This document shows, piece after piece, positions 1 to 64,000 of a stretch of DNA of 64,000 bases. The notes under the pieces are model-generated. The model did not search any database, was not told where the DNA came from, and saw only the letters and a program-made list of their open reading frames with translations. Numbering within the stretch: position 1 is the stretch's first letter; every line of letters begins with the position of its first letter. The DNA comes from Bordetella genomosp. 1. GTDB taxonomy: Bacteria; Pseudomonadota; Gammaproteobacteria; Burkholderiales; Burkholderiaceae_B. The position numbers and the translations under genes were made by a program. The stretch covers positions 434,001 through 498,000 of the forward strand of contig NZ_NEVL01000001.1 in assembly GCF_002261335.1 (NCBI RefSeq), given 5' to 3'.

Positions 1-128
1 TCGCCCTTCTCGGCCGCGCGGTAGAGCGCCTCGACGGTGGATTCGGGTTTGCCGCCCGAGCATGCCGTCAGGGCGACGGCGAAAAAGGCCAACCACAACA
101 CTTGGAACGCGCGCGCGACGACCCGCAT
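1..128 (-). CDS. Lipoprotein, N-terminal fragment (gene runs off window)
   Basis: The gene enters from the left edge on the minus strand and only its first ~42 codons are visible. The start is the ATG at 126-128, preceded by an AGGAG Shine-Dalgarno sequence. The protein opens with a short basic region, a hydrophobic stretch and the lipobox LTAC (Cys about residue 23), so it should be exported and lipidated. The residues just after the Cys (GGKPESTVEALYRAAEKG) resemble the opening of DUF4878/NTF2-like lipoproteins; that family call is an inference from very few residues. Nothing can be said about function. Confidence 0.7.
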   Translation of the reverse strand, partial: MRVVARAFQVLWLAFFAVALTACSGGKPESTVEALYRAAEKG

Positions 129-333
129 GAAACTGCTCCTGTAATGAGAGAAAAAAGGCGCGCCATAGTAGCAATGCGCGCGCAGGCCGCCGGCGTGCCG
201 CAAGCGGCGCGAAAGCGCTTTGTTTACAGGGGTTTGAGACGCCGCGGGGGCGGGTCGCGGCGCAGGGGCGGGAGTTCTGACCCGATCGTGCAAAGTGTGA
301 CCACTTGCGTCGCCGGGCCAGCGCGCGACCGGC

Positions 334-711
334 TCAGACGTCGCCGGGCGCGTCGCGCGAGATCTGGATTTCCACGCCGACGGCGGCGCAGTCGGCAAAG
401 GCCATCGGCTTGGAGACGCGCAGGCGCAGCGCGCGCACTTCGCGGAATTCGGCCAGCAGGCGGGCCGCCACTTGCTCCACCAGCGTCTCGATCAGGTTGA
501 CGTGGGCCTGGGTGCATTCCTCGACGATGGCCTCGCGCAGGCGCCGGTAGTCGAGCACGCTGTGGATGTCGTGGTCATCGACGGCGCGGTCGACGTCGAT
601 GTCGAACTCCGCGTCCACGTGCAGCGGCTGGCTGGCGCGGCGCTCGTGTTCGAGGATGCCGATGCGGGCATCGAGCGCGAGCCCGGAAATGAAGATACGG
701 CGAGTCGGCAT
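334..711 (-). CDS. folB: Dihydroneopterin aldolase
   Basis: 125 aa from the ATG at 709-711 (starts MPTRRIFISGLALDARIG), the normal size for FolB. The family's order of motifs is present: the GIxxHERxxxQPL region, the LDYxxLxxxI segment, and the LIETLVEQVA helix carrying the active-site Glu region. FolB cleaves 7,8-dihydroneopterin to 6-hydroxymethyl-7,8-dihydropterin in folate synthesis and works as a cytosolic oligomer. The frame is open upstream to 783, but that extension is low-complexity and unlike the family, so the shorter start is preferred. A likely -10 lies at 741-746. The gene stands alone, divergent from the oxidoreductase at 848. Confidence 0.93.
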   Translation of the reverse strand: MPTRRIFISGLALDARIGILEHERRASQPLHVDAEFDIDVDRAVDDHDIHSVLDYRRLREAIVEECTQAHVNLIETLVEQVAARLLAEFREVRALRLRVSKPMAFADCAAVGVEIQISRDAPGDV

Positions 712-729
712 GGTGCGGGCCTGTCTGGA

Positions 730-746
730 ACAATCGCGAGATTGTA
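730..746 (-). promoter_or_regulatory. folB promoter -10 with overlapping palindrome
   Basis: On the minus strand TACAAT (741-746) lies about 30 nt before the folB start and looks like a -10 box. It overlaps a perfect inverted repeat, ACAATC-GCGA-GATTGT (730-745). No good -35 is visible. The palindrome may be an operator or may be chance. Confidence 0.4.
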
Positions 747-847
747 CGGCGGCGCGCGCCGCGGCGGCGCCCGCGATGGCCACTGACTACAATCGGCGCT
801 AAATCACCCCGGCCGCGCCGCGCGCGGCCGACCTCGGATGGAGCAAG

Positions 848-1747
848 ATGCAGCACGTTTTCGACGCGGTCATCATCGGCGCCGGTCCCGCGGGAGCCTC
901 CTGCGCGATCTGGCTCGCCCGGCTGGGCCTGGCGCCCCTGCTGGTCGAGGCGGGCGACCAGGTGGGCGGGCTCACCCACGACAACCCGTTCGCCGACGAC
1001 TGGATCGTGGCCCTGCCGGGCAAGACCGGGCAGGAGGTCGCGGCCAATATCGCCGAGAGCGTGGCCGCGGCCGGGGTGCCGCTCGCCCTGCGCACCCGGG
1101 CGGTTTCGGTGCGGCCCTGCAAGGCCGGCGTCGAGGTGGGTTTGCAGGGCCCCGACGGCGCGCGCGCGGTGAGCGGCCGTTCGCTGGTGATCGCCTCCGG
1201 CGTGCGCGCCCGCAACCTGCCCGGCCATCCGCCGCAGTCGCGCTGGCCGGGCGTGCTGATCGGGCCCGGCTCGCCCATCGTGGCGCAGGATTACTCGGGC
1301 CTGCGCGTGGCCGTGCTGGGCGGGGGCGACAACGCCTTCGAGAATTTCGTCTACGTGCGCAACCGGGGCGCGGCCGAGGTGCAGCTCTACGCGCGCAGCG
1401 TGCGGGCGCAGCAGCAGTGGGTCACGCGGGCCGGCAGCGAGCACGTGCGCATCGGGCCCTACGAGGTCGATCCGCAGGCGCGCACGGTCGATGGCCGCGC
1501 CTTCGACCTGATCCTGGTGTTCTATGGCTGGGAGCCGCAGGCGGGCTTTGCCGACAGCCTCGACCTGGCGCGCGACGAGCGCGGCTACATCCGCACCGAT
1601 TTCGCCTCGGCCCAGACCAGCCTGCCCGACGTGTATGCGGTGGGCGAGGTGTCGCACCGCATGCATCCCTGCGTGGTGACGGCGATGGCCGACGGCGTGG
1701 TCGCGGCCAAGGCCATCCAGCGCCGCTGGGAGCGGCCGGCGGATTGA
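848..1747 (+). CDS. FAD/NAD(P)-dependent oxidoreductase, thioredoxin-reductase-like
   Basis: 299 aa. An N-terminal FAD-binding Rossmann motif GAGPAG lies at residues 11-16, a second nucleotide-binding motif GGGDNA at about 158-163, and a C-terminal segment YAVGEV places the flavin-binding Asp/Glu region. The fold matches the two-domain pyridine-nucleotide flavoprotein family. The CxxC redox pair of true thioredoxin reductase is absent, so it more likely acts as a ferredoxin/flavodoxin-NADP-type reductase or an oxidoreductase of unknown substrate. The gene faces the M61 peptidase gene convergently, with a 16-nt gap and no partner gene that would suggest a substrate. Confidence 0.8.
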
Positions 1748-1763
1748 GCCGCCGACCGGTGCG

Positions 1764-3536
1764 CTAGACCACCGTCGGCGTGATGGTGCAGTCGAGCGCG
1801 GCGGGGGCGGCGAGCCGCACCCGATAGGCGCGCAGCTCGTCGCGGCGGAACACGTGCACCAGCACCCGGTCGCCGGGCCGGTATTGCGCCAGCAGCGTGT
1901 CGAGCCCGGCCGGCGCGTCCACCTTCAGGCCATCCACCGCCACCAGCACGTCGCCGGCCGACAGGCCGGCCTTGTGCCCCGCGCCGCCCTCGAGCACGGT
2001 GGCGAGCGCGAGCGCGTCGCCCTGCTTGCGGGTGCGCACGTCGAGCGAGGGGATGTTGAGCCCCGCCTTCATCTGCAGCGAATAGCCCTGGCCGGCCAGC
2101 AGCTCGGCCAGCGGCACGTCGGCCGTGCCATAGGCATGGCGCGCGATGAAGCGGCGCGCGTCCACGCCGGTGGCCTCGCGGATCAGGGCCGGCAGGCCGT
2201 CTTCGTCCAGGCCCTGCGCGCGGCCCTGGTAGAAGTCGCGGCCATAGCGTTGCCAGAGCAGCCGCATCACGTCGTCGAGCGAGCGTTCGCCGCCGGTTTC
2301 GTTGCGGATCAGCAGGTCCAGGCCCAGGGCCACCAGCGCGCCCTTGGTGTAGTAGCTCACCAGCGCGTTGGGCGAATTCTCGTCCTGCTTGTAGTAGCGG
2401 GTCCAGGCATCGAACGAGCTCTCGGCCACCGACTGCTTCAGGCGCCCCGGCGTGCGCAGCACGCTGGAGATGGTCTTGGCCAGCAGGCGCAGATAATCGG
2501 TCTGCGTGATCGATTGCGCGCGCAACAACAGCAGGTCGTCGTAGTACGACGTGAAGCCCTCGAACACCCAGAGCAGGCGGGTGAGGTCGGGCGACTGCAG
2601 GTCGTAGGGCACGAACGCCGCCGGCTTGATGCGCTTGACGTTCCAGGTGTGGAAATATTCGTGGCTGACCAGCCCGAGGAACTGGCGGTAGCCCTCGCCC
2701 TGGCCGGCCTGGCCCAGCACCGGCAGGTCTTTGCGCGAGGTCATGAGCGCGGTGCTGGCGCGATGCTCGAGACCGCCATAGCCGTCGCCCGTGACCATGG
2801 TCATGAACACGTAGCGGTCGCTGCTGTCGAGGAAGGGCGCGCGCCGGGTGCGCGGCTCGAAGAAGGCGATCTGCGTGGCGCAGATCTGCTCGACGTCGGC
2901 GGCGATGCGCGCCAGGTCCAGCCGCGGGGCCACGCCGGTGAACACCAGCTCGTGTTCGGCGCCGTGGGCGGTGAAGCGGGCCACCTGCGGCGTGCCCATC
3001 TCGACCGGATGGTCGATCAGGGCGTCGTAGTCGGGCGCCCGATATCGGCCGAAACCATGGCGGCGCGCCGCCCCGGGCATGCCGCGGGCCTCGGGCAGGC
3101 TGGTGTAGACCTTCCAGTTCGGCTCGCCCGCCGGCGCGACGAGGTCCAGCACGCACGGCTGGTCGTCCTGGTCGTGCACGCGCAGAAAGACGCTGGTGCC
3201 GTTGAAGAAGCCATGCGATTCGTCCAGATGCGCGCCGCGCACCGACAGATCCCAGGCATAGACGGTGTATTGCAGCTCGAGCGCGCCCGCGGCCGGGTCG
3301 GCCTGCCAGGTGTGGTTGTCGAGCTTGCGCACGGCCACCGTGCGGCCGCCGGCGCGTGCGCTCAGCGTTTCGATCTGGCGCGAGAAATCGCGCACCAGGT
3401 AGCTGCCGGGGATCCAGGCAGGCAGGGAGAAGATCTGGCCCTCGGCGGCGGGTTGCGCCACCGTCAGGGTAATCCGGTAGCGATGGCCGGCAAGATCGAA
3501 GGGCTCGAGGCGGTAAATTACGGGTGCGTCGTTCAT
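1764..3536 (-). CDS. M61 family metallopeptidase with PDZ domain
   Basis: 590 aa from the ATG at 3534-3536; a second in-frame ATG two codons upstream (3540-3542) is possible. The zinc motif HEYFH is at about residues 292-296 and the third ligand Glu is in EGFTSYY about 30 residues later, the pattern of glycyl aminopeptidase-type M61 enzymes. The last ~100 residues form a PDZ-like domain ([22 protein letters not shown]). No signal peptide is visible, so a cytosolic aminopeptidase role is inferred. The start lies only 39 nt from that of the divergent enoyl-CoA hydratase gene, so the two promoters must overlap coding DNA. Confidence 0.9.
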
Positions 3537-3575
3537 CGGCATATCTTATTTCATACCTTTCACCGGAGACATTCT

Positions 3576-4352
3576 ATGAGCGAGTCGTTAGTGCTGGTCG
3601 AAACCCGCGGTCGGGTCGGCCTGCTGACCCTGAACCGGCCCAAGGCGCTCAACGCGCTCAATGATCAGCTCATGGACGAGCTGGGGGCGGCGTTGCTGGC
3701 GTTCGAGGCCGATGCCGGCATCGGCGCGATCGTCATCACCGGCAGCGAGAAGGCCTTTGCCGCGGGCGCCGACATCGGCGCCATGAAGAGCTGGAGCTAC
3801 ATGGATGTCTACGGCAGCGAATACATCACGCGCAACTGGGAAACCCTCAAGCGCGTGCGCAAGCCGGTGATCGCCGCGGTGGGCGGCTACGCCCTGGGCG
3901 GCGGCTGCGAGCTGGCGATGATGTGCGACATCATCATTGCCGCCGACAGCGCGAAGTTCGGCCAGCCGGAAATCAAGCTGGGCGTGATCCCGGGCGCCGG
4001 CGGCACGCAGCGCCTGCCGCGCGCCGTGGGCAAGGCCAAGGCCATGGACCTGGTGCTCACCGCCCGCATGATGAACGCCGAGGAGGCCGAGCGCGCCGGA
4101 CTGGTCTCGCGCGTGGTCGCGGCCGACAAGCTGCTCGAAGAGGCGCTCGACGCCGCCACCGTGATCGCGTCCATGTCGCTGCCCTCGGTCATGCTGGCCA
4201 AGGAATGCGTCAATCGCGCCTACGAGGCGCCGCTCAACGAGGGTCTGCTGTTCGAGCGCCGCGTGTTCCATTCGCTGTTCTCGACCGAAGACCAGAAGGA
4301 GGGCATGGCGGCCTTCACCGAGAAGCGCAAGCCCGACTTCAAGCACCGCTGA
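3576..4352 (+). CDS. Enoyl-CoA hydratase, crotonase type
   Basis: 258 aa from the ATG at 3576 with a GGAG Shine-Dalgarno; the frame is open far upstream but only this part is homologous. Crotonase features are complete: oxyanion-hole segments AFAAGADI and [16 protein letters not shown], and the [20 protein letters not shown] signature. Both catalytic Glu positions (in GGCELA and QPEI) are kept, so true 2-enoyl-CoA hydration is expected, as in fatty-acid or phenylacetate beta-oxidation. It is followed by a rho-independent terminator at 4441 and is probably monocistronic. The sequence is closer to the classical hydratase than the three other crotonase-fold proteins in this window. Confidence 0.92.
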
Positions 4353-4440
4353 GACGTCCGACCCGTCTCGCCCTGTAGGGATCTGTTGTTTCCGGTCATG
4401 CTTGTCATGCCTGGTTGCATGGCCTCTCCGGGTATTTCCA

Positions 4441-4475
4441 GCCGCCGCTCCGGGTCTGCCCGGCGGCGGTTTTTC
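4441..4475 (+). terminator. Rho-independent terminator after enoyl-CoA hydratase
   Basis: A GC-rich stem (GCCGCCG at 4441-4447 pairing with CGGCGGC at 4461-4467) is followed by a T5 run. The 330-nt gap 4353-4682 holds this terminator, then the leader of the next gene. No other gene is seen there and no convincing promoter was found. Confidence 0.8.
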
Positions 4476-4682
4476 ATTGGGGCCGCCGGGCGGCGGGCAC
4501 GCGGTTTGCTACCGCTGCGGGGCTTGCCCGCCGGGTTGCCCGTTGAAACCTTTGCATTGCACTCTGTTGCACGCGGCGCGCCTATCCTGAGTGGGCAAGG
4601 CAGTCGGCCCCATGGGCGCAGGACTCGATTCCCTGCGCGGTCCGGGCCGATTCGTTCAGACAACACCAACAAGGAGCCTCAC

Positions 4683-6194
4683 ATGCGTACACGAGCAACC
4701 CCCGCCCGCCTGCGCTGGCAAGTCATCCTGATGGCGGGAGCGTTGTCCGCCGGTATGGCTTGCTCCGTTTCGGCGCAGACGCCGTCGCCCACGCCCACGC
4801 TGCGGCTGGTGTCGGAGACCCCGTACCCGGTCGCGCCCGGCTCGGCCCCCACCGCCGCCATGACCGCGCCGCTGACCGCCGAAGAGCTGCGCGACCTCGC
4901 CATCGATGCGTATGTCTACGCCTATCCGATGGTGCTGATGGAAATGACCCGCCGTCACGCCACCAACGTGCAGAGCGCCGTCGCCGGCCGCGCGCCGATG
5001 AACCAGTTCGGCCACCGCACCGTGTTCCCGGACGCCAAGAGCACCGACGTGGCCTGGCCCAGCGCCGACACGCTGCATTCCAGCCTCTGGTACGACGTGT
5101 CGCGCGAGCCGCTGATCGTGCAGGTGCCCGACGCCGGCAACCGCTACGTGCTGCTCAACGTGCTGGACATGTGGACCGATTCGTTCGCCTCGCGCGGCAC
5201 CCGCACCAACGGCAAGGGCCCGCAGACCTTCGCCATCGTCGGCCCGAACTGGCAGGGCGTGCTGCCGCCGGGCGTGGATGCCGTGCGCAGCCCCACCGCC
5301 TGGGGCTGGGTCGTGGGCCGCGTGCAGACCGCCGGCACCAATGACTACCAGGCCGTCAACCAGTTCCAGGCCGGCCTGACCGCCGTGCCGCTGTCGCAAT
5401 GGGGCAAGAACTACGGTTTCGTGTCGAACGCACCGGCCAATCCGGCCTGGAACGCGCAGGGCACGCCGGCCGAGCAGGTCGCCGCGCTCGACGCCGCCTC
5501 CTACTTCACGCTGTTCGCCGACCTGGTGCGCTCGAATCCGCCGCACGCCAACGACAACCCGATCCTCGATCGCCTGCGCCGCGCCGGCATCGGCGGTCCG
5601 CAGCCGTTCGTGTTCAGCCGCCTCGACCCGGCCGTGCAGCAGGCGCTCAGCGAGGCCAAGCCGATCGCCGGCCGCCGCATCGCCGACGCGCTGCCCACGC
5701 TGGGCCAGGAGGCCAACGGCTGGGTGACGGTGCGCAGCGGCATCGGCACCTACGGCACCGACTACCTGCGCCGCGCCGCCGTGGCCTATGCCGGCCTGGG
5801 CGCCAGCACGCCGGAAGACGTGCTCTACCCGGTGACCTGGGTCGACAGCAAGGGCCGCCTGCTCGAAAGCGGCAAGGACTACGTGCTGCACTTCGAGAAG
5901 GACCAACTGCCGCCGGTCGACGGTTTCTGGTCGCTCACGCTGTATGACGCGCGCCAGGGCTTTGCCGACAACACGGCCAATCGCTACTCGGTGCGCAGCA
6001 CCGATCCGCTGAAGTACAACTCGGACGGCTCGCTGGACATCTACATCCAGCGCGACTATCCGGGCGACAGCAAGGCGAACAACTGGCTGCCCTCGCCGCG
6101 CGACGGCAACGTGATGCTCAACCTGCGCCTGTATGCGCCGCGCGACATCGCGCTCGACGGCAAGTGGGCACCGCCCGCCGTCAAGAAGGACTGA
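4683..6194 (+). CDS. Exported DUF1254/DUF1214 domain protein
   Basis: 503 aa from the ATG at 4683, preceded by AAGGAG at a good distance. The longer reading frame from 4386 crosses the preceding terminator and is rejected. An N-terminal signal peptide (RLRWQVILMAGALSAGMACSVSA, cleavage probably near residue 32) sends it to the periplasm. The DUF1254 region (IDAYVYAYPMVLMEMTRR onward) is followed by a C-terminal DUF1214 region (DGFWSLTLYD, NRYSVRSTDPL). Proteins of this pair of families are common in proteobacteria and have no settled activity. The gene is flanked by terminators on both sides, so it is transcribed alone. Confidence 0.88.
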   Translation: MRTRATPARLRWQVILMAGALSAGMACSVSAQTPSPTPTLRLVSETPYPVAPGSAPTAAMTAPLTAEELRDLAIDAYVYAYPMVLMEMTRRHATNVQSAVAGRAPMNQFGHRTVFPDAKSTDVAWPSADTLHSSLWYDVSREPLIVQVPDAGNRYVLLNVLDMWTDSFASRGTRTNGKGPQTFAIVGPNWQGVLPPGVDAVRSPTAWGWVVGRVQTAGTNDYQAVNQFQAGLTAVPLSQWGKNYGFVSNAPANPAWNAQGTPAEQVAALDAASYFTLFADLVRSNPPHANDNPILDRLRRAGIGGPQPFVFSRLDPAVQQALSEAKPIAGRRIADALPTLGQEANGWVTVRSGIGTYGTDYLRRAAVAYAGLGASTPEDVLYPVTWVDSKGRLLESGKDYVLHFEKDQLPPVDGFWSLTLYDARQGFADNTANRYSVRSTDPLKYNSDGSLDIYIQRDYPGDSKANNWLPSPRDGNVMLNLRLYAPRDIALDGKWAPPAVKKD

Positions 6195-6215
6195 GCGCCC
6201 GCGCGCACGTCCCCG

Positions 6216-6244
6216 AGCCCCGCCAGTCCTGGCGGGGCTTTTTC
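6216..6244 (+). terminator. Rho-independent terminator after DUF1254 gene
   Basis: A perfect 11-bp stem AGCCCCGCCAG / CTGGCGGGGCT (6216-6226 with 6229-6239) has a 2-nt apex, so the real loop is a little larger. It is followed by a T run (6239-6243). Confidence 0.9.
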
Positions 6245-6372
6245 ATTGGCGCGCGGGGCGCGCCGGAGGCGAGAATTGGGGGGCGGAATGACGCGGCGGC
6301 CAGCGCGGCGGCGAGTGCGGCGGCCAGCGCGGGGCGAGGGTGCCGGCCCGTTGTCCGAGCGCCGCTTTCGAT

Positions 6373-6402
6373 TTGTCGGCGTCTCGCATTTCGGGCTATA
6401 CT
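6373..6402 (+). promoter_or_regulatory. Candidate atp operon promoter
   Basis: TTGTCG (6373-6378) and TATACT (6397-6402) are separated by 18 nt. The site lies about 295 nt before atpI, giving a long leader. It is the best sigma-70 match in the gap 6245-6697, where no gene is seen; short open frames there lack ribosome sites. Confidence 0.5.
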
Positions 6403-6697
6403 CTGCGGGTTTGACGCATGCGGGATAACACGTGGCTGAATGCCGCGCCGTGGCGACCATCGCGATTAGGCAGACCTGATTTAACCCAGATTGAGCGACT
6501 GATACCCTCCAGAGTCGCCGTTTTCCACGAAGTTCCCTGCACGAGCCGTGCGCATCGAGAGCGATCCGATTGCCTGCTTGTGTGGCCAACCCGGCGGAAA
6601 CGGCCCTTCGGAAGGGGACGAATGCGCCGCGATTTGTGGTGGGCAGCGCCCCGGTAGATGCCGGTGTCCGGTATCTAGATAGGGGCAGGGAAGCTAA

Positions 6698-7114
6698 ATG
6701 CAAGAGAGTTTGGTACTTACCGACGCAGACCGCGCAGCCATCAATGCGCGCGCTGTCCGGGAACTCTTGATGGCCGTCGTGGCGCAAGGTGCCATGGGTC
6801 TTGCAGCGGCAGCAATCGCGGGGATTGTTGCGGGAGCGACGGCAGGCGTGTCGGCGTTGCTGGGAGCGGGGGCGTATTTCTTGCCCAATGCATTGTTTGC
6901 ATTGCGCTTGCTGGTGAATGTCGTCAGGTCGGTCCGGCCGAATCCGGTAGCTTTCTTCCTGGGCGAAATGATCAAGCTCATCATGACGGCACTGCTGTTG
7001 TGGCTGATCTGGTACTTCACGCACGAATGGCTGGTCATGCCCGCCGTGCTGCTGGGGTTGATCCTGACGCTCAAGGGGTATCTCCTGCTGTTGATGTTCC
7101 GCAAGCTGTCATAG
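6698..7114 (+). CDS. atpI: ATP synthase subunit I
   Basis: 138 aa, small and hydrophobic, with four predicted membrane helices (about residues 23-48, 53-72, 86-108 and 113-134). It is the first gene of the ATP synthase operon, as in many proteobacteria. AtpI is an accessory membrane protein, thought to help assemble the c-ring; it is not part of the mature enzyme. The sequence is weakly conserved, so the call rests on size, topology and position 67 nt before atpB. The start ATG at 6698 follows a GGGCAGGGAAG purine stretch. Confidence 0.85.
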   Translation: MQESLVLTDADRAAINARAVRELLMAVVAQGAMGLAAAAIAGIVAGATAGVSALLGAGAYFLPNALFALRLLVNVVRSVRPNPVAFFLGEMIKLIMTALLLWLIWYFTHEWLVMPAVLLGLILTLKGYLLLLMFRKLS

Positions 7115-7181
7115 CGCAATTAACAATCGTGCATAGCCGGGCCGCAAGGGCCGGTGCACAGCAAACAGGGTAGGATTTCAC

Positions 7182-8063
7182 ATGGCTGCAGCCAGTGGCG
7201 CGTCGCCTCAGTCCGAGTACATTCAGCACCATCTGGTGCACCTGAACAACATCGGCGAAAAGCAGAGCATCATTGCCCAGTTCGACGTCATCAACTATGA
7301 CTCGTTGTTCTGGTCGATCCTGATGGGGTTGATCGTCGTTTTCTTCCTGTGGTCGGCCGCTCGTCGCGCCACCGCTGGCGTGCCGGGCCGCTTCCAGGCC
7401 TTCGTCGAAATGATCGTCGACATGGTCGATGACCAGGCCAAGGGCATCGTGCACAACGCCAAGAGCCGTCTGTTCGTGGCGCCGCTCGCCCTGACCGTGT
7501 TCCTCTGGATCATCCTGATGAACGCGCTCGACCTGCTGCCCGTCGACCTGATGCCCTCCATCTGGCGCCTCACCGGCCTGGGTGCCGAGCACGGCGATCC
7601 CCTGTACTACCACCGCATCCTCCCGACCGCCGATCTGAACGTGCCGATGGGCATGTCGCTGGGCGTGCTGCTGCTGATGTTCTATTACGGCATCAAGATC
7701 AAGCACCCGGGCGGCTTCGTCAAAGAATTGTTCACCGCCCCGTTCCACGCGCATGGCCTCGCCGCCGTGGTCCTGGCGCCCTTCAACCTGCTGCTGAACC
7801 TGATCGAATACGCCGCCAAGTCGGTGTCGCTGGGCATGCGGTTGTTCGGCAACATGTTCGCCGGTGAACTGGTCTTCATGCTGATCGCACTGCTGGGCGG
7901 TGCCTGGACGGGTTTCAACGCGAGCAGCATCGGTTTGGGTATTGGGCACGTGTTGGCCGGTTCGGTGTGGGCGATCTTCCACATCCTGATCGTGCTGCTG
8001 CAGGCTTTCATCTTCATGATGCTGACGCTGGTGTACATCGGCCAGGCGCACGAAGGGCATTGA
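7182..8063 (+). CDS. atpB: ATP synthase Fo subunit a
   Basis: 293 aa, a typical size for betaproteobacterial subunit a. The key half-channel helix is present ([17 protein letters not shown]) with the essential Arg that faces the c-ring carboxylate. The C-terminal helix is also recognisable ([18 protein letters not shown]). It forms the proton path in the inner membrane together with AtpE. The start ATG at 7182 is preceded by AGGA. The N-terminal ~25 residues before [10 protein letters not shown] are longer than in E. coli, as is usual in this group. Confidence 0.97.
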
Positions 8064-8125
8064 TCCAAATTTCGGCGCGGGCCGGTGTGGCGCGTGCCGA
8101 GTCGCAAGGTTTTCTTGCATTCAAG

Positions 8126-8420
<295 letters not shown>

Positions 8421-8427
8421 TGGCATT

Positions 8428-8450
8428 GCCCGCCGGCGAAACAGGCGGGC
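8428..8450 (+). other. Intercistronic stem-loop between atpE and atpF
   Basis: A perfect 7-bp stem GCCCGCC / GGCGGGC (8428-8434 with 8444-8450) has a 9-nt A-containing loop and no T run. It lies directly after atpE and could protect the atpE message 3' end or cause partial attenuation. The function is inferred. Confidence 0.5.
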
Positions 8451-8556
8451 CTGACGCTGGCGGTGGTGCGACCGATGCACCGCTTGCCAGCAAAGTATCG
8501 AGTGCTCCGGATTGCTCTCAGAGTGGCCGGGGCCGCAAGGTGTTAAAGGAACGACC

Positions 8557-9027
8557 GTGAATCTGAACGCGACGATCTTCTTCCAGATGCTCGTGTTCTT
8601 CGTTCTGGGCTGGTTCACGATGAAATTCGTGTGGCCGCCCCTGACGAAGGCGATCGATGAGCGCCGCCAAAAAATCGCCGACGGCCTTGCAGCCGCCGAG
8701 AAAGGGAAGGCCGATCTGGCCCAGGCCCAGGCGCGTGTCAGTCTGATCGAGGCTTCTGCCAAATCCGAAACCCACGCACGCATCGTCGACGCCGAAAAGC
8801 AAGGCGCCGCGCTGATCGAACAGGCTCGCCGCGAGGCCGAAGCCGAGCGCGCCCGTATCGTGGCTCAAGCCGCGCAGGACGCCGCTCAGGAAGTTCAGCG
8901 TGCTCGCGATGCACTGCGCGACGAAGTTGCCGCGCTGGCGATCAAGGGTGCCGAACAGATCCTCAAGCGCGAGGTGGATGCCCGCGCCCATGCCGAGCTG
9001 CTGAACCAGCTCAAGGCACAGCTTTAA
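8557..9027 (+). CDS. atpF: ATP synthase Fo subunit b
   Basis: 156 aa from a GTG start at 8557, preceded by AAAGGA. This gives the standard N-terminus [15 protein letters not shown]; an earlier in-frame start at 8512 would add residues that do not fit the family. One N-terminal membrane helix (about residues 4-24) is followed by a long charged, Ala-rich helix that forms the peripheral stalk dimer. The end is 12 nt before atpH. Confidence 0.96.
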
Positions 9028-9039
9028 TCCGGGAACGTC

Positions 9040-9579
9040 ATGGCTGAACTTTCCACTGTTGCCCGTCCCTACGCCGAAGCGCTCTTCGGCGCAGCGCGCG
9101 ACGACAAGGCCGGTCTGGCAGTATGGGCTGGCCTGGTCGATGAACTGGCCCAGGTTGCCGCCAACGCCGACGTGCGCGAAGCGATGACCGACCCGCGTCT
9201 GAACGATGCCCAGCGTGCTCAGGTTTTCACCAGCCTGGTCAAGACTGAGCTGCCGCAGGCCGCGCGCAATTTCATCGACCTGCTGGTCCAGAACGACCGG
9301 TTGCTGCTTTTGCCCCTCATCGCCACCCAGTTCGCAGAACTGAAGAATCGTCACGAGGGCACGGCGCAGGCGGAAATCACCAGCGCATTCGAACTCAGCG
9401 ATGCCCAGGTCAAAGAGCTGATCGGCGCGCTCGAAGGCAAATTCGGTCTCAAGCTCAAGGCGCACGTGTCCGTCGATCAGTCGCTGATCGGTGGCGTGCG
9501 CGTGGCAGTCGGGGACCAGGTGCTCGATACTTCCGTCAAAGCCCAACTGACCCGCTTGCGCGATACGCTGGCCGCTTAA
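9040..9579 (+). CDS. atpH: ATP synthase F1 subunit delta
   Basis: 179 aa. It starts with the family's typical [14 protein letters not shown] motif and ends with the C-terminal domain segment [26 protein letters not shown], which matches the delta signature. It links the top of the F1 alpha3beta3 head to the b-subunit stalk. The position between atpF and atpA is the usual one. Confidence 0.97.
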
Positions 9580-9613
9580 GGCAGGCGAGACTAATAGGAT
9601 TCCAGGAGTCAAT

Positions 9614-11155
<1,542 letters not shown>

Positions 11156-11169
11156 GGCAACTGTCTGAC

Positions 11170-11222
11170 GTAGCGATGGGCGGCGACGCCCATCCTACGG
11201 TAGGGCGGGGTTAGCCCCGGCT
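11170..11222 (+). repeat. REP-like double hairpin between atpA and atpG
   Basis: The first hairpin is GTAG-C-GATGGGCG, loop GCGA, CGCCCATC-CTAC (11170-11198); both the 8-bp core and the outer 4 bp pair, with one bulge. A second, smaller hairpin follows (GCGGGG-TTAG-CCCC type, about 11204-11220). The GTAGGGCGGG-like text is the style of dispersed REP/BIME elements. It may act as an mRNA-stability or attenuation element. Only this copy was noticed in the window. Confidence 0.5.
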
Positions 11223-11255
11223 GCACCGCCCAAGCCGACTCAACAGGAAAGCGCA

Positions 11256-12161
11256 ATGCCCGGAATCAAGGAAATCCGAACCAAGATCAAGAGCGTGCAA
11301 AACACGCGCAAGATCACCAAGGCGATGGAGATGGTCGCCGCGTCCAAGATGCGCAAGGCGCAGGAACGGATGCGCGCTGGCCGCCCGTATGCCACCAAGG
11401 TGCGCGAGATCGCTGCTCACCTGATGCAGGCCAACCCGGAATACAACCACCCCTATCTTCATGAACGTGAAGTGAAGGCCGTGGGCGTGGTCCTGGTGAC
11501 GACCGACAAGGGTCTTTGCGGTGGCCTGAACACCAACATCAGCCGCGTCACCCTCGGCCGCCTGAAGGAATTCGAGAAAGCCGGCATCGCCGTGCAGACG
11601 ACCGCCTTCGGCAACAAGGGCATGTCGCTGCTCACGCGTATCGGCGCCAAGCTGGTCTCGCAGGAAGTCCAACTGGGCGACAAGCCTGATCTCGACCGTC
11701 TGCTCGGCGCGATCAAGGTCCAGCTCGACGACTACCTCGAAGGCCGTATCGACGCGCTGTACGTGGCGACCACCCGCTTCGTCAATACGATGAAGCAGGA
11801 GCCGGTGTTCCTGCGCCTGTTGCCGCTGGCCTCCGGTTTGGATGATCCGTACCAGACGGGCGCCGAGACCCTGGCCGAGACGGCCGAGGTCAAGTCGGAG
11901 TACAGCTGGGACTACATCTACGAACCCGATGCCAAGAGCGTGATCGACGATCTGTTGCAGCGCTACGTCGAAGGCCTTCTGTACCAGGCCGTGGCCGAGA
12001 ACATGGCTTCGGAACAGTCCGCGCGCATGGTGGCCATGAAGGCCGCCTCGGACAACGCCAAGAAGGTCATCGGTGAGCTGCAACTGGTCTACAACAAGAC
12101 CCGTCAAGCCGCGATCACCAAGGAAATTTCGGAAATCGTAGGGGGCGCTGCCGCGGTGTAA
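11256..12161 (+). CDS. atpG: ATP synthase F1 subunit gamma
   Basis: 301 aa. The N-terminal coiled-coil ([36 protein letters not shown]) and the C-terminal helix ([22 protein letters not shown], then [20 protein letters not shown]) are the conserved rotor shaft segments. It turns inside the alpha3beta3 head. The start ATG at 11256 has a CAGGAAA ribosome site and atpD follows after 36 nt. Confidence 0.98.
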
Positions 12162-13601
<1,440 letters not shown>

Positions 13602-13610
13602 GGACCTGTT

Positions 13611-14036
13611 ATGGCTACCCTGCATGTCGATGTGGTCAGCGCGGAAGAAGCGATCTTCACCGGTGAGGCGAAGTTCGTGGTTCTGCCTGGCGAGTCGGGC
13701 GAGCTGGGCATTCTGCCCGGCCACACCCCGCTCATTTCGCGCATCCGCCCCGGGACGGTCAAGATCGTCCGTGCCGACGAAGGCGAGGAAACCATCTTCG
13801 TCGCCGGGGGCATTCTGGAAGTGCAACCTGGCAGCGTGACCGTCCTGGCCGATACGGCCATCCGGGCCGCTGACCTGGACGAAGCCCGTGCCGTGGCGGC
13901 GCGCGAAAAGGCGGAAGACGCCCTGCGCAACGCCAAGAACAAGGAAGACATCGCCGTGGTCGAGGCCGAGCTCGCCATGCTGGCTGCGCAAGCCGCCGCG
14001 GCCCGTCGTCTGCGTTCGGGCCGTTCTTCGCACTGA
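13611..14036 (+). CDS. atpC: ATP synthase F1 subunit epsilon
   Basis: 141 aa. The N-terminal beta-sandwich is recognisable ([42 protein letters not shown]) and is followed by the two-helix C-terminal domain. Epsilon couples rotor to c-ring and can inhibit ATP hydrolysis. It is the last gene of the operon, ending 33 nt before a strong terminator. Confidence 0.97.
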
Positions 14037-14069
14037 TCCATTGCGGTACGCCGGGTCTGTCCCGGCACA

Positions 14070-14102
14070 CGACAAAGGCGGCTTCGGCCGCCTTTGTCGT
14101 TT
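14070..14102 (+). terminator. Terminator of the atp operon
   Basis: A perfect 13-bp stem CGACAAAGGCGGC / GCCGCCTTTGTCG is closed by a TTCG tetraloop (14083-14086) and followed by TTT. The AAAGG side lets it also work on the minus strand. The gap 14037-14390 contains this terminator and then G+C-rich DNA with no gene or clear promoter. Confidence 0.92.
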
Positions 14103-14390
14103 CCGGCCTCCGCGCAGGAAACGAGGCGCCGCGCGCGGGTTGGCGCATCTGCCGCGCCCTCGGCTCGTGCCAGGCCGTGGCCGCGCTGCGCGCGTGCGCC
14201 GGTGCGGCCACGTCGGCGGGCTCGGGCCTGCGTCCGAATCAGGGCAGCGCGGGGCGGGCGCCTGCCGCGCCGCAACACCCGGTATGCCGCCCGGGCGCTA
14301 CGCGTAAACCGCATTGCGGTCACCGCGCATAGGCAGCCCCGATCGACCTCTCTAGCCTGTGGTTTCGTTCCACCACACCAGGAGGTCGTC

Positions 14391-15401
14391 ATGCGTGAGG
14401 TCCGAGAGTATGCGGTCGTGATGGCGCCAGGCCGTGGCGACTGGGTCGAGCAGTGGCTGACGGCGCCCAGCCATCAGGCCACGGCGCGTTTCTTCCCGGT
14501 CGATCCCTGCGCGCATGGCGATGGCTCGCCGTGCTGGCTGGCCCAGGCCACGCTGATGCTGCGCCGTTTCGATGCCTGCCTGCTGCCGGTCGAGCCCGCC
14601 ACCCTGTCGTGGGCCCGCACCGCGATGGCCGGCGCGCGAGCGCATCTTGGTACGCCGGTGCTGGCGCTGGTGCGCAAGGTCCGCGCCGCGGGCGTCCTCG
14701 ATCTCACCGAGCTCGGCGTGGCCGATTACCTGATCGCGCCGCCGGGCGCCGAAGAGCTGCGCGTGCGCACCGAAATGGCGCTGGCACGCCAGCGCGTCCG
14801 GCCCTCGCTGGCAGACGTGCTGCCGGAGATCCCGGCGCCGGCGGCCGCGCCCGCTCAGGTCACCAACGGGCTGGCCTGGCGCTACGACGTCGCCCAGGGG
14901 GTGTTCCAGGATCCCGCCGAAGAGGCCGAGGCGCAGTCCGATGCCGCGCTGGCCGGCCCACAGGCCGCCGCGCCCGTCTTCACCCCGCCGGGCGTGGTGT
15001 TCGATATCGCGTCGGTGCAGTTGCTGCGCGAGCATCTGGCCGTGTTGCGCGAGCCCGCGCCGCGCCTGATCGACCCGCATGCCGAGGCCGACCCGGATAC
15101 CGATCCCGATGCCGACTCGCCCGTCGGCGCCTGGGACGACACCGATCAACTGATCGATTCGCCGTTCGGGCAGGCCAAGGCCGAGATGGCGGGGCGCTTC
15201 GAGCGCGCCTATCTGCATCGCTGCCTGCTGCGTCATGGCGGCAACGTCACGCAGGCCGCGCGCGCCTCCGCCAAGCACCGGCGCGCCTTCTGGGCGCTGA
15301 TGCGCAAGCACCAGATCCGTGCCGCGCCTTACCGCGCGCTCGAGCAGGGCGCCATGTCGCCCTGGCTCGACGCCGACGCGATCAAGGCGGCCTTGCGATG
15401 A
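14391..15401 (+). CDS. Orphan regulator: degenerate receiver-like domain plus Fis-type HTH
   Basis: 336 aa from the ATG at 14391, with GGAGG nine nt before it; the open frame upstream to 14094 overlaps the atp terminator and is rejected. Residues ~1-135 end in a pattern like the last strand of a response-regulator receiver (ELGVADYLIAPPGAEELRVR), but the phospho-acceptor Asp and the conserved Lys are not recognisable. After a Pro/Ala/Asp-rich linker, residues ~255-310 form a Fis/NtrC C-terminal HTH (RFERAYLHRCLLRHGGNVTQAARASAKHRRAFWALMRKH). There is no AAA+ domain and no kinase nearby. It probably binds DNA without phosphorylation control; its targets are unknown. Confidence 0.7.
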   Translation: MREVREYAVVMAPGRGDWVEQWLTAPSHQATARFFPVDPCAHGDGSPCWLAQATLMLRRFDACLLPVEPATLSWARTAMAGARAHLGTPVLALVRKVRAAGVLDLTELGVADYLIAPPGAEELRVRTEMALARQRVRPSLADVLPEIPAPAAAPAQVTNGLAWRYDVAQGVFQDPAEEAEAQSDAALAGPQAAAPVFTPPGVVFDIASVQLLREHLAVLREPAPRLIDPHAEADPDTDPDADSPVGAWDDTDQLIDSPFGQAKAEMAGRFERAYLHRCLLRHGGNVTQAARASAKHRRAFWALMRKHQIRAAPYRALEQGAMSPWLDADAIKAALR

Positions 15402-15423
15402 GGCCGCCGCGCATCCCGGCGGT

Positions 15424-15470
15424 GCCCGTGCCCGCGTCCGCGCCCGCGCCCGCGTCCGCGTTCGCGCTTC
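15424..15470 (+). repeat. Degenerate hexamer repeat (CCCGCG/TCCGCG)
   Basis: About seven tandem copies of a six-base unit, CCCGCG varying to TCCGCG and CCCGTG, lie in the 192-nt gap between the Fis-type gene and hemE. The gap has no credible gene. The copies are imperfect and G+C-rich, so chance slippage of a GC-rich spacer is the simple explanation. Confidence 0.5.
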
Positions 15471-15593
15471 TCGGCGCGCGCCGCGGCAGCGCCGCGCGGG
15501 CATTGGCGTGCATGCGCGGCGCGTTGGAGGCAGGTCAAGGGACACATCCGATTCGGGCGGTAAAATCCAGGCTTCCCTTTGACGAGGTCAGTC

Positions 15594-16667
15594 GTGTCCG
15601 CTCCCCTGAAGAACGATGTGTTCCTGCGCGCCCTGCTGCGCGAGCCCGTGCCGTATACGCCGATCTGGCTGATGCGTCAGGCGGGCCGCTACCTGCCGGA
15701 ATACAACGCCACGCGCTCGCGCGCCGGCTCGTTCATGGGGCTCGCACAGAATCCCGACTACGCCGCCGAAGTCACGCTGCAGCCGCTGGCGCGCTATCCG
15801 CTCGATGCGGCCATCCTGTTCTCCGACATCCTCACCGTGCCCGATGCGATGGGCCTGGGCCTGTCGTTCGCGCCGGGCGAGGGCCCGCGCTTCGCCACGC
15901 CGGTGCGTACCGAGGCCGACGTGGCGCGCCTGGCCGAGCCCGATCTGGATCGGCTGCGCTATGTGTTCGACGCGGTGCGGGTGATCCGGCGCGAGCTCGA
16001 CGGCCGGGTGCCGCTGATCGGTTTCGCCGGCAGCCCCTGGACCATCGCCTGCTACATGGTCGAAGGCCGGGGCAGCGACGACTATCGCCAGATCAAGACC
16101 ATGCTCTACGCGCGTCCCGACCTGGTGCATCGCATGCTCGAGATCAACGCGCGCGCCACCGCGGCATACCTCAACGCCCAGATCGACGCGGGCGCGCAGG
16201 CCGTCATGCTGTTCGACAGCTGGGGCGGCGTGCTGGCCGACGGGCTGTACCAGCAGTTCTCGCTGGCCTACACCCGACAGGTGGTGCAGGCGCTCAAGCG
16301 CGAAAACGAAGGCCGCCGCGTGCCGGTCATCGTCTTCACCAAGGGTGGCGGCCTCTGGCTCGAAGAAATCGCGGGCTGTGGTGCCGATGCCGTCGGCCTC
16401 GACTGGACCGTCAACCTCGGGCAGGCGCGCGAGCGCGTGGCCGACCGGGTGGCGCTGCAGGGCAATCTCGATCCCATGACGCTGTTCGGTGGCGCGCAGG
16501 CCATCCGCCAGGAGGCCCGCCGCACGATCGACGCATTCGGCGAGGTGGGCAAGGGCGGCCACGTGTTCAATCTGGGCCATGGCATTTCGCAGTTCACGCC
16601 GCCGGAAGCGGTCACCGAACTGGTCGACGAAGTCCATGCCTACAGCCGGGCTTTCCACAGTAAGTGA
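15594..16667 (+). CDS. hemE: Uroporphyrinogen decarboxylase
   Basis: 357 aa from a GTG start at 15594, with GAGG six nt upstream; this yields the family N-terminus [16 protein letters not shown], whereas the earlier TTG at 15579 adds four residues. Both HemE signatures are present: [15 protein letters not shown] near the N-terminus, and [16 protein letters not shown] in the middle. The enzyme removes four carboxyl groups from uroporphyrinogen III to give coproporphyrinogen III in haem synthesis, in the cytosol. A TAAAAT box at 15561-15566 may be its -10. Confidence 0.97.
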
Positions 16668-16975
16668 GTGGCCGCTAGCCCCGAAATGGGCGTAAATTGA
16701 GCATGGCCCCTTATAGTTGTGCACAGCAGCGACGCCATCGGTGTTTACCCGTGAAACAAAGGCCCGGCTCTTGCTTTACAGCATAAGTTCATGAATCAAA
16801 ACGATTTTTCGCGAGGGTTGGCAAATGGCGGGGCGGGAGCCTCAAAATTTCCATCCTCCGAAATTCGGCTTGTTCGGCGTTTTTCCCCAAAGTTATCCAC
16901 AGGCGCTCCGATTTTGATCGCACTTCACTCGGATCCGCGTCACCTTAGCGTCATCATCCAGAATTCACTTTAAGT
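16668..16975. other. AT-rich gap between hemE and priA with a DnaA box
   Basis: This 308-nt gap is markedly richer in A+T than the surrounding genes. It contains one perfect DnaA box, TTATCCACA (16893-16901), and a one-mismatch site, TTGTGCACA (16717-16725). An open frame of 60 codons (16791-16973) has no recognisable features and is not called. No rho-independent terminator for hemE was found. The segment probably carries the priA promoter. Confidence 0.5.
16893..16901 (+). promoter_or_regulatory. DnaA box
   Basis: TTATCCACA is an exact match to the high-affinity DnaA site, 75 nt before the priA start. A single box suggests DnaA control of priA rather than an origin. Confidence 0.5.
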
Positions 16976-19249
<2,274 letters not shown>

Positions 19250-19331
19250 CCGCCCGCGTGTCCGCATGCGCTCGCGCTTGCGGGTGCGCCGCCCGCCGTC
19301 GTCCCTCCGCTGCTTTTCCTTCTGCCCCGCA

Positions 19332-21395
19332 ATGTCCCAAGATACCCCGATCGGCCATGGCCTGAATCCCGCCCAGAAAGAGGCGGTGCTGTATCTGGAC
19401 GGCCCCTGCCTGGTGCTGGCCGGCGCCGGCAGCGGCAAGACCCGCGTGATCACGCAGAAGATCGCCTACCTGCTGCGCGAATGCGGCTATATGGGCCGCA
19501 ACGTCGTGGCCCTCACCTTCACCAACAAGGCCGCGCGCGAGATGGCCGAGCGCGTGAAGGAGATCGTCGACCGCAAGCTCGCCAAGGGGCTCACGATCTC
19601 GACCTTCCATGCGCTGGGCGTGAAGCTGTTGCGCGAAGAGGCCGTGCACGCCGGCCTCAAGCCCACCTTTTCGATCCTGGATGCCGACGACGCGCTCGCG
19701 ATCATCCAGGAGCTGCTCGCCACCACGGACCGGAACCGCCTGCGCGAAGTGCAGGGCATCATCTCGCTCTGGAAAAACGCGCTGCTCGAGCCCGACCAGG
19801 CCGCCAACGTGGCCGTCACGCCGACCGAGGTCGAGGCGGTGCACATCTATCGCAGCTATGCCGCCACGCTCGCGGCCTACCAGGCGGTCGACTTCGACGA
19901 CCTGATCCGCATCCCGGCATTGCTGCTCGAGAGCAACGAGGAGGTCCGCACGCGCTGGCAGAATCGCGTGCGCTACCTGCTGGTCGACGAATACCAGGAC
20001 ACCAACGTGTGCCAATACCGCCTGGTGCAGCTGCTCACCGGCATGCGCGCGATGTTCACGGCCGTGGGCGACGACGACCAGGCGATCTACGCCTGGCGCG
20101 GCGCCACCATCGAAAACCTGGCCAAGCTCACCACCGACTACGACAACCTCAAGCTCATCAAGCTCGAGCAGAACTACCGCTCGGTGCAGCGCATCCTGCA
20201 CGCGGCCAACAACGTGATCGAGCGCAATCCCAAGCTGTTCGAGAAAAAACTCTGGTCCGACCTGGGCTACGGCGAGCCGATCCAGGTCACGGCCATGGAG
20301 GGCGACGAGCACGAGGCCGAGTCGATCGGCATGAAGCTCTCGGCCGCGCGCTTCGAACGCCAGGCCGAGTGGCGCGACTTCGCCATTCTCTACCGCAGCA
20401 ACCATCAATCGCGCATTCTCGAGCAGGCGCTGCGCAACCTGAAGATCCCGTACACGATCTCGGGCGGCCAGAGCTTCTTCGACAAGGCCGAGGTGCGCGA
20501 CATCCTGGCCTATTTGCGGCTGGTGGCCAACGACGAAGACGATCCGGCCTTCATCCGCGCCGCCACCACGCCCAAGCGCGGCATCGGGCAGGCCACGCTG
20601 CAGGTGCTGGGCACCTACGCGGCCGGCCGCCAGATATCGCTGCTGGCCGCGGTGGCCGAGAGCGGCATCGAGGCGCAGCTCGCGCCGCGCCAGCTCGAAC
20701 CGCTGCGCACCTTTGCCGAGTTCATCCGTCGCATCCAGTGGCGCGCCGGCCGCGGCGCCGACGGCAGCAGCACGCGCGCGGCCGAGCCCGCGGGCCCGCT
20801 GCTCGACGATCTCGTCGAGGCGATCCAATACGAGCGCTACCTCTACGACATGTTCGACGAACGGCCGGCGCAGACGCGCTGGCAGAACGTGCTGGAGCTC
20901 ACCGGCTGGCTCAAGCGCAAGGCCGATGAAGACGGCATGACGCTGTTCGAGCTGGTGCAGCACGTCGCGCTGGTGACCATGCTGGAGCGCGGCGAGGACG
21001 AGGAGGAGCCCGACGCGGTCAAGCTCTCGACCCTGCACGCGTCCAAGGGTCTCGAGTATCCGCACGTCTATCTGGCCGGCGTCGAGGAAGGGCTGCTGCC
21101 CCACCTCGGCCGCGACGAGGAAGACACCGACCCCGACAGCGCCGCCAATTCGCTGGCCGTGCGCATCCAGGAAGAGCGCCGGCTGATGTACGTGGGCATC
21201 ACGCGCGCCAAGCGCAGCCTGCATCTGTCCTGGTGCAAGCGCCGCCGCCGCGCCCGCGAAGATCGCGCCTGCGAACCCTCGCGCTTCATCGAAGAGATGG
21301 GCCTGGAGCAACCCGGCATCGTCGAAGACGACGCCACCGCCGCCCTCACCCCCAAGGCCCGCCTCGACATGCTCAAGGCCCTGCTGAAGAAGTAA
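19332..21395 (+). CDS. rep: ATP-dependent DNA helicase, Rep/UvrD family
   Basis: 687 aa from the ATG at 19332 (MSQDTPIGHGLNPAQKEAVLY); the open frame further upstream lies inside priA. Superfamily 1A motifs appear in order: Q motif LNPAQKEAV, Walker A AGAGSGKTRVI, motif Ia TFTNKAAREM, DEYQDTN (II), GDDDQAIYAWRGA (III), QNYRS (IV), STLHASKGLEYPHVYLAG (V) and YVGITRAKRSL (VI). Length and the NVVALTFTNKAAREMAER text favour Rep over UvrD, but the two are hard to separate by eye. It unwinds 3' to 5' and helps fork progression. Position next to priA makes a small replication-restart cluster. Confidence 0.88.
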   Translation: MSQDTPIGHGLNPAQKEAVLYLDGPCLVLAGAGSGKTRVITQKIAYLLRECGYMGRNVVALTFTNKAAREMAERVKEIVDRKLAKGLTISTFHALGVKLLREEAVHAGLKPTFSILDADDALAIIQELLATTDRNRLREVQGIISLWKNALLEPDQAANVAVTPTEVEAVHIYRSYAATLAAYQAVDFDDLIRIPALLLESNEEVRTRWQNRVRYLLVDEYQDTNVCQYRLVQLLTGMRAMFTAVGDDDQAIYAWRGATIENLAKLTTDYDNLKLIKLEQNYRSVQRILHAANNVIERNPKLFEKKLWSDLGYGEPIQVTAMEGDEHEAESIGMKLSAARFERQAEWRDFAILYRSNHQSRILEQALRNLKIPYTISGGQSFFDKAEVRDILAYLRLVANDEDDPAFIRAATTPKRGIGQATLQVLGTYAAGRQISLLAAVAESGIEAQLAPRQLEPLRTFAEFIRRIQWRAGRGADGSSTRAAEPAGPLLDDLVEAIQYERYLYDMFDERPAQTRWQNVLELTGWLKRKADEDGMTLFELVQHVALVTMLERGEDEEEPDAVKLSTLHASKGLEYPHVYLAGVEEGLLPHLGRDEEDTDPDSAANSLAVRIQEERRLMYVGITRAKRSLHLSWCKRRRRAREDRACEPSRFIEEMGLEQPGIVEDDATAALTPKARLDMLKALLKK

Positions 21396-21428
21396 CCCGA
21401 GCCCCCGCGCCGCCTGCCGCCCCACCCC

Positions 21429-21866
21429 GAAAAGGTGTCAGACTGCATTTATCGAAAAGGTGTCAGACTGCATTTTCCCGGCCGCCCCGCGTGCGCCGAA
21501 AAATGTAGTCTGACACCTTTGTTTTAGGCCCCGCGGACTGCAGTGGTGCTGTCGAACGCGCGGTTCGGGAAATGCAGTCTGACTCATTTTTTCAGGGGGC
21601 GCCGCGTCGACTCCACGCAACCCCCGAGGGCCCGTCCTTCTTCATCGCGATGCATCGCTCGGCGCGCGTAGACCCGTCGAAAAGGTGTCAGACTGCATTT
21701 ATCGAAAAGGTGTCAGACTGCATTTTTCCAGCCGCCCCGCGTGCGCGGAAAATGTAGTCTGACACCTTCGTTTTGGGCGTCGCGGGCCGCTGTGGTGCGG
21801 TCGAACGCGCGGTTCGGAAAATGCAGTCTGACTCCATTATCAGAAAATGCAGTCTGACTCATTTTT
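21429..21866. repeat. Duplicated array of GTCAGACTGCATTT-type repeats
   Basis: Nine copies of a ~20-nt element sit in 440 nt. The direct form (AAAAGGTGTCAGACTGCATT) is at 21430-21450, 21455-21475, 21680-21700 and 21705-21727. The inverted form with ACACC (AAATGTAGTCTGACACC) is at 21499-21520 and 21749-21768. An inverted variant ending in GACTC (AAATGCAGTCTGACTC) is at 21570-21592, 21818-21838 and 21843-21866. Copies 1-4 (21429-21592) and copies 5-8 (21679-21838) are two versions of one ~165-nt block, alike also between the repeats, so the block was duplicated. The gap 21396-21934 holds nothing else recognisable. The design resembles REP-type elements mobilised by IS200-like (RAYT) transposases, but no such gene is in the window. 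Confidence 0.85.
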
Positions 21867-21934
21867 GGGCGCTCCTTTTCGGGCGCGCTCTTCCTGCGAG
21901 CGGGTGGCGGATGCGGCGCCAGGGGAAGCGGGAG

Positions 21935-22324
21935 TCAGTCGTCGTCGAGCGAGAGGCGGCTGGTGGCGCGGTACATGCGTTCCAGGCGCAGGGCCTCGGC
22001 GGCGAGGGCGTCGCGGGTGTCGGCGGGGGCGTCGCGCCACGCGTCGTAGGCCGCCATCAGCTCGCGCTTGATCTGCTGTTGCGCGGGCGTGATGGGGCGG
22101 CGATGGCCCTCGCGGTACATGACCAGCCGGCGCGCGAAGTTCGAGCGCGCCTCGGCCAGCGAATAGTCGCCGTTGGGGCCTCCGCGCACCTCGGCGGCGT
22201 CGGTTTCGCCCTGGCCGTCGTCTTCCCAGTCGCACAGCAGGCAGATCTCGAAATCGGCGCCCTGGTCCAGCGTGGGGTAGCCGCAACAGGGACAATCGGC
22301 ACGCGTGAGCGGGGTCAACGGCAT
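21935..22324 (-). CDS. Cysteine-rich CPCC domain protein
   Basis: 129 aa from the ATG at 22322-22324; an ATG two codons earlier (22330) is also possible. The N-terminus carries DCPCCGYPTL and, about 15 residues on, EICLLCDWEDDG. That is the CPCC-family arrangement of a CPCC cluster and a second CxxC, suggesting a small zinc-binding knuckle. The rest is a charged helical region (PITPAQQQIKRELMAAYDAWRD). Function is unknown; relatives are found singly or beside toxin/immunity-like loci. It lies 25 nt after the stop of, and may be co-transcribed with, the hydrolase upstream (22350-23423). Confidence 0.8.
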   Translation of the reverse strand: MPLTPLTRADCPCCGYPTLDQGADFEICLLCDWEDDGQGETDAAEVRGGPNGDYSLAEARSNFARRLVMYREGHRRPITPAQQQIKRELMAAYDAWRDAPADTRDALAAEALRLERMYRATSRLSLDDD

Positions 22325-22349
22325 GAGCATCGGGCGCTTGCGGCGCGGG

Positions 22350-23423
22350 TCAGAGGTGGTCTTGGAAGAAGGCCTTCACCGACGCGTTGAGGCGCTGATG
22401 GAAGGCCTGGCGATCGAAGCCGGCGGCGTCGCGGCACAGGCTCGGCAGCTGCTTGCGCTGCTGCGCCGCGCAGGCCGGCAGGAACGCATGATGGCTCGCC
22501 TGCTTTGCCAGATGATAGTCCGGGTCGCGCGGCAGGTTGCGTTGCAGTGCGGTCACGTCGGACGGCACGATGCCGTCGCCGCCGAACTGCGAGGCCCAGA
22601 TCTGCACCGGCACGTCCACGCGCGCCAGCCCCGGCCGCGAAAACAGATTCAGCGGGTCGGCCAGCACGATGGCCTTCACGCGCGGGTCGGGCTCCGGCAA
22701 CACCGGCCAGGCGCGCCGCGCGATCTCGCCGCACCACGGAATACTGGCCGCGCCCTGGCAGAACGGCGTGAGCAGGCTCAGGTCGGGCTGCGCGCCCGCC
22801 AGCACCAGCGCGTCATAGCCGCCGCGCGAATAGCCGAACACCCCCACGTTGTACGGGATCAGGTGGCTCGCGTAGCGCCAGTGCTCGGTCATGAAATCGA
22901 TCAGGCGGCTCAGGTCGCCCGGGCGGCTGGCGAACACGTCGAGGTGGCCGCGCCGCGCCATGTCGTGGGCGTTGTCGCCGCGATGCTCGATCGCCGCCAC
23001 CACGAAGCCCGCGCGCGCCAGCGTCTCGGCGGTGTCGCGATGGCCCAGGTACGAGCCCCCGCTGCCGTGCGAGAGGATCACCAGCGGCCATTGCCGATGC
23101 TTGGGTGGGTCGCAGGCCAGCAGGCCCTGCAACGTCGTCGGGCCCAGCGCCGCCGCGCCCTGGGGTGCGGCGCAGGGATACCAGACCGCGCCGGCCAGCG
23201 CCGGTAGGCCCGCCGCCGGGGGAATCCGGATCAGGCCGAAGCCGGTGGCGTGCGCCGCCGGCAGGAGCGCCAGCGCGGCCAGCCACAGCAGGAGCGCGCG
23301 GAGCGGGCGCCACCGCGCGCGCGGCGGGCGAGCGGCCGGGCAGGGCGATCGATCGAGACGGCGGGGGCGGGGCGCGGCGGGGCCTGGGCGCGCCGCGGAG
23401 AGAGCATGGAGATTCCCGGGCAT
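22350..23423 (-). CDS. Exported alpha/beta hydrolase (dienelactone hydrolase/PAF-AH-like)
   Basis: 357 aa from the only ATG, 23421-23423. The hydrophobic signal segment (LRALLLWLAALALLPAAHA) begins at about residue 41, so the first ~38 Pro/Arg-rich residues look non-native; translation may begin at an unrecognised alternative codon. The hydrolase core has the oxyanion segment ILSHGSGGS (about 117-124), the nucleophile elbow GYSRGG (Ser about 199) and a late His (HHAFLPAC). The family includes periplasmic lipases and carboxylesterases with short-acyl substrates; the substrate here is unknown. Confidence 0.8.
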   Translation of the reverse strand: MPGNLHALSAARPGPAAPRPRRLDRSPCPAARPPRARWRPLRALLLWLAALALLPAAHATGFGLIRIPPAAGLPALAGAVWYPCAAPQGAAALGPTTLQGLLACDPPKHRQWPLVILSHGSGGSYLGHRDTAETLARAGFVVAAIEHRGDNAHDMARRGHLDVFASRPGDLSRLIDFMTEHWRYASHLIPYNVGVFGYSRGGYDALVLAGAQPDLSLLTPFCQGAASIPWCGEIARRAWPVLPEPDPRVKAIVLADPLNLFSRPGLARVDVPVQIWASQFGGDGIVPSDVTALQRNLPRDPDYHLAKQASHHAFLPACAAQQRKQLPSLCRDAAGFDRQAFHQRLNASVKAFFQDHL

Positions 23424-23561
23424 GACGACGAGGTGACGAACTGCGGACCAGCGGGCAGCGTAACGGACGGGCCCGCCCCGCCAATCCGCCGATCAAGCCC
23501 GCATCCGGGCCGGTCCACGGCGTATCGGGCCCGCGTGGGGCCGTTTACGTTGTCAGTCCGG

Positions 23562-23591
23562 TTTACAGGGCGGCCATTGCGCCGTTAGGAT
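23562..23591 (+). promoter_or_regulatory. Candidate promoter for enoyl-CoA hydratase at 23651
   Basis: TTTACA (23562-23567) and TAGGAT (23586-23591) are spaced by 18 nt, about 60 nt before the GTG start. Confidence 0.4.
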
Positions 23592-23650
23592 GATCCGGCG
23601 AGCCGCCGTGCGTACGCGCGGCCGGCCGTGTATCCGAAGGAGAGCTAGCG

Positions 23651-24436
23651 GTGGATCCTGATCGTTTCAGTCATCCGCATGCCCGGGTGGAACTCTCCCC
23701 CGAGGGCGTGGCCACGGTGCGTATCGTGGATGCGGGCAGTCTCAACATCCTGGGCAGCGCGGTCATCGCGGGCCTGACCCAGGCCTTCAACGACCTGGCC
23801 GGGCGCGCCGCGGTGCGCGTGGTGATCCTGCGAGGCGACGGCGAGCGCGCCTTCGTGGCGGGCGCCGACATCAGCGAGATGGCGACGCTCGACAACACGC
23901 GCGCCCAGCGTTTCATCGCGGGCCTGTGCGAGCTGTGCGACACGGTGCGCTTTTTCCCCGTGCCTGTGATCGCCCGCATCCCGGGCCATTGCCTCGGCGC
24001 CGGGCTGGAGCTGGCGGCCGCCTGCGACCTGCGGCTGGCCGGCGACGCGGCGCGCTTCGGCATGCCCGAGGTCGAGGTCGGCATTCCGTCGGTGATCCAT
24101 GCCGCGCTGCTGCCCGCGCTGATCGGTGCGGCGCGCGCGCAGTGGCTGCTGCTCACCGGCGAGTCCGTCGACGCCGCCACCGCCCAAGACTGGGGACTGG
24201 TGCACCGCGTGCTGCCCGACAGCGAGCTCGACGGCGCCGTCGCTGCGCTGGCCGCGCGGCTGGCCGGCTTCGGCCCGCAGGCGCTGCGCCAGCAAAAGCG
24301 GCTGCTGCGCCGCTGGGAAAAAATCAGCGTCGACGAGGCGATCGCCGACAGCGTGGCGGAGTTCGGCGCGGCCTTCGACACGGGCGAGCCGCAGACCCAC
24401 ATGCAGGCCTTTCTCGCGCGCAAGGCCGCGCGCTGA
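23651..24436 (+). CDS. Enoyl-CoA hydratase/isomerase family protein
   Basis: 261 aa from the GTG at 23651, which has a strong GAAGGAGAG ribosome site. Crotonase fold marks are ERAFVAGADISEM and GHCLGAGLELAAACDLRLA, followed by MPEVEVGIPSVIHAALLPALIG. The usual GGTQRLPR sequence after the second Glu is replaced by SVIHAALLP, as in several side-branch crotonases, so the reaction is uncertain. It stands alone and ends 27 nt before the stop of the convergent histidine kinase gene, with a stem-loop in between. Confidence 0.85.
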   Translation: MDPDRFSHPHARVELSPEGVATVRIVDAGSLNILGSAVIAGLTQAFNDLAGRAAVRVVILRGDGERAFVAGADISEMATLDNTRAQRFIAGLCELCDTVRFFPVPVIARIPGHCLGAGLELAAACDLRLAGDAARFGMPEVEVGIPSVIHAALLPALIGAARAQWLLLTGESVDAATAQDWGLVHRVLPDSELDGAVAALAARLAGFGPQALRQQKRLLRRWEKISVDEAIADSVAEFGAAFDTGEPQTHMQAFLARKAAR

Positions 24437-24454
24437 GGTCCGGCGCGGCAGCCT

Positions 24455-24476
24455 GCCACCGGCTCAGGCCGGTGGC
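24455..24476. terminator. Stem-loop between convergent genes
   Basis: An 8-bp stem GCCACCGG / CCGGTGGC (24455-24462 with 24469-24476) has a 6-nt loop and overlaps the end of the kinase gene. There is no good T run, so terminator activity is uncertain. Confidence 0.35.
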
Positions 24477-25786
24477 GCTTCCTGGATCCGCAACTCCGCC
24501 GCCAGGCCACCGCCCGGCCGATTGGTGAGGAGCAGCGCCGCGCCCACGCCGGCCGCGAGCTGGCGCGCGATCGCGAGCCCGAGCCCGGTGCCGCCCGTGC
24601 CGCGGTTGCGCGAGGCCTCCACCCGATAGAAGGGCTGCAGCACCGCATCGAGCTCGGCCTCCGGAATGCCCGGGCCGCGATCGAGCACGTACACCGACAC
24701 ATCCTGCGGCCCGCGGCGCTCGACGCGCACCTCGGCGCTGCCGGCGAACTTCAATGCGTTGTCGATCAGGTTGCCGAGCACGCGCCGCAGCGCGTGCGGG
24801 CGGGTCGCGAGCGGTCCGCCGGCCTCGCCCGCGAGCGTGACGTCGCGCCCGGTGTCCTGGTAGTCGCACACCAGGCTGTCGAGGAACGCGGCCAGGTCGA
24901 TGCGGGCCGGCGCCTCCTGGTTGCCCTGCGCGCTGCGCGCGTAGTCGATGCCTTCGCGGATCAGGCGCTGCACCTCGTCGAGGTCCTGCTCGAACTTGGT
25001 CTTCTCGGCGGAGTCGTCCATGAACTCGGTGCGCAGCTTCATGCGCGTGATGGGCGTCTGCAGGTCGTGCGAGATCGCGCCCAGCATGCGCATGCGTTCG
25101 GCCAGGTGCGCGCCGATGCGCGCCTGCATGGCGTTGAACGCGGCGCTGGCCTGCGCCACCTCGCGCGGGCCGGTCTCCGAAAGCGGCGGCTGCTTGCGTT
25201 CCAGGTCGATGCCGTCGGCGGCGTGCGCCAGCCGCGTGAGCGGCCGCACGGCCAGCCGCACCGCCAGCCAGGCGCACAGCACCAGCAGGCCGAGCTGCAA
25301 CGCCAGCACCAGCGGCAACCAGCGGGCCAGCGGCGGCATCTGCAGATGGATGTCGAGCACCGCCTTGCCGCCGTCGCCCAGCGTGACCTCGGCCTGGATG
25401 TGGCGCGGATCGCCGGCCATCGCGCGGATGCTCAGCGGCCGCTCCTCGTGCAGCGCCGCGGCGATCGCCGCGGCCGCGCTGCGCGCTTCCGGCAGCGTCA
25501 AGGGCTGGTCGGCCTCGGCCGGGCCGAGCAGGTATTGGCGATTGCCGTTGGACAGGCGCGCCAGCCAGGCCGGGCGCTCTGCTGCCGGCAGCCGGTCGAG
25601 CACGTCCATCGCCACGGCCACGTCGCGCTCGAGGTCGCCCAGCATCATGGTGCGGGTGGCGTCGTAGCGCTCGTAGAACAGCAGCGCGAACGACATCGTG
25701 TGCGCCAGCACGAGGCCCGCCACGAAGATGAGAAACAGGCGGGCCACGAGGGTGCGCGGCCAGGGCCGCTCGAGCGTCAGGCGCAT
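24464..25786 (-). CDS. Sensor histidine kinase (EnvZ/RstB-like)
   Basis: 440 aa. Membrane helices lie at about residues 12-37 and 155-179 and bracket a ~115-residue periplasmic sensor region. Then come a HAMP region (about 180-232), the HisKA box with the phospho-acceptor His240 (MLGAISHDLQTPITRMKLR) and a HATPase domain: N box GNLIDNALKF (338-347), G1 DRGPGIPE and G2 GTGGTGLGLAIARQLA. The DLQTPITRMKLR text is the EnvZ-like HisKA subtype. The start codon lies 4 nt after the stop of the response regulator gene, so the two are one operon. The signal is unknown. Confidence 0.93.
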   Translation of the reverse strand: MRLTLERPWPRTLVARLFLIFVAGLVLAHTMSFALLFYERYDATRTMMLGDLERDVAVAMDVLDRLPAAERPAWLARLSNGNRQYLLGPAEADQPLTLPEARSAAAAIAAALHEERPLSIRAMAGDPRHIQAEVTLGDGGKAVLDIHLQMPPLARWLPLVLALQLGLLVLCAWLAVRLAVRPLTRLAHAADGIDLERKQPPLSETGPREVAQASAAFNAMQARIGAHLAERMRMLGAISHDLQTPITRMKLRTEFMDDSAEKTKFEQDLDEVQRLIREGIDYARSAQGNQEAPARIDLAAFLDSLVCDYQDTGRDVTLAGEAGGPLATRPHALRRVLGNLIDNALKFAGSAEVRVERRGPQDVSVYVLDRGPGIPEAELDAVLQPFYRVEASRNRGTGGTGLGLAIARQLAAGVGAALLLTNRPGGGLAAELRIQEAPPA

Positions 25787-25790
25787 GGCG

Positions 25791-26525
25791 TCAGTCTTCG
25801 CTCACCTCGACCGCGGCGGAAAACACATAGCCCTCGCTGCGCACGGTCTTGATGTACATGGGCTCGCGCGCGTCCTCGCCCAGGCGTTGGCGCAGGCGGC
25901 TCACCAGCAGGTCGATCGAGCGGCCCATGAAGTCGGCCTCGCGGCCCTGCGTGAGGTTCAGCAGCTGATCGCGATTGAGCACCCGCTGGGGATGATCGAG
26001 AAACACGCGCAGCAGCCGATATTCGGCGCCGCTCAGCGCCACGATGGTGTCGTCGGGGTCGAGCAGGTGGCGCGCGGTGGTGTCGAGCCGCCACTGCCCG
26101 AAGCGGATCTGCTGCGCCGATTCGGTCACCTGGAAGTTCGGCGGTAGCATGCGCGTGCGGCGCAACACCGCCTTGATGCGCGCCAGCAGTTCGCGCGCCA
26201 CGAAGGGCTTGACCAGATAATCGTCGGCGCCCATCTCCAGGCCCAGCACGCGATCCATGTCGTCGCCGCGCGCGGTGAGCAGCAGCACCGGGATCCTGCG
26301 GTGCTTGCCGGCGCGCAGCTCGCGGCACAGCACCAGGCCATCGTCGCCGGGCATCATGATGTCGAGCACGATCAGGTCGACCGCCGTGCTGGCCAGCTGC
26401 TGCCACATCTGCCGGCCGTCGGCGGCGAAGGTCACGTTCAGGCCGTTCTTGCGCAGGAAATTGCCGGCCAGCTCGCGGATCTCGCGATCGTCGTCGACGA
26501 TCAGGATGTGGTCCACAGGGTCCAT
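25791..26525 (-). CDS. OmpR-family response regulator
   Basis: 244 aa. The receiver domain has acidic residues DDD at 11-13, phospho-acceptor Asp55 (LIVLDIMMPGDDG) and Lys106 (YLVKPF). The C-terminal winged helix carries the family pattern (ALSGAEYRLLRVFLDHPQRVLNRDQLL and IDLLVSRLRQRLGED, ending YIKTVRSEGYVF). It is translated just before its kinase and closest in style to OmpR/RstA. Target genes are not known; the tiny ORFs and CcdA-like gene directly upstream are possible but unproven targets. Confidence 0.95.
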   Translation of the reverse strand: MDPVDHILIVDDDREIRELAGNFLRKNGLNVTFAADGRQMWQQLASTAVDLIVLDIMMPGDDGLVLCRELRAGKHRRIPVLLLTARGDDMDRVLGLEMGADDYLVKPFVARELLARIKAVLRRTRMLPPNFQVTESAQQIRFGQWRLDTTARHLLDPDDTIVALSGAEYRLLRVFLDHPQRVLNRDQLLNLTQGREADFMGRSIDLLVSRLRQRLGEDAREPMYIKTVRSEGYVFSAAVEVSED

Positions 26526-26664
26526 TGCTTTGCCTCGGATGCTCGGTCGGCGGCACGGTGCCGCCCTGGGAGACGAATGTAAGCCAAGCCGGCGCCGTCG
26601 AGAAGGCCGCTTTGTATGCCAGTGTATCGACCTCCCCGGCGCGACAAACCGGCTTGCAGGGCGC

Positions 26665-26799
26665 TCAGTCGCTTTCGTCTTCGCCGGGCCGGCGGGCGCG
26701 CGGCTGGCTGCTCGCGATCAGCTCGCATTGCAGCGGCCGCACCGCCTCCACGCTCAGTCCGCCGAACAGCAGCAGCATCACCGCGATCAGCCGTTTCAT
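26665..26799 (-). CDS. Small exported peptide of 44 aa
   Basis: From the ATG at 26797-26799 with GGGAG seven nt upstream. The peptide opens with a signal-like stretch (MKRLIAVMLLLFGGLSVEA) and continues with one Cys (LQCELIA) and a charged tail (RRPGEDESD). Its start overlaps the stop of the 26-aa ORF upstream in an ATGA arrangement, indicating translational coupling. Function unknown. It is too short for homology to be judged by eye, and it could be the remnant of a longer gene. Confidence 0.5.
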   Translation of the reverse strand: MKRLIAVMLLLFGGLSVEAVRPLQCELIASSQPRARRPGEDESD

Positions 26800-26876
26800 G
26801 AGGGCGCTCCCACCGGAAGGCGCGTGCCGCCATGGCAGGCGCCGGCGCAGGGCGGGCAGGGCTTCGGTGCGTTCAT
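26796..26876 (-). CDS. Tiny Cys-rich ORF of 26 aa
   Basis: From the ATG at 26874-26876, preceded by a strong AAGGAG six nt away. The product is MNAPKPCPPCAGACHGG followed by RLPVGAPS-type residues. Three Cys (7, 10, 14) and one His form CPPCxxxCH, a plausible metal or thiol site. The stop overlaps the next ATG (ATGA). Tiny Cys-rich leader ORFs that sense copper are known in Bordetella, so a sensing role is conceivable; that is analogy only. The divergent neighbour is a CcdA/thioredoxin-like thiol-redox operon. Confidence 0.45.
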   Translation of the reverse strand: MNAPKPCPPCAGACHGGTRLPVGAPS

Positions 26877-27056
26877 GGTCGCTCCTTCGGAGGGGGATGA
26901 GCGCGTTATACCGGGCCCTGCGGCCGCCTGTGTGTCGCACTGTACCGGCCGCCCGCAGGCGATACACGCGCTTGAAAAAAACCCGTTTTGCGGCACAGCC
27001 CGGATACGTGCGGCGCGTGAAATGCGTTCCATCGACAACCCGATCGGAACGCCACC

Positions 27057-27746
27057 ATGGACATCGTCAGTTCCCCCGTTGCGCTGCTGGCAGGCATGCT
27101 CACCGTCGCTTCGCCCTGCGTCCTGCCGCTGCTGCCCATCCTGCTGGGCTCGTCGGTCGAGCAATCGCACCGGATGCGTCCCGCCTTCGTGGTGGCCGGC
27201 TTCGTGCTCGCCTTCGCCGCGCTCGGCATCGCGCTCAGCCTGCTCACCAGCATCAGCACCGGCACGCACGAGGCCGTGCGCAACGTATCGGTCGCGCTGC
27301 TGGCCGTGTTCGGCCTGATGCGCATCTGGCCGCAACCCTATGACTGGCTGATGGCGCGCATCGGCGGGCCCATCTCCCGGCTCGCTGCCGTGGGCGACCG
27401 CGCCAGCAACGGCAACGCGGGCGGCTTCCTGCTCGGGCTCTCGCTCGGCGCCGTCTGGACGCCCTGCGCCGGCCCGGTGCTGGCCTCGATCCTGGTGCTC
27501 GCCGCCAAGGCGCAGGACCTGGGCCATTCCAGCCTGCTGCTGTTCTGCTACGCGCTGGGCGCAGGCATCCCGATGCTTGCCATCGCCTATGGCGGCAAGG
27601 TCGCCGCGACCCGCGTGCGCGGCATCGCCCGACACAGCGTGACGCTGCAGCGCCTGTTCGGCCTCCTGCTCGTGCTCACCGCCATCGCCATCCACTTCCA
27701 GTTCGACGTGCAGGCCTACGCCTGGATCGCCAACCTGTTCCATTGA
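27057..27746 (+). CDS. CcdA/DsbD-like thiol-disulfide membrane transporter
   Basis: 229 aa with about six membrane helices. Two membrane-embedded Cys sit in the family signatures: TVASPCVLPLLP (Cys21) and GAVWTPCAGPVLASI (Cys137). These pass electrons from cytosolic thioredoxin across the inner membrane. There is no fused periplasmic domain, so it is the CcdA rather than DsbD architecture. The thioredoxin-like gene 17 nt downstream is the likely periplasmic electron acceptor. Confidence 0.92.
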   Translation: MDIVSSPVALLAGMLTVASPCVLPLLPILLGSSVEQSHRMRPAFVVAGFVLAFAALGIALSLLTSISTGTHEAVRNVSVALLAVFGLMRIWPQPYDWLMARIGGPISRLAAVGDRASNGNAGGFLLGLSLGAVWTPCAGPVLASILVLAAKAQDLGHSSLLLFCYALGAGIPMLAIAYGGKVAATRVRGIARHSVTLQRLFGLLLVLTAIAIHFQFDVQAYAWIANLFH

Positions 27747-27763
27747 CCCGCAAGGAGACCACC

Positions 27764-28294
27764 ATGTTCAAGACCCTCAAGCATCTCGCCCTCGCCTCGC
27801 TGCTGTCGTTCGGCGCATTGCAGGCCCTGCCCGGCGCCCATGCGGCCGGCAGCCCCATGCCCGCGCCGGAGTTCACCGGCATCGAGAAATGGCTCAACAG
27901 CGAGCCGCTCACCCTGGCAGGCCTGCGCGGCAAGGTCGTGCTGGTCGACTTCTGGACCTACACCTGCATCAACTGCATCCGCACGCTGCCCTACGTCACC
28001 GACTGGTATCGCAAGTACAAGGACCAGGGCCTGGTCGTGGTGGGCGTGCACACGCCGGAGTTTCCGTTCGAGCGCCTGACCGCGAACGTGGAGAAAGCCA
28101 TCGGCCGCTTCGGCATCACCTATCCGGTCGCCCAGGACAACAAATACGCCACCTGGGACGCCTACCGCAACATCTACTGGCCCGCCGTGTACCTGATCGA
28201 CAAGCAGGGCAACGTGGTCTATCGCCACTTCGGCGAGGGCAACTACAAGGAAACGGAGGCGGAGATCGTGCGGCTGCTGGGCGAGCAGGGGTGA
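27764..28294 (+). CDS. Periplasmic thioredoxin-like (TlpA/DipZ-type) protein
   Basis: 176 aa from the ATG at 27764 (AAGGAG upstream); an earlier in-frame start at 27743 overlaps the ccdA-like gene and lacks a ribosome site. The signal peptide is LKHLALASLLSFGALQALPGAHA. The redox motif is C68-I-N-C71 in WTYTCINCIRTLP, with the cis-Pro region IYWPAVYLID. The CINC motif and the WTYTCINC context match the C-terminal thioredoxin domain of DipZ-type proteins. With the CcdA-like partner it should reduce or repair exported thiol proteins; the target is unknown. Confidence 0.9.
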   Translation: MFKTLKHLALASLLSFGALQALPGAHAAGSPMPAPEFTGIEKWLNSEPLTLAGLRGKVVLVDFWTYTCINCIRTLPYVTDWYRKYKDQGLVVVGVHTPEFPFERLTANVEKAIGRFGITYPVAQDNKYATWDAYRNIYWPAVYLIDKQGNVVYRHFGEGNYKETEAEIVRLLGEQG

Positions 28295-28309
28295 GCGGCT
28301 GGCTCGCGG

Positions 28310-28333
28310 GGCAGGGCGCGAGCGCGCCCTGCC
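28310..28333 (+). other. Stem-loop after thioredoxin-like gene
   Basis: A perfect 10-bp stem GGCAGGGCGC / GCGCCCTGCC has a 4-nt loop, directly after the stop at 28294. There is no T run, so it may be an mRNA end-protecting hairpin rather than a terminator. Confidence 0.4.
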
Positions 28334-28377
28334 GTAAGATGCGGGCGGTGTGACCTCTCGCTTCCAAGGACTCCGCA

Positions 28378-28734
28378 ATGAACCCGCAGCATCACGACCA
28401 TCGCATCGACAACATCGAGTTCAACGTCGCCGACATCGCCCGCAGCAAGGCGTTCTATGGCGAGGTGTTCGGCTGGACCTTCACCGACTACGGGCCGACC
28501 TACACCGAGTTCAGCGACGGGCGCCTGCAGGGCGGGTTCACGACGGGCGAGGCGGTGCGGCCCGGCGGGCCGCTGGTGATCCTGTATGCGGACGACCTCG
28601 AGGCCACGCAGCGCCGGATCGAAGCCGCCGGCGCTCGCATCAGCCGCGCGACCTTCGCGTTTCCGGGCGGCCGCCGCTTCCATTTCATCGATCCCGACGG
28701 CTACGAGCTGGCGGTCTGGACGGCGGCGCAGTAA
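28378..28734 (+). CDS. VOC family (glyoxalase-like) protein
   Basis: 118 aa, one VOC module of two beta-alpha-beta-beta-beta units. It opens HRIDNIEFNVADIARSKAFYGEVFGW and closes FHFIDPDGYELAVWT, the family's standard ends. Metal ligands would be the first His and the terminal Glu. The family includes glyoxalase-like, dioxygenase-like and antibiotic-binding proteins, so no reaction is assigned. AAGGA lies before the ATG. It is 84 nt after the redox pair and may be read through from it. Confidence 0.85.
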   Translation: MNPQHHDHRIDNIEFNVADIARSKAFYGEVFGWTFTDYGPTYTEFSDGRLQGGFTTGEAVRPGGPLVILYADDLEATQRRIEAAGARISRATFAFPGGRRFHFIDPDGYELAVWTAAQ

Positions 28735-28815
28735 ACCGCGCCGGCCCGCATCGCGCGCACCACGCGCGAGCGGGTGCTCGAGCAAGACAACGCGCGGGCC
28801 TCGCATCGCGCGCCC

Positions 28816-28857
28816 CAAAAGCCGCAAGCCCTCGCAGCATGGCGCGGGCTTGCGGCT
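28816..28857 (-). terminator. Rho-independent terminator of the ohr gene
   Basis: A perfect 12-bp stem (AGCCGCAAGCCC at 28820-28831 with GGGCTTGCGGCT at 28846-28857) is followed on the minus strand by TTTT (28817-28820 complement). It lies just after the ohr stop. Confidence 0.8.
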
Positions 28858-28890
28858 CTGGAGGGGCGCGTCGTTCGCGCCGGGCACGCG

Positions 28891-29316
28891 TCAGCGGATC
28901 TCGAAGTCCACCGCGATGTTGCCCTGGATGGCCCGCGAGTACGGGCAGGTCTGGTGCGCGGTGTTGACCAGCCGCTGCTTCTGCTCGTCGGCCAGCCCGG
29001 GCAGGGTGATCGCCAGCGTCACGGCCAGTGCATAGTGGGCGCCGCCGGCGGTCTTGCCCAGCGACACACTGGCGTCGATCGCCACGCCAGCGGGAAACGC
29101 GATGCCGTGGTGGCCCGCCGCGAGCTTGAGCGCGCCCATGAAGCAGGCCGAATAGCCCACGCCGAACAGTTGCTCGGGATTGGTGCCGGGCCGGCCGGAG
29201 CCGGGCGGGGAAAGGCGCACGTCGAGCGCGCCGTCACTGCTCTTGCCGCTGCCCTCGCGGCCGCCTTCGGTGTGGGTGTGGGCGGTGTACAGCACGTGCT
29301 CCAGGGTCGTCGTCAT
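28891..29316 (-). CDS. ohr: Organic hydroperoxide resistance protein
   Basis: 141 aa from the ATG at 29314-29316 with GAGGAG before it; the much longer open frame upstream is not coding. The two catalytic Cys of the Ohr/OsmC family are present: Cys58 in YSACFMGAL and Cys124 in HQTCPYSRAI. Sequence around them (NPEQLFGVGYSACF, CPYSRA) is Ohr rather than OsmC. It reduces organic hydroperoxides in the cytosol with lipoylated protein as donor. No OhrR regulator gene is adjacent. Confidence 0.93.
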   Translation of the reverse strand: MTTTLEHVLYTAHTHTEGGREGSGKSSDGALDVRLSPPGSGRPGTNPEQLFGVGYSACFMGALKLAAGHHGIAFPAGVAIDASVSLGKTAGGAHYALAVTLAITLPGLADEQKQRLVNTAHQTCPYSRAIQGNIAVDFEIR

Positions 29317-29477
29317 GATGGCTCCTCGGTGGGTGGGTGGAAGGAAACGACCCACGCATTGCACCAGCGCGCTGTATCGGGGATGTGTGCGCACGCAACG
29401 ATCCTGCGTCCGCAGGTATCCCGCGCGGGCGCCGCATACAGTGCGATACGAAACGCAGGCAGCGGCGCTGCCGGACG

Positions 29478-30143
29478 TCAGCGCGGCGCGGCGACGGCAA
29501 TGCCGAGCGCCGCCAGGGCCGCGGCCACGCCGGGCGCGGGGCTGGCCAGCACCGGCACGCCCGCGGGCCAGCCAGCCGCGGCCGGCGCCATCGAGGCCTG
29601 CGCCAGCACCACCACGTCGGCGCCCGCGCGGGCGCGTGCCGCCGCGGTGCGGACGGCGTCCAGATAGGCGGGCAGGTCGCCCGCCTCGAAATGCGGCCAG
29701 GCGTCGTGCACCAGAAAATCGCGGATGACGACGTCGCGGCCGGCGCGGCGGGCCGCATCCTCGAGCAGCGCGCGCGTGGGCGCGAGCGTGCTGGCGAGCG
29801 CGGCCACCAGCGCGATGCGGGGGCCCGACGCCACGGCCTCGGCGGCCATGGCACGGTCGATGCGCTGGACCGCGTAGGGCCGGCCGGTGAGCGCCTCGGC
29901 CAGCGGGCCGAGCGTGGAGCAGGTGCACACCACCAGCCGCGCCTGCGCCGTCGCGGCGGTGTCGTCGAGCGCCTGCGCAAGCGCCGCGCGCACCGCGGGC
30001 GTGGGCCCCTCGGCGCGGGCCCGCGCCAGCAGGTCCGCATGCACCGCATGATGGGCCTGCACGCCAGGCGCCAGGCGCGCGAGCAGCGCCGTGAACGGCG
30101 CCACGTGCGCGGGCGAGGTGTGCAGGAAGGCCAGCGCGGCCAT
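29478..30143 (-). CDS. Asp/Glu racemase-like protein
   Basis: 221 aa from the ATG at 30141-30143, two nt after the dapD-like stop. The layout follows the Asp/Glu/hydantoin racemase fold: VVCTCSTLGPLAEAL (Cys 73/75) for the first half-site, then IALVAALASTLAPTRALLEDAARRAGR, then ADVVVLAQASMAP. The second catalytic Cys expected near the last motif is Ala in AQASM. A two-base racemase is therefore unlikely; a decarboxylase- or isomerase-like member, or an enzyme with altered chemistry, is more likely. It is the last gene of the dpp-containing minus-strand cluster. Confidence 0.7.
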   Translation of the reverse strand: MAALAFLHTSPAHVAPFTALLARLAPGVQAHHAVHADLLARARAEGPTPAVRAALAQALDDTAATAQARLVVCTCSTLGPLAEALTGRPYAVQRIDRAMAAEAVASGPRIALVAALASTLAPTRALLEDAARRAGRDVVIRDFLVHDAWPHFEAGDLPAYLDAVRTAAARARAGADVVVLAQASMAPAAAGWPAGVPVLASPAPGVAAALAALGIAVAAPR

Positions 30144-30145
30144 GC

Positions 30146-31150
30146 TCAGTGGCCGGCGTGCAGATCGGGATTGAGCGTGCCCCAGGCCGCCGTGCGCACG
30201 ATGGCTTCCACCACGCCGCTCTGCGAGTTGCGGCGGAACAGCAGGCCATGCTGGCCGGACAGCGACACCGCCTTGACCACCATGCCCTCGGGCATCAGCA
30301 CGCGGGTGCCGGCGGTGATGTAGCAGCCCGCCTCCACGACGCAGTCGTCGCCCAGCGCAATGCCCACGCCGGAGTTGGCGCCCAGCAGGCAGCGCTTGCC
30401 GATCGAGACGACCTGCTTGCCGCCGCCCGACATGGTGCCCATGATGGAGGCGCCGCCGCCGATGTCGCTGCCGTCGTCCACCACCACGCCGGCGCTGATG
30501 CGGCCCTCGACCATCGAGGCGCCGAGCGTGCCGGCGTTGAAGTTGCAGAAGCCTTCGTGCAGCACCGTGGTGCCGGGCGAGAGATAGGCGCCCAGCCGCA
30601 CGCGGCCGGCGTCGGCGATGCGCACGCCCGGCGGCACCACGTAATCGGTCAGGCGCGGGATCTTGTCGATGCCGTAGATGTCGAGCAGCTGGCGCGCGCC
30701 GCGCAGTTGCCAGCGCAACGATTCGACCTGCTCGACCTTGCACGGGCCGGCCGAGGTCCAGGCGGCATTGTTGAGTACGCCGAACAGGCCGTCCACGTTG
30801 ACCTCGTGCGGGCGCAGCAGGCGGTGGCTCAACAGGTGCAGCCGCAGGTAGACGTCGTGCGGGTCGCGCGGGGCGTCGGCGCAGCTGGCGATGTGGGTGC
30901 GCACGGCCACCACGTCCACGTCGCGGCGCGCATCGGTGCCCAGCCCGGCCAGCGCGTGCTCGCCCAGTTCGGCGCGCACCTCGTTGTCGCTCAAGCGCTC
31001 GGTGCCGGAGGCGGGCAGCGGCTCGTCGAGCAGGCGCGGGCGCGGATACCAGGTGTCGAGCACCGTGCCGTCGCGTGCGATGGTGGCGATACCGCAGGCC
31101 ACGGCGCCGATGGCGCGCGGTTCGGGGCGTTCATAGGCAGGGACGCTCAT
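30146..31150 (-). CDS. dapD: Tetrahydrodipicolinate N-succinyltransferase, long (actinobacterial-like) type
   Basis: 334 aa. The C-terminal left-handed beta-helix contains hexapeptide repeats and the active-site text GGGASIMGTMSGGGKQVVSIGKRCLLGANSGVGIALGDDCVVEAG. It is characteristic of the long DapD class described in actinobacteria and some proteobacteria, not of the ~275-aa form usual in betaproteobacteria. DapD transfers succinate to tetrahydrodipicolinate in lysine synthesis. Placed in a transport/hydrolase operon, it may be a specialised paralogue with another acceptor. The M20 peptidase gene ends 56 nt upstream. Confidence 0.82.
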   Translation of the reverse strand: MSVPAYERPEPRAIGAVACGIATIARDGTVLDTWYPRPRLLDEPLPASGTERLSDNEVRAELGEHALAGLGTDARRDVDVVAVRTHIASCADAPRDPHDVYLRLHLLSHRLLRPHEVNVDGLFGVLNNAAWTSAGPCKVEQVESLRWQLRGARQLLDIYGIDKIPRLTDYVVPPGVRIADAGRVRLGAYLSPGTTVLHEGFCNFNAGTLGASMVEGRISAGVVVDDGSDIGGGASIMGTMSGGGKQVVSIGKRCLLGANSGVGIALGDDCVVEAGCYITAGTRVLMPEGMVVKAVSLSGQHGLLFRRNSQSGVVEAIVRTAAWGTLNPDLHAGH

Positions 31151-31206
31151 GGCGTTCTCCGGCAGGAAGAGGGCGGGGCATGGCAGGCGCCATGCCCCCG
31201 GTCAGA

Positions 31207-32337
31207 TTACGCCAGGTCGCGCAGCAGCAGGTGCCAGAAGCGCGCGCGCATCTCCAGCGTGGACACCAGGATGTACTCGTTGAGCGTGTGCGCGCCGTCG
31301 CCGTCGGCGCCCAGGCCGTCGAGCGTGGGCACGCCCAGGGCCGAGGTGAAGTTGGCGTCGCTGCCGCCGCCCGTCATGGGCGCGTCTTCGAGCGGGAAGC
31401 CGGCTTCGGCGGCATAGCCCTGCACCAGGGCCAGCAGCGCGGCCGATTCCGGCGTCTTTTCCATCGGCGGGCGGTTCAGCTCCACGTCGATGTCCAGCTC
31501 CACGTCCGGACCCACGGCGCACAGCTCGCGCATGCGGCGCAGCACGTCCTGCGCGGCGCCCATGTCGGGCACGCGGAAGTCGACCACGCAGCGGCACAGG
31601 GCCGGCACGGTATTGGTGGTGGTGCCGCCGGCAATGGTGCCCACGCTCACGGTCACGCCGCGGTCGTAGTCGGTCATGGCCTCGAGCGCCAGCACCTGGT
31701 GGGCCATCTCGCGAATCGCGCTGCGGCCCTTCTCGTGCTGCATGCCGGCGTGGGCCGGACGGCCCTTGACGCCCAGGCGCAGCATGCCGGTGCCCTTGCG
31801 CGCGGTCACGCACTTGCCGCCGTTGGGGCGGGCCGGTTCGCACACCAGGCCGTACTTGGCCTGCTTGGCGTAGTGCTCGATGTGCTCGCGCGAGGCGTGG
31901 CTGCCGGTTTCCTCGTCGGGCACCATCAGGAAGTCGATCGGCAGGCGGGTACCGTTCTTGCCGGCCAGGCCGGTCATGCCGGCCAGCGCCAGCACGATGC
32001 CCGACTTCATGTCGTAGGTGCCCGGGCCGTAGAGGCGGTCGCCGTCGATGCGCACCGGGTTGTCGTTCAGCGTGCCGACCGGATGCACCGTGTCCAGGTG
32101 ACCCAGGATCAGGATGCCGGGGCGGGTGTCGCCATGCTCGCGCGTGGTGGCGTAGACCATCGGGCCGACCTGCGCGCCCAGCGGCACGACTTCCACGCGC
32201 ATGCCCACGGCGCGCGCCTTCTCGGCGGCCAGGTGGGCCATGGCGGTGACGCGCTCGGGCATGTGCGAGGGCGACTCGCACTGTGCCCAGGTCTGGATGT
32301 CGGAGACGAGCTGATCGGTGTTCGGAAGCGAAGACAT
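31207..32337 (-). CDS. M20 family metallopeptidase/deacylase (CPG2/DapE/ArgE group)
   Basis: 376 aa. The di-zinc ligands are in place: H80/D82 (ILGHLDTVHPVG), bridging D109 (GPGTYDMKSGI), catalytic E142 and ligand E143 (PDEETGS), and the late GGGSDANF region. A dimerisation domain sits between (GRPAHAGMQHEKGRSAI). The GTYDMKSG and HPVG text leans to the carboxypeptidase G2/glutamate carboxypeptidase group. It would release a C-terminal or N-acylated amino acid from an imported substrate. Next to a DapD-like gene it could also act like DapE. No signal peptide. Confidence 0.85.
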   Translation of the reverse strand: MSSLPNTDQLVSDIQTWAQCESPSHMPERVTAMAHLAAEKARAVGMRVEVVPLGAQVGPMVYATTREHGDTRPGILILGHLDTVHPVGTLNDNPVRIDGDRLYGPGTYDMKSGIVLALAGMTGLAGKNGTRLPIDFLMVPDEETGSHASREHIEHYAKQAKYGLVCEPARPNGGKCVTARKGTGMLRLGVKGRPAHAGMQHEKGRSAIREMAHQVLALEAMTDYDRGVTVSVGTIAGGTTTNTVPALCRCVVDFRVPDMGAAQDVLRRMRELCAVGPDVELDIDVELNRPPMEKTPESAALLALVQGYAAEAGFPLEDAPMTGGGSDANFTSALGVPTLDGLGADGDGAHTLNEYILVSTLEMRARFWHLLLRDLA

Positions 32338-32368
32338 GGTTTACGAGGCTCAGGAAGTAAAGGGGGGT

Positions 32369-33274
32369 TCAGGCGACCTGGTCGCCGGCAAGACGGGCCA
32401 GGGTCGCGGCGTCGGGCATGCCGCCGTCGAACCACAGGCTGGCGGCCACCGCCGACATGGCGCGGCCGTCGTGGCCGATGCCCGGCACGGTCTGCAGGGT
32501 CCAGTTGAACGGCACGCCGCGGCGCTCGGCCTCGCGCTTGCCGGCGTCGAAATAGAACTGCGCGCGGGCGTAGCGGTGCGGGCCCTGTCGCAGCGCTTCG
32601 GGCTGGCTCGGCAGGTTGGGGTCGTCGGTCGCGGTGTCCTGGTCGCCGGCGAGAATGGTCATCGGGTAGGCCAGCAGGCGCTCCACGTGCGCGTCGGTCA
32701 GGCCGACGCCGCCCATGCCTTCCGGATAGCGCAGGTCCAGCGTGGGCAGCGTGTACCAGCCCGGATTGCCGGCCGTCACGGCGGCAAACGGCTCGTGCGA
32801 CTGGCTGCTCATCAGGCGATGGACGAACTGGCCGCCCGCCGAGTGGCCGAACAGGTACACCGGCTTGGCCAGCGACACGTCCGAGGCGCGCAGGTCGGCC
32901 AGCACGCGCGCCACCAGCGCGTAGGTCCAGCCGTCGATGTGGCGCGGGTTGCCCGAAGGCGTGAAGACGCGGCCGTTGTTGTAGCTTTCGACGCCGGGCC
33001 AGATCTCGTCGGAGAAGGTCAGCGCGACGATCAGCAGGCGATGCTTGTCGGCGGCCGGGATCCAGAAATCGCGGTATTCGTCGCCGTTGCGCAGCACGCC
33101 GTGCTGCACGATCACGACCGGATCCTCGGGCTGGTAGCCGTACGGACGGTAGGTGTTGAGCGTGAACGGACGATCGGCGTTGCGGTCTTCGTCGATGTAC
33201 GGAAAGCTGTTGCGGCCGGCATGGCCGAGTTCGATGGCGATGCGTTCGGCGTTGGTGAGTTCAACGGGCTTCAT
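32369..33274 (-). CDS. Alpha/beta hydrolase (esterase/PHB-depolymerase-like)
   Basis: 301 aa from the ATG at 33272-33274, which lies 2 nt after the dppF stop. The oxyanion segment is VIVQHGV, the nucleophile elbow is GHSAGG (Ser145), followed by AGDQDTATDD for the acid and PGIGHDGRAM for the His. The YRPYGYQPEDPVVIVQHG opening resembles polyhydroxybutyrate-depolymerase/feruloyl-esterase-like intracellular hydrolases. Tight placement in the dpp cluster suggests it processes an ester or amide of the imported compound. Confidence 0.82.
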   Translation of the reverse strand: MKPVELTNAERIAIELGHAGRNSFPYIDEDRNADRPFTLNTYRPYGYQPEDPVVIVQHGVLRNGDEYRDFWIPAADKHRLLIVALTFSDEIWPGVESYNNGRVFTPSGNPRHIDGWTYALVARVLADLRASDVSLAKPVYLFGHSAGGQFVHRLMSSQSHEPFAAVTAGNPGWYTLPTLDLRYPEGMGGVGLTDAHVERLLAYPMTILAGDQDTATDDPNLPSQPEALRQGPHRYARAQFYFDAGKREAERRGVPFNWTLQTVPGIGHDGRAMSAVAASLWFDGGMPDAATLARLAGDQVA

Positions 33275-33276
33275 GA

Positions 33277-34283
<1,007 letters not shown>

Positions 34284-34287
<4 letters not shown>

Positions 34288-35267
34288 GCGGATACGGTCT
34301 CGCTGGCGATGGGCACGTAGCAGCGGTAGCTGCGCGAACCTTCGGTGGTGATGGCCGGCGCCTTCTCGGTACAGCGCGGGATCACGTTGGGGCAACGCGG
34401 GCGGAACGCACAGCCCGAGGGGCGCGCCGAGAGGCTGGGCGCCATGCCGTTGATCTGGTGCAGGCGCTCGCCGGGCTGCGTCTGGGCCGGCATCGAGTCG
34501 AGCAGGCCGCGCGTGTAGGGATGGCGCGGATTGTCGAGGATCTCGTCGACCGGACCCACTTCCACGATGCGGCCGGCATACATCACGGCCACGCGGTCGG
34601 CCAGTTCGGCGACCACGCCCAGGTCGTGGGTGATCCAGATCAGCGCGGTGTCGTGCTCGCGGCAGATCTGCTGCATGCGGTAGAGGATCTGGCCCTGGAT
34701 CGTGACGTCGAGCGCGGTGGTGGGCTCGTCGCAGATGATCAGGTCGGGGCGGTTCAGCATCGCGATGGCGATGGCCACGCGCTGGCGCATGCCGCCCGAG
34801 AACTCGTGCGGGAAGCTGTGCAGGCGCTTCTGGGGCGAGGGGATGCCCACCATCTCGAGCGCCTCGCGGCAGCGCTCCAGCGCCTGCGCCTTGGACACCT
34901 TGGCGTGGGTCTGGATCGCCTCGATCATCTGCTCGCTGATGCGCAGCACCGGGTTGAGCGTCATCAGCGGATCCTGGAAGATCATCGCGATGCGGTCGCC
35001 GCGCAGCTGGCGCATGCGCTCCTCGCCGGCGGCGCGCAGGTCCTCGCCCTTGAAGCGGATCTCGCCCTCCACCACTTCTCCCGGTGGATCGATCAGGCCC
35101 AGCAGCGAGAAGCCGGTGACCGACTTGCCCGAGCCCGATTCGCCCACCAGGCCCACGATTTCGCCGCGGCGCACGGTGAGGTCCACGCCGTCGACGGCCG
35201 GCCAGGCGCCGGCTTCGGTATGAAATGCGGTGCGCAGCCCGCGCACGTCCAGAAGAATGTCGCTCAT
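34284..35267 (-). CDS. dppD: Oligo/dipeptide ABC transporter ATPase
   Basis: 327 aa from the ATG at 35265-35267, overlapping the dppC stop by 4 nt. Motifs: Walker [11 protein letters not shown] loop [11 protein letters not shown], signature SGGMRQR, Walker [14 protein letters not shown] loop ITHDLGVV. The tail [17 protein letters not shown] is the family's Cys motif. It is the D-type partner of the neighbouring F-type ATPase. Unlike DppF, its Walker A has GKSV, normal for the D subunit. Confidence 0.93.
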
Positions 35268-36184
35268 GCTCGTCGCGGATCCAGGGCTTCGCGCAGGCGG
35301 TCGCCCACGATGTTGATGGTGAGGATGAGGAGCAGCAGGGCCAGGCCGGGGAACATGCTGATCCAGTAGTCGCCCGACAGCAGGTACTGGAAGCCGTTGG
35401 CGATCAGCAGGCCGAGCGAGGGCTCTGTGATGGGCACGCCCACCCCGAGGAACGACAGCGTGGCTTCGAGCGCGATCGCGGTGGCGATCTGGATCGTGGC
35501 GAACACCATCACGGGGCCCATGCAGTTCGGCAGCAGATGCACCAGCATCACGCGCCAGGCGGGAAAGCCCAGGTTGGCCGCCGCCTCGACGTATTCCTTG
35601 CGCCGCTCCTGCAGCGCGCGGCCGCGCATGATGCGGGCGTAATGCGCCCATTGCACCACCACCAGCGCCAGGATCACCTTGTCGACGCCGCGGCCCATCA
35701 TGGCCAGCAGCACCAGCGCGACCAGGATGGTGGGAAAGCCCAGGATGAAGTCGACCAGGCGCATCAGGATCGCGTCGACCACGCCGCCGACGTAGGCGGC
35801 CACCAGGCCGACCAGGCTGCCGATCGCGGTGGCCAGCACCACGGCCGACAGGCCCACCATCAGGCTGATGCGCAGGCCATAGAGGATGGCGCTCAACATG
35901 TCGCGGCCCTGGTCGTCGGTGCCGAGCCAGTAGAAGCCGCCGTCCATCATGGGCGAGCGCGGCGGCAGGCGGCCGTCGAGCAGGTTCAGGTTGGCGAGGT
36001 CGTAGGGATTCTGCGGCGCGAAGTAGGGCGCCACCAGGATCAGCACCACCAGGATCAGGAGCGCCAGCGCAGAGCCGCGCACCGTGGGACGCGCATGCAG
36101 CTTTTTGAGGATCTTCGCGCGCTGGGGCGTGTGCTCAAGCGGCGGCATGGTCCGGGTGCGGCCGGGATTGGGTTGGGAGGACAT
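35264..36184 (-). CDS. dppC: Dipeptide ABC transporter permease
   Basis: 306 aa with an N-terminal cytosolic segment, a first membrane helix (ALALLILVVLILVAPYF) and five more. The coupling-loop EAA motif is EAAANLGFPAWRVMLVHLLPN, and the GTDDQGRDMLSAILYG opening is typical of the DppC/OppC N-terminal TM domain. It pairs with DppB; their genes are 9 nt apart. Confidence 0.93.
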   Translation of the reverse strand: MSSQPNPGRTRTMPPLEHTPQRAKILKKLHARPTVRGSALALLILVVLILVAPYFAPQNPYDLANLNLLDGRLPPRSPMMDGGFYWLGTDDQGRDMLSAILYGLRISLMVGLSAVVLATAIGSLVGLVAAYVGGVVDAILMRLVDFILGFPTILVALVLLAMMGRGVDKVILALVVVQWAHYARIMRGRALQERRKEYVEAAANLGFPAWRVMLVHLLPNCMGPVMVFATIQIATAIALEATLSFLGVGVPITEPSLGLLIANGFQYLLSGDYWISMFPGLALLLLILTINIVGDRLREALDPRRA

Positions 36185-36193
36185 GTCGGAACC

Positions 36194-37171
36194 TTATTGA
36201 GCGGGGGCCACGAGCTGCACGCGCGGGTCGAGCGCGGCGTACAGGATGTCGACGACCAGGTTGATCACCACGAAGATCAGCGTGACCAGCATCACGTAGG
36301 CCACCACCACCGGGCGGTCGAGCTGGTAGACGCTGTCGATCAGCAGCTTGCCCATGCCGGGCCAGGCGAACACGGTCTCGGTGATGGTGGAGTAGGCGAT
36401 CAGGGTGCCGAACTCCATGCCGATCACGGTCACGACGGGGATCAGGATGTTGCGCAGGATGTGGCGGCGCACGATGCGGCCGGGCTTGATGCCCTTGGCC
36501 CGCGCGAACTTCACGTAATCCTGGGTCTGGGCCTCGGCCACGCCGGTGGCGGTCATGCGCAGCACCAGCGCGATGTTGGCCAGCGCCAGGTTCACCGCCG
36601 GCATCATCACGTGCGACCAGCCGTCGGCGGTGAGGATCGAGAACGGCACGCCGAAGACGCTGACCGTGTCGCCGCGGCCCGACGAGGGCAGCCAGCCCAG
36701 CCACACCGAGAACATCAGGATCAGCATCATGCCCTGCCAGAAGTTGGGCAGGGAGAAGCCCAGCACGGACGAACCCATGATGGTGCGGCCCAGCGGCTTG
36801 TCGCGATGCAGGCCCGCGACCAGGCCGAGCGGGATGCCGATCACACAGGTCAGCGTGATCGCCACCAGCACCAGTTCGAACGTGGCGGGGATGCGCTGCA
36901 CGATCAGCTGGATGGCGGGAATGCCGTGCACGAACGAGGTGCCCAGGTCGCCGTGCAGCGCGCGCCACAGGAAGCCGGTGTATTGCTGCCACACCGGCAG
37001 GTCCAGCCCCAGACGCGCGATCATGGCCTGGCGCGCCTCTTCGCTCGCCTCGGGGCTGACCAGCAGCTCGATCGGATCACCCACGGCGTAGACCGCGAGA
37101 AAGACCACCAGCGACACCGCCAGCAGTACGAACAGGCTCTGGATCAACCTGCGCAAGATAAACAAGGCCAC
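36194..37171 (-). CDS. dppB: Dipeptide ABC transporter permease
   Basis: 325 aa. N-terminal MALFILRRLIQSLFVLLAVSLVVFLAVYAVGDP and the DLPVWQQYTGFLWRALHGDLGTSF segment are the B-type permease hallmarks; the EAA loop is KFARAKGIKPGRIVRRHILRN. Six membrane helices are expected. The aspartoacylase-like gene ends 92 nt upstream, which is looser than the other junctions of the operon. Confidence 0.93.
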   Translation of the reverse strand: MALFILRRLIQSLFVLLAVSLVVFLAVYAVGDPIELLVSPEASEEARQAMIARLGLDLPVWQQYTGFLWRALHGDLGTSFVHGIPAIQLIVQRIPATFELVLVAITLTCVIGIPLGLVAGLHRDKPLGRTIMGSSVLGFSLPNFWQGMMLILMFSVWLGWLPSSGRGDTVSVFGVPFSILTADGWSHVMMPAVNLALANIALVLRMTATGVAEAQTQDYVKFARAKGIKPGRIVRRHILRNILIPVVTVIGMEFGTLIAYSTITETVFAWPGMGKLLIDSVYQLDRPVVVAYVMLVTLIFVVINLVVDILYAALDPRVQLVAPAQ

Positions 37172-37263
37172 GTTATGGATTCCTGGGTGGTCTCAACACG
37201 GCGCCGGTCCGGGACCGGTCGCCAACGAAATGCACGGCGGCGCGCATCAAATAAAACAAGGGG

Positions 37264-38238
37264 TCAGGCGATTTCCTGGGCCAGCCGCACCACGGTCACG
37301 CCGGGGCGCAGATTGCTCAGCGACGGCATGATCAGGACGCAGCGGTCGTAGGGCGTGACCACCGGCTCGCCATCGGACCAGCCGATCACGGTGCCGGCCT
37401 GCGCAAGGCATTCCAGCCCCTTCCAGGGCTGGGCAAAACGGAAATCGGTGCTGCGGGCGGCGATGGCGTGCGTGACGCGCAGCGCCTGCTGGCGGGCCGC
37501 GGCGGGTTGCAGCCAGCCGGCCGGGATGTCGGCGGCGTCGACGCAGCCCGAGGCCGGCAGGAAGCGCGCGAGCTGGTCGAGCGCCACGTCGCGGCTGGCG
37601 GGATCGCCGTGGAAGCCGCATTCGATCAGCAGCGAACGGGCCTCGGGGTCGCCCTCGACGGCGAAACGGCCGTGGTCGCGCAGGCGCACGCCGGCGGCAT
37701 GGCCGGCATCGGCCACGATACAGGCCGGATTGCCCAGCGCCAGCGCCAGCTCGATGTTGCGCGGCGCCAGGCCGGTGAGCTGCAGCGGCACGTCGGCATT
37801 GCTCATCGAATGGAAGTCGAGCAGCCAGTCGGCCTGCGCCACCCAGGGCGCGAGCTCGCGCGCGCGGGTGACGTCGGGCGTGTTGCTGGCGTCGGCCAGC
37901 CGTTCGGCGCTCCAGACCCGGTTCATGTCTTCTTCGACGAAGCGCGACGCGGCGTAGTTCGCCGCGTCGAAGCGGTCGAAGGCGGCCAGGTTGCAGAAGG
38001 CCAGCGTGAGCTTGCCGCGGCGCGGCGCCAGGCCGGCGGCCAGCAGCGCCTTCAGGGCCCAGGCGCCGCACAGCTCGTTGCCATGGATCAGCGCGGTGAC
38101 GAGCACGTGGCGGCCGGCCACGCCCGAATCGAAGTGCCAGACACCCGGCGTACCGGTATTGCCCACGCGCTCCTGGCGCAAGTCCGGACAGGGAAGCTCG
38201 AAGGGGCGGGGCGTGGCGGGGGGATGGGCGGCAGACAT
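37264..38238 (-). CDS. Succinylglutamate desuccinylase/aspartoacylase family protein (copy 1)
   Basis: 324 aa. The zinc ligands of the carboxypeptidase-like core are visible: HGNELCG (His/Glu) and the third His in LDFHSM. The substrate-guanidinium motif is DMNRVW. The catalytic Glu lies in LLIECGFHGDPASRDV. The family removes an acyl group from N-acyl amino acids such as N-acetylaspartate or N-succinylglutamate. The gene lies between dppA and dppBCDF, so the imported substrate is probably an N-acyl amino acid or peptide. A close paralogue is at 57030. The GGAG ribosome site and a TACAAT box (38262-38267, minus strand) suggest some independent expression. Confidence 0.88.
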   Translation of the reverse strand: MSAAHPPATPRPFELPCPDLRQERVGNTGTPGVWHFDSGVAGRHVLVTALIHGNELCGAWALKALLAAGLAPRRGKLTLAFCNLAAFDRFDAANYAASRFVEEDMNRVWSAERLADASNTPDVTRARELAPWVAQADWLLDFHSMSNADVPLQLTGLAPRNIELALALGNPACIVADAGHAAGVRLRDHGRFAVEGDPEARSLLIECGFHGDPASRDVALDQLARFLPASGCVDAADIPAGWLQPAAARQQALRVTHAIAARSTDFRFAQPWKGLECLAQAGTVIGWSDGEPVVTPYDRCVLIMPSLSNLRPGVTVVRLAQEIA

Positions 38239-38298
38239 GAAAACTCCGGCAAAGCACAGCGATTGTAATGGGGTTGCACAATCGCCCTGCCAAAAGGC

Positions 38299-38326
38299 AA
38301 GGGCGCCGCCTTCTGGCGGCGCCCTT
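38299..38326 (-). terminator. Attenuator-type terminator between dppA and downstream genes
   Basis: A 12-bp perfect stem AAGGGCGCCGCC / GGCGGCGCCCTT has a TTCT loop, and on the minus strand a short CCTTTTGG tail. A second hairpin (CGGGCAGC/GCTGCCCG, 38331-38350) precedes it. Partial termination here would give more dppA than permease transcript, which is common for binding proteins. Confidence 0.7.
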
Positions 38327-38359
38327 CATGCGGGCAGCGCGGGGCTGCCCGGGTCATGC

Positions 38360-39991
38360 TTACTTCTTGTCGGCGGGTTTGACCGACATGGCCAGCGTGT
38401 ACTGATCGCGGCGACCTTCGTAGGTCAGGCCCTTCTTGAACGCCCAGATGGTGCTCTCGAAGTGCAGCGGCACCAGCGGCACGTTGTCGAGCGCGATCTG
38501 CGTGGACTGCTGCAGCAGCTTCTCGCGTTGCGCCGGATCGACGGTCACGATGGCCTGCTGGTAGACCTTGTCGAAGTCGGCGTTGGAGAAACCGCCGTAG
38601 TTGCTGGTGCCCAGGCCCTTGGGCGAATCCAGCGAGGCGACCCACAGCTGGAACAGGCCCGACGCTTCGCCCACTTCCGAGGGCCAGCCGCCCATCGAGA
38701 AGCTGAACTCACGCTTGGCGCGCTTGGGGAAGTAGATCGAGGCGGTCATGGCGTCGACGTTGGTCTTGATGCCCACGCGCGACAGGTACTGCGCCACGGC
38801 CTGCGCCACCTGGCCGTCGTTGATGTAACGGTCGTTGGTGGTGGAGATCGTCAGCTCGAAGCCGTTCGGGTAGCCCGCTTCGGCCAGCAGCTTCTTGGCG
38901 CCTTCCGGATCGAACTTGATCTCGGGGGCGTTGGGCACGCCGCCGAACATGCCTTCGGGCATGTATTGGTTGGCCTGGGTGGCCACGCCGTCCATGATGC
39001 GGGCGACGATGGTCTTGCGGTCGATGGCCATCGAGATGGCCTTGCGCACGCGCAGGTCCTGCAGCGGGTTCTTGCCGTCGGCGGCCTTCACGAACGGGCT
39101 CTGGGCACGGCCGATGTCGGGCTGCAGGAAGATCAGGCGGGTCGAGGGCGTGGCGATGTAGCCGTAATTGGCGTTGCTCTTGATGCGCTGCAGGTCGCGC
39201 GCGGCCGGGTTCTCGATCACGTCGAAATCACCCGAGAGCAGGCCGGTCAGGCGCGGGCCGGCATTGGGCACCGGCACGAACTTCACGTCCTTCCAGGCCG
39301 GCTTGTCGCCCCAGTAGTTGTCGTTGCGGGTCAGCTCGATGCCGGTGCCCTTCACGTACGACTTCAGCAGGTACGGGCCGGTGCCGATGGCGTCCTTGCC
39401 GTTGTTGAAGTCGGCCACGGTGGGCCACTTGCCGGTCACGCCGCAACCCTTCTTCGGGTCGAACGTGAGCTTGCCGTGTTCGACGATGCCGTTCCAGATG
39501 ATCGGCAGGCTGCGCGCGAATTCGGCGGGCAGCAGCGGCAGCGGATCGGCGGTCTTGATGATGACCGTGTGGGCGTCCGGCGTCTGCACGTCGGAGATGC
39601 GCTTGGTCGTGTCCATGTACGACTGCGAGATGTTGGTCTCGTTGTTCAGCGTACGGCAGATGGTGAACAGCACGTCTTCGGAAGTGAACGGCTTGCCGTT
39701 CGAGAACTTCACGTCGTCGCGCAGCTTGAATTCCCAGGTGGTGTCGTCCAGCGGCTTCCACGAGGTGGCCAGCGCCGGCTTGAGCTTCATGTTGGCGTCG
39801 CGGCCCACCAGCGAGTCATAGACGTGCGCCGCGAAGGCGTCGTTCTGCGTCTGCTTGTGATAGTGGGGATCGGCCGAGGTCGGCTCGGACGACAGGGCAA
39901 TCTTGATCGACTGGGCCAGGGCCGCGCCGGCGGGCACGGTGGCGATGCCGACGCCCGCGGCCAGCAGGGCCAGGGTGGTGCGCAACTTCAT
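38360..39991 (-). CDS. dppA: Dipeptide-type ABC transporter substrate-binding protein
   Basis: 543 aa from the ATG at 39989-39991 (MKLRTTLALLAAGVGIATVPAGAALAQS), with a signal peptide cut near residue 27. An SBP_bac_5 domain follows (SSEPTSADPHYHKQTQNDAFAAHVYDSL... and ALATSWKPLDDTTWEFKLRDDVKFSNGKPFTSEDV). It binds substrate in the periplasm and hands it to DppBC. The substrate class (peptide, nickel, or other) cannot be read from sequence; the neighbouring deacylase and peptidase genes favour an acylated amino acid or short peptide. Confidence 0.92.
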   Translation of the reverse strand: MKLRTTLALLAAGVGIATVPAGAALAQSIKIALSSEPTSADPHYHKQTQNDAFAAHVYDSLVGRDANMKLKPALATSWKPLDDTTWEFKLRDDVKFSNGKPFTSEDVLFTICRTLNNETNISQSYMDTTKRISDVQTPDAHTVIIKTADPLPLLPAEFARSLPIIWNGIVEHGKLTFDPKKGCGVTGKWPTVADFNNGKDAIGTGPYLLKSYVKGTGIELTRNDNYWGDKPAWKDVKFVPVPNAGPRLTGLLSGDFDVIENPAARDLQRIKSNANYGYIATPSTRLIFLQPDIGRAQSPFVKAADGKNPLQDLRVRKAISMAIDRKTIVARIMDGVATQANQYMPEGMFGGVPNAPEIKFDPEGAKKLLAEAGYPNGFELTISTTNDRYINDGQVAQAVAQYLSRVGIKTNVDAMTASIYFPKRAKREFSFSMGGWPSEVGEASGLFQLWVASLDSPKGLGTSNYGGFSNADFDKVYQQAIVTVDPAQREKLLQQSTQIALDNVPLVPLHFESTIWAFKKGLTYEGRRDQYTLAMSVKPADKK

Positions 39992-40022
39992 GAGGGAGAC
40001 ACTCCGGGTATACAAGGCCCGG

Positions 40023-40052
40023 ATTATCGATACCCCATTTACACGTTGTCAA
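40023..40052 (-). promoter_or_regulatory. dppA promoter
   Basis: On the minus strand a perfect TTGACA (40047-40052) is followed after 18 nt by GATAAT (40023-40028). It lies about 30 nt before the dppA start and is one of the best promoter matches in the window. Confidence 0.75.
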
Positions 40053-40735
40053 CGCACGGCACCCCCGGCATGGACACCCGGATTCCGTCCTCATAGGGGA
40101 AAAACGGGGTCATATCAGGGGAAACCCCGGCTCGGCGCGAGAAAAAGGTGACGCAAGAGGGGAGGGGGAGGGGCGTCGCACCCGGCGATCACCGGGTGCG
40201 GCGCGGGCGGCGCCGTGGAGGGAGAGAGCGGCAACCGCGCCATCCGGGCCGGGTGTGTTGCGCAGACCTTGCAACGGATGGGAACCACCCCCGGGACTTC
40301 GCGCAGCGGCGCGTACGGTCCCGGGGTCCTGCAACTGCTGCCGGGGCGCCTTGCACGCACTTCCGGGTCATGCCACTACAACAACAGGTACTGCTTGATG
40401 CGACTGCGTTTACTGCCACTGCGACTTGCGGTGCTGCGTACTGCGGGTCCTGCAACTTCGTCTTGCGGGTACGGCGTACTGCATTACGGCAACTTCAACT
40501 GCGGGTCATGCGAACTGCCACTTCAACTGCTGGGAGCGATTTACTGCACCTGCGGTAATGCCACTTCAGACTGCGTACTGCACTTCGACTGCGGGTACTG
40601 CCACTCATCCGCGCGCCGCCGGAGAGTGCGGCGCGCCGGGGTGGCTGATGCGATGCTGCCGGCATCGGCCACCGTTACTGCAACCGCCAGAGGCGGGTAC
40701 TGCCTAGGAAATTCGGTTCGAACCGGTCGACCGGA
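40053..40735. other. Gene-free stretch upstream of dppA
   Basis: No gene is supported in about 680 nt. The left part (40053-40330) is G+C-rich without clear motifs. The right part is the ACTGC-type repeat tract listed separately. An open frame of 180 codons on the plus strand (40215-40757) translates into Cys/Leu-rich text because of the repeats and is not called. Confidence 0.6.
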
Positions 40736-40745
40736 TTACCACTGC
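40334..40745 (+). repeat. Degenerate ACTGC/ACTTC repeat tract
   Basis: ACTGC occurs 18 times on the plus strand in about 410 nt, beginning at 40334, 40390, 40403, 40412, 40418, 40440, 40478, 40498, 40514, 40526, 40543, 40570, 40577, 40588, 40597, 40677, 40699 and 40741. ACTTC or ACTTG copies lie among them, giving CTGCNACTTCNACTGCGGGT-like text. The complement GCAGT is essentially absent from this strand, so the tract is strongly strand-biased. Spacing is irregular, so it is not a CRISPR array. It sits between two minus-strand genes (the 77-aa gene and dppA). Confidence 0.75.
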
Positions 40746-40969
40746 GAGCCGCTGTAGCGGGCGCTTTGGGCGCGGGCGCGGTTCATCGATTCATTCACTT
40801 CTTCCACGAAGTCGAAGAACACGGCGACGGCGTGGGCGATCTTGGCACCGGCGGCCTTCAGGGCGGCCAGGGGGTGGGCGTCGGGTTGCGATTCCATCGC
40901 GCCGCGCAGCAGGTCGCGTTCCAGCGAGTCGGTCAGGCGGGCGTTTTGGTTCAGGGTCAGGTCGGTCAT
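40736..40969 (-). CDS. Small protein of 77 aa, unknown function
   Basis: From the ATG at 40967-40969 (MTDLTLNQNARLTDSLERDLLRGAMESQ); the upstream message has a TGGAGC ribosome site. The protein is amphipathic and helical with a hydrophobic patch (AAGAKIAHAVAVFFDFVEEVNESMNRAR) and ends SARYSGSQW. No family is recognised. It has a near-consensus promoter containing an operator-like palindrome, which argues that it is real and tightly controlled. Its stop lies beside two overlapping palindromes (40714-40734). Confidence 0.65.
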   Translation of the reverse strand: MTDLTLNQNARLTDSLERDLLRGAMESQPDAHPLAALKAAGAKIAHAVAVFFDFVEEVNESMNRARAQSARYSGSQW

Positions 40970-41005
40970 GGTGTGCTCCAGTGATGTGTCGTCTCGGTAG
41001 AAACC

Positions 41006-41034
41006 ATTATAGGGATAACCCTAGGCCATCGCAA
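41006..41034 (-). promoter_or_regulatory. Promoter of the 77-aa gene
   Basis: On the minus strand TTGCGA (41029-41034) and a perfect TATAAT (41006-41011) are spaced by 17 nt. A palindrome fills the spacer and touches the -10. Confidence 0.8.
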
Positions 41035-41057
41035 GAACATTCTAGGGGTTTTCCCTA
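41010..41057. promoter_or_regulatory. Two TAGGG-type operator palindromes
   Basis: TAGGGATAACCCTA (41010-41023) lies between -35 and -10 of the 77-aa gene's promoter. TAGGGGTTTTCCCTA (41043-41057) lies upstream of the -35. Centres are about 33 nt apart, near three helical turns, which would allow a repressor to bind both on one face. The remainder of the gap 40970-41301 shows no gene. Confidence 0.6.
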
Positions 41058-41301
41058 GGGATGTTGTAAATAGCCATTTCTCGAGGCGAAACAGGCGCTT
41101 GGGCCGGTGACCGAGGCTTTTAGGGACAGGTCGAAGCCAGGCATGGGAGGGACGCGGGTGGCCCGCGCAGGCGGCACCGCGCCCCGGGCGAGGGCGGTTG
41201 TCTATATAGAGAGCAGGGAGGGAGGCGGCCGGGAGGGCGGGGCGGCGCGGGCCGCCGTCCCGGCGTGGCGCAGCGGCCGACGCCGCCGCGACGGCCCTGC
41301 C

Positions 41302-42165
41302 TCAGCGGCCGTTGCGGATCGCGCGGGCGGCGTCGGCCAGCTCGCCGGCCGTCAGGCCGATCGGGCCGATGCCGGCGCGCACCAGGGCGTCGGCGGCCGC
41401 GCCATGCAGCCAGACGGCGGCCGGCACGGCGGTGGCGGGCGGCAAGCCCTGGGCCAGCAGCGCGCCCAGCATGCCGGCCAGCACGTCGCCGGTGCCGGCG
41501 GTGGCCAGGCCCGGATTGCCCGAGGTGTTGATGAGGCAGCGCTGGCCGTCCGGCGCGCACACCAGCGTGCCCGCGCCCTTGAGCACCACCCAGGCCTGGT
41601 AATGGCGCGCGAGCGCCCGGGCGGCGTCGGGGCGGCCATTCTGCACTTCGGTGGTCGTGTAGTTGAGCAGCCGGGCCGCTTCGGCGGGGTGCGGCGTGAG
41701 CACGACCGGCCCATCGCCCCAGGCGGGCGTGAGCGCGCCGCGCGCCAGCAGGTTGAGCGCGTCGGCGTCCAGCACCATCGGCGCGTCGCCACGCGCGGCA
41801 AACACCGCCGCCAGCGCGCTCACGGCCTCGGCGCCCATGCCGATGCCGCAGCCCACCGTCCAGGCCGACACCGGCAGGCCGGCGTCGAGCAGGTCACGCG
41901 CGCTGCGCACCATGAGCTCGGGCTGCAGCGGGTCGCAGGGCAGGGGCGAGGGCTCCTGCACCAGGCCCACCAGCACCTTGCCCGCGCCCAGCCGCAGGCC
42001 GGCGCGCGCCGCCAGCAGCGCCGCGCCCGTCATGCCGGCGGCGCCACCCACCACGGCGAGCGTGCCGTAGGTGCCCTTGTGGCCGTCGGCCGCACGCGCA
42101 GCGAACAGCGCCGGGAAGTCGTCGCGGGAGATCGGCGTGGCGGCGGGCGAGGGTGTTTGCGGCAT
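41302..42165 (-). CDS. nnrD: ADP-dependent NAD(P)H-hydrate dehydratase
   Basis: 287 aa from the ATG at 42163-42165; an ATG at 42184-42186 would add seven residues. It matches the C-terminal YjeF/carbohydrate-kinase-like domain: [54 protein letters not shown] and the signature [16 protein letters not shown]. It dehydrates damaged (S)-NAD(P)HX using ADP. The epimerase domain NnrE is not fused here. A CACTATAGTG box just upstream may hold the -10. Confidence 0.93.
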
Positions 42166-42272
42166 GAACGTTCCGGGCTGGCGCATCGTGGGCTTTCCAC
42201 TATAGTGCCCCAAAACGACCGCGGCCCGCAGGCCGCCACAGACCGGGCGCGGCGCGCCCGCGGGAGAGACGC

Positions 42273-43124
42273 ATGACGCAAGCCAACCCGGACGCGGGCC
42301 TGCCCGGCCTCGATCATTACGCACGCTACGAGGCGCTCAAGTTCCGGCGTCATCCGCACGGCGTGCTCGAGCTCGTGATGGGCGCCAAGGACGCCTCGGG
42401 CAAGCTCTCCACCGCCGATCACCGCATGCACCGCGAGCTGGCCGACGTGTGGCGCGACATCGACACGGATCCCGACACGCGCGCGGTGGTGATCCGCGGC
42501 GAGGGCAAGGGCTTTTCGGGCGGCGGCGACCTGGGCCTGGTGCAGGACATGGCCGACGACTTCGACGTGCGCGCCCGCGTGTGGCGCGAGGCGCGCGACC
42601 TGGTCTACAACGTGATCAATTGCGGCAAGCCGGTGGTGTCGGCCATGCATGGCGCGGCGGTGGGCGCGGGACTGGTGGCCGGCCTGCTGGCCGACATCTC
42701 CATCGCCACCCCGGATGCGCGCATCATCGACGGCCACACCCGCCTGGGCGTGGCGGCCGGCGACCACGCGGCCATCGTGTGGCCGCTGCTGTGCGGCATG
42801 GCCAAGGCCAAGTACTACCTGCTGCTGTGCGAAACCGTGACCGGCGCCGAGGCCGAACGCATCGGCCTGGTGTCGCTGTGCGTGGAGCAGGACCAGCTGC
42901 TGCCCAAGGCCTTCGAGATCGCGACGCGCCTGGCCACCGGATCGCAGACCGCGATCCGCTGGACCAAGTATTCGCTCAACAACTGGCTGCGCCAGGCCGG
43001 CCCCACGTTCGACACCTCGCTGGCGCTCGAATTCATGGGCTTCGCCGGCCCCGACGTGCGCGAGGGCGTGGCTTCGCTGCGCGAAAAGCGACCGCCCGCG
43101 TTCGGCACCGACGCGCCGTTCTGA
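42273..43124 (+). CDS. Enoyl-CoA hydratase/isomerase family protein
   Basis: 283 aa from the ATG at 42273, with GGGAGAG upstream. Crotonase marks are [15 protein letters not shown] and [26 protein letters not shown]. The first catalytic Glu position (GGCELA in hydratases) is AGLVAG and the second Glu region is [23 protein letters not shown], so it is unlikely to be a classical hydratase. A dehalogenase-, lyase- or isomerase-type reaction is possible. It converges on the next crotonase gene with a 9-nt gap. Confidence 0.85.
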
Positions 43125-43133
43125 GACCTGCGG

Positions 43134-43883
43134 TCAGCCCTTGCGCGCGGCGAAGAAGCGCGCAAAGGCGGCCTGGGCCTCGTCGCTCTGCAGGCGCGCG
43201 CGGAACTGGCGCGCCTCTTCGTCGAGCGTCTCGTGCAGTTGCGGGCGCAACGAGCGCTTGAGCAGGGCCTTCGACACGCGCAGCGCCGCGCGCGGCTGGG
43301 CCGCCAGCCGGGCCGCGGTTTCCTGCGCCCGCGCCAGCGCGCCGCCGGCCGGCGTGACCGCGTTGGCCAGGCCGTGCGCCAGCGCCTCCCGCGCGCCGAA
43401 CTTGTCGCCCAGCAGCAGCCACTCGGTGGCCTGGCGCGCGCCCGCGATCTGCGGCAGCAACAGGCTGGAGCCGCCCTCCGGGCACAGGCCCAGCGCCGCG
43501 AATGGCAGGCGCAGCACGGCGCCCTCGGCCACGTAGACGAAATCGCAATGCTGCAGCAGGGTCACGCCCACGCCCACCGCATTGCCCTCGACCGCCGCGA
43601 TCACGGGCGCGTCCAGGTCGATCAGCGCGCGCAGGAAGGTGAGCGCGGGGCTGTCGCCCTCGGGCCGGTCGGCCTGGAAGTCGCGCAGGTCGTTGCCCGC
43701 CGTGAAGTGGCCGCCCGCGCCGGTGAGGATGACGGCCGCGACGCCGGGGTCGCCCGCGGCCTCGCGCAGGCCGGCCGTGAGCGCATCGTAGGCCGCGCGG
43801 TCGAGCGCGTTGCGTGCCTCGGGCCGGTCGATGGTGAGGGTGAGGACGGCGCCGTCGCGCGCCTGGCGCACCGGGCCGCTCAT
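43134..43883 (-). CDS. Enoyl-CoA hydratase/isomerase family protein
   Basis: 249 aa from the ATG at 43881-43883, which overlaps the stop of the monooxygenase gene by 4 nt (ATGA). Motifs are [35 protein letters not shown] and [37 protein letters not shown]. The FxxLGLxPEGGSS text is that of delta3-delta2-enoyl-CoA isomerase-like crotonases. It is co-transcribed with nitronate monooxygenase. Confidence 0.88.
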
Positions 43884-44872
43884 GCGAAGGTCCGGGCGGC
43901 GAGGGCCGCGCGCGCCTGCTCGAATTCGCGCGCCAGGTTGTCGACGATGGTGGCGGCCGGCTCCACGCTGGCGATGCTGCCCACGCCCTGGCCCGCGCCC
44001 CAGATGTCTTTCCACGGCTTGGCCCGGCCGCTGCCGAAGTTCGACGCGCCCGGGTCGGGCTGGGGCAGGTTGGCCGGATCCAGGCCCGCGTTGACGATGC
44101 TGGCCTTGAGGTAGTTGCCGGGAATGCCGGTGAAGAACGGCGTGTACAGGATGTCGGAGGCGCTGGCCTGCACGATGGCGTCTTTGTAGCCCTCGGAGGC
44201 ATTGGCCTCGGCGCTCGCGATGAAGCGCGTGCCCATGTAGGCGAAGTCGGCGCCCATGGCCAGCGCGGCCAGCACGTCGGCGCCGGAGGTGATCGCGCCC
44301 GACAGGATCAGCGGGCCGTCGTAGAAGCGGCGCACCTCGTTGACCAGCGCAAACGGGCTCAGCGTGCCGGCGTGGCCGCCCGCGCCCGCGCACACCAGGA
44401 TCAGGCCGTCGACGCCGGCCTCCAGCGCCTTTTCCGCGTGGCGCAGCGTGGTCACGTCATGGAAGACCTTGCCGCCCCAGTTGTGGATGCCGGCCACCAG
44501 GTCGCCCGGCGCGCGCAGGCTGGTGATGATGAAGGGCACCTTGTGGCGCTCGCACTCGGCCAGGTCGTGCTCGAGCCGGTCGTTCGATTGATGGATGATC
44601 TGGTTCACCGCGAACGGGGCCACCACCGCCCGCGGATGCGCCTTGCGGTGGGCCGCCAGCCCCTCCTGGACCTCGGCGAGCCAGTCGGCCAGCAGCGTCT
44701 GGGGGCGGGCGTTGAGCGCGGGGAAGGAGCCCATGATGCCGCTGGTGCTCTGCGCGATCACCAGCTTGGGATTGGACACGATGAACATCGGCGACGCGAT
44801 CACCGGCAGGCGCAGGCGGCCGTAGAGATCGTTGACCAAAGCGTGCGGAGTCGTCTCGGCGCGGGCATTCAT
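43880..44872 (-). CDS. Nitronate monooxygenase (2-nitropropane dioxygenase-like)
   Basis: 330 aa from the ATG at 44870-44872 with AGGTGA upstream; the open frame extends further, without a ribosome site. A TIM-barrel FMN enzyme: LPVIASPMFIVSNPKLVIAQSTSGIMGSFPALN, VCAGAGGHAGTLSPFALVNEV, then LAALAMGADFAYMGTRFIASAEA for the phosphate-binding end. Family members oxidise alkyl nitronates such as propionate-3-nitronate, but many related proteins are enoyl reductase-like. Its coupling to an acyl-CoA enzyme gene suggests acyl-chain chemistry. Confidence 0.9.
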   Translation of the reverse strand: MNARAETTPHALVNDLYGRLRLPVIASPMFIVSNPKLVIAQSTSGIMGSFPALNARPQTLLADWLAEVQEGLAAHRKAHPRAVVAPFAVNQIIHQSNDRLEHDLAECERHKVPFIITSLRAPGDLVAGIHNWGGKVFHDVTTLRHAEKALEAGVDGLILVCAGAGGHAGTLSPFALVNEVRRFYDGPLILSGAITSGADVLAALAMGADFAYMGTRFIASAEANASEGYKDAIVQASASDILYTPFFTGIPGNYLKASIVNAGLDPANLPQPDPGASNFGSGRAKPWKDIWGAGQGVGSIASVEPAATIVDNLAREFEQARAALAARTFA

Positions 44873-44960
44873 GGGGCGTTCACCTGTGCGTAAGAGGTCG
44901 GAAGAGAGGTTGTGGAAAGCGCGGGCGTGACGCCGAGGGTAACCCCGGACGCGGCCGCGC

Positions 44961-44990
44961 TTGAACCCGTGAAACAAGTCTGCCTATAAT
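44961..44990 (+). promoter_or_regulatory. Promoter of the TetR gene
   Basis: TTGAAC (44961-44966) and a perfect TATAAT (44985-44990) are spaced by 18 nt. The operator palindrome begins 4 nt after the -10. Confidence 0.7.
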
Positions 44991-45015
44991 TACCTACCGG
45001 TCGTCCGGTAATTAA
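44987..45015 (-). promoter_or_regulatory. Candidate divergent promoter for the monooxygenase operon
   Basis: On the minus strand TTAATT (45010-45015) and TAATTA (44987-44992) are 17 nt apart; the palindrome occupies the spacer. Each hexamer is a moderate match. Confidence 0.45.
44995..45010. promoter_or_regulatory. TetR operator palindrome
   Basis: TACCGGTCGTCCGGTA is an inverted repeat (TACCGG / CCGGTA around TCGT). Its ACCG...CGGT form is the style bound by TetR regulators of acyl-CoA catabolism. It lies between divergent operons and inside both candidate promoters. Confidence 0.7.
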
Positions 45016-45081
45016 CCCAATCATTTAACGGCAAGCCGCGAATCCGTGTCAATGCGGGCGCGCCCGCAGCCGCCCGAACCC

Positions 45082-45708
45082 ATGTCCGCAGACTCCGCAG
45101 CCCCGCCCAAGCGCGCCCGTGCCGGCCGGCCCCCGACGCTTCCGGCCGCGCGCGAGCGCATCCTCGCCGAAGCCGCCCGGCTGTTCGCGCAGAGCGGCTA
45201 CGAAAACAGTTCGATTGCCGACCTGGCCGGCGCGCTGGGCGTGTCCAAGGCGGCGATCTATCACTACTACCCCACCAAGCAGGACATCTACGACGCCATC
45301 ATCCTCGAGGTGCTGGCCGGCCTGAGCGCCGCCGTCGATGCCGCGGTGGCGCAGGCGGCCGAGCCGCAGGCGCAGCTGCGCGCCTTCATGCTGGCGCATG
45401 CCGATTACTTCGAGGCCCACCACCCGGAGTTCGTCACCATGCTGGTGGGCTACTCGGGCATGGCGCTGCCGGAGCAGGCCGACGCCGCGCGCCTGCGCGA
45501 TGCCTACGAGCAGCGCCTGCGCGGCATTCTCGACGAGGGCGTGCGCAGCGGCGCGTTCCGCGCGCAGGAAGTCGCCGCCACCGGCCGCGCCGTGCTGTCC
45601 ATGCTCAATTGGATGGTGCGCTGGTACAAGCCCGGCCAGCGCGACAGCGCGCGCGCCATCGCCCAAGGCTATTTCGATCTGTTGACCCGGGGGCTGCTGG
45701 CCGCCTGA
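45082..45708 (+). CDS. TetR family transcriptional regulator
   Basis: 208 aa from the ATG at 45082; ATG 45052 or GTG 45046 would add 10-12 residues, and none has a clear ribosome site. The N-terminal HTH reads ARERILAEAARLFAQSGYENSSIADLAGALGVSKAAIYHYYPTKQDIYDAII, the complete TetR recognition unit. The C-terminal ligand domain is helical. It is followed after 34 nt by an acyl-CoA dehydrogenase gene. With the palindrome next to its promoter it is likely an autorepressor released by an acyl-CoA. Confidence 0.93.
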   Translation: MSADSAAPPKRARAGRPPTLPAARERILAEAARLFAQSGYENSSIADLAGALGVSKAAIYHYYPTKQDIYDAIILEVLAGLSAAVDAAVAQAAEPQAQLRAFMLAHADYFEAHHPEFVTMLVGYSGMALPEQADAARLRDAYEQRLRGILDEGVRSGAFRAQEVAATGRAVLSMLNWMVRWYKPGQRDSARAIAQGYFDLLTRGLLAA

Positions 45709-45742
45709 GGCGCCGCTCCCGCATTCTGCAAAGGTAAGCATC

Positions 45743-46891
45743 ATGGCTCTCGATCAAGAAACCCTCACGCTGCTGCTCGACGCGGTGCGCCGCTTCGTCA
45801 CCGAACGGCTGGTGCCGGCCGAGGAAGAACTCGCCAGCAGCGGCGCGGTGCCCGACGACATCGTGCGCGAGATGCGCGAGCTGGGCCTGTTCGGCCTGTC
45901 GATCTCGCCCGAGTATGGCGGGCTCGGCCTCACGATGGAGGAGGAGGTGCGCGTGGTGTTCGAGCTGGGCCAGACCTCGCCGGCCTTCCGCTCGCTCGCG
46001 GGCACCAACATCGGCATCGGCTCGCAGTCGATCGTGCTGGCCGGCACCGACGCGCAGCGCGAGCAATACCTGCCGGCGCTGGCGAGCGGCGAGCTGATCG
46101 GCTCCTTCGCGCTCACCGAGCCGGACGCGGGCTCCGATGCGATGTCGCTGCGCACCACCGCGCAGCGCGACGGCGACCACTACGTCATCAACGGCACCAA
46201 GCGCTACATCACCAACGCCCCGATCGCGGGCCTGTTTTCGGTGATGGCGCGCACCGCGCCCGAGCGCCGCGCCGATTCGATCTCGTGCTTCCTGGTGCCG
46301 GCCGGCACGCCCGGCATGACGCTGGGCAAGCCCGACAAGAAGATGGGCCAGGCCGGCGCGCTCACCTGCGACGTGGTGTTCGACAACTGCCGCGTGCCGG
46401 CCAGCACGCTGCTGGGCGGCCAGGAAGGCAATGGCTTCCGCACCTCGATGCGCGTGCTCGACAAGGGCCGGCTGCACATCGCCGCGCTGTGCGTGGGCAT
46501 CGCCGAGCGCCTGCTGCGCGATGCCGTGCGCTACGCGCTCGAACGCAAGCAGTTCGGCCAGCCCATCGCGGAATTCCAGCTGGTGCAGGCCATGATCGCC
46601 GACAGCCAGGCCGAGCTCTATGCGGCGCGCTCGATGGTGCTCGACGCCGCCCGCATGCGCGACCGCGGCGAGAACACCACCATGCAGGCCGCCTGCTGCA
46701 AGATGTATGCCACCGAGATGGTGGGCCGCGTGGCCGACCGCGCGGTGCAGATCCACGGCGGCGCAGGCTATATGGCCGAGTACGCGGTCGAGCGTTTCTA
46801 CCGCGACGTGCGGCTGTTCCGCATCTTCGAGGGCACCACGCAGATCCAGCAGCTGGTGATCGCGCGCGAGGCGCTCAAGGCCTACGCCTGA
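45743..46891 (+). CDS. Acyl-CoA dehydrogenase
   Basis: 382 aa. Family marks: FALTEPDAGSDAMSLRTTAQRDGDHYVINGTKRYITNAP for the FAD/substrate region, KKMGQAGALTCDVVFDNCRVP, and the C-terminal signature QIHGGAGYMAEYAVERFYRDVRLFRIFEGTTQIQQLVIARE. The catalytic base is the Glu in IFEGT. It introduces the trans-2 double bond in acyl-CoA with FAD. The chain specificity is not readable. It is first in the structural part of the TetR operon. Confidence 0.95.
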   Translation: MALDQETLTLLLDAVRRFVTERLVPAEEELASSGAVPDDIVREMRELGLFGLSISPEYGGLGLTMEEEVRVVFELGQTSPAFRSLAGTNIGIGSQSIVLAGTDAQREQYLPALASGELIGSFALTEPDAGSDAMSLRTTAQRDGDHYVINGTKRYITNAPIAGLFSVMARTAPERRADSISCFLVPAGTPGMTLGKPDKKMGQAGALTCDVVFDNCRVPASTLLGGQEGNGFRTSMRVLDKGRLHIAALCVGIAERLLRDAVRYALERKQFGQPIAEFQLVQAMIADSQAELYAARSMVLDAARMRDRGENTTMQAACCKMYATEMVGRVADRAVQIHGGAGYMAEYAVERFYRDVRLFRIFEGTTQIQQLVIAREALKAYA

Positions 46892-47012
46892 GCCCGTCGC
46901 CCGGGGGCGCAGGATGTGCGCCGGCTGCACAATCTCGTGCACAAAACGGAACACATCCGGCGGGCCCCGGGGCTAATATGCCTGATTCCCGATGCCTTAC
47001 GCAGACCCCACC

Positions 47013-48242
47013 ATGTCGCAACGTCCCGCTCCCCTGACCGGCATTCGCGTGCTGGACCTGACCCGCGTGCTCGCGGGCCCCTGGTGCACCCAGAACCTGG
47101 CCGATCTCGGCGCCGAGGTGATCAAGATCGAGCGCCCGGGGTCGGGCGACGACACCCGTGCCTGGGGCCCGCCCTACCTCAAGAACGAGGCGGGCGAGAA
47201 CACCTCCGAGGCCGCCTATTACCTCTCGGCCAACCGCAACAAGTTCTCCGTGGCGCTCGACATCGCCTCCGAACGCGGCGCCGCGCTGGTGCGCGAGTTG
47301 GCCCTGCAGAGCGACATCCTGGTCGAGAATTTCAAGGTCGGCGGCCTGCGCAAGTACGGGCTCGACTATGACAGCCTGAAGGAAGTGAACCCGCGCCTGA
47401 TCTATTGCTCGATCACGGGCTTCGGCCAGACCGGCCCCTACGCCAGCCGCCCGGGCTACGACTTCATGATCCAGGGCATGGGCGGGCTGATGAGCATCAC
47501 CGGCGAGCGCGACGACCTGCCCGGCGGCGGCCCGCAGAAGGCGGGCGTGGCCGTGGCCGACCTCATGACCGGCATGTACTCCACCGTGGGCATCCTGGCC
47601 GCGCTGCACGAGCGCAACCGCAGCGGCCTGGGGCAGCACATCGACATGGCGCTGCTCGACTGCCAGGTCGCGATGCTGGCCAACCAGAACCTCAACTACA
47701 TGACCTCGGGCGTGGCGCCCAAGCGTGCCGGCAACGCGCACCAGAACCTCGTGCCCTACCAGGTGTTCGCGGCCGCCGACGGCCACCTGATCGTGGCGGT
47801 GGGCAACGACAGCCAGTTCCGCAACTACTGCCGCGTGATCGGCCTGCCCGAGCTGGCCGACGACCCGCGCTTCGCGATCAATCCGCAGCGCGTGCGCAAC
47901 CGCGAAGTGCTGGTGCCGCTGCTGGCCGAGCGCATGGCGAGCGGCGCGCGCGACACCTGGCTGACCGAGCTCGAGCGCGCCGGCGTGCCGGCCGGCCCGA
48001 TCAATACGGTCGACCAGGTCTACGAAGACCCGCACGTGCTGGCGCGCCAGATGAAGCGCGAGCTGCCGCATCCGCTGGGCGGCACCGTGCCGGTGGCGGC
48101 CAGCCCGCTCAAGCTCTCCGGCAGCCCGGTGCAGTATCACCGTGCGCCGCCCGTGCTGGGCGAACACACGCGGCAGGTGCTCAGCGGCATGCTGGGCCTG
48201 TCCGACGACGAGATCGACGCCCTGGCGCGCGGCGCTGACTGA
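47013..48242 (+). CDS. CaiB/BaiF family CoA transferase
   Basis: 409 aa from the ATG at 47013; an ATG at 46992 would add seven residues. It has the class III signature: LTGIRVLDLTRVLAGPWCTQNLADLGAEVIKIERPGSGDDTRAWGPPY, with the catalytic Asp in MALLDCQVAMLANQNLNY and the NPRLIYCSITGFGQTGPY stretch. It moves CoA between carboxylates, here probably activating the acid that the acyl-CoA dehydrogenase then oxidises. Confidence 0.94.
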   Translation: MSQRPAPLTGIRVLDLTRVLAGPWCTQNLADLGAEVIKIERPGSGDDTRAWGPPYLKNEAGENTSEAAYYLSANRNKFSVALDIASERGAALVRELALQSDILVENFKVGGLRKYGLDYDSLKEVNPRLIYCSITGFGQTGPYASRPGYDFMIQGMGGLMSITGERDDLPGGGPQKAGVAVADLMTGMYSTVGILAALHERNRSGLGQHIDMALLDCQVAMLANQNLNYMTSGVAPKRAGNAHQNLVPYQVFAAADGHLIVAVGNDSQFRNYCRVIGLPELADDPRFAINPQRVRNREVLVPLLAERMASGARDTWLTELERAGVPAGPINTVDQVYEDPHVLARQMKRELPHPLGGTVPVAASPLKLSGSPVQYHRAPPVLGEHTRQVLSGMLGLSDDEIDALARGAD

Positions 48243-48284
48243 GCCCGGGCCAGGCAACATTCCAATAAAGCAGGAGCAGAGACG

Positions 48285-49808
48285 ATGGCAGAGATTCAAA
48301 CGCTGGGCGTGGTGGGCGCCGGCGCCATGGGCCGGGGCATCGCCCAGATCGCGGCGCAGGCCGGCCTCACCGTGCGCTTGTACGACACCAGCGCGCAGGC
48401 GGTCGAGGCCGCCCGCAGCGCGCTCGCCGACACCTGGGCCAAGCTGGCCGCCAAGGGCAAGCTGAGCGCCGAGCAGGTGAGCGCGGCCCAGGCCAACGTG
48501 GTGCCGGCCGCCGACGTGGCGGCGCTGGCCGACTGCGACCTCGTGATCGAGGCCATCATCGAGCGGCTCGACATCAAGCGCGAGCTGTTCGCCCAGCTCG
48601 AGGCCGTCGTCGGCCCCGACTGCATCCTGGCCTCCAACACCTCCTCGCTGTCGATCACGGCGATCGCGGCGGGATGCAAGACGCCGCAGCGCGTGGCCGG
48701 CTATCACTTCTTCAATCCGGTGCCGCTGATGAAGGTGGTCGAGGTGATCGACGGCCTGCGCACCGAGCCGGCCGTGGGCGACGCGCTCATGGCGCTGGCG
48801 CGCCGCATGGGCCACACGCCCGTGCGCGCCAAGGACATGCCCGGCTTCATCGTGAATCACGCCGGCCGCGGCATGAACACCGAGGGCCTGCGCGTGGCGC
48901 AGGAGGGCGTGGCCACGTTCGCGCAGGTCGACGCGGTGATGCGCGAGCAGGCGGGCTTTCGCATGGGTCCGTTCGAGCTGCTCGACCTCACCGCGCTCGA
49001 CGTCTCGCATCCGGTGATGGAGTCGATCTATCGCCAGTTCTTCGACGAACCGCGCTTCAAGCCCTCGCCCATCACCACGGTGCGGTTTGCCGGCGGCCTG
49101 ATCGGCAAGAAGGCGGGCGAAGGCTTCTACACGTATCGCGACGGCCAGAAGCAGGTGCCGGCCGAGCCCGCGGTGCCGGCGCTGCCGGCCGGCCTGAAGG
49201 TCTGGGTCAGCCCGGCCCATGCCGAGGGCCAGGCGCGCGTGCGCGCGCTGCTGCAGGCCAATGGCGTGGAACCGGTTGAGGGCGCAACCGCGCCGGCCGA
49301 CGCGCTGATCCTGGTCACGCCGTTCGGCGACGATGTGTCCACCAGCGTGGCGGAGCAGGGCCTGGACGGCGCGCGCACCGTCGGCGTGGACGCGCTGCAT
49401 GCGTTCGAACCCACGCGCCGCCGCACCGTGATGGTGTCGCCGGCCACGCAGCCGGCCTGGCGCGACGCCGCCCATGCGCTGTTCGCCAAGGATGGCGCCG
49501 CCGTCACCGTGATCGACGATTCGCCCGGCTTCGTGGCGCAGCGCATCGTGGCCTGCATCGTCAACATCGCGGCGGACATCGCGCAGCAGCGCATCGCCAC
49601 CGCTGCCGACATCGACCGTGCCGTCACGCTCGGCCTGGGCTATCCGCAGGGCCCGCTCGCCATGGGCGATGCGCTGGGTGCCGCGCGCATCCTCGAGATC
49701 CTGCGCAACGTGCAGCGCGTGACCGGCGATCCGCGCTATCGCCCCAGCCTGTGGCTGCAACGCCGCGTGCAGCTCGGGCTGTCGCTGCTGACCGACCACG
49801 CCGCCTGA
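48285..49808 (+). CDS. 3-hydroxyacyl-CoA dehydrogenase (PaaH/PaaC-like, two C-domains)
   Basis: 507 aa. NAD-binding motif GVVGAGAMGRGIAQIAAQAG at the N-terminus, catalytic His in GYHFFNPVPLMKVVEVI, and the first C-terminal domain (GFIVNHAGRGMNTEGLRVAQEG...FELLDLTALDV). A second, similar C-terminal domain follows (GFVAQRIVACIVNIAADIAQQRIA...GYPQGPLAMGDALG), giving the long form seen in phenylacetate-pathway enzymes. No paa ring-oxidation genes are nearby, so the substrate is unknown. It ends the TetR operon, 13 nt before a bidirectional terminator. Confidence 0.93.
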   Translation: MAEIQTLGVVGAGAMGRGIAQIAAQAGLTVRLYDTSAQAVEAARSALADTWAKLAAKGKLSAEQVSAAQANVVPAADVAALADCDLVIEAIIERLDIKRELFAQLEAVVGPDCILASNTSSLSITAIAAGCKTPQRVAGYHFFNPVPLMKVVEVIDGLRTEPAVGDALMALARRMGHTPVRAKDMPGFIVNHAGRGMNTEGLRVAQEGVATFAQVDAVMREQAGFRMGPFELLDLTALDVSHPVMESIYRQFFDEPRFKPSPITTVRFAGGLIGKKAGEGFYTYRDGQKQVPAEPAVPALPAGLKVWVSPAHAEGQARVRALLQANGVEPVEGATAPADALILVTPFGDDVSTSVAEQGLDGARTVGVDALHAFEPTRRRTVMVSPATQPAWRDAAHALFAKDGAAVTVIDDSPGFVAQRIVACIVNIAADIAQQRIATAADIDRAVTLGLGYPQGPLAMGDALGAARILEILRNVQRVTGDPRYRPSLWLQRRVQLGLSLLTDHAA

Positions 49809-49821
49809 AGGCTGCGCGCGC

Positions 49822-49858
49822 AACGAAAAACGCCAGGCATTGCCTGGCGTTTTTCGTT
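49822..49858. terminator. Bidirectional terminator
   Basis: An 18-nt arm AACGAAAAACGCCAGGCA (49822-49839) pairs with its complement (49841-49858), with A5 on one side and T5 on the other. It serves both the 3-hydroxyacyl-CoA dehydrogenase (+) and cytochrome (-) genes. Confidence 0.9.
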
Positions 49859-49929
49859 GTCACCCGGGGTGCGCGCTGCCGCGTGGGGCAGGCGTCGTGT
49901 GGGGCCGTGTCGGGCGCTTCCTGGTGCGC

Positions 49930-50838
49930 CTACTTCGCGGCGTCGACCATGTACTGCACGGCGGCGCGCAGGTCGTCGTCGGAGGCGTTGACGGCGCCGC
50001 CCTTGGGCGGCATCGCGCCCTTGCCGGTGTGCACGACCTTCAGCATTTCGTCCATGCCGGTGGCGATGTAGGGCGCCCACGCGGCCTTGTCGCCAAAGCG
50101 CGGCGCGTTGGCGACGCCCGTGCCGTGACAGGCGAAACAGGTGGATTTGTAGAGCTTCTCGCCGGCCGCGTTGGCGGTGGCGGTGTTGGCGGGGGCGGCG
50201 GCGGCGGCGGGCGCAGCGGGCGCAGCGGCGGGCGCCTGGGCCTGGGGCGCGGGGGCCGGTGCGGCGGCTGCCGCCGGCGCCGCAGCAGCCGGGGCCGCGG
50301 CTGCAGGCGCCGCGGCGCCTTCGGCCTTGGGCTCTTCCGGCTCGGGGAGCGAGCCGCCCGACTTGTTGGCCATGTAGACCACCGCGCGCGCGACTTCAAA
50401 ATCGGACAGGGCGGGGTTGCCGCCCTTGGCAGGCATGGCGCCCTTGCCGTGCAGCGCGACGTTCATCATTGCCTCGAAACCGGTCTTGATGAAGGGCGCC
50501 CAGGCGCCGTTGTCGCCCACTTTCGGGGCCCCTGCCACGCCGGCGGCGTGGCAGGCCATACAGACCGACTGGAACACCTGTTCGCCGGTCTTGAACACCC
50601 GCGGCGCGTTGGCATCGATCAGCTCGAAGCCCGCCACCGGTGCGATCCGCCGCGCGATGGCCTCTTCGGACAGGCTGGCCGATCCCGCGCCGACCTTGGT
50701 GCCGGAGGCGACCATGCTGACCAGCAGCAGGATGAGGAGAATGGGAATGACGAACGCCAGAACGACGGTGACAGCCAGTTGCTTGGGCGTTTTGATGGGC
50801 GAGTTGTGTTCTTCGACGTGTTCCTGCTCGTTGCTCAT
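49930..50838 (-). CDS. Di-haem cytochrome c5-type protein, membrane anchored
   Basis: 302 aa from the ATG at 50836-50838. One N-terminal membrane helix (about residues 22-43) anchors it. Two cytochrome c domains follow: CMACH at 93-97 with KGAMPAKGG giving the Met ligand, and CFACH at 234-238 with KGAMPPKGG. The two domains are near-copies, pointing to an internal duplication. Between them lies an Ala/Pro linker of about 60 residues (165-225). It should shuttle electrons in the periplasm, perhaps to a terminal oxidase. Confidence 0.93.
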   Translation of the reverse strand: MSNEQEHVEEHNSPIKTPKQLAVTVVLAFVIPILLILLLVSMVASGTKVGAGSASLSEEAIARRIAPVAGFELIDANAPRVFKTGEQVFQSVCMACHAAGVAGAPKVGDNGAWAPFIKTGFEAMMNVALHGKGAMPAKGGNPALSDFEVARAVVYMANKSGGSLPEPEEPKAEGAAAPAAAAPAAAAPAAAAAPAPAPQAQAPAAAPAAPAAAAAPANTATANAAGEKLYKSTCFACHGTGVANAPRFGDKAAWAPYIATGMDEMLKVVHTGKGAMPPKGGAVNASDDDLRAAVQYMVDAAK

Positions 50839-51126
50839 GACCAAATCCTGCTAATCGGGTACAGGGGCGCCTTGCGGCGGCAGCAGACTTGCGACAACCA
50901 GATTCGACAACAACACTACGAGGGGGGCCCAGACAGCGCTTCTTGAACGGGCGCCTTCATGCAGATTCCAGGCCGCGGCGGGGAAACCCGGGCCAACCTG
51001 AAAAGCAAACGCTGGATTATATAACGTCATATCGGGGGCGAAACCCGTATGCGCGGGCATTCCCCGATGCCGCCGCGCGAGACGCGCAGGCACGACCCGC
51101 AAAAGCAGGTACAATACCGCCTCTCT

Positions 51127-51201
51127 GTGCCCGTAGTTCAATGGATAGAATGAGAGTTTCCGAAGCTCTTGATACAGGTTCGATTCCTGTCGGGCGCGCC
51201 A
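51127..51201 (+). tRNA. tRNA-Arg(CCG)
   Basis: A full cloverleaf folds by hand. The acceptor stem GTGCCCG pairs with CGGGCGC (one G-T pair), the D-stem GTTC pairs with GAAT, and the anticodon stem AGAGT pairs with GCTCT. The loop is TTCCGAA (anticodon CCG, reading CGG), and the T-arm is ACAGG-TTCGATT-CCTGT. The discriminator is G and CCA is encoded (51199-51201). A TACAAT box (51110-51115) suits as its -10. The gap 50839-51126 upstream holds no gene. Confidence 0.95.
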
Positions 51202-51605
51202 GAATTTCGATGATTCGGGTGTAAGTTCGGTCGGGTTTGCGTTTCGGCTTTGCCTGAAGCGTCGAGCTCGATCCCGGCGCAGGCCCCCCGCATGCCAGTG
51301 CGGCGCGCGGCCCGCCGGACACCCGCCTCCCTCCGTGGCACGCGCCGCGGCAGATGCCTCCTCCCTCGCATCCCTCACGCCCCTTGCACCGCTTCCGGTC
51401 CTGGCGCCGCGCCATGCGCGCTCGTATCGCTCCCTCTTGCCCTGTTGGCCGCACGCCGGTGCATGCATCGCAGCGGCGAGCCACGGCCGTCGTTGCCGCG
51501 TCCGACACCCATCGGTCTGAAGTGCACGGGATCGTCTCTCTCCCAATCCAAGCGCGACTTACCATCGCTATGCTGCCCTGAACACGGGTGCTGGAGTAGA
51601 CCATC
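51202..51605. other. Gene-free gap after tRNA-Arg
   Basis: About 400 nt with no gene, repeat of the tRNA end or terminator that I could support. The left half is G+C-rich; the right end leads into the ribosome site of the next gene. Confidence 0.5.
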
Positions 51606-52751
51606 GTGATAAGCCGAGATAGGTGGCGGTCATGGCGATCCCTCGCAGCGATCTGCATCGTTGCGTTCGCCCCTTCATATGCTGCGGTGGCGGGATCCGA
51701 GAAAATCCAGTCGGTCGATCTCACGGCGCAGGGCGCCGAATTGCCGCGTGGAGGGCGGTACATCCATTCGTTGAGCCTCGATCCCGAAGGGACGCGTTGG
51801 CTGTTCGTCGAATGTGCTGAAGAGCAGCGCCGTCCTTGCGAAGTCATGCGATATGACCTCGATTCGAGCCGCCTGTATCGGTACGCGCTTCCAGCGGGAT
51901 ACCGCTATGACGTGGCCACGTACTCACCCACGGGCAATTTCATCCTCGTCAGTCGCCAACCTCTTGCCGATGGTTCAACCGCGGCTCTGCGAGCAGGGGC
52001 GGCGGCCAGCGAGATTCTTGTCATGCATGCCGACGGCAGTGGCCTGCAGGTATTGCCGTTGCGCCCCGGTATCAAGCTGGCGGCATTCATGTCGCGCGAC
52101 GAGTCCCAAGTCGCCTACTGGCGCGCAAATCGCATGCATCCTGAAAATCATCGCATTCCCTTCTCCGACATGGAGATCTGGGAGTACAGGTGCGGGGCGC
52201 GTTCAGATGAACGGTTCGCGCCAAAAGCAATCGGCATGTTCGGTGGTGGACCGATCCAGTATTTGTCGGGTCAGGAGATTCTGTTTCACACCTATGGCGG
52301 ATCGCCGCGCTTCGAAGACGCGAACTTCGAAAAAAAATACGCCTCGAGCGAGATTTATCGAATTCGACGGGACGAGGTTGGCGCGCTCGTACCCGTGGTG
52401 ATCGCCGGGTTCATAACGACGACACTGCCGAGTGTCGACAAGTCCGGCAACCTGTACGCGTGGGGAGCGCTTGCCACCAATCGCAATCTTGGGCTCATAC
52501 GCACCACGCCCGACGGTTCCAGCACGATCTGGCACCTGTCAGCACAACCCAGTGAGATGATCGTTTCCGCCTCCGGTGACGACGTGGCGATCGTCTATTT
52601 GGATAGGCAGGAAAAAAGGGGTTCAGCCGAAACGACGGGGCTTGCGCGATTCTCTCCCTCGTCGTCCGTCATGCATCCCGTATCCATCCCGCCATTGAAA
52701 AGCGCGACGGAGATTCCCGTCGTTCCGGGTGCCGCGTGGTGCCTGCAATGA
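51606..52751 (+). CDS. Exported beta-propeller-like protein, unknown function
   Basis: 381 aa from the GTG at 51606 with GGAG upstream. Signal-like start (RSWRSLAAICIVAFAPSYAAVA). Repeated segments such as LSLDPEGTRWLFVE, TYSPTGNFILVSRQ and AFMSRDESQVAYWRAN look like TolB/PD40-type propeller blades that display a protein surface. No catalytic residues are seen. Codon third positions are visibly poorer in G/C than in neighbouring genes, so this gene may be an import next to the tRNA. It is followed within 80 nt by another exported protein gene. Confidence 0.65.
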   Translation: MISRDRWRSWRSLAAICIVAFAPSYAAVAGSEKIQSVDLTAQGAELPRGGRYIHSLSLDPEGTRWLFVECAEEQRRPCEVMRYDLDSSRLYRYALPAGYRYDVATYSPTGNFILVSRQPLADGSTAALRAGAAASEILVMHADGSGLQVLPLRPGIKLAAFMSRDESQVAYWRANRMHPENHRIPFSDMEIWEYRCGARSDERFAPKAIGMFGGGPIQYLSGQEILFHTYGGSPRFEDANFEKKYASSEIYRIRRDEVGALVPVVIAGFITTTLPSVDKSGNLYAWGALATNRNLGLIRTTPDGSSTIWHLSAQPSEMIVSASGDDVAIVYLDRQEKRGSAETTGLARFSPSSSVMHPVSIPPLKSATEIPVVPGAAWCLQ

Positions 52752-52830
52752 AGTGACGCCCGGATCTCTGGGCGCACGCAACCGCATCGGCTACGATGCC
52801 GCAACCATTGCACGGTGCGGGAGTCTCGCC

Positions 52831-53907
52831 ATGGCGGTATCGGGTTTCGGCATTACCTCGAGGGGCGTGTGGGGCCTGCTGGCCTTCGCGCTGGCCGGCG
52901 CGACGCCGGCTGTCGTGCAGGCCCAGGCCGCGCCGAGTGTCACGGCGCCTGCCGGCACGCGCATCGTGGTGCCGCACACGCCGCCGCGTGCCAAGCGCAT
53001 CTTCGATGCGGCCGATCGCAGCAGCAGGCTGATGGATCGCTGGAACGACACGCGCATCGCGGCGGCGGTGGAGCCGGGGCTGGTCGAGGCCTTGCAGGCG
53101 CGCGGATGCGCGCTGGGGCGCGACCCGGCGCGCTACTTCGTGCCGGCCTACCGCGCCTACTACGACACCCTGCGTGCCGGCTTCATCGAGCAGGCGCGCG
53201 CGGATCGTGCGTCGCCGCAGCAACAGGCGCAGATGGCGCCGCTGCTGTGGGCGGTGGCGCAGCTCGACGAGGCCCAGTACCAGGAGGTGCTGGACTGGTT
53301 CACCAGCGCCGGTACGCGCGAGGCGCGGCAATACTACGATCTCTTCACGGCCATCGGCGACCTGCAATCGGGCGGCCTGGCGCCGGGCAGTCGCGACCCG
53401 GTCTACGTGATGCTGTTCGACTTCAAGGAAGCGGTGGCGGCCGGGGGGCTGACGCAGCCGGTGACGGCCGCGATCCGCCGGCTCGACGCGGCCCAGGCCG
53501 ATGCATTCCAGACGGTCGACCGCAATGCGCGGCCCACCGAGGCGCGCCGCGCACAATGGGACGGCCTGCTGCGCTGGTTCGCCGCCAACGGCCAGGCGCT
53601 GTCCGGCGAGCTGTTCAATCACACCCTGTCGCAGCAGCAGCGCGACGCGATGATCGGGTTCAATCATGGGCGCTACACCGCCGCCATCGCTGCCGGGGTG
53701 TCCGCGCTGCAGGCCTGGCGCGCGCGCGAGCAGGCCGGACAGCCGCCGGCAGGCAACAAGGAGCTGGCGGGGCGCGAGATCGACCTGTACTTCGGCAAGC
53801 CGATGAACAGCTACCCGGCGGATACGGCCACGGAGCCGCTGGCTTGGTTGCGCACGCAATCGGCGCGCTATCTCGAGCAGCACAAGGCGGCGCTGTGCCC
53901 GGGTTGA
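52831..53907 (+). CDS. Exported protein of unknown function
   Basis: 358 aa from the ATG at 52831 with GGGAG seven nt upstream; the frame is open to 52729 but overlaps the previous gene. A signal peptide (RGVWGLLAFALAGATPAVVQAQA) is followed by a mostly helical domain with many Ala/Arg/Gln. Recurrent motifs are AYRAYYDTLRAGFIEQARAD and FNHTLSQQQRDAMIGF. No family recognised. It is likely periplasmic. G+C content is normal for the window, unlike the preceding gene. Confidence 0.7.
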   Translation: MAVSGFGITSRGVWGLLAFALAGATPAVVQAQAAPSVTAPAGTRIVVPHTPPRAKRIFDAADRSSRLMDRWNDTRIAAAVEPGLVEALQARGCALGRDPARYFVPAYRAYYDTLRAGFIEQARADRASPQQQAQMAPLLWAVAQLDEAQYQEVLDWFTSAGTREARQYYDLFTAIGDLQSGGLAPGSRDPVYVMLFDFKEAVAAGGLTQPVTAAIRRLDAAQADAFQTVDRNARPTEARRAQWDGLLRWFAANGQALSGELFNHTLSQQQRDAMIGFNHGRYTAAIAAGVSALQAWRAREQAGQPPAGNKELAGREIDLYFGKPMNSYPADTATEPLAWLRTQSARYLEQHKAALCPG

Positions 53908-53979
53908 ACCGCGACACGGCCAGCGCAACCGCGGCGCGAGGCGCGCGCGGCATTTCGCTTTGAAGCGTCTTTGTGCGCC

Positions 53980-54804
53980 TCAGCCCGCCGGCTTGGCGGG
54001 CGCGCAGTGTTCCGGCCCGGGAAACCGCCCCGCGCGCACGTCGGCCGCGTAGGCCGCGACCGCCGCGTCGATGGCCGTGCCGATCTCGGCGTAGCGTTTG
54101 GCGAAGCGCGGCGTGAACTCTGCGTAGAGGCCGAGCACGTCTTCGGTGACGAGGATCTGGCCGGCGCAGGCGGGCGATGCGCCGATGCCGATGGTGGGCA
54201 CCGGCAGGGCCTGCGCCAGCTCGCGTGCCAGCGGCTCGACCGTGCCTTCGATCACGATGCAGAAGGCGCCGGCATCGGCGATGGCGCGGGCGTCGTCGCT
54301 GACCTGGCGCGCCTCGTCGCCGCGGCCCACCGTGCGAAAGCCGCCGTGGCCGTGCACCGATTGCGGCTTCAGGCCGATGTGGCCCACCACCGGGATGCCG
54401 CGCTCGACCAGGAAGCGCACCGTATCGGCCATCTCCACGCCGCCTTCCAGCTTGACGCAGCTCGCGCCGGTCTCGGCCATGATGCGGGCCGCGTTGCGAT
54501 AGGCCTGGCGCGGATCCTCCTGGTAGCTGCCGAAGGGCATGTCGACCGCGACGCAGGCGCGGCGCGAGCCGCGCATCACCGCCTGGCCGTGCGCGATCAT
54601 CATGTCGAGCGTGACCGGCAGCGTGGTGTCCATGCCATAGACCACCATGCCGAGCGAATCGCCCACCAGCAGCAGGTCGCAGTGCGGATCGAGCAGGCGC
54701 GCCATCGGCGCGGTGTAGGCGGTGAGCGCCACGATCGGCCGCGCGGGATCCCACTGCCGCAGCTGGCGCGTGGTGATGCGCTTGAGGTTGGGGTCGATGC
54801 TCAC
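53980..54804 (-). CDS. panB: 3-methyl-2-oxobutanoate hydroxymethyltransferase
   Basis: 274 aa from the GTG at 54802-54804, with AGGGAG six nt away; this gives the usual short N-terminus before [12 protein letters not shown]. Family text is clear: [58 protein letters not shown], and [35 protein letters not shown]. The metal-binding Asp and the catalytic Glu (in IVIEGT) are kept. PanB adds a hydroxymethyl group to 2-oxoisovalerate for pantothenate/CoA. panC is not adjacent. Confidence 0.96.
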
Positions 54805-54905
54805 GGACGTCTCCCTGGTGTGGCGTGTGCTATACAGCGGGCTTGCAGGCTCGCGGCCGATTGTAGACGTGCCGCGCCCGCGTGCCCTCATTCCGGAAGC
54901 CCGAC

Positions 54906-55817
54906 ATGGCCGATCTCAAACTGTTCGAAGACCTGATCGCGCTGGCGCAGACCGGCAGCTTCGTGCGCGCCGCCGAATTGCGCCACGTCACGCATCCCGC
55001 GTTCGGTCGCCGCATCCGTGCGCTCGAGGCCTGGGCCGGCGCGCCGCTGGTCGAGCGCGAGCGGGCGCCGGTGCGGCTCACGGCGCAGGGCGAGGCCCTG
55101 CTCAAGACCGCCACGCAGGTGGTCGAACGCGTCGGGCTGGTGCGCAGCCGGATCCGCTCCAGCGGCCCGGCCGGCGAGGCGGTGGTGCGCATTGCCACCG
55201 GGCGCAGCCTGGCGCGCACGCTGGTGGCCGACTGGATCGCGCGGCTGCGCCTGCGCTCGCCCAAGGTGCTGGGCGAAGGCACGCAGGTCGAGATCTCGAC
55301 CGGTCGGATGCAGGACATGACGCAGCAACTGGAGCTGGGTCGCGCCGACCTCTTGTGCGGCTACGAGCATCCGGCGCTGTCGGTGGACCTCACCCCGGGG
55401 CGCTACCGCTACATGACCCTGGGCACCGACCGGCTGGTGCCGGTGTGCCAGGTCGACAGCCGCGGCCGGCCGCGCCACGCGCTGGCCGAGGGCGGCACGC
55501 CGGTGCCGCTGATCACCTATGTCGGCGGGCTGTCGATGGCGCGCATCGTGGGAGACCGGCTCGACACCTTTCCGTATGCGCTCACGCCCTTCATCCGTTG
55601 CGACTCGCTCGATGCGGCGCATGGTTTGGTGCAGAAGGGGCTGGGGGTGGGCTGGTTGCCGTGGTCGATGGTGGGCGGCGACTGCCGCCGCGGCGCGCTG
55701 GCGGTGTTGGGCGGCCGCGCCGAAGAGGTCAGCTTCGAGGTGCGGCTGTACCGGCCGCGCGCGCGTCTCTCCGACCTGGCCGAGGCGGTGTGGGACGCGA
55801 CCCAGCGCGGCCAGTGA
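54906..55817 (+). CDS. LysR-family transcriptional regulator
   Basis: 303 aa from the ATG at 54906 with GGAAG upstream. The N-terminal HTH ([56 protein letters not shown]) has the LysR pattern. The effector domain follows. It lies divergent from panB and directly upstream of a Bug receptor gene, so the solute carried by that receptor is a possible effector. Confidence 0.92.
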
Positions 55818-55837
55818 GGCGGCCGTGGCAAAACCAT

Positions 55838-55866
55838 ATCGGCACCGAAGCGTGCCGATACGGCAC
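55838..55866. promoter_or_regulatory. Three alternating CGGCAC half-sites
   Basis: ATCGGCAC-N6-GTGCCGAT (55838-55859) shares its right arm with GTGCCG-ATA-CGGCAC (55852-55866). This dense inverted-repeat text lies in the LysR-Bug gap and could be an operator or a hairpin. Confidence 0.45.
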
Positions 55867-55962
55867 CTGAGGCCGGAAGACGCCGGCGCACAATTCCTGG
55901 GCAATCCGTCTTCATAACAGGCGCGGACCGAAGCAGGCCGCGTCGCCACAGGGAAATAAATC

Positions 55963-56949
55963 ATGTTCGTTCCGCGCTTTCTGCGGGCGGCGTTCGCCGC
56001 CGCCTGCGTCTCCGCCGCGCTCGCGCCGCAACTGGCGCGCGCCGCCGACTACCCCGACCGGCCCATCTCGCTCATCGTGGGCTATCCCGCGGGCGGCAGC
56101 GTGGACCTCACCGCCCGGCTGTTCGGCGAAGCGCTGTCCAAGGAGCTGGGGCAGAGCGTCGTGATCGAGAACGTGGGCGGCGCGGGCGGCACCATCGGCG
56201 CGCAGCGGGTGGCGCGCGCCCAGGCGGACGGCTATACGCTGCTGCTGGGGTCGACCAACGAAATGGTGATCGCGCGCATGATCAACGCCGCGGTCAAGTA
56301 CGACGGCGCCAAGGACTTCACAGCGCTGGGCGTGATCGCCTCGCAGCCCATGCTGCTCGCGGCCTCGAAGGCCTCCGGCGTGACCACGGCCGCGCAGTAT
56401 CTGGAGCAACTGCGCGCCAAGGCGCCCGGCACCTTCAACTACGGTTCGTCGGGCGTGGGCACCACGCTGCATCTCGCGGGCGAGATGGTGAACCAGGCCA
56501 CCGGCACGCGCGCCGAACATGTGCCGTATCGCGGCGTGGCGCCGCTGGTCACCGACCTGATGAGCGGACAGCTCGACTTCGGCATGCTGGTGCTGTCTTC
56601 GGGCCTGCCGCAGGTGCGGTCCGACAAGATCGTGGCGCTCGGCGTGACGGAGAAGAAGCGTTCGCCGGTGGCGCCGGACGTGCCCGCGCTGGCCGAGACG
56701 CCGGGGTTCGAGAGCGTCGACATCAACGTGTGGTTCGCGCTCTACGGCCCGACGGGACTGCCGCAGCCGGTCGCGCAGAAGCTTTCCGCGGCGCTGGGCA
56801 AGGTGCTGCAGTCGGAGGCCTTCCGCGCCAAGATGCAGGAGGCCGGCGGCGAGCTCTCGCGCCCGGGGCTCGATCCGGTGGCGTTCCAGGCCGCCGAGAC
56901 CGCGAAGTACGGCGCGCTGGTCAAGGCCGCCCACATCGAAGCGCAGTGA
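55963..56949 (+). CDS. Bug-family tripartite tricarboxylate receptor
   Basis: 328 aa with a signal peptide (FLRAAFAAACVSAALAPQLARAA). The Bug signature opens the mature protein: DYPDRPISLIVGYPAGGSVDLTARLFGEALSKELGQSVVIENVGGAGGTIGAQRVARAQADGYTLLLGS. It binds carboxylic or amino acids in the periplasm. The two membrane components (TctA/TctB) are not in the window, so it may share a system encoded elsewhere. The next gene is a deacylase. Confidence 0.93.
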   Translation: MFVPRFLRAAFAAACVSAALAPQLARAADYPDRPISLIVGYPAGGSVDLTARLFGEALSKELGQSVVIENVGGAGGTIGAQRVARAQADGYTLLLGSTNEMVIARMINAAVKYDGAKDFTALGVIASQPMLLAASKASGVTTAAQYLEQLRAKAPGTFNYGSSGVGTTLHLAGEMVNQATGTRAEHVPYRGVAPLVTDLMSGQLDFGMLVLSSGLPQVRSDKIVALGVTEKKRSPVAPDVPALAETPGFESVDINVWFALYGPTGLPQPVAQKLSAALGKVLQSEAFRAKMQEAGGELSRPGLDPVAFQAAETAKYGALVKAAHIEAQ

Positions 56950-57029
56950 CATCACCGGCGCGAGCGCGCCGGCTTTCCACCTACCGAGGAATCGACGCCG
57001 CCTTGGCTTGCCCGGCGGCGTCACGCATC

Positions 57030-57971
57030 ATGGCATTCACACTCACCCAACCCGACCTCGGCGCCGAGCGCGCCGGCAACACCGGCACGCCGGGCGTCTG
57101 GCATTTCGATTCGGGCGTGCCGGGGCGCAACCTGACGATCTCCGCGCTGGTGCATGGCAACGAACTGTGCGGCGCCTGGGCGCTGAAGGACCTGCTCGCC
57201 ACGGGCCTGCGGCCGCGCCGCGGCAGCCTGACACTGGTGTTCGGCAACCTGGAGGCGTTCGACCGCTTCGAGCCCGCGCGGCATGACGCCTCGCGCTTCG
57301 TCGACGAGGACATGAACCGGGTCTGGAGCGCGGCGCGCCTGGCCGATCCCATCACCCGCGAGCGGCGCCGCGCCTGCGAACTGGCGCCGTGGATCGCGCG
57401 TGCCGACTGGCTGCTGGACCTGCATTCGATGCACGAGCCGGGCGAGCCGCTGCTGCTCACCGGCACGCTGCCGCGCAACATCGAACTGGCGCGCAGTCTG
57501 GGCGCGCCGCGTCACGTGGTCGTGGACGCCGGCCACAAGGACGGGGTGCGCATGCGCGACTACGCGCAGTTCGGCGATCCGCAGGGCGAGGCCTGCGCGC
57601 TCCTGATCGAGTGCGGCTTCCACGGCGATCCGGCGGCGCGCACCGTGGCGCGCGACATGTGCGCGCGCATGTTGACGGCGGCGGGCCTGCTTGACGAGGC
57701 GGACCTGCCGGCGGGCTGGCGCCAGCCCGCGCCCGAGGCGCAACGGGTGCTGGAGGTGACCACCCCGGTGGTGGCGCCGTCGATGGACGTGCGGTTCGCG
57801 CAGGACTGGCAGGGCCTGGAGACCTTCGAGGCGGCCGGCACGGTGCTGGGCTGGGCCGATGGCGAAGCCTTCGTGACGCCCTATGACCGCTGCACCCTCA
57901 TCATGCCGTCGCTGCGCCAGCTCAAGCCCGGCGTGACCGTCGTGCGGCTGGCGCGCGACTACGCCGGCTGA
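57030..57971 (+). CDS. Succinylglutamate desuccinylase/aspartoacylase family protein (copy 2)
   Basis: 313 aa from the ATG at 57030. It carries HGNELCG, DLHSM, DMNRVW and LLIECGFHGDPAARTV at the same positions as copy 1 (37264-38238). The two share long identical runs (GNTGTPGVWHFDSGV, HGNELCGAWALK), so they are recent paralogues. Here the gene follows a Bug receptor rather than an ABC transporter. The reaction is likely deacylation of an N-acyl amino acid. Confidence 0.88.
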   Translation: MAFTLTQPDLGAERAGNTGTPGVWHFDSGVPGRNLTISALVHGNELCGAWALKDLLATGLRPRRGSLTLVFGNLEAFDRFEPARHDASRFVDEDMNRVWSAARLADPITRERRRACELAPWIARADWLLDLHSMHEPGEPLLLTGTLPRNIELARSLGAPRHVVVDAGHKDGVRMRDYAQFGDPQGEACALLIECGFHGDPAARTVARDMCARMLTAAGLLDEADLPAGWRQPAPEAQRVLEVTTPVVAPSMDVRFAQDWQGLETFEAAGTVLGWADGEAFVTPYDRCTLIMPSLRQLKPGVTVVRLARDYAG

Positions 57972-57988
57972 GCGGGTCCGGACGTGCA

Positions 57989-58013
57989 ACGGGCCGCTGC
58001 GTGCGGCCCGTTT
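57989..58013 (+). terminator. Terminator after aspartoacylase copy 2
   Basis: A 9-bp perfect stem ACGGGCCGC / GCGGCCCGT (57989-57997 with 58003-58011) has a 5-nt loop, followed by a weak T tail and TTT at 58018. Confidence 0.6.
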
Positions 58014-58018
58014 GCGGT

Positions 58019-58564
58019 TTACTGCTGCGGCGTGTAGCGCAGCTCTTCGAAGGTGTAGCCCTGGTCGCTCGCGGCCTTGAGGGCGAGGTCGAGCTGATCC
58101 TTCGGCAGTTGCGGCGAGCGCGACAGGATCCAGAGGTATTTGCGGTCGGGCGTGCCGATCACTGCCCAGCGGTATTCCGGGTCGAGGCCGATCACCCAGT
58201 AGTCGCCCTTGAACGGCTTGAAGAACGACACCTCGAGCTTGGTGTTGTTGCTGCCTTCGACCACCGTGGCGGTGCCGTGGGCGGAGTCGATGCTGCCGTC
58301 CTTGGTGCGGCAGCGGTTGGTCACCGACACGGTCTTGTCGGGATTGGCCGCGTACTCGGCGGTGGTGTCGCCCACGCACTGACGCTGGAAGAACATCGGG
58401 AAGTTGGCGATCTCGTACCACTTGCCGACATAGCGCGAGAGGTCGACGGCGGGAACGGTCTGCACGGGCGGGGCGGCCACGGCGGCGGCGCCGAGCGTGG
58501 CGCCGGCGAGCGCCAGGCAGGCATGCGCGCACAGGCGTGCGCGGCGGACGGCATTGCGTAGCAT
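58019..58564 (-). CDS. Lipocalin (Blc-like)
   Basis: 181 aa from the ATG at 58562-58564 with AAGGAG upstream. A signal segment (LCAHACLALAGATLGAAAVAA) leads to the lipocalin motif VDLSRYVGKWYEIANFPMFFQRQC, and the strands end with KGDYWVIGLDPEYRWAVIGTPDRKYLWILSRSP. No lipobox is evident, unlike Blc, so it is probably soluble in the periplasm. It binds a hydrophobic ligand. Confidence 0.9.
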   Translation of the reverse strand: MLRNAVRRARLCAHACLALAGATLGAAAVAAPPVQTVPAVDLSRYVGKWYEIANFPMFFQRQCVGDTTAEYAANPDKTVSVTNRCRTKDGSIDSAHGTATVVEGSNNTKLEVSFFKPFKGDYWVIGLDPEYRWAVIGTPDRKYLWILSRSPQLPKDQLDLALKAASDQGYTFEELRYTPQQ

Positions 58565-58701
58565 GGAAAGTCTCCTTGGTGGCGGCGCCCTGGCGGGCGC
58601 CCGGCCGCGCGGCCAGGCCGCGGCGGTGTCACCCCTCAAGAATACCGCGCCGGCGCGGCGCGGCGCGCGCGCGGGCGGGCGCCGGCCTGGCGTGCGGTAT
58701 T

Positions 58702-60288
58702 TCAGCCGGCTTCGCGGGCCGGCAGCGGGTTTTTCAGGGCCGCGTGGTAGCGCGCCACGTACTCGTCGAAACCGATGGTGTCGGCCGCTTCGATGCGGGC
58801 CTGTTCGGCGCTCGATTCGCGCGCGGCCTCGGCGTAGCGCTCGGCCTGCGCGGCGGGCAAGGGTTGCGCGCGCAGCGTGTCGGCGTGGCGGCGGCTCTGC
58901 GCCAGCGAGTAGGCGTGGAAGGTCTGCTTGCCATCGCGCAGCGCGGCCAACAGGCGCGCCGACGGGGTGAGATCGGGATTGGCGAGCTTGACCCGCTGGC
59001 CTTCGAGCGCGCGCGCATAGGCATCGCCGCCCAGCGCCGCGTCGTAGAGGGCGGCGTAGGGCGCGATGGCGTCGAGCAACTCGTTGCCCCATTGCGCCAG
59101 CGCGATCGGCTGGCATTCGCGGTTGAGCATCAGGCCCGGCTTGCGGCCTTCTTTCACGACCACCGAGAAGTTGTCGGCGCTGCGCTGGCAGAAGCCGTTT
59201 TCGGTGAAGTAGGGGCTGTCGGACATCGCGCAGTACAGCAGGAACGCGTCGACGAAGCGCGCGGTGTCGGGCGCGAGGCCGGCGGGCTGTTCGGGATCGA
59301 TGTCGAGGCAGCGCACCTCGACGTATTGCACGCCCCGCTCCGCGAGCGCGGTGATCGGGCGCTCGCCGCGGCCGGTGGCGCGCTTGGGGCGGATGCTCGA
59401 GTAGTACTCGTTTTCGATCTGCAGCACGTTGGTGTTGAGCTGGACCCACTCGCCGTCGCGGCGCGTGCCGATGGCCTCATAGGCCGGCCAGGGCTGCGTG
59501 ACCGCGCCGTAGATGCGCGCCAGGAACGTGTTCAGATCGTTGTAACAGGGCTTGAGCTGCGACTGCGCATCGCTCTGGTAGCCCAGGTCGCTCATGCGCA
59601 GGCTGGTGGCGTAGGGCAGGTAGAGCGTGTCGGCATCGAGCTGCTCGAGCGGGTGCGCGCGGCCGCGCAGGAATTCGCGCGACAGGGCCGGCGCGGCGCC
59701 GAACAGATACATCAGCAGCCACGAGTAGCGCGTGAAGTTGCGGATCAGGCCGATGTAGCCGCGCGAGCGGCTTTCCTGCACCGAGGTGCCGGCCGGGTCG
59801 AGCAGCGACCAGATCTCGTCGGGCAGCGAGTAGTTGTAGTGCACGCCGGCGATGCACTGCATCGTCTTGCCGTAGCGCGCGGCGAGGCCGCGGCGGTAGA
59901 CGTGCTTGAGCATGCCGGTGTTGGAGGTGCCGTACCAGGCGATCGGAATATCAGCCTCGTCCGGCAGCTGCGCCGGCATCGATTGATTCCAGATCACCTC
60001 GTCGCCGAGCTGGCTGTAGACGAAGCGGTGCGTGTCGGTGAGCTCTGCCAGCAGGGCATCGACATTGCCGTGCGTGCCGGTGATCAGCTCGAGCAGCGCT
60101 TCGGAGTAATCGGTGGTGACGTGCTCGTTGGTCAGGGCCGAGCCCAGACCCGCCGGATGCGGGGTGCGGGCCAGCGCGCCCTGGGGGTCCACACGCAGGC
60201 CTTCCTTTTCGACGCCGCGCAGGGTCTGCGCGAGAAGGGCGGGATTGGCCTGCAGGCGGGCCAGGCGGGTTGCGGCGGTATCAATCAC
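58702..60288 (-). CDS. gshA: Glutamate-cysteine ligase, E. coli type
   Basis: 528 aa from a GTG at 60286-60288 with a weak purine-rich site. The family text is strong: GVEKEGLRVDPQGALARTPHPAGLGSALTNEHVTTDYSEALLELIT, AWYGTSNTGMLKHVYRRGLAARYGKTMQCIAGVHYNYSLPDEIW, and YVEVRCLDIDPEQPAGL. It joins glutamate and cysteine as the first step of glutathione synthesis. gshB is not in the window. The lipocalin gene follows in the same direction, 137 nt away. Confidence 0.95.
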   Translation of the reverse strand: MIDTAATRLARLQANPALLAQTLRGVEKEGLRVDPQGALARTPHPAGLGSALTNEHVTTDYSEALLELITGTHGNVDALLAELTDTHRFVYSQLGDEVIWNQSMPAQLPDEADIPIAWYGTSNTGMLKHVYRRGLAARYGKTMQCIAGVHYNYSLPDEIWSLLDPAGTSVQESRSRGYIGLIRNFTRYSWLLMYLFGAAPALSREFLRGRAHPLEQLDADTLYLPYATSLRMSDLGYQSDAQSQLKPCYNDLNTFLARIYGAVTQPWPAYEAIGTRRDGEWVQLNTNVLQIENEYYSSIRPKRATGRGERPITALAERGVQYVEVRCLDIDPEQPAGLAPDTARFVDAFLLYCAMSDSPYFTENGFCQRSADNFSVVVKEGRKPGLMLNRECQPIALAQWGNELLDAIAPYAALYDAALGGDAYARALEGQRVKLANPDLTPSARLLAALRDGKQTFHAYSLAQSRRHADTLRAQPLPAAQAERYAEAARESSAEQARIEAADTIGFDEYVARYHAALKNPLPAREAG

Positions 60289-60324
60289 GGATTGTTCTTG
60301 TAACGGTAGGGTCGAGGCCGGATT

Positions 60325-61230
60325 TTACGGGGAGCCGGCCAGCTCTGCCGGGCTTGCCCCGGGAGCGGGCAGGGGAATTTGATCCAGTGTGCTCCCAAAC
60401 TGCCCGTCCAGCCAGCCGTGCAGGTCGGCCAGGACGGCCTCGGCGATGGCGGGGGTTTCGTTGAAGAGCTCGTGCCAGGCCGAGTCGTACCAGCGTAACC
60501 GCAACAGCCCGGCCGGCGCACGCTGGGCAAACAGCCGGCTGCCCTCGGGCGCCACGATGCTGTCGTCGCCCGCCACCAGCAGCAGCGTGGGATGGCACAG
60601 CATGGGCGCCTCGGCGAGCACTTCGCGGCCGGTCTCGTCGATGAAACGCGCCAGCCGTCCCGTGATGCAGCGATGCACCAGCCGGTCGGCCTTGAAGGCC
60701 GCCACCACCTGGCGGTCGTGCGAGACCTTGGCCGGCGTCAGGCCGTAGGGGATGCGGGCATCGGGATGATGATCGGCCAGCCACTGCAGCGCGCGCCGGG
60801 TCCAGCCGGGCACGCGCACCATGAAGGGCGGGCTGGCCAGCACCAGGCCAGCGAGCCGCACGCGATGGCGCAGACCCAGCCGCACCGCGACCAGTCCGCC
60901 CAGGCTGTGGCCGATCACCACGGGCGGGCGGCCCCACTCGGCCGTACAGGCCTCGATGCAGGCCGCGGCGTCGTCGACCAGGTCGTCCTGGCGCCGCAGG
61001 CTCGCGGGCGCGCCGGCCGAATGGCCATGACCGCGGTGGTCGTGCGCGGCCACGCGCCAGCCCTGCGCGGCCAGCGCGCGCGCCACGTGGTCGTAGCGGC
61101 CCATGTGCTCGGACAGGCCGTGCAGCAGGTAGATGCCGCCCTCGCGCGGGCGCACGCCGGCGGCGGGCGCCCAGCGGTATCGGGCGAGACGGGTGCCATC
61201 GGCTGCGTAGGTGTAGGAATTCGGCGACAC
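60325..61230 (-). CDS. Alpha/beta hydrolase, monoacylglycerol-lipase-like
   Basis: 301 aa from the GTG at 61228-61230. The frame is open to a GTG at 61281, which would overlap the divergent lipoprotein gene. Marks: YLLHGLSEHMGRYDHVARALAAQGWRVAAHDHRGHGHSAG, the nucleophile elbow GHSLGG, then LVAGDDSIVAPEGSR (acid) and SAWHELFNE (His). This is the LHGxxEHxxRY type of lysophospholipase/monoglyceride lipase. It is cytosolic with no signal peptide. Confidence 0.88.
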   Translation of the reverse strand: MSPNSYTYAADGTRLARYRWAPAAGVRPREGGIYLLHGLSEHMGRYDHVARALAAQGWRVAAHDHRGHGHSAGAPASLRRQDDLVDDAAACIEACTAEWGRPPVVIGHSLGGLVAVRLGLRHRVRLAGLVLASPPFMVRVPGWTRRALQWLADHHPDARIPYGLTPAKVSHDRQVVAAFKADRLVHRCITGRLARFIDETGREVLAEAPMLCHPTLLLVAGDDSIVAPEGSRLFAQRAPAGLLRLRWYDSAWHELFNETPAIAEAVLADLHGWLDGQFGSTLDQIPLPAPGASPAELAGSP

Positions 61231-61271
61231 TGTAGAGACCTGTCTAGGGAAGGGCCGGGGGCCGGACAAAG

Positions 61272-61835
61272 ATGATTTCACTGCGGTTTGGTTTCATCCT
61301 CAAGAATCGCGCGCAACCCGGGCGCGGCGGGACGGCCCTGTGGGCCGGACTGATGGCGCTGCTGCTGGCGGCGTGCAGCCCGAGTTACAACTGGCGCGAG
61401 CTCACGGTCGCCGACGGCCGCGTGCGCGCGGCCTTCCCGGCCAAGGTCCGCAGCGAGACGCGCGAGCTGCCGATGCCGGGCCACACGCTCGCCTTCACGC
61501 TGAGCTCGGCGCAGGTGGGCGACGGGGTGTTCGCCATCGGCCACGCGGTGCTGCCGCCGGACCTGACGGCGCAGGCGCGCCGTCAGCTGGGCGAGGCCGC
61601 GCAACGCTCGCTCTATGCGCGGCTCGGGCTGGCGCCGCCGGCCGACCTGCCCGCCTTCGGCGCCGTCATGCATCTGCGCGCGCCGCCGGGCGAGCCGGCG
61701 CGCTGGCTGCACGCGCGGGTCTGGGTGAGCGACGGCCTGCTGGTGCAGGCGGTGGCCGCCGGCACCGTGGCGGGCCTGCCACAGGCCGAGGCCGAGACCT
61801 TCCTGAAATCGGTGGTGCTGGCGCCCGCGCCCTGA
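61272..61835 (+). CDS. Lipoprotein of unknown function
   Basis: 187 aa from the ATG at 61272; the first ~20 residues are unusual for a signal and an internal start is possible. The lipobox is LLAACSPSY after a hydrophobic stretch (GTALWAGLMALLLAA). The mature part is mixed alpha/beta with no recognised family. The gene is divergent from the lipase-like hydrolase; depending on the true starts, the gap is 41 nt or an overlap. Confidence 0.7.
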   Translation: MISLRFGFILKNRAQPGRGGTALWAGLMALLLAACSPSYNWRELTVADGRVRAAFPAKVRSETRELPMPGHTLAFTLSSAQVGDGVFAIGHAVLPPDLTAQARRQLGEAAQRSLYARLGLAPPADLPAFGAVMHLRAPPGEPARWLHARVWVSDGLLVQAVAAGTVAGLPQAEAETFLKSVVLAPAP

Positions 61836-61862
61836 GCGGCTGCGCCGATGGGCGCGCTGCCG

Positions 61863-62099
61863 TTATGATTCCGGACCTGGGCCCGGCGGCGGGTGTGCCG
61901 CGAGCAGGCCCAGTTGCAGGGCACGCGCCACGGCGGCGCAGCGATTGCGGCTGCCGAGCTTGCGGCGGGCGTTGGCCAGGTGGAATTCCACGGTGCGTGG
62001 GGTGATGCCGAGGTGGGCGGCGATGGCCGGGCTGGGCAGGCCGGCCGCGGCGTAACGCAGGCATTGCAGCTCGCGCGGGGTGAGCGTGGGCGGGGTCAT
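61863..62099 (-). CDS. Orphan LuxR-type HTH protein (78 aa)
   Basis: From the ATG at 62097-62099. The whole protein is a GerE/LuxR DNA-binding domain: LTPRELQCLRYAAAGLPSPAIAAHLGITPRTVEFHLANARRKLGSRNRCAAVARALQLGLL. No receiver or ligand domain is attached. The upstream DNA was checked for a frame that could encode one; the minus-strand frame before it is not extended. It may bind DNA constitutively or interfere with other regulators. It is flanked by oppositely oriented genes. Confidence 0.75.
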   Translation of the reverse strand: MTPPTLTPRELQCLRYAAAGLPSPAIAAHLGITPRTVEFHLANARRKLGSRNRCAAVARALQLGLLAAHPPPGPGPES

Positions 62100-62216
62100 G
62101 AGCGGCCTGGAGGTCGGCGGACGATGCTGCCGTGCCGCCTGCGCACTGTCGCCAGCCGATCCGCGCCCGCATCGCCCCGACGATTACTTTTCCCTTTTTA
62201 CGTAGAGCGCAGTTCC

Positions 62217-63110
62217 ATGTTTGCCATCGCGCAGTTTTATATGTCCGCCGTCGTGATGCTGGCGCCGCTGCTGACCTGCGTGGGCATCGGGGTGTTCTGG
62301 GGCAAGCGCGACTATCCGTTCGGCGGCGCCTTCGTCACGATGCTGGTGACCTCGGTCACCACGCCCGCGCTGGTATTCCACACGTTCGTCACCACCGAGC
62401 TCGACGATCGCGCGCTCGGCGACATCGCGATGGCCTCGCTGCTCGCGCTGGCGCTGTGCGCACTGATCTGCGCCGTGCTGCTCAAGGTGCTCAAGCTGCC
62501 GGTGCGCAAGCTGCTGCCCACCGCCTTCATGCCGAACGCCGGCAACCTCGGCCTGCCGGTGTCGCAGCTGGCCTTCGGCGACGTGGGCCTGTCGGCCGCG
62601 GTGGCCTTCTTTGCCGTGAATTCCTTCGTGATGCACACGCTGGGCGTGCGCCTGCTGCCCGGCGCGAGCACCAGCGGCGGCTGGCGCAGCCCGGTGCTGG
62701 TGGCCGCCGTGGTGGCGGTGGCGCTGCGGCTGACCGGCATCCCGGTGCCGCACTGGATCATCGAGACCGCGAGCATGCTGGGCGCGGTCACGGTGCCGCT
62801 GATGCTGCTGAGCCTGGGCCATGCGCTCGCGCTGATCCCGTCGAGCGGGCTGCGCACCGGCGCGGTGGTGGGCATGATGCGGCTGGTGGTGGGCATTGCC
62901 GCGGGCTGGGCGGCCGTCTGGATGCTGGGCCTGACCGCGCCGCTGGCCGGCGCGCTGGCGCTGCAGATGGCCATGCCCTGCGCCGTGGTGAGCTACATGT
63001 ACGCGCGGCGCTATACCGACATGGGCGACACCGCCGCCGGCGCCGTGCTGATTTCCACCGTGGTGTTCCTGGTGTTCGCGCCGGCGCTGCTCTGGTTCAC
63101 CCGCCACTGA
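62217..63110 (+). CDS. AEC family permease
   Basis: 297 aa from the ATG at 62217, with about nine or ten membrane helices. The family's two-halves pattern is seen: VVMLAPLLTCVGIGVFWGKRD and LPTAFMPNAGNLGLPVSQLAFG in the first half, TVPLMLLSLGHAL and ALQMAMPCAVVSYMYARRY in the second. AEC proteins carry auxin-like or organic acids. It is followed by a convergent Ldh2-type dehydrogenase gene 4 nt away. Confidence 0.88.
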   Translation: MFAIAQFYMSAVVMLAPLLTCVGIGVFWGKRDYPFGGAFVTMLVTSVTTPALVFHTFVTTELDDRALGDIAMASLLALALCALICAVLLKVLKLPVRKLLPTAFMPNAGNLGLPVSQLAFGDVGLSAAVAFFAVNSFVMHTLGVRLLPGASTSGGWRSPVLVAAVVAVALRLTGIPVPHWIIETASMLGAVTVPLMLLSLGHALALIPSSGLRTGAVVGMMRLVVGIAAGWAAVWMLGLTAPLAGALALQMAMPCAVVSYMYARRYTDMGDTAAGAVLISTVVFLVFAPALLWFTRH

Positions 63111-63114
63111 GCCG

Positions 63115-64000
63115 TCAGGCCGCCGCCGCCCGCAGCTGTTCGAGCAGGGCGTCGGGAATCTCCACGCCGCCGCCGAGCGCGGCCTCGCGCAGCGCGACGC
63201 GGCGCGTGCCCGGCAGGCGCACCTCGTCGTCGGCGAGCATCGCGTCGATCAGCGTGTCGACCCGGTCCAGATAGGCCTCGTTGCCCGCCAGCGCCACCGG
63301 GTCGATCGCCAGGAAGGCCTGGCCCAGCTGCGCCGGGCCGCCTTCGTTGACGAAGAACGATTCGTTCTCGAAGCCGAAGCGCGCGCCCGTGAGGGCCACC
63401 ACCAGCAGTTCCACCACCAGCGCCAGCATCGCGCCCTTCGCCCCGCCGGCCGGCAACATGCTGCCGGCCAGGGCGGCCTTGGCATCGGTGGTCGGCCGGC
63501 CGTCGGCATCCACGGCCCAGCCCAGCGGAATCGACTGCCCGTCGCGCGCGGCGATCACGAGCTTGCCGCGCGCCGCCTCCGACAGCGACATGTCGATCAT
63601 CAAGGGCGCGGCGCCGCGGCGCGGAAAGGTGGCGGCGATCGGGTTGGTGCCGAACAGGGCGCGCTTGCCGCCCCAGGCCGGCATCGCCGCCGGCGAGTTC
63701 GAGAAGGCCAGGCCGACGAGCCCGGCGGCCGCCAGGGTCTCGAGATGCCACGCGGCGGCGCCGAAGTGATGGCTGTTGGTCACGCCGACGAAGGCCACGC
63801 CCTGCGCGCGGGCGCGTTCGGTGGCCTCGCGCAGGGCCAGCGCGCAGGCGGGATAGGCCAGGCCGCTGCCGGCGTCGACCAGCGCGGTGGCGCCGTGGGC
63901 GCGCGCCAGGCGCGGCACCGCGTCGCCGCGCGCGCGGCCGGCGCGCAGATGGCCGCCGTAGGAGGGCACCCGGGACACGCCATGCGAAGACAGGCCGACG
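63115..64000 (-). CDS. Ldh2/MDH2 family NAD(P)-dependent oxidoreductase (partial, 5' end beyond window)
   Basis: At least 294 residues are visible; the gene starts beyond the right edge, because the frame continues with a GLSSHGVSRVPSYGGHL sequence typical of residues ~40-60 of the family. The SHG motif holds a catalytic His and the NSHHFGAAAWHLE motif the substrate region; later DMSLSEAARGKL and AGSMLPAGGAKGAML are cofactor segments. Members oxidise malate, lactate, sulfolactate or related 2-hydroxy acids; the substrate is not assigned. Confidence 0.88.
   Translation of the reverse strand, partial: VGLSSHGVSRVPSYGGHLRAGRARGDAVPRLARAHGATALVDAGSGLAYPACALALREATERARAQGVAFVGVTNSHHFGAAAWHLETLAAAGLVGLAFSNSPAAMPAWGGKRALFGTNPIAATFPRRGAAPLMIDMSLSEAARGKLVIAARDGQSIPLGWAVDADGRPTTDAKAALAGSMLPAGGAKGAMLALVVELLVVALTGARFGFENESFFVNEGGPAQLGQAFLAIDPVALAGNEAYLDRVDTLIDAMLADDEVRLPGTRRVALREAALGGGVEIPDALLEQLRAAAA

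Follow-up and report, generated by a model that had tools for sequence, protein, structure and literature searches.

A very-high-copy, non-palindromic repeat of Bordetella genomosp. 1 fits the terminal inverted repeats of a TIRYT-type tyrosine transposase

The window, a stretch of 64,000 nucleotides of the Bordetella genomosp. 1 genome, corresponds to positions 434001-498000 of contig C3 in an assembly of 5.6 Mb and 7 contigs. A UvrD/Rep-type helicase gene (18906..21395, + strand; Pfam PF00580/PF13361) and a convergent gene with a CPCC domain (Cys_rich_CPCC, PF14206; 21935..22330, - strand) leave 539 nt between their stop codons (21396..21934). Both neighbours had been named in the initial annotation and were confirmed by Pfam. 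With up to 2 mismatches the motif GTCAGACTGCATTT was found nine times in the window, always inside 21437-21858, compared with 0.09 expected matches. None of 100 shuffles reached nine, the largest number in a shuffle being one, and the nine-copy array described at 21429..21866 was thereby borne out. Seven copies are exact and two carry a G to A exchange at position 9. Their order along the array is > > < < and then > > < < <.

The array contains two blocks of about 158 nt, which match end to end. Block 1 (21428..21585) has cores at 21437-21450 (+), 21462-21475 (+), 21501-21514 (-) and 21570-21583 (-). Block 2 (21678..21834), a diverged duplicate, has them at 21687-21700 (+), 21712-21725 (+), 21750-21763 (-) and 21819-21832 (-). 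The ninth core (21845..21858, -) lies outside the duplicated block. Within the block, a 75-nt family (96% identity, spacing 250 nt) and an 89-nt family (89% identity, spacing 249 nt) were detected. Thus, the duplication suspected at first was found, with blocks shorter than the ~165 nt proposed and one copy outside them. Each block holds two direct copies, one inverted copy ending ACACC and one ending GACTC, as described. The text between the repeats is also duplicated inside the blocks, but no repeat was reported for the 92 nt between them. Hairpins had been predicted from the paired orientation, and the convergent pairs do fold as single-stranded DNA. The pair of block 1 (21455..21522, +) gives a long hairpin of -26.6 kcal/mol (z -10.6) and the corresponding pair of block 2 (21705..21771, +) one of -23.4 kcal/mol (z -8.9). 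A scan covering only loops of 3-8 called no terminator-like site in the array. At gathering thresholds, the sole Rfam match in the window was a tRNA elsewhere. ARAGORN called a tRNA-Pro inside the helicase gene on the opposite strand (20307-20399), which is probably spurious because Rfam does not report it.

The conservation of element and spacers was compared in six duplicated pairs, two of which (L138 and L148) may not be true duplicates. The element, recognised by its similarity to the core, differs at 4 of 335 positions and the spacers at 56 of 363 (Fisher p 6e-13). For the window pair alone the values are 1 of 76 and 11 of 81. This contrast suggests that the element is either under constraint or homogenised.

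A consensus of about 25 nt, AACAAAGG(T/a)GTCAGACT(G/a)CA(T/a)TT(T/a)(T/C), was obtained from 192 copies in 38 arrays among the matches listed. It is non-palindromic, and a single unit is unfolded as single-stranded DNA (MFE -0.5 and z +0.9 for the consensus; 0 kcal/mol and z +0.8 for the unit of the window). REPs are defined by a palindrome and a GT(A/G)G head (Nunvar et al. 2010, PMC2817692), neither of which this unit has. A strict REP/BIME identity was rejected, since single units are non-palindromic, do not fold and are without a GTAG/GTGG head. The sequences GGTGTCAG and GGAGTCAG fit GGGGWSAS at 7 of 8 positions, and several TIRs of relatives fit it exactly; this motif is described as common to some TIRs only (Di Nocera et al. 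2013, PMC3733652). The repeat is consistent with being a terminal inverted repeat (TIR) that belongs to a TIRYT-type transposase of subclass 2.1. Six strings of repeat letters did not occur in the literature searched. Two papers on Bordetella repeats seemingly describe other elements (about 90 bp; palindromic, 26-30 bp).

The motif is not confined to the window. Genome-wide, GTCAGACTGCATTT gave 391 matches with up to 2 mismatches (205+186), the reversed-pattern control 0+2, and inverted pairing recurs as anticipated. Array statistics were derived from the matches listed (100 of the 391 positions). They cover both strands of C1-C3 and, on C4, only those exact copies that point right and lie within the first 457 kb; the array analysis was confined to these parts of the genome, and mismatched single copies were dropped. 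As left-only arrays of C4 can be missing, the statistics for all arrays lean slightly to right-pointing starts. Polarity and clustering were also determined for C1-C3 alone, where both strands are fully listed. With gene calls from our own codon-usage caller, all 38 arrays among the matches listed are intergenic, except for one overlapping the end of the RAYT gene.

Most of the arrays point inwards. Neighbouring copies among the matches listed are oriented >> in 60, << in 50, >< in 34 and <> in 10 cases. At the ends of the 36 multi-copy arrays listed, 25 are >...<, 6 >...>, 4 <...< and 1 the reverse; for the 21 multi-copy arrays of C1-C3 the numbers are 18, 2, 1 and 0. Copies of the same direction among the matches listed are spaced by 42-44 nt in 58 of 110 and by 24-26 nt in 23 of 110 cases. 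On C1-C3 these spacings account for 18 and 19 of 61, so that C4 contributes more of the 43/44-nt steps. Among the matches listed, 34 spacers belong to 43-nt steps, and no two of them are alike. Their inner mean identity is 0.367 (shuffled: mean 0.316, maximum 0.336); hence they are not wholly random, and to call them unrelated would be too strong. Arrays L135 and L152 consist of exact tandem 44-nt repeats with identical spacers. No avoidance of perfect pairing was seen between convergent neighbours, as 17 of the 34 among the matches listed differ in subtype, with 17.5 expected. Furthermore, the arrays cluster: among the matches listed 19 of 34 gaps are below 7 kb (random mean 5.2, maximum 13 in 2000), and with the analysis restricted to C1-C3 this holds for 8 of 19 gaps (mean 1.7, maximum 6).

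For the window site and five genome stretches synteny was compared with one sister species, and for one stretch with the whole genus. Of the relatives, the sister species G010 stands closest, with 89% across the last part of the helicase gene. The stop codons of its helicase and CPCC genes are 6 nt apart, versus 539 nt here, and the array is absent. None of the 13 remaining genus genomes showed the CPCC gene next to the helicase gene (one such locus has under 100 nt there). We infer an insertion in the present genome; as only G010 informs the polarity at this site, the array may instead have been deleted in G010. No copy is present in the G010 stretches that correspond by synteny to L141, L148 and L149, and for L142 and L136 synteny with G010 was too broken to read. 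Neither movement nor a target-site duplication of the kind left by a MITE was seen, the flanks of the empty sites read in G010 being too diverged to reveal a duplication.

A RAYT transposase had been suggested as the mobilising enzyme and, as noted then, is not encoded in the window. The genome has a single Y1_Tnp (RAYT) gene that scores above the Pfam cut-off, and it lies on contig C4 (PF01797, 49.9 bits, cut-off 23; NF047646, 82.6, cut-off 80). Near-identical multi-copy transposase genes were not found. An assignment to IS200 was rejected (NCBIfam IS200 model, 22.2 bits, cut-off 55). In a protein search a second, divergent match appeared in this genome, its place not being listed. The protein encoded on C4 has about 238 aa with intact catalytic motifs (NHVH and YIELNP) and a C-terminal extension, for which no HTH family was detected in Pfam at E up to 1. 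In the structure model of a relative, C-terminal helices are predicted at 169-181, 186-198 and 205-215. An RGRP tail is present in most of 21 aligned sequences. Three direct copies (>) of the element lie upstream of the gene and four inverted copies (<) downstream. The order in the arrays mirrors this locus (> > > gene < < < <), as if they were its two ends minus the gene. The gene sits in a 10.9-kb stretch (L149:5592-16485; C4:309592-320485) that is missing from G010 at this place; array copies are located near both ends of the stretch.

Related repeats and transposases were examined in other genomes. With up to 2 mismatches, 13 of the 14 other genus genomes gave 5-28 matches (reversed controls 2-15) and G010 gave 49 (reversed control 7). 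A stricter exact pattern was present in 18 of 268 family genomes, with 238 copies in the window genome, 25 in G015, 16 in G010 and 15 each in G020 and G044. A close RAYT gene or remnant was detected in 22 of the 268 (E up to 2.2e-35; next 4e-28). At least five exact copies occur in nine of the 268 genomes, eight of which also have a close RAYT (Fisher p 5e-9), although two of these eight (G015 and G057) match only the last half of the protein. Among the genomes with any exact copy, nine of 18 have a close RAYT (p 9e-7). These p values are only a guide, because the genomes are related. Where a close RAYT is present (22 genomes), fewer than five copies were counted in 14 genomes and none at all in 13 of these; the count refers to exact copies of this version of the motif. 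In G010, the exact copies (C2, C6, C9; L173-L176) occur without a close RAYT gene and are possibly orphaned after gene loss. Copies without a close gene and close genes without copies are both compatible with loss or divergence, yet they make the association of gene and repeat less firm.

The nearest relatives, two Achromobacter strains, have AAGGTGTCAGACTACGTTTT flanking the gene on both sides. Inverted repeats around RAYT genes were scored with simple base shuffles for 46 of 80 relative loci plus the own locus. A score of at least 14 was reached by 23 of the 46 loci, versus a maximum of 13 in 235 shuffles. By eye, a GG-G-(A/T)C core can be seen in nearly all of these 23. Scores are lower for the remaining 23, most of which show no clear repeat by this test. 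In G020 (L181, C48), two tandem RAYT copies each lie between one > and one < motif copy. This arrangement is a simpler form of the repeat-flanked RAYT unit.

Taken as a whole, the repeat most probably (about 0.8) represents the TIR of a Y1 HUH transposase, namely a TIRYT/RAYT of the subclass 2.1 type of Quentin, whose ends spread in trans and grew into arrays. The gene unit on C4 would have the form TIR-TIR-TIR > gene < TIR-TIR-TIR-TIR, and end copies minus the gene would have spread to many intergenic sites. The transposase would act on single-stranded DNA, probably at replication forks, and recognise either the hairpin of a convergent pair or each unit by its C-terminal domain. After a cut by the tyrosine, the ends would be rejoined elsewhere. 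Local growth by tandem and block duplication could then give the mostly inward-pointing arrays with a nearly invariant element, although growth within a locus may be ordinary recombination and not the work of the RAYT. The window array would be one insertion, duplicated later as a block. Of the mobilisation proposed in the initial annotation, the genome-wide family tied to a RAYT gene was found, and neither of the outcomes named there as refuting it, a motif restricted to this site or a genome lacking a RAYT gene, was observed; movement itself is presumed from this arrangement.

The TIRYTs or TIRtrons are similarly described as tyrosine transposase genes flanked by non-REP inverted repeats, with TIR dimers or clusters elsewhere in the genome and a GGGGWSAS-like core (PMC3733652). 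Their TIR families are termed moderately abundant there. Here 391 matches were counted, the motif departs from GGGGWSAS at one position, and the copies form head-to-tail arrays, often of 43/44-nt period and mostly inward-pointing. The length, both catalytic motifs and the C-terminal extension of the protein agree with TnpA-REP subclass 2.1 (Quentin et al. 2018, PMC6006769), which corresponds to Bertels group 1 and features a helix-turn-helix-like C-terminal extension. The cited study reports no REP-like sequences near subclass 2.1 genes. In contrast, a non-palindromic repeat is amplified genome-wide here, so that a subclass reported without REPs has a very-high-copy partner repeat. With IS200/IS605 the protein shares the HUH/Y1 catalytic fold, as modelled for a relative, but the single PF01797 match, the score below the IS200 cut-off and a unit without hairpin are different.

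That these repeats are conventional GTAG-type REP/BIME elements which a RAYT mobilises, as first proposed, is very unlikely. Such elements are likewise described as high-copy intergenic repeats, inverted around the transposase and with a copy number tied to the gene (Nunvar et al. 2010, PMC2817692), and inverted pairs and a cognate Y1 transposase between inverted copies were indeed found here. However, the single unit is non-palindromic and lacks a GT(A/G)G head in front of a stem. In addition, BIMEs alternate in orientation, whereas neighbours among the matches listed run mostly in the same direction, as > > > < < <. Recombination or slippage alone, without a transposase, is extremely improbable. 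The exact tandem repeats of L135 and L152 demonstrate that simple duplication occurs, but this would leave unexplained why the repeat is found at so many sites, why its copies flank the RAYT gene in inverted orientation and why related motifs occur at the genes of relatives.

The arrays could instead serve the host as bidirectional terminators, protectors of mRNA 3' ends or binding arrays for nucleoid proteins, with both element and spacing maintained by selection and with a purely historical link to the transposase. The element is far more conserved than the spacers, spacings of 42-44 and 24-26 nt are preferred among the matches listed, and intergenic arrays with strong hairpins of convergent pairs would suit such functions. 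Nevertheless, we regard a host role as unlikely. Homogenisation or recent spread could equally conserve the element, the window array has no terminator-like site with a loop of 3-8, it is absent from the orthologous site of the sister species, and high copy number is seen in only one of 15 genus genomes.

A further rival reading is that arrays carry host genes. In L141 (3651-10605, C2), near-identical arrays sharing a 73-nt direct match bracket 6.7-6.9 kb with genes for a gluconolactonase-like protein, an ABC permease, an ATPase, a periplasmic binding protein and a GntR regulator. The flanks (RelA/SpoT-type and transporter genes) are 29-57 nt apart in G010, G004, G005, G007 and G009; the other 9 genus genomes matched one flank only. 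With 20 candidate places scored for each of the 14 genus genomes, the cargo had no match in any of them at E up to 1e-30, suggesting, not proving, a captured operon. In L138 (C1), a single LigT-like gene is enclosed by two arrays that share a long inverted match. These two are the most similar of 703 array pairs among the matches listed, and both are neighbours; the arrays also cluster. It is nonetheless doubtful that arrays are the ends of larger mobile units, which bracket and carry host genes like composite transposons. Only one clear case has an empty site, and for 16 of the 19 neighbouring pairs among the matches listed the scores (18-30) do not stand out from those of the other pairs (median 25). 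Since arrays settle between genes, it would be no great surprise if they came to lie on either side of an island, and the same observations could result from local hopping or from recombination between arrays. Equally tentative is the more general notion that inward-pointing, fixed-period end arrays of an HUH transposase act in pairs as movable brackets, capturing and inserting whole operons as a composite mobile system without a dedicated insertion sequence. The spreading of short repeats by RAYTs is described as still poorly understood for REPs (PMC8266576), and the literature consulted deals mainly with palindromic REPs. The gene, its dispersed ends, the array-less sister sites compared and relatives of lower copy number provide a compact test case for enzyme-repeat recognition and gene carriage by arrays.

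Some RAYT match of any kind was obtained for 218 of the 268 family genomes, and many hold a divergent relative of about 30% identity. In the one copy read, that of G010 (L178, C10:58900-60600, minus), NHVH is replaced by NDRI and YIELNP by WLETYP, and the RGRPRK tail is kept. Because both catalytic motifs are gone, this looks like a catalytically dead RAYT-like protein, which may be conserved.
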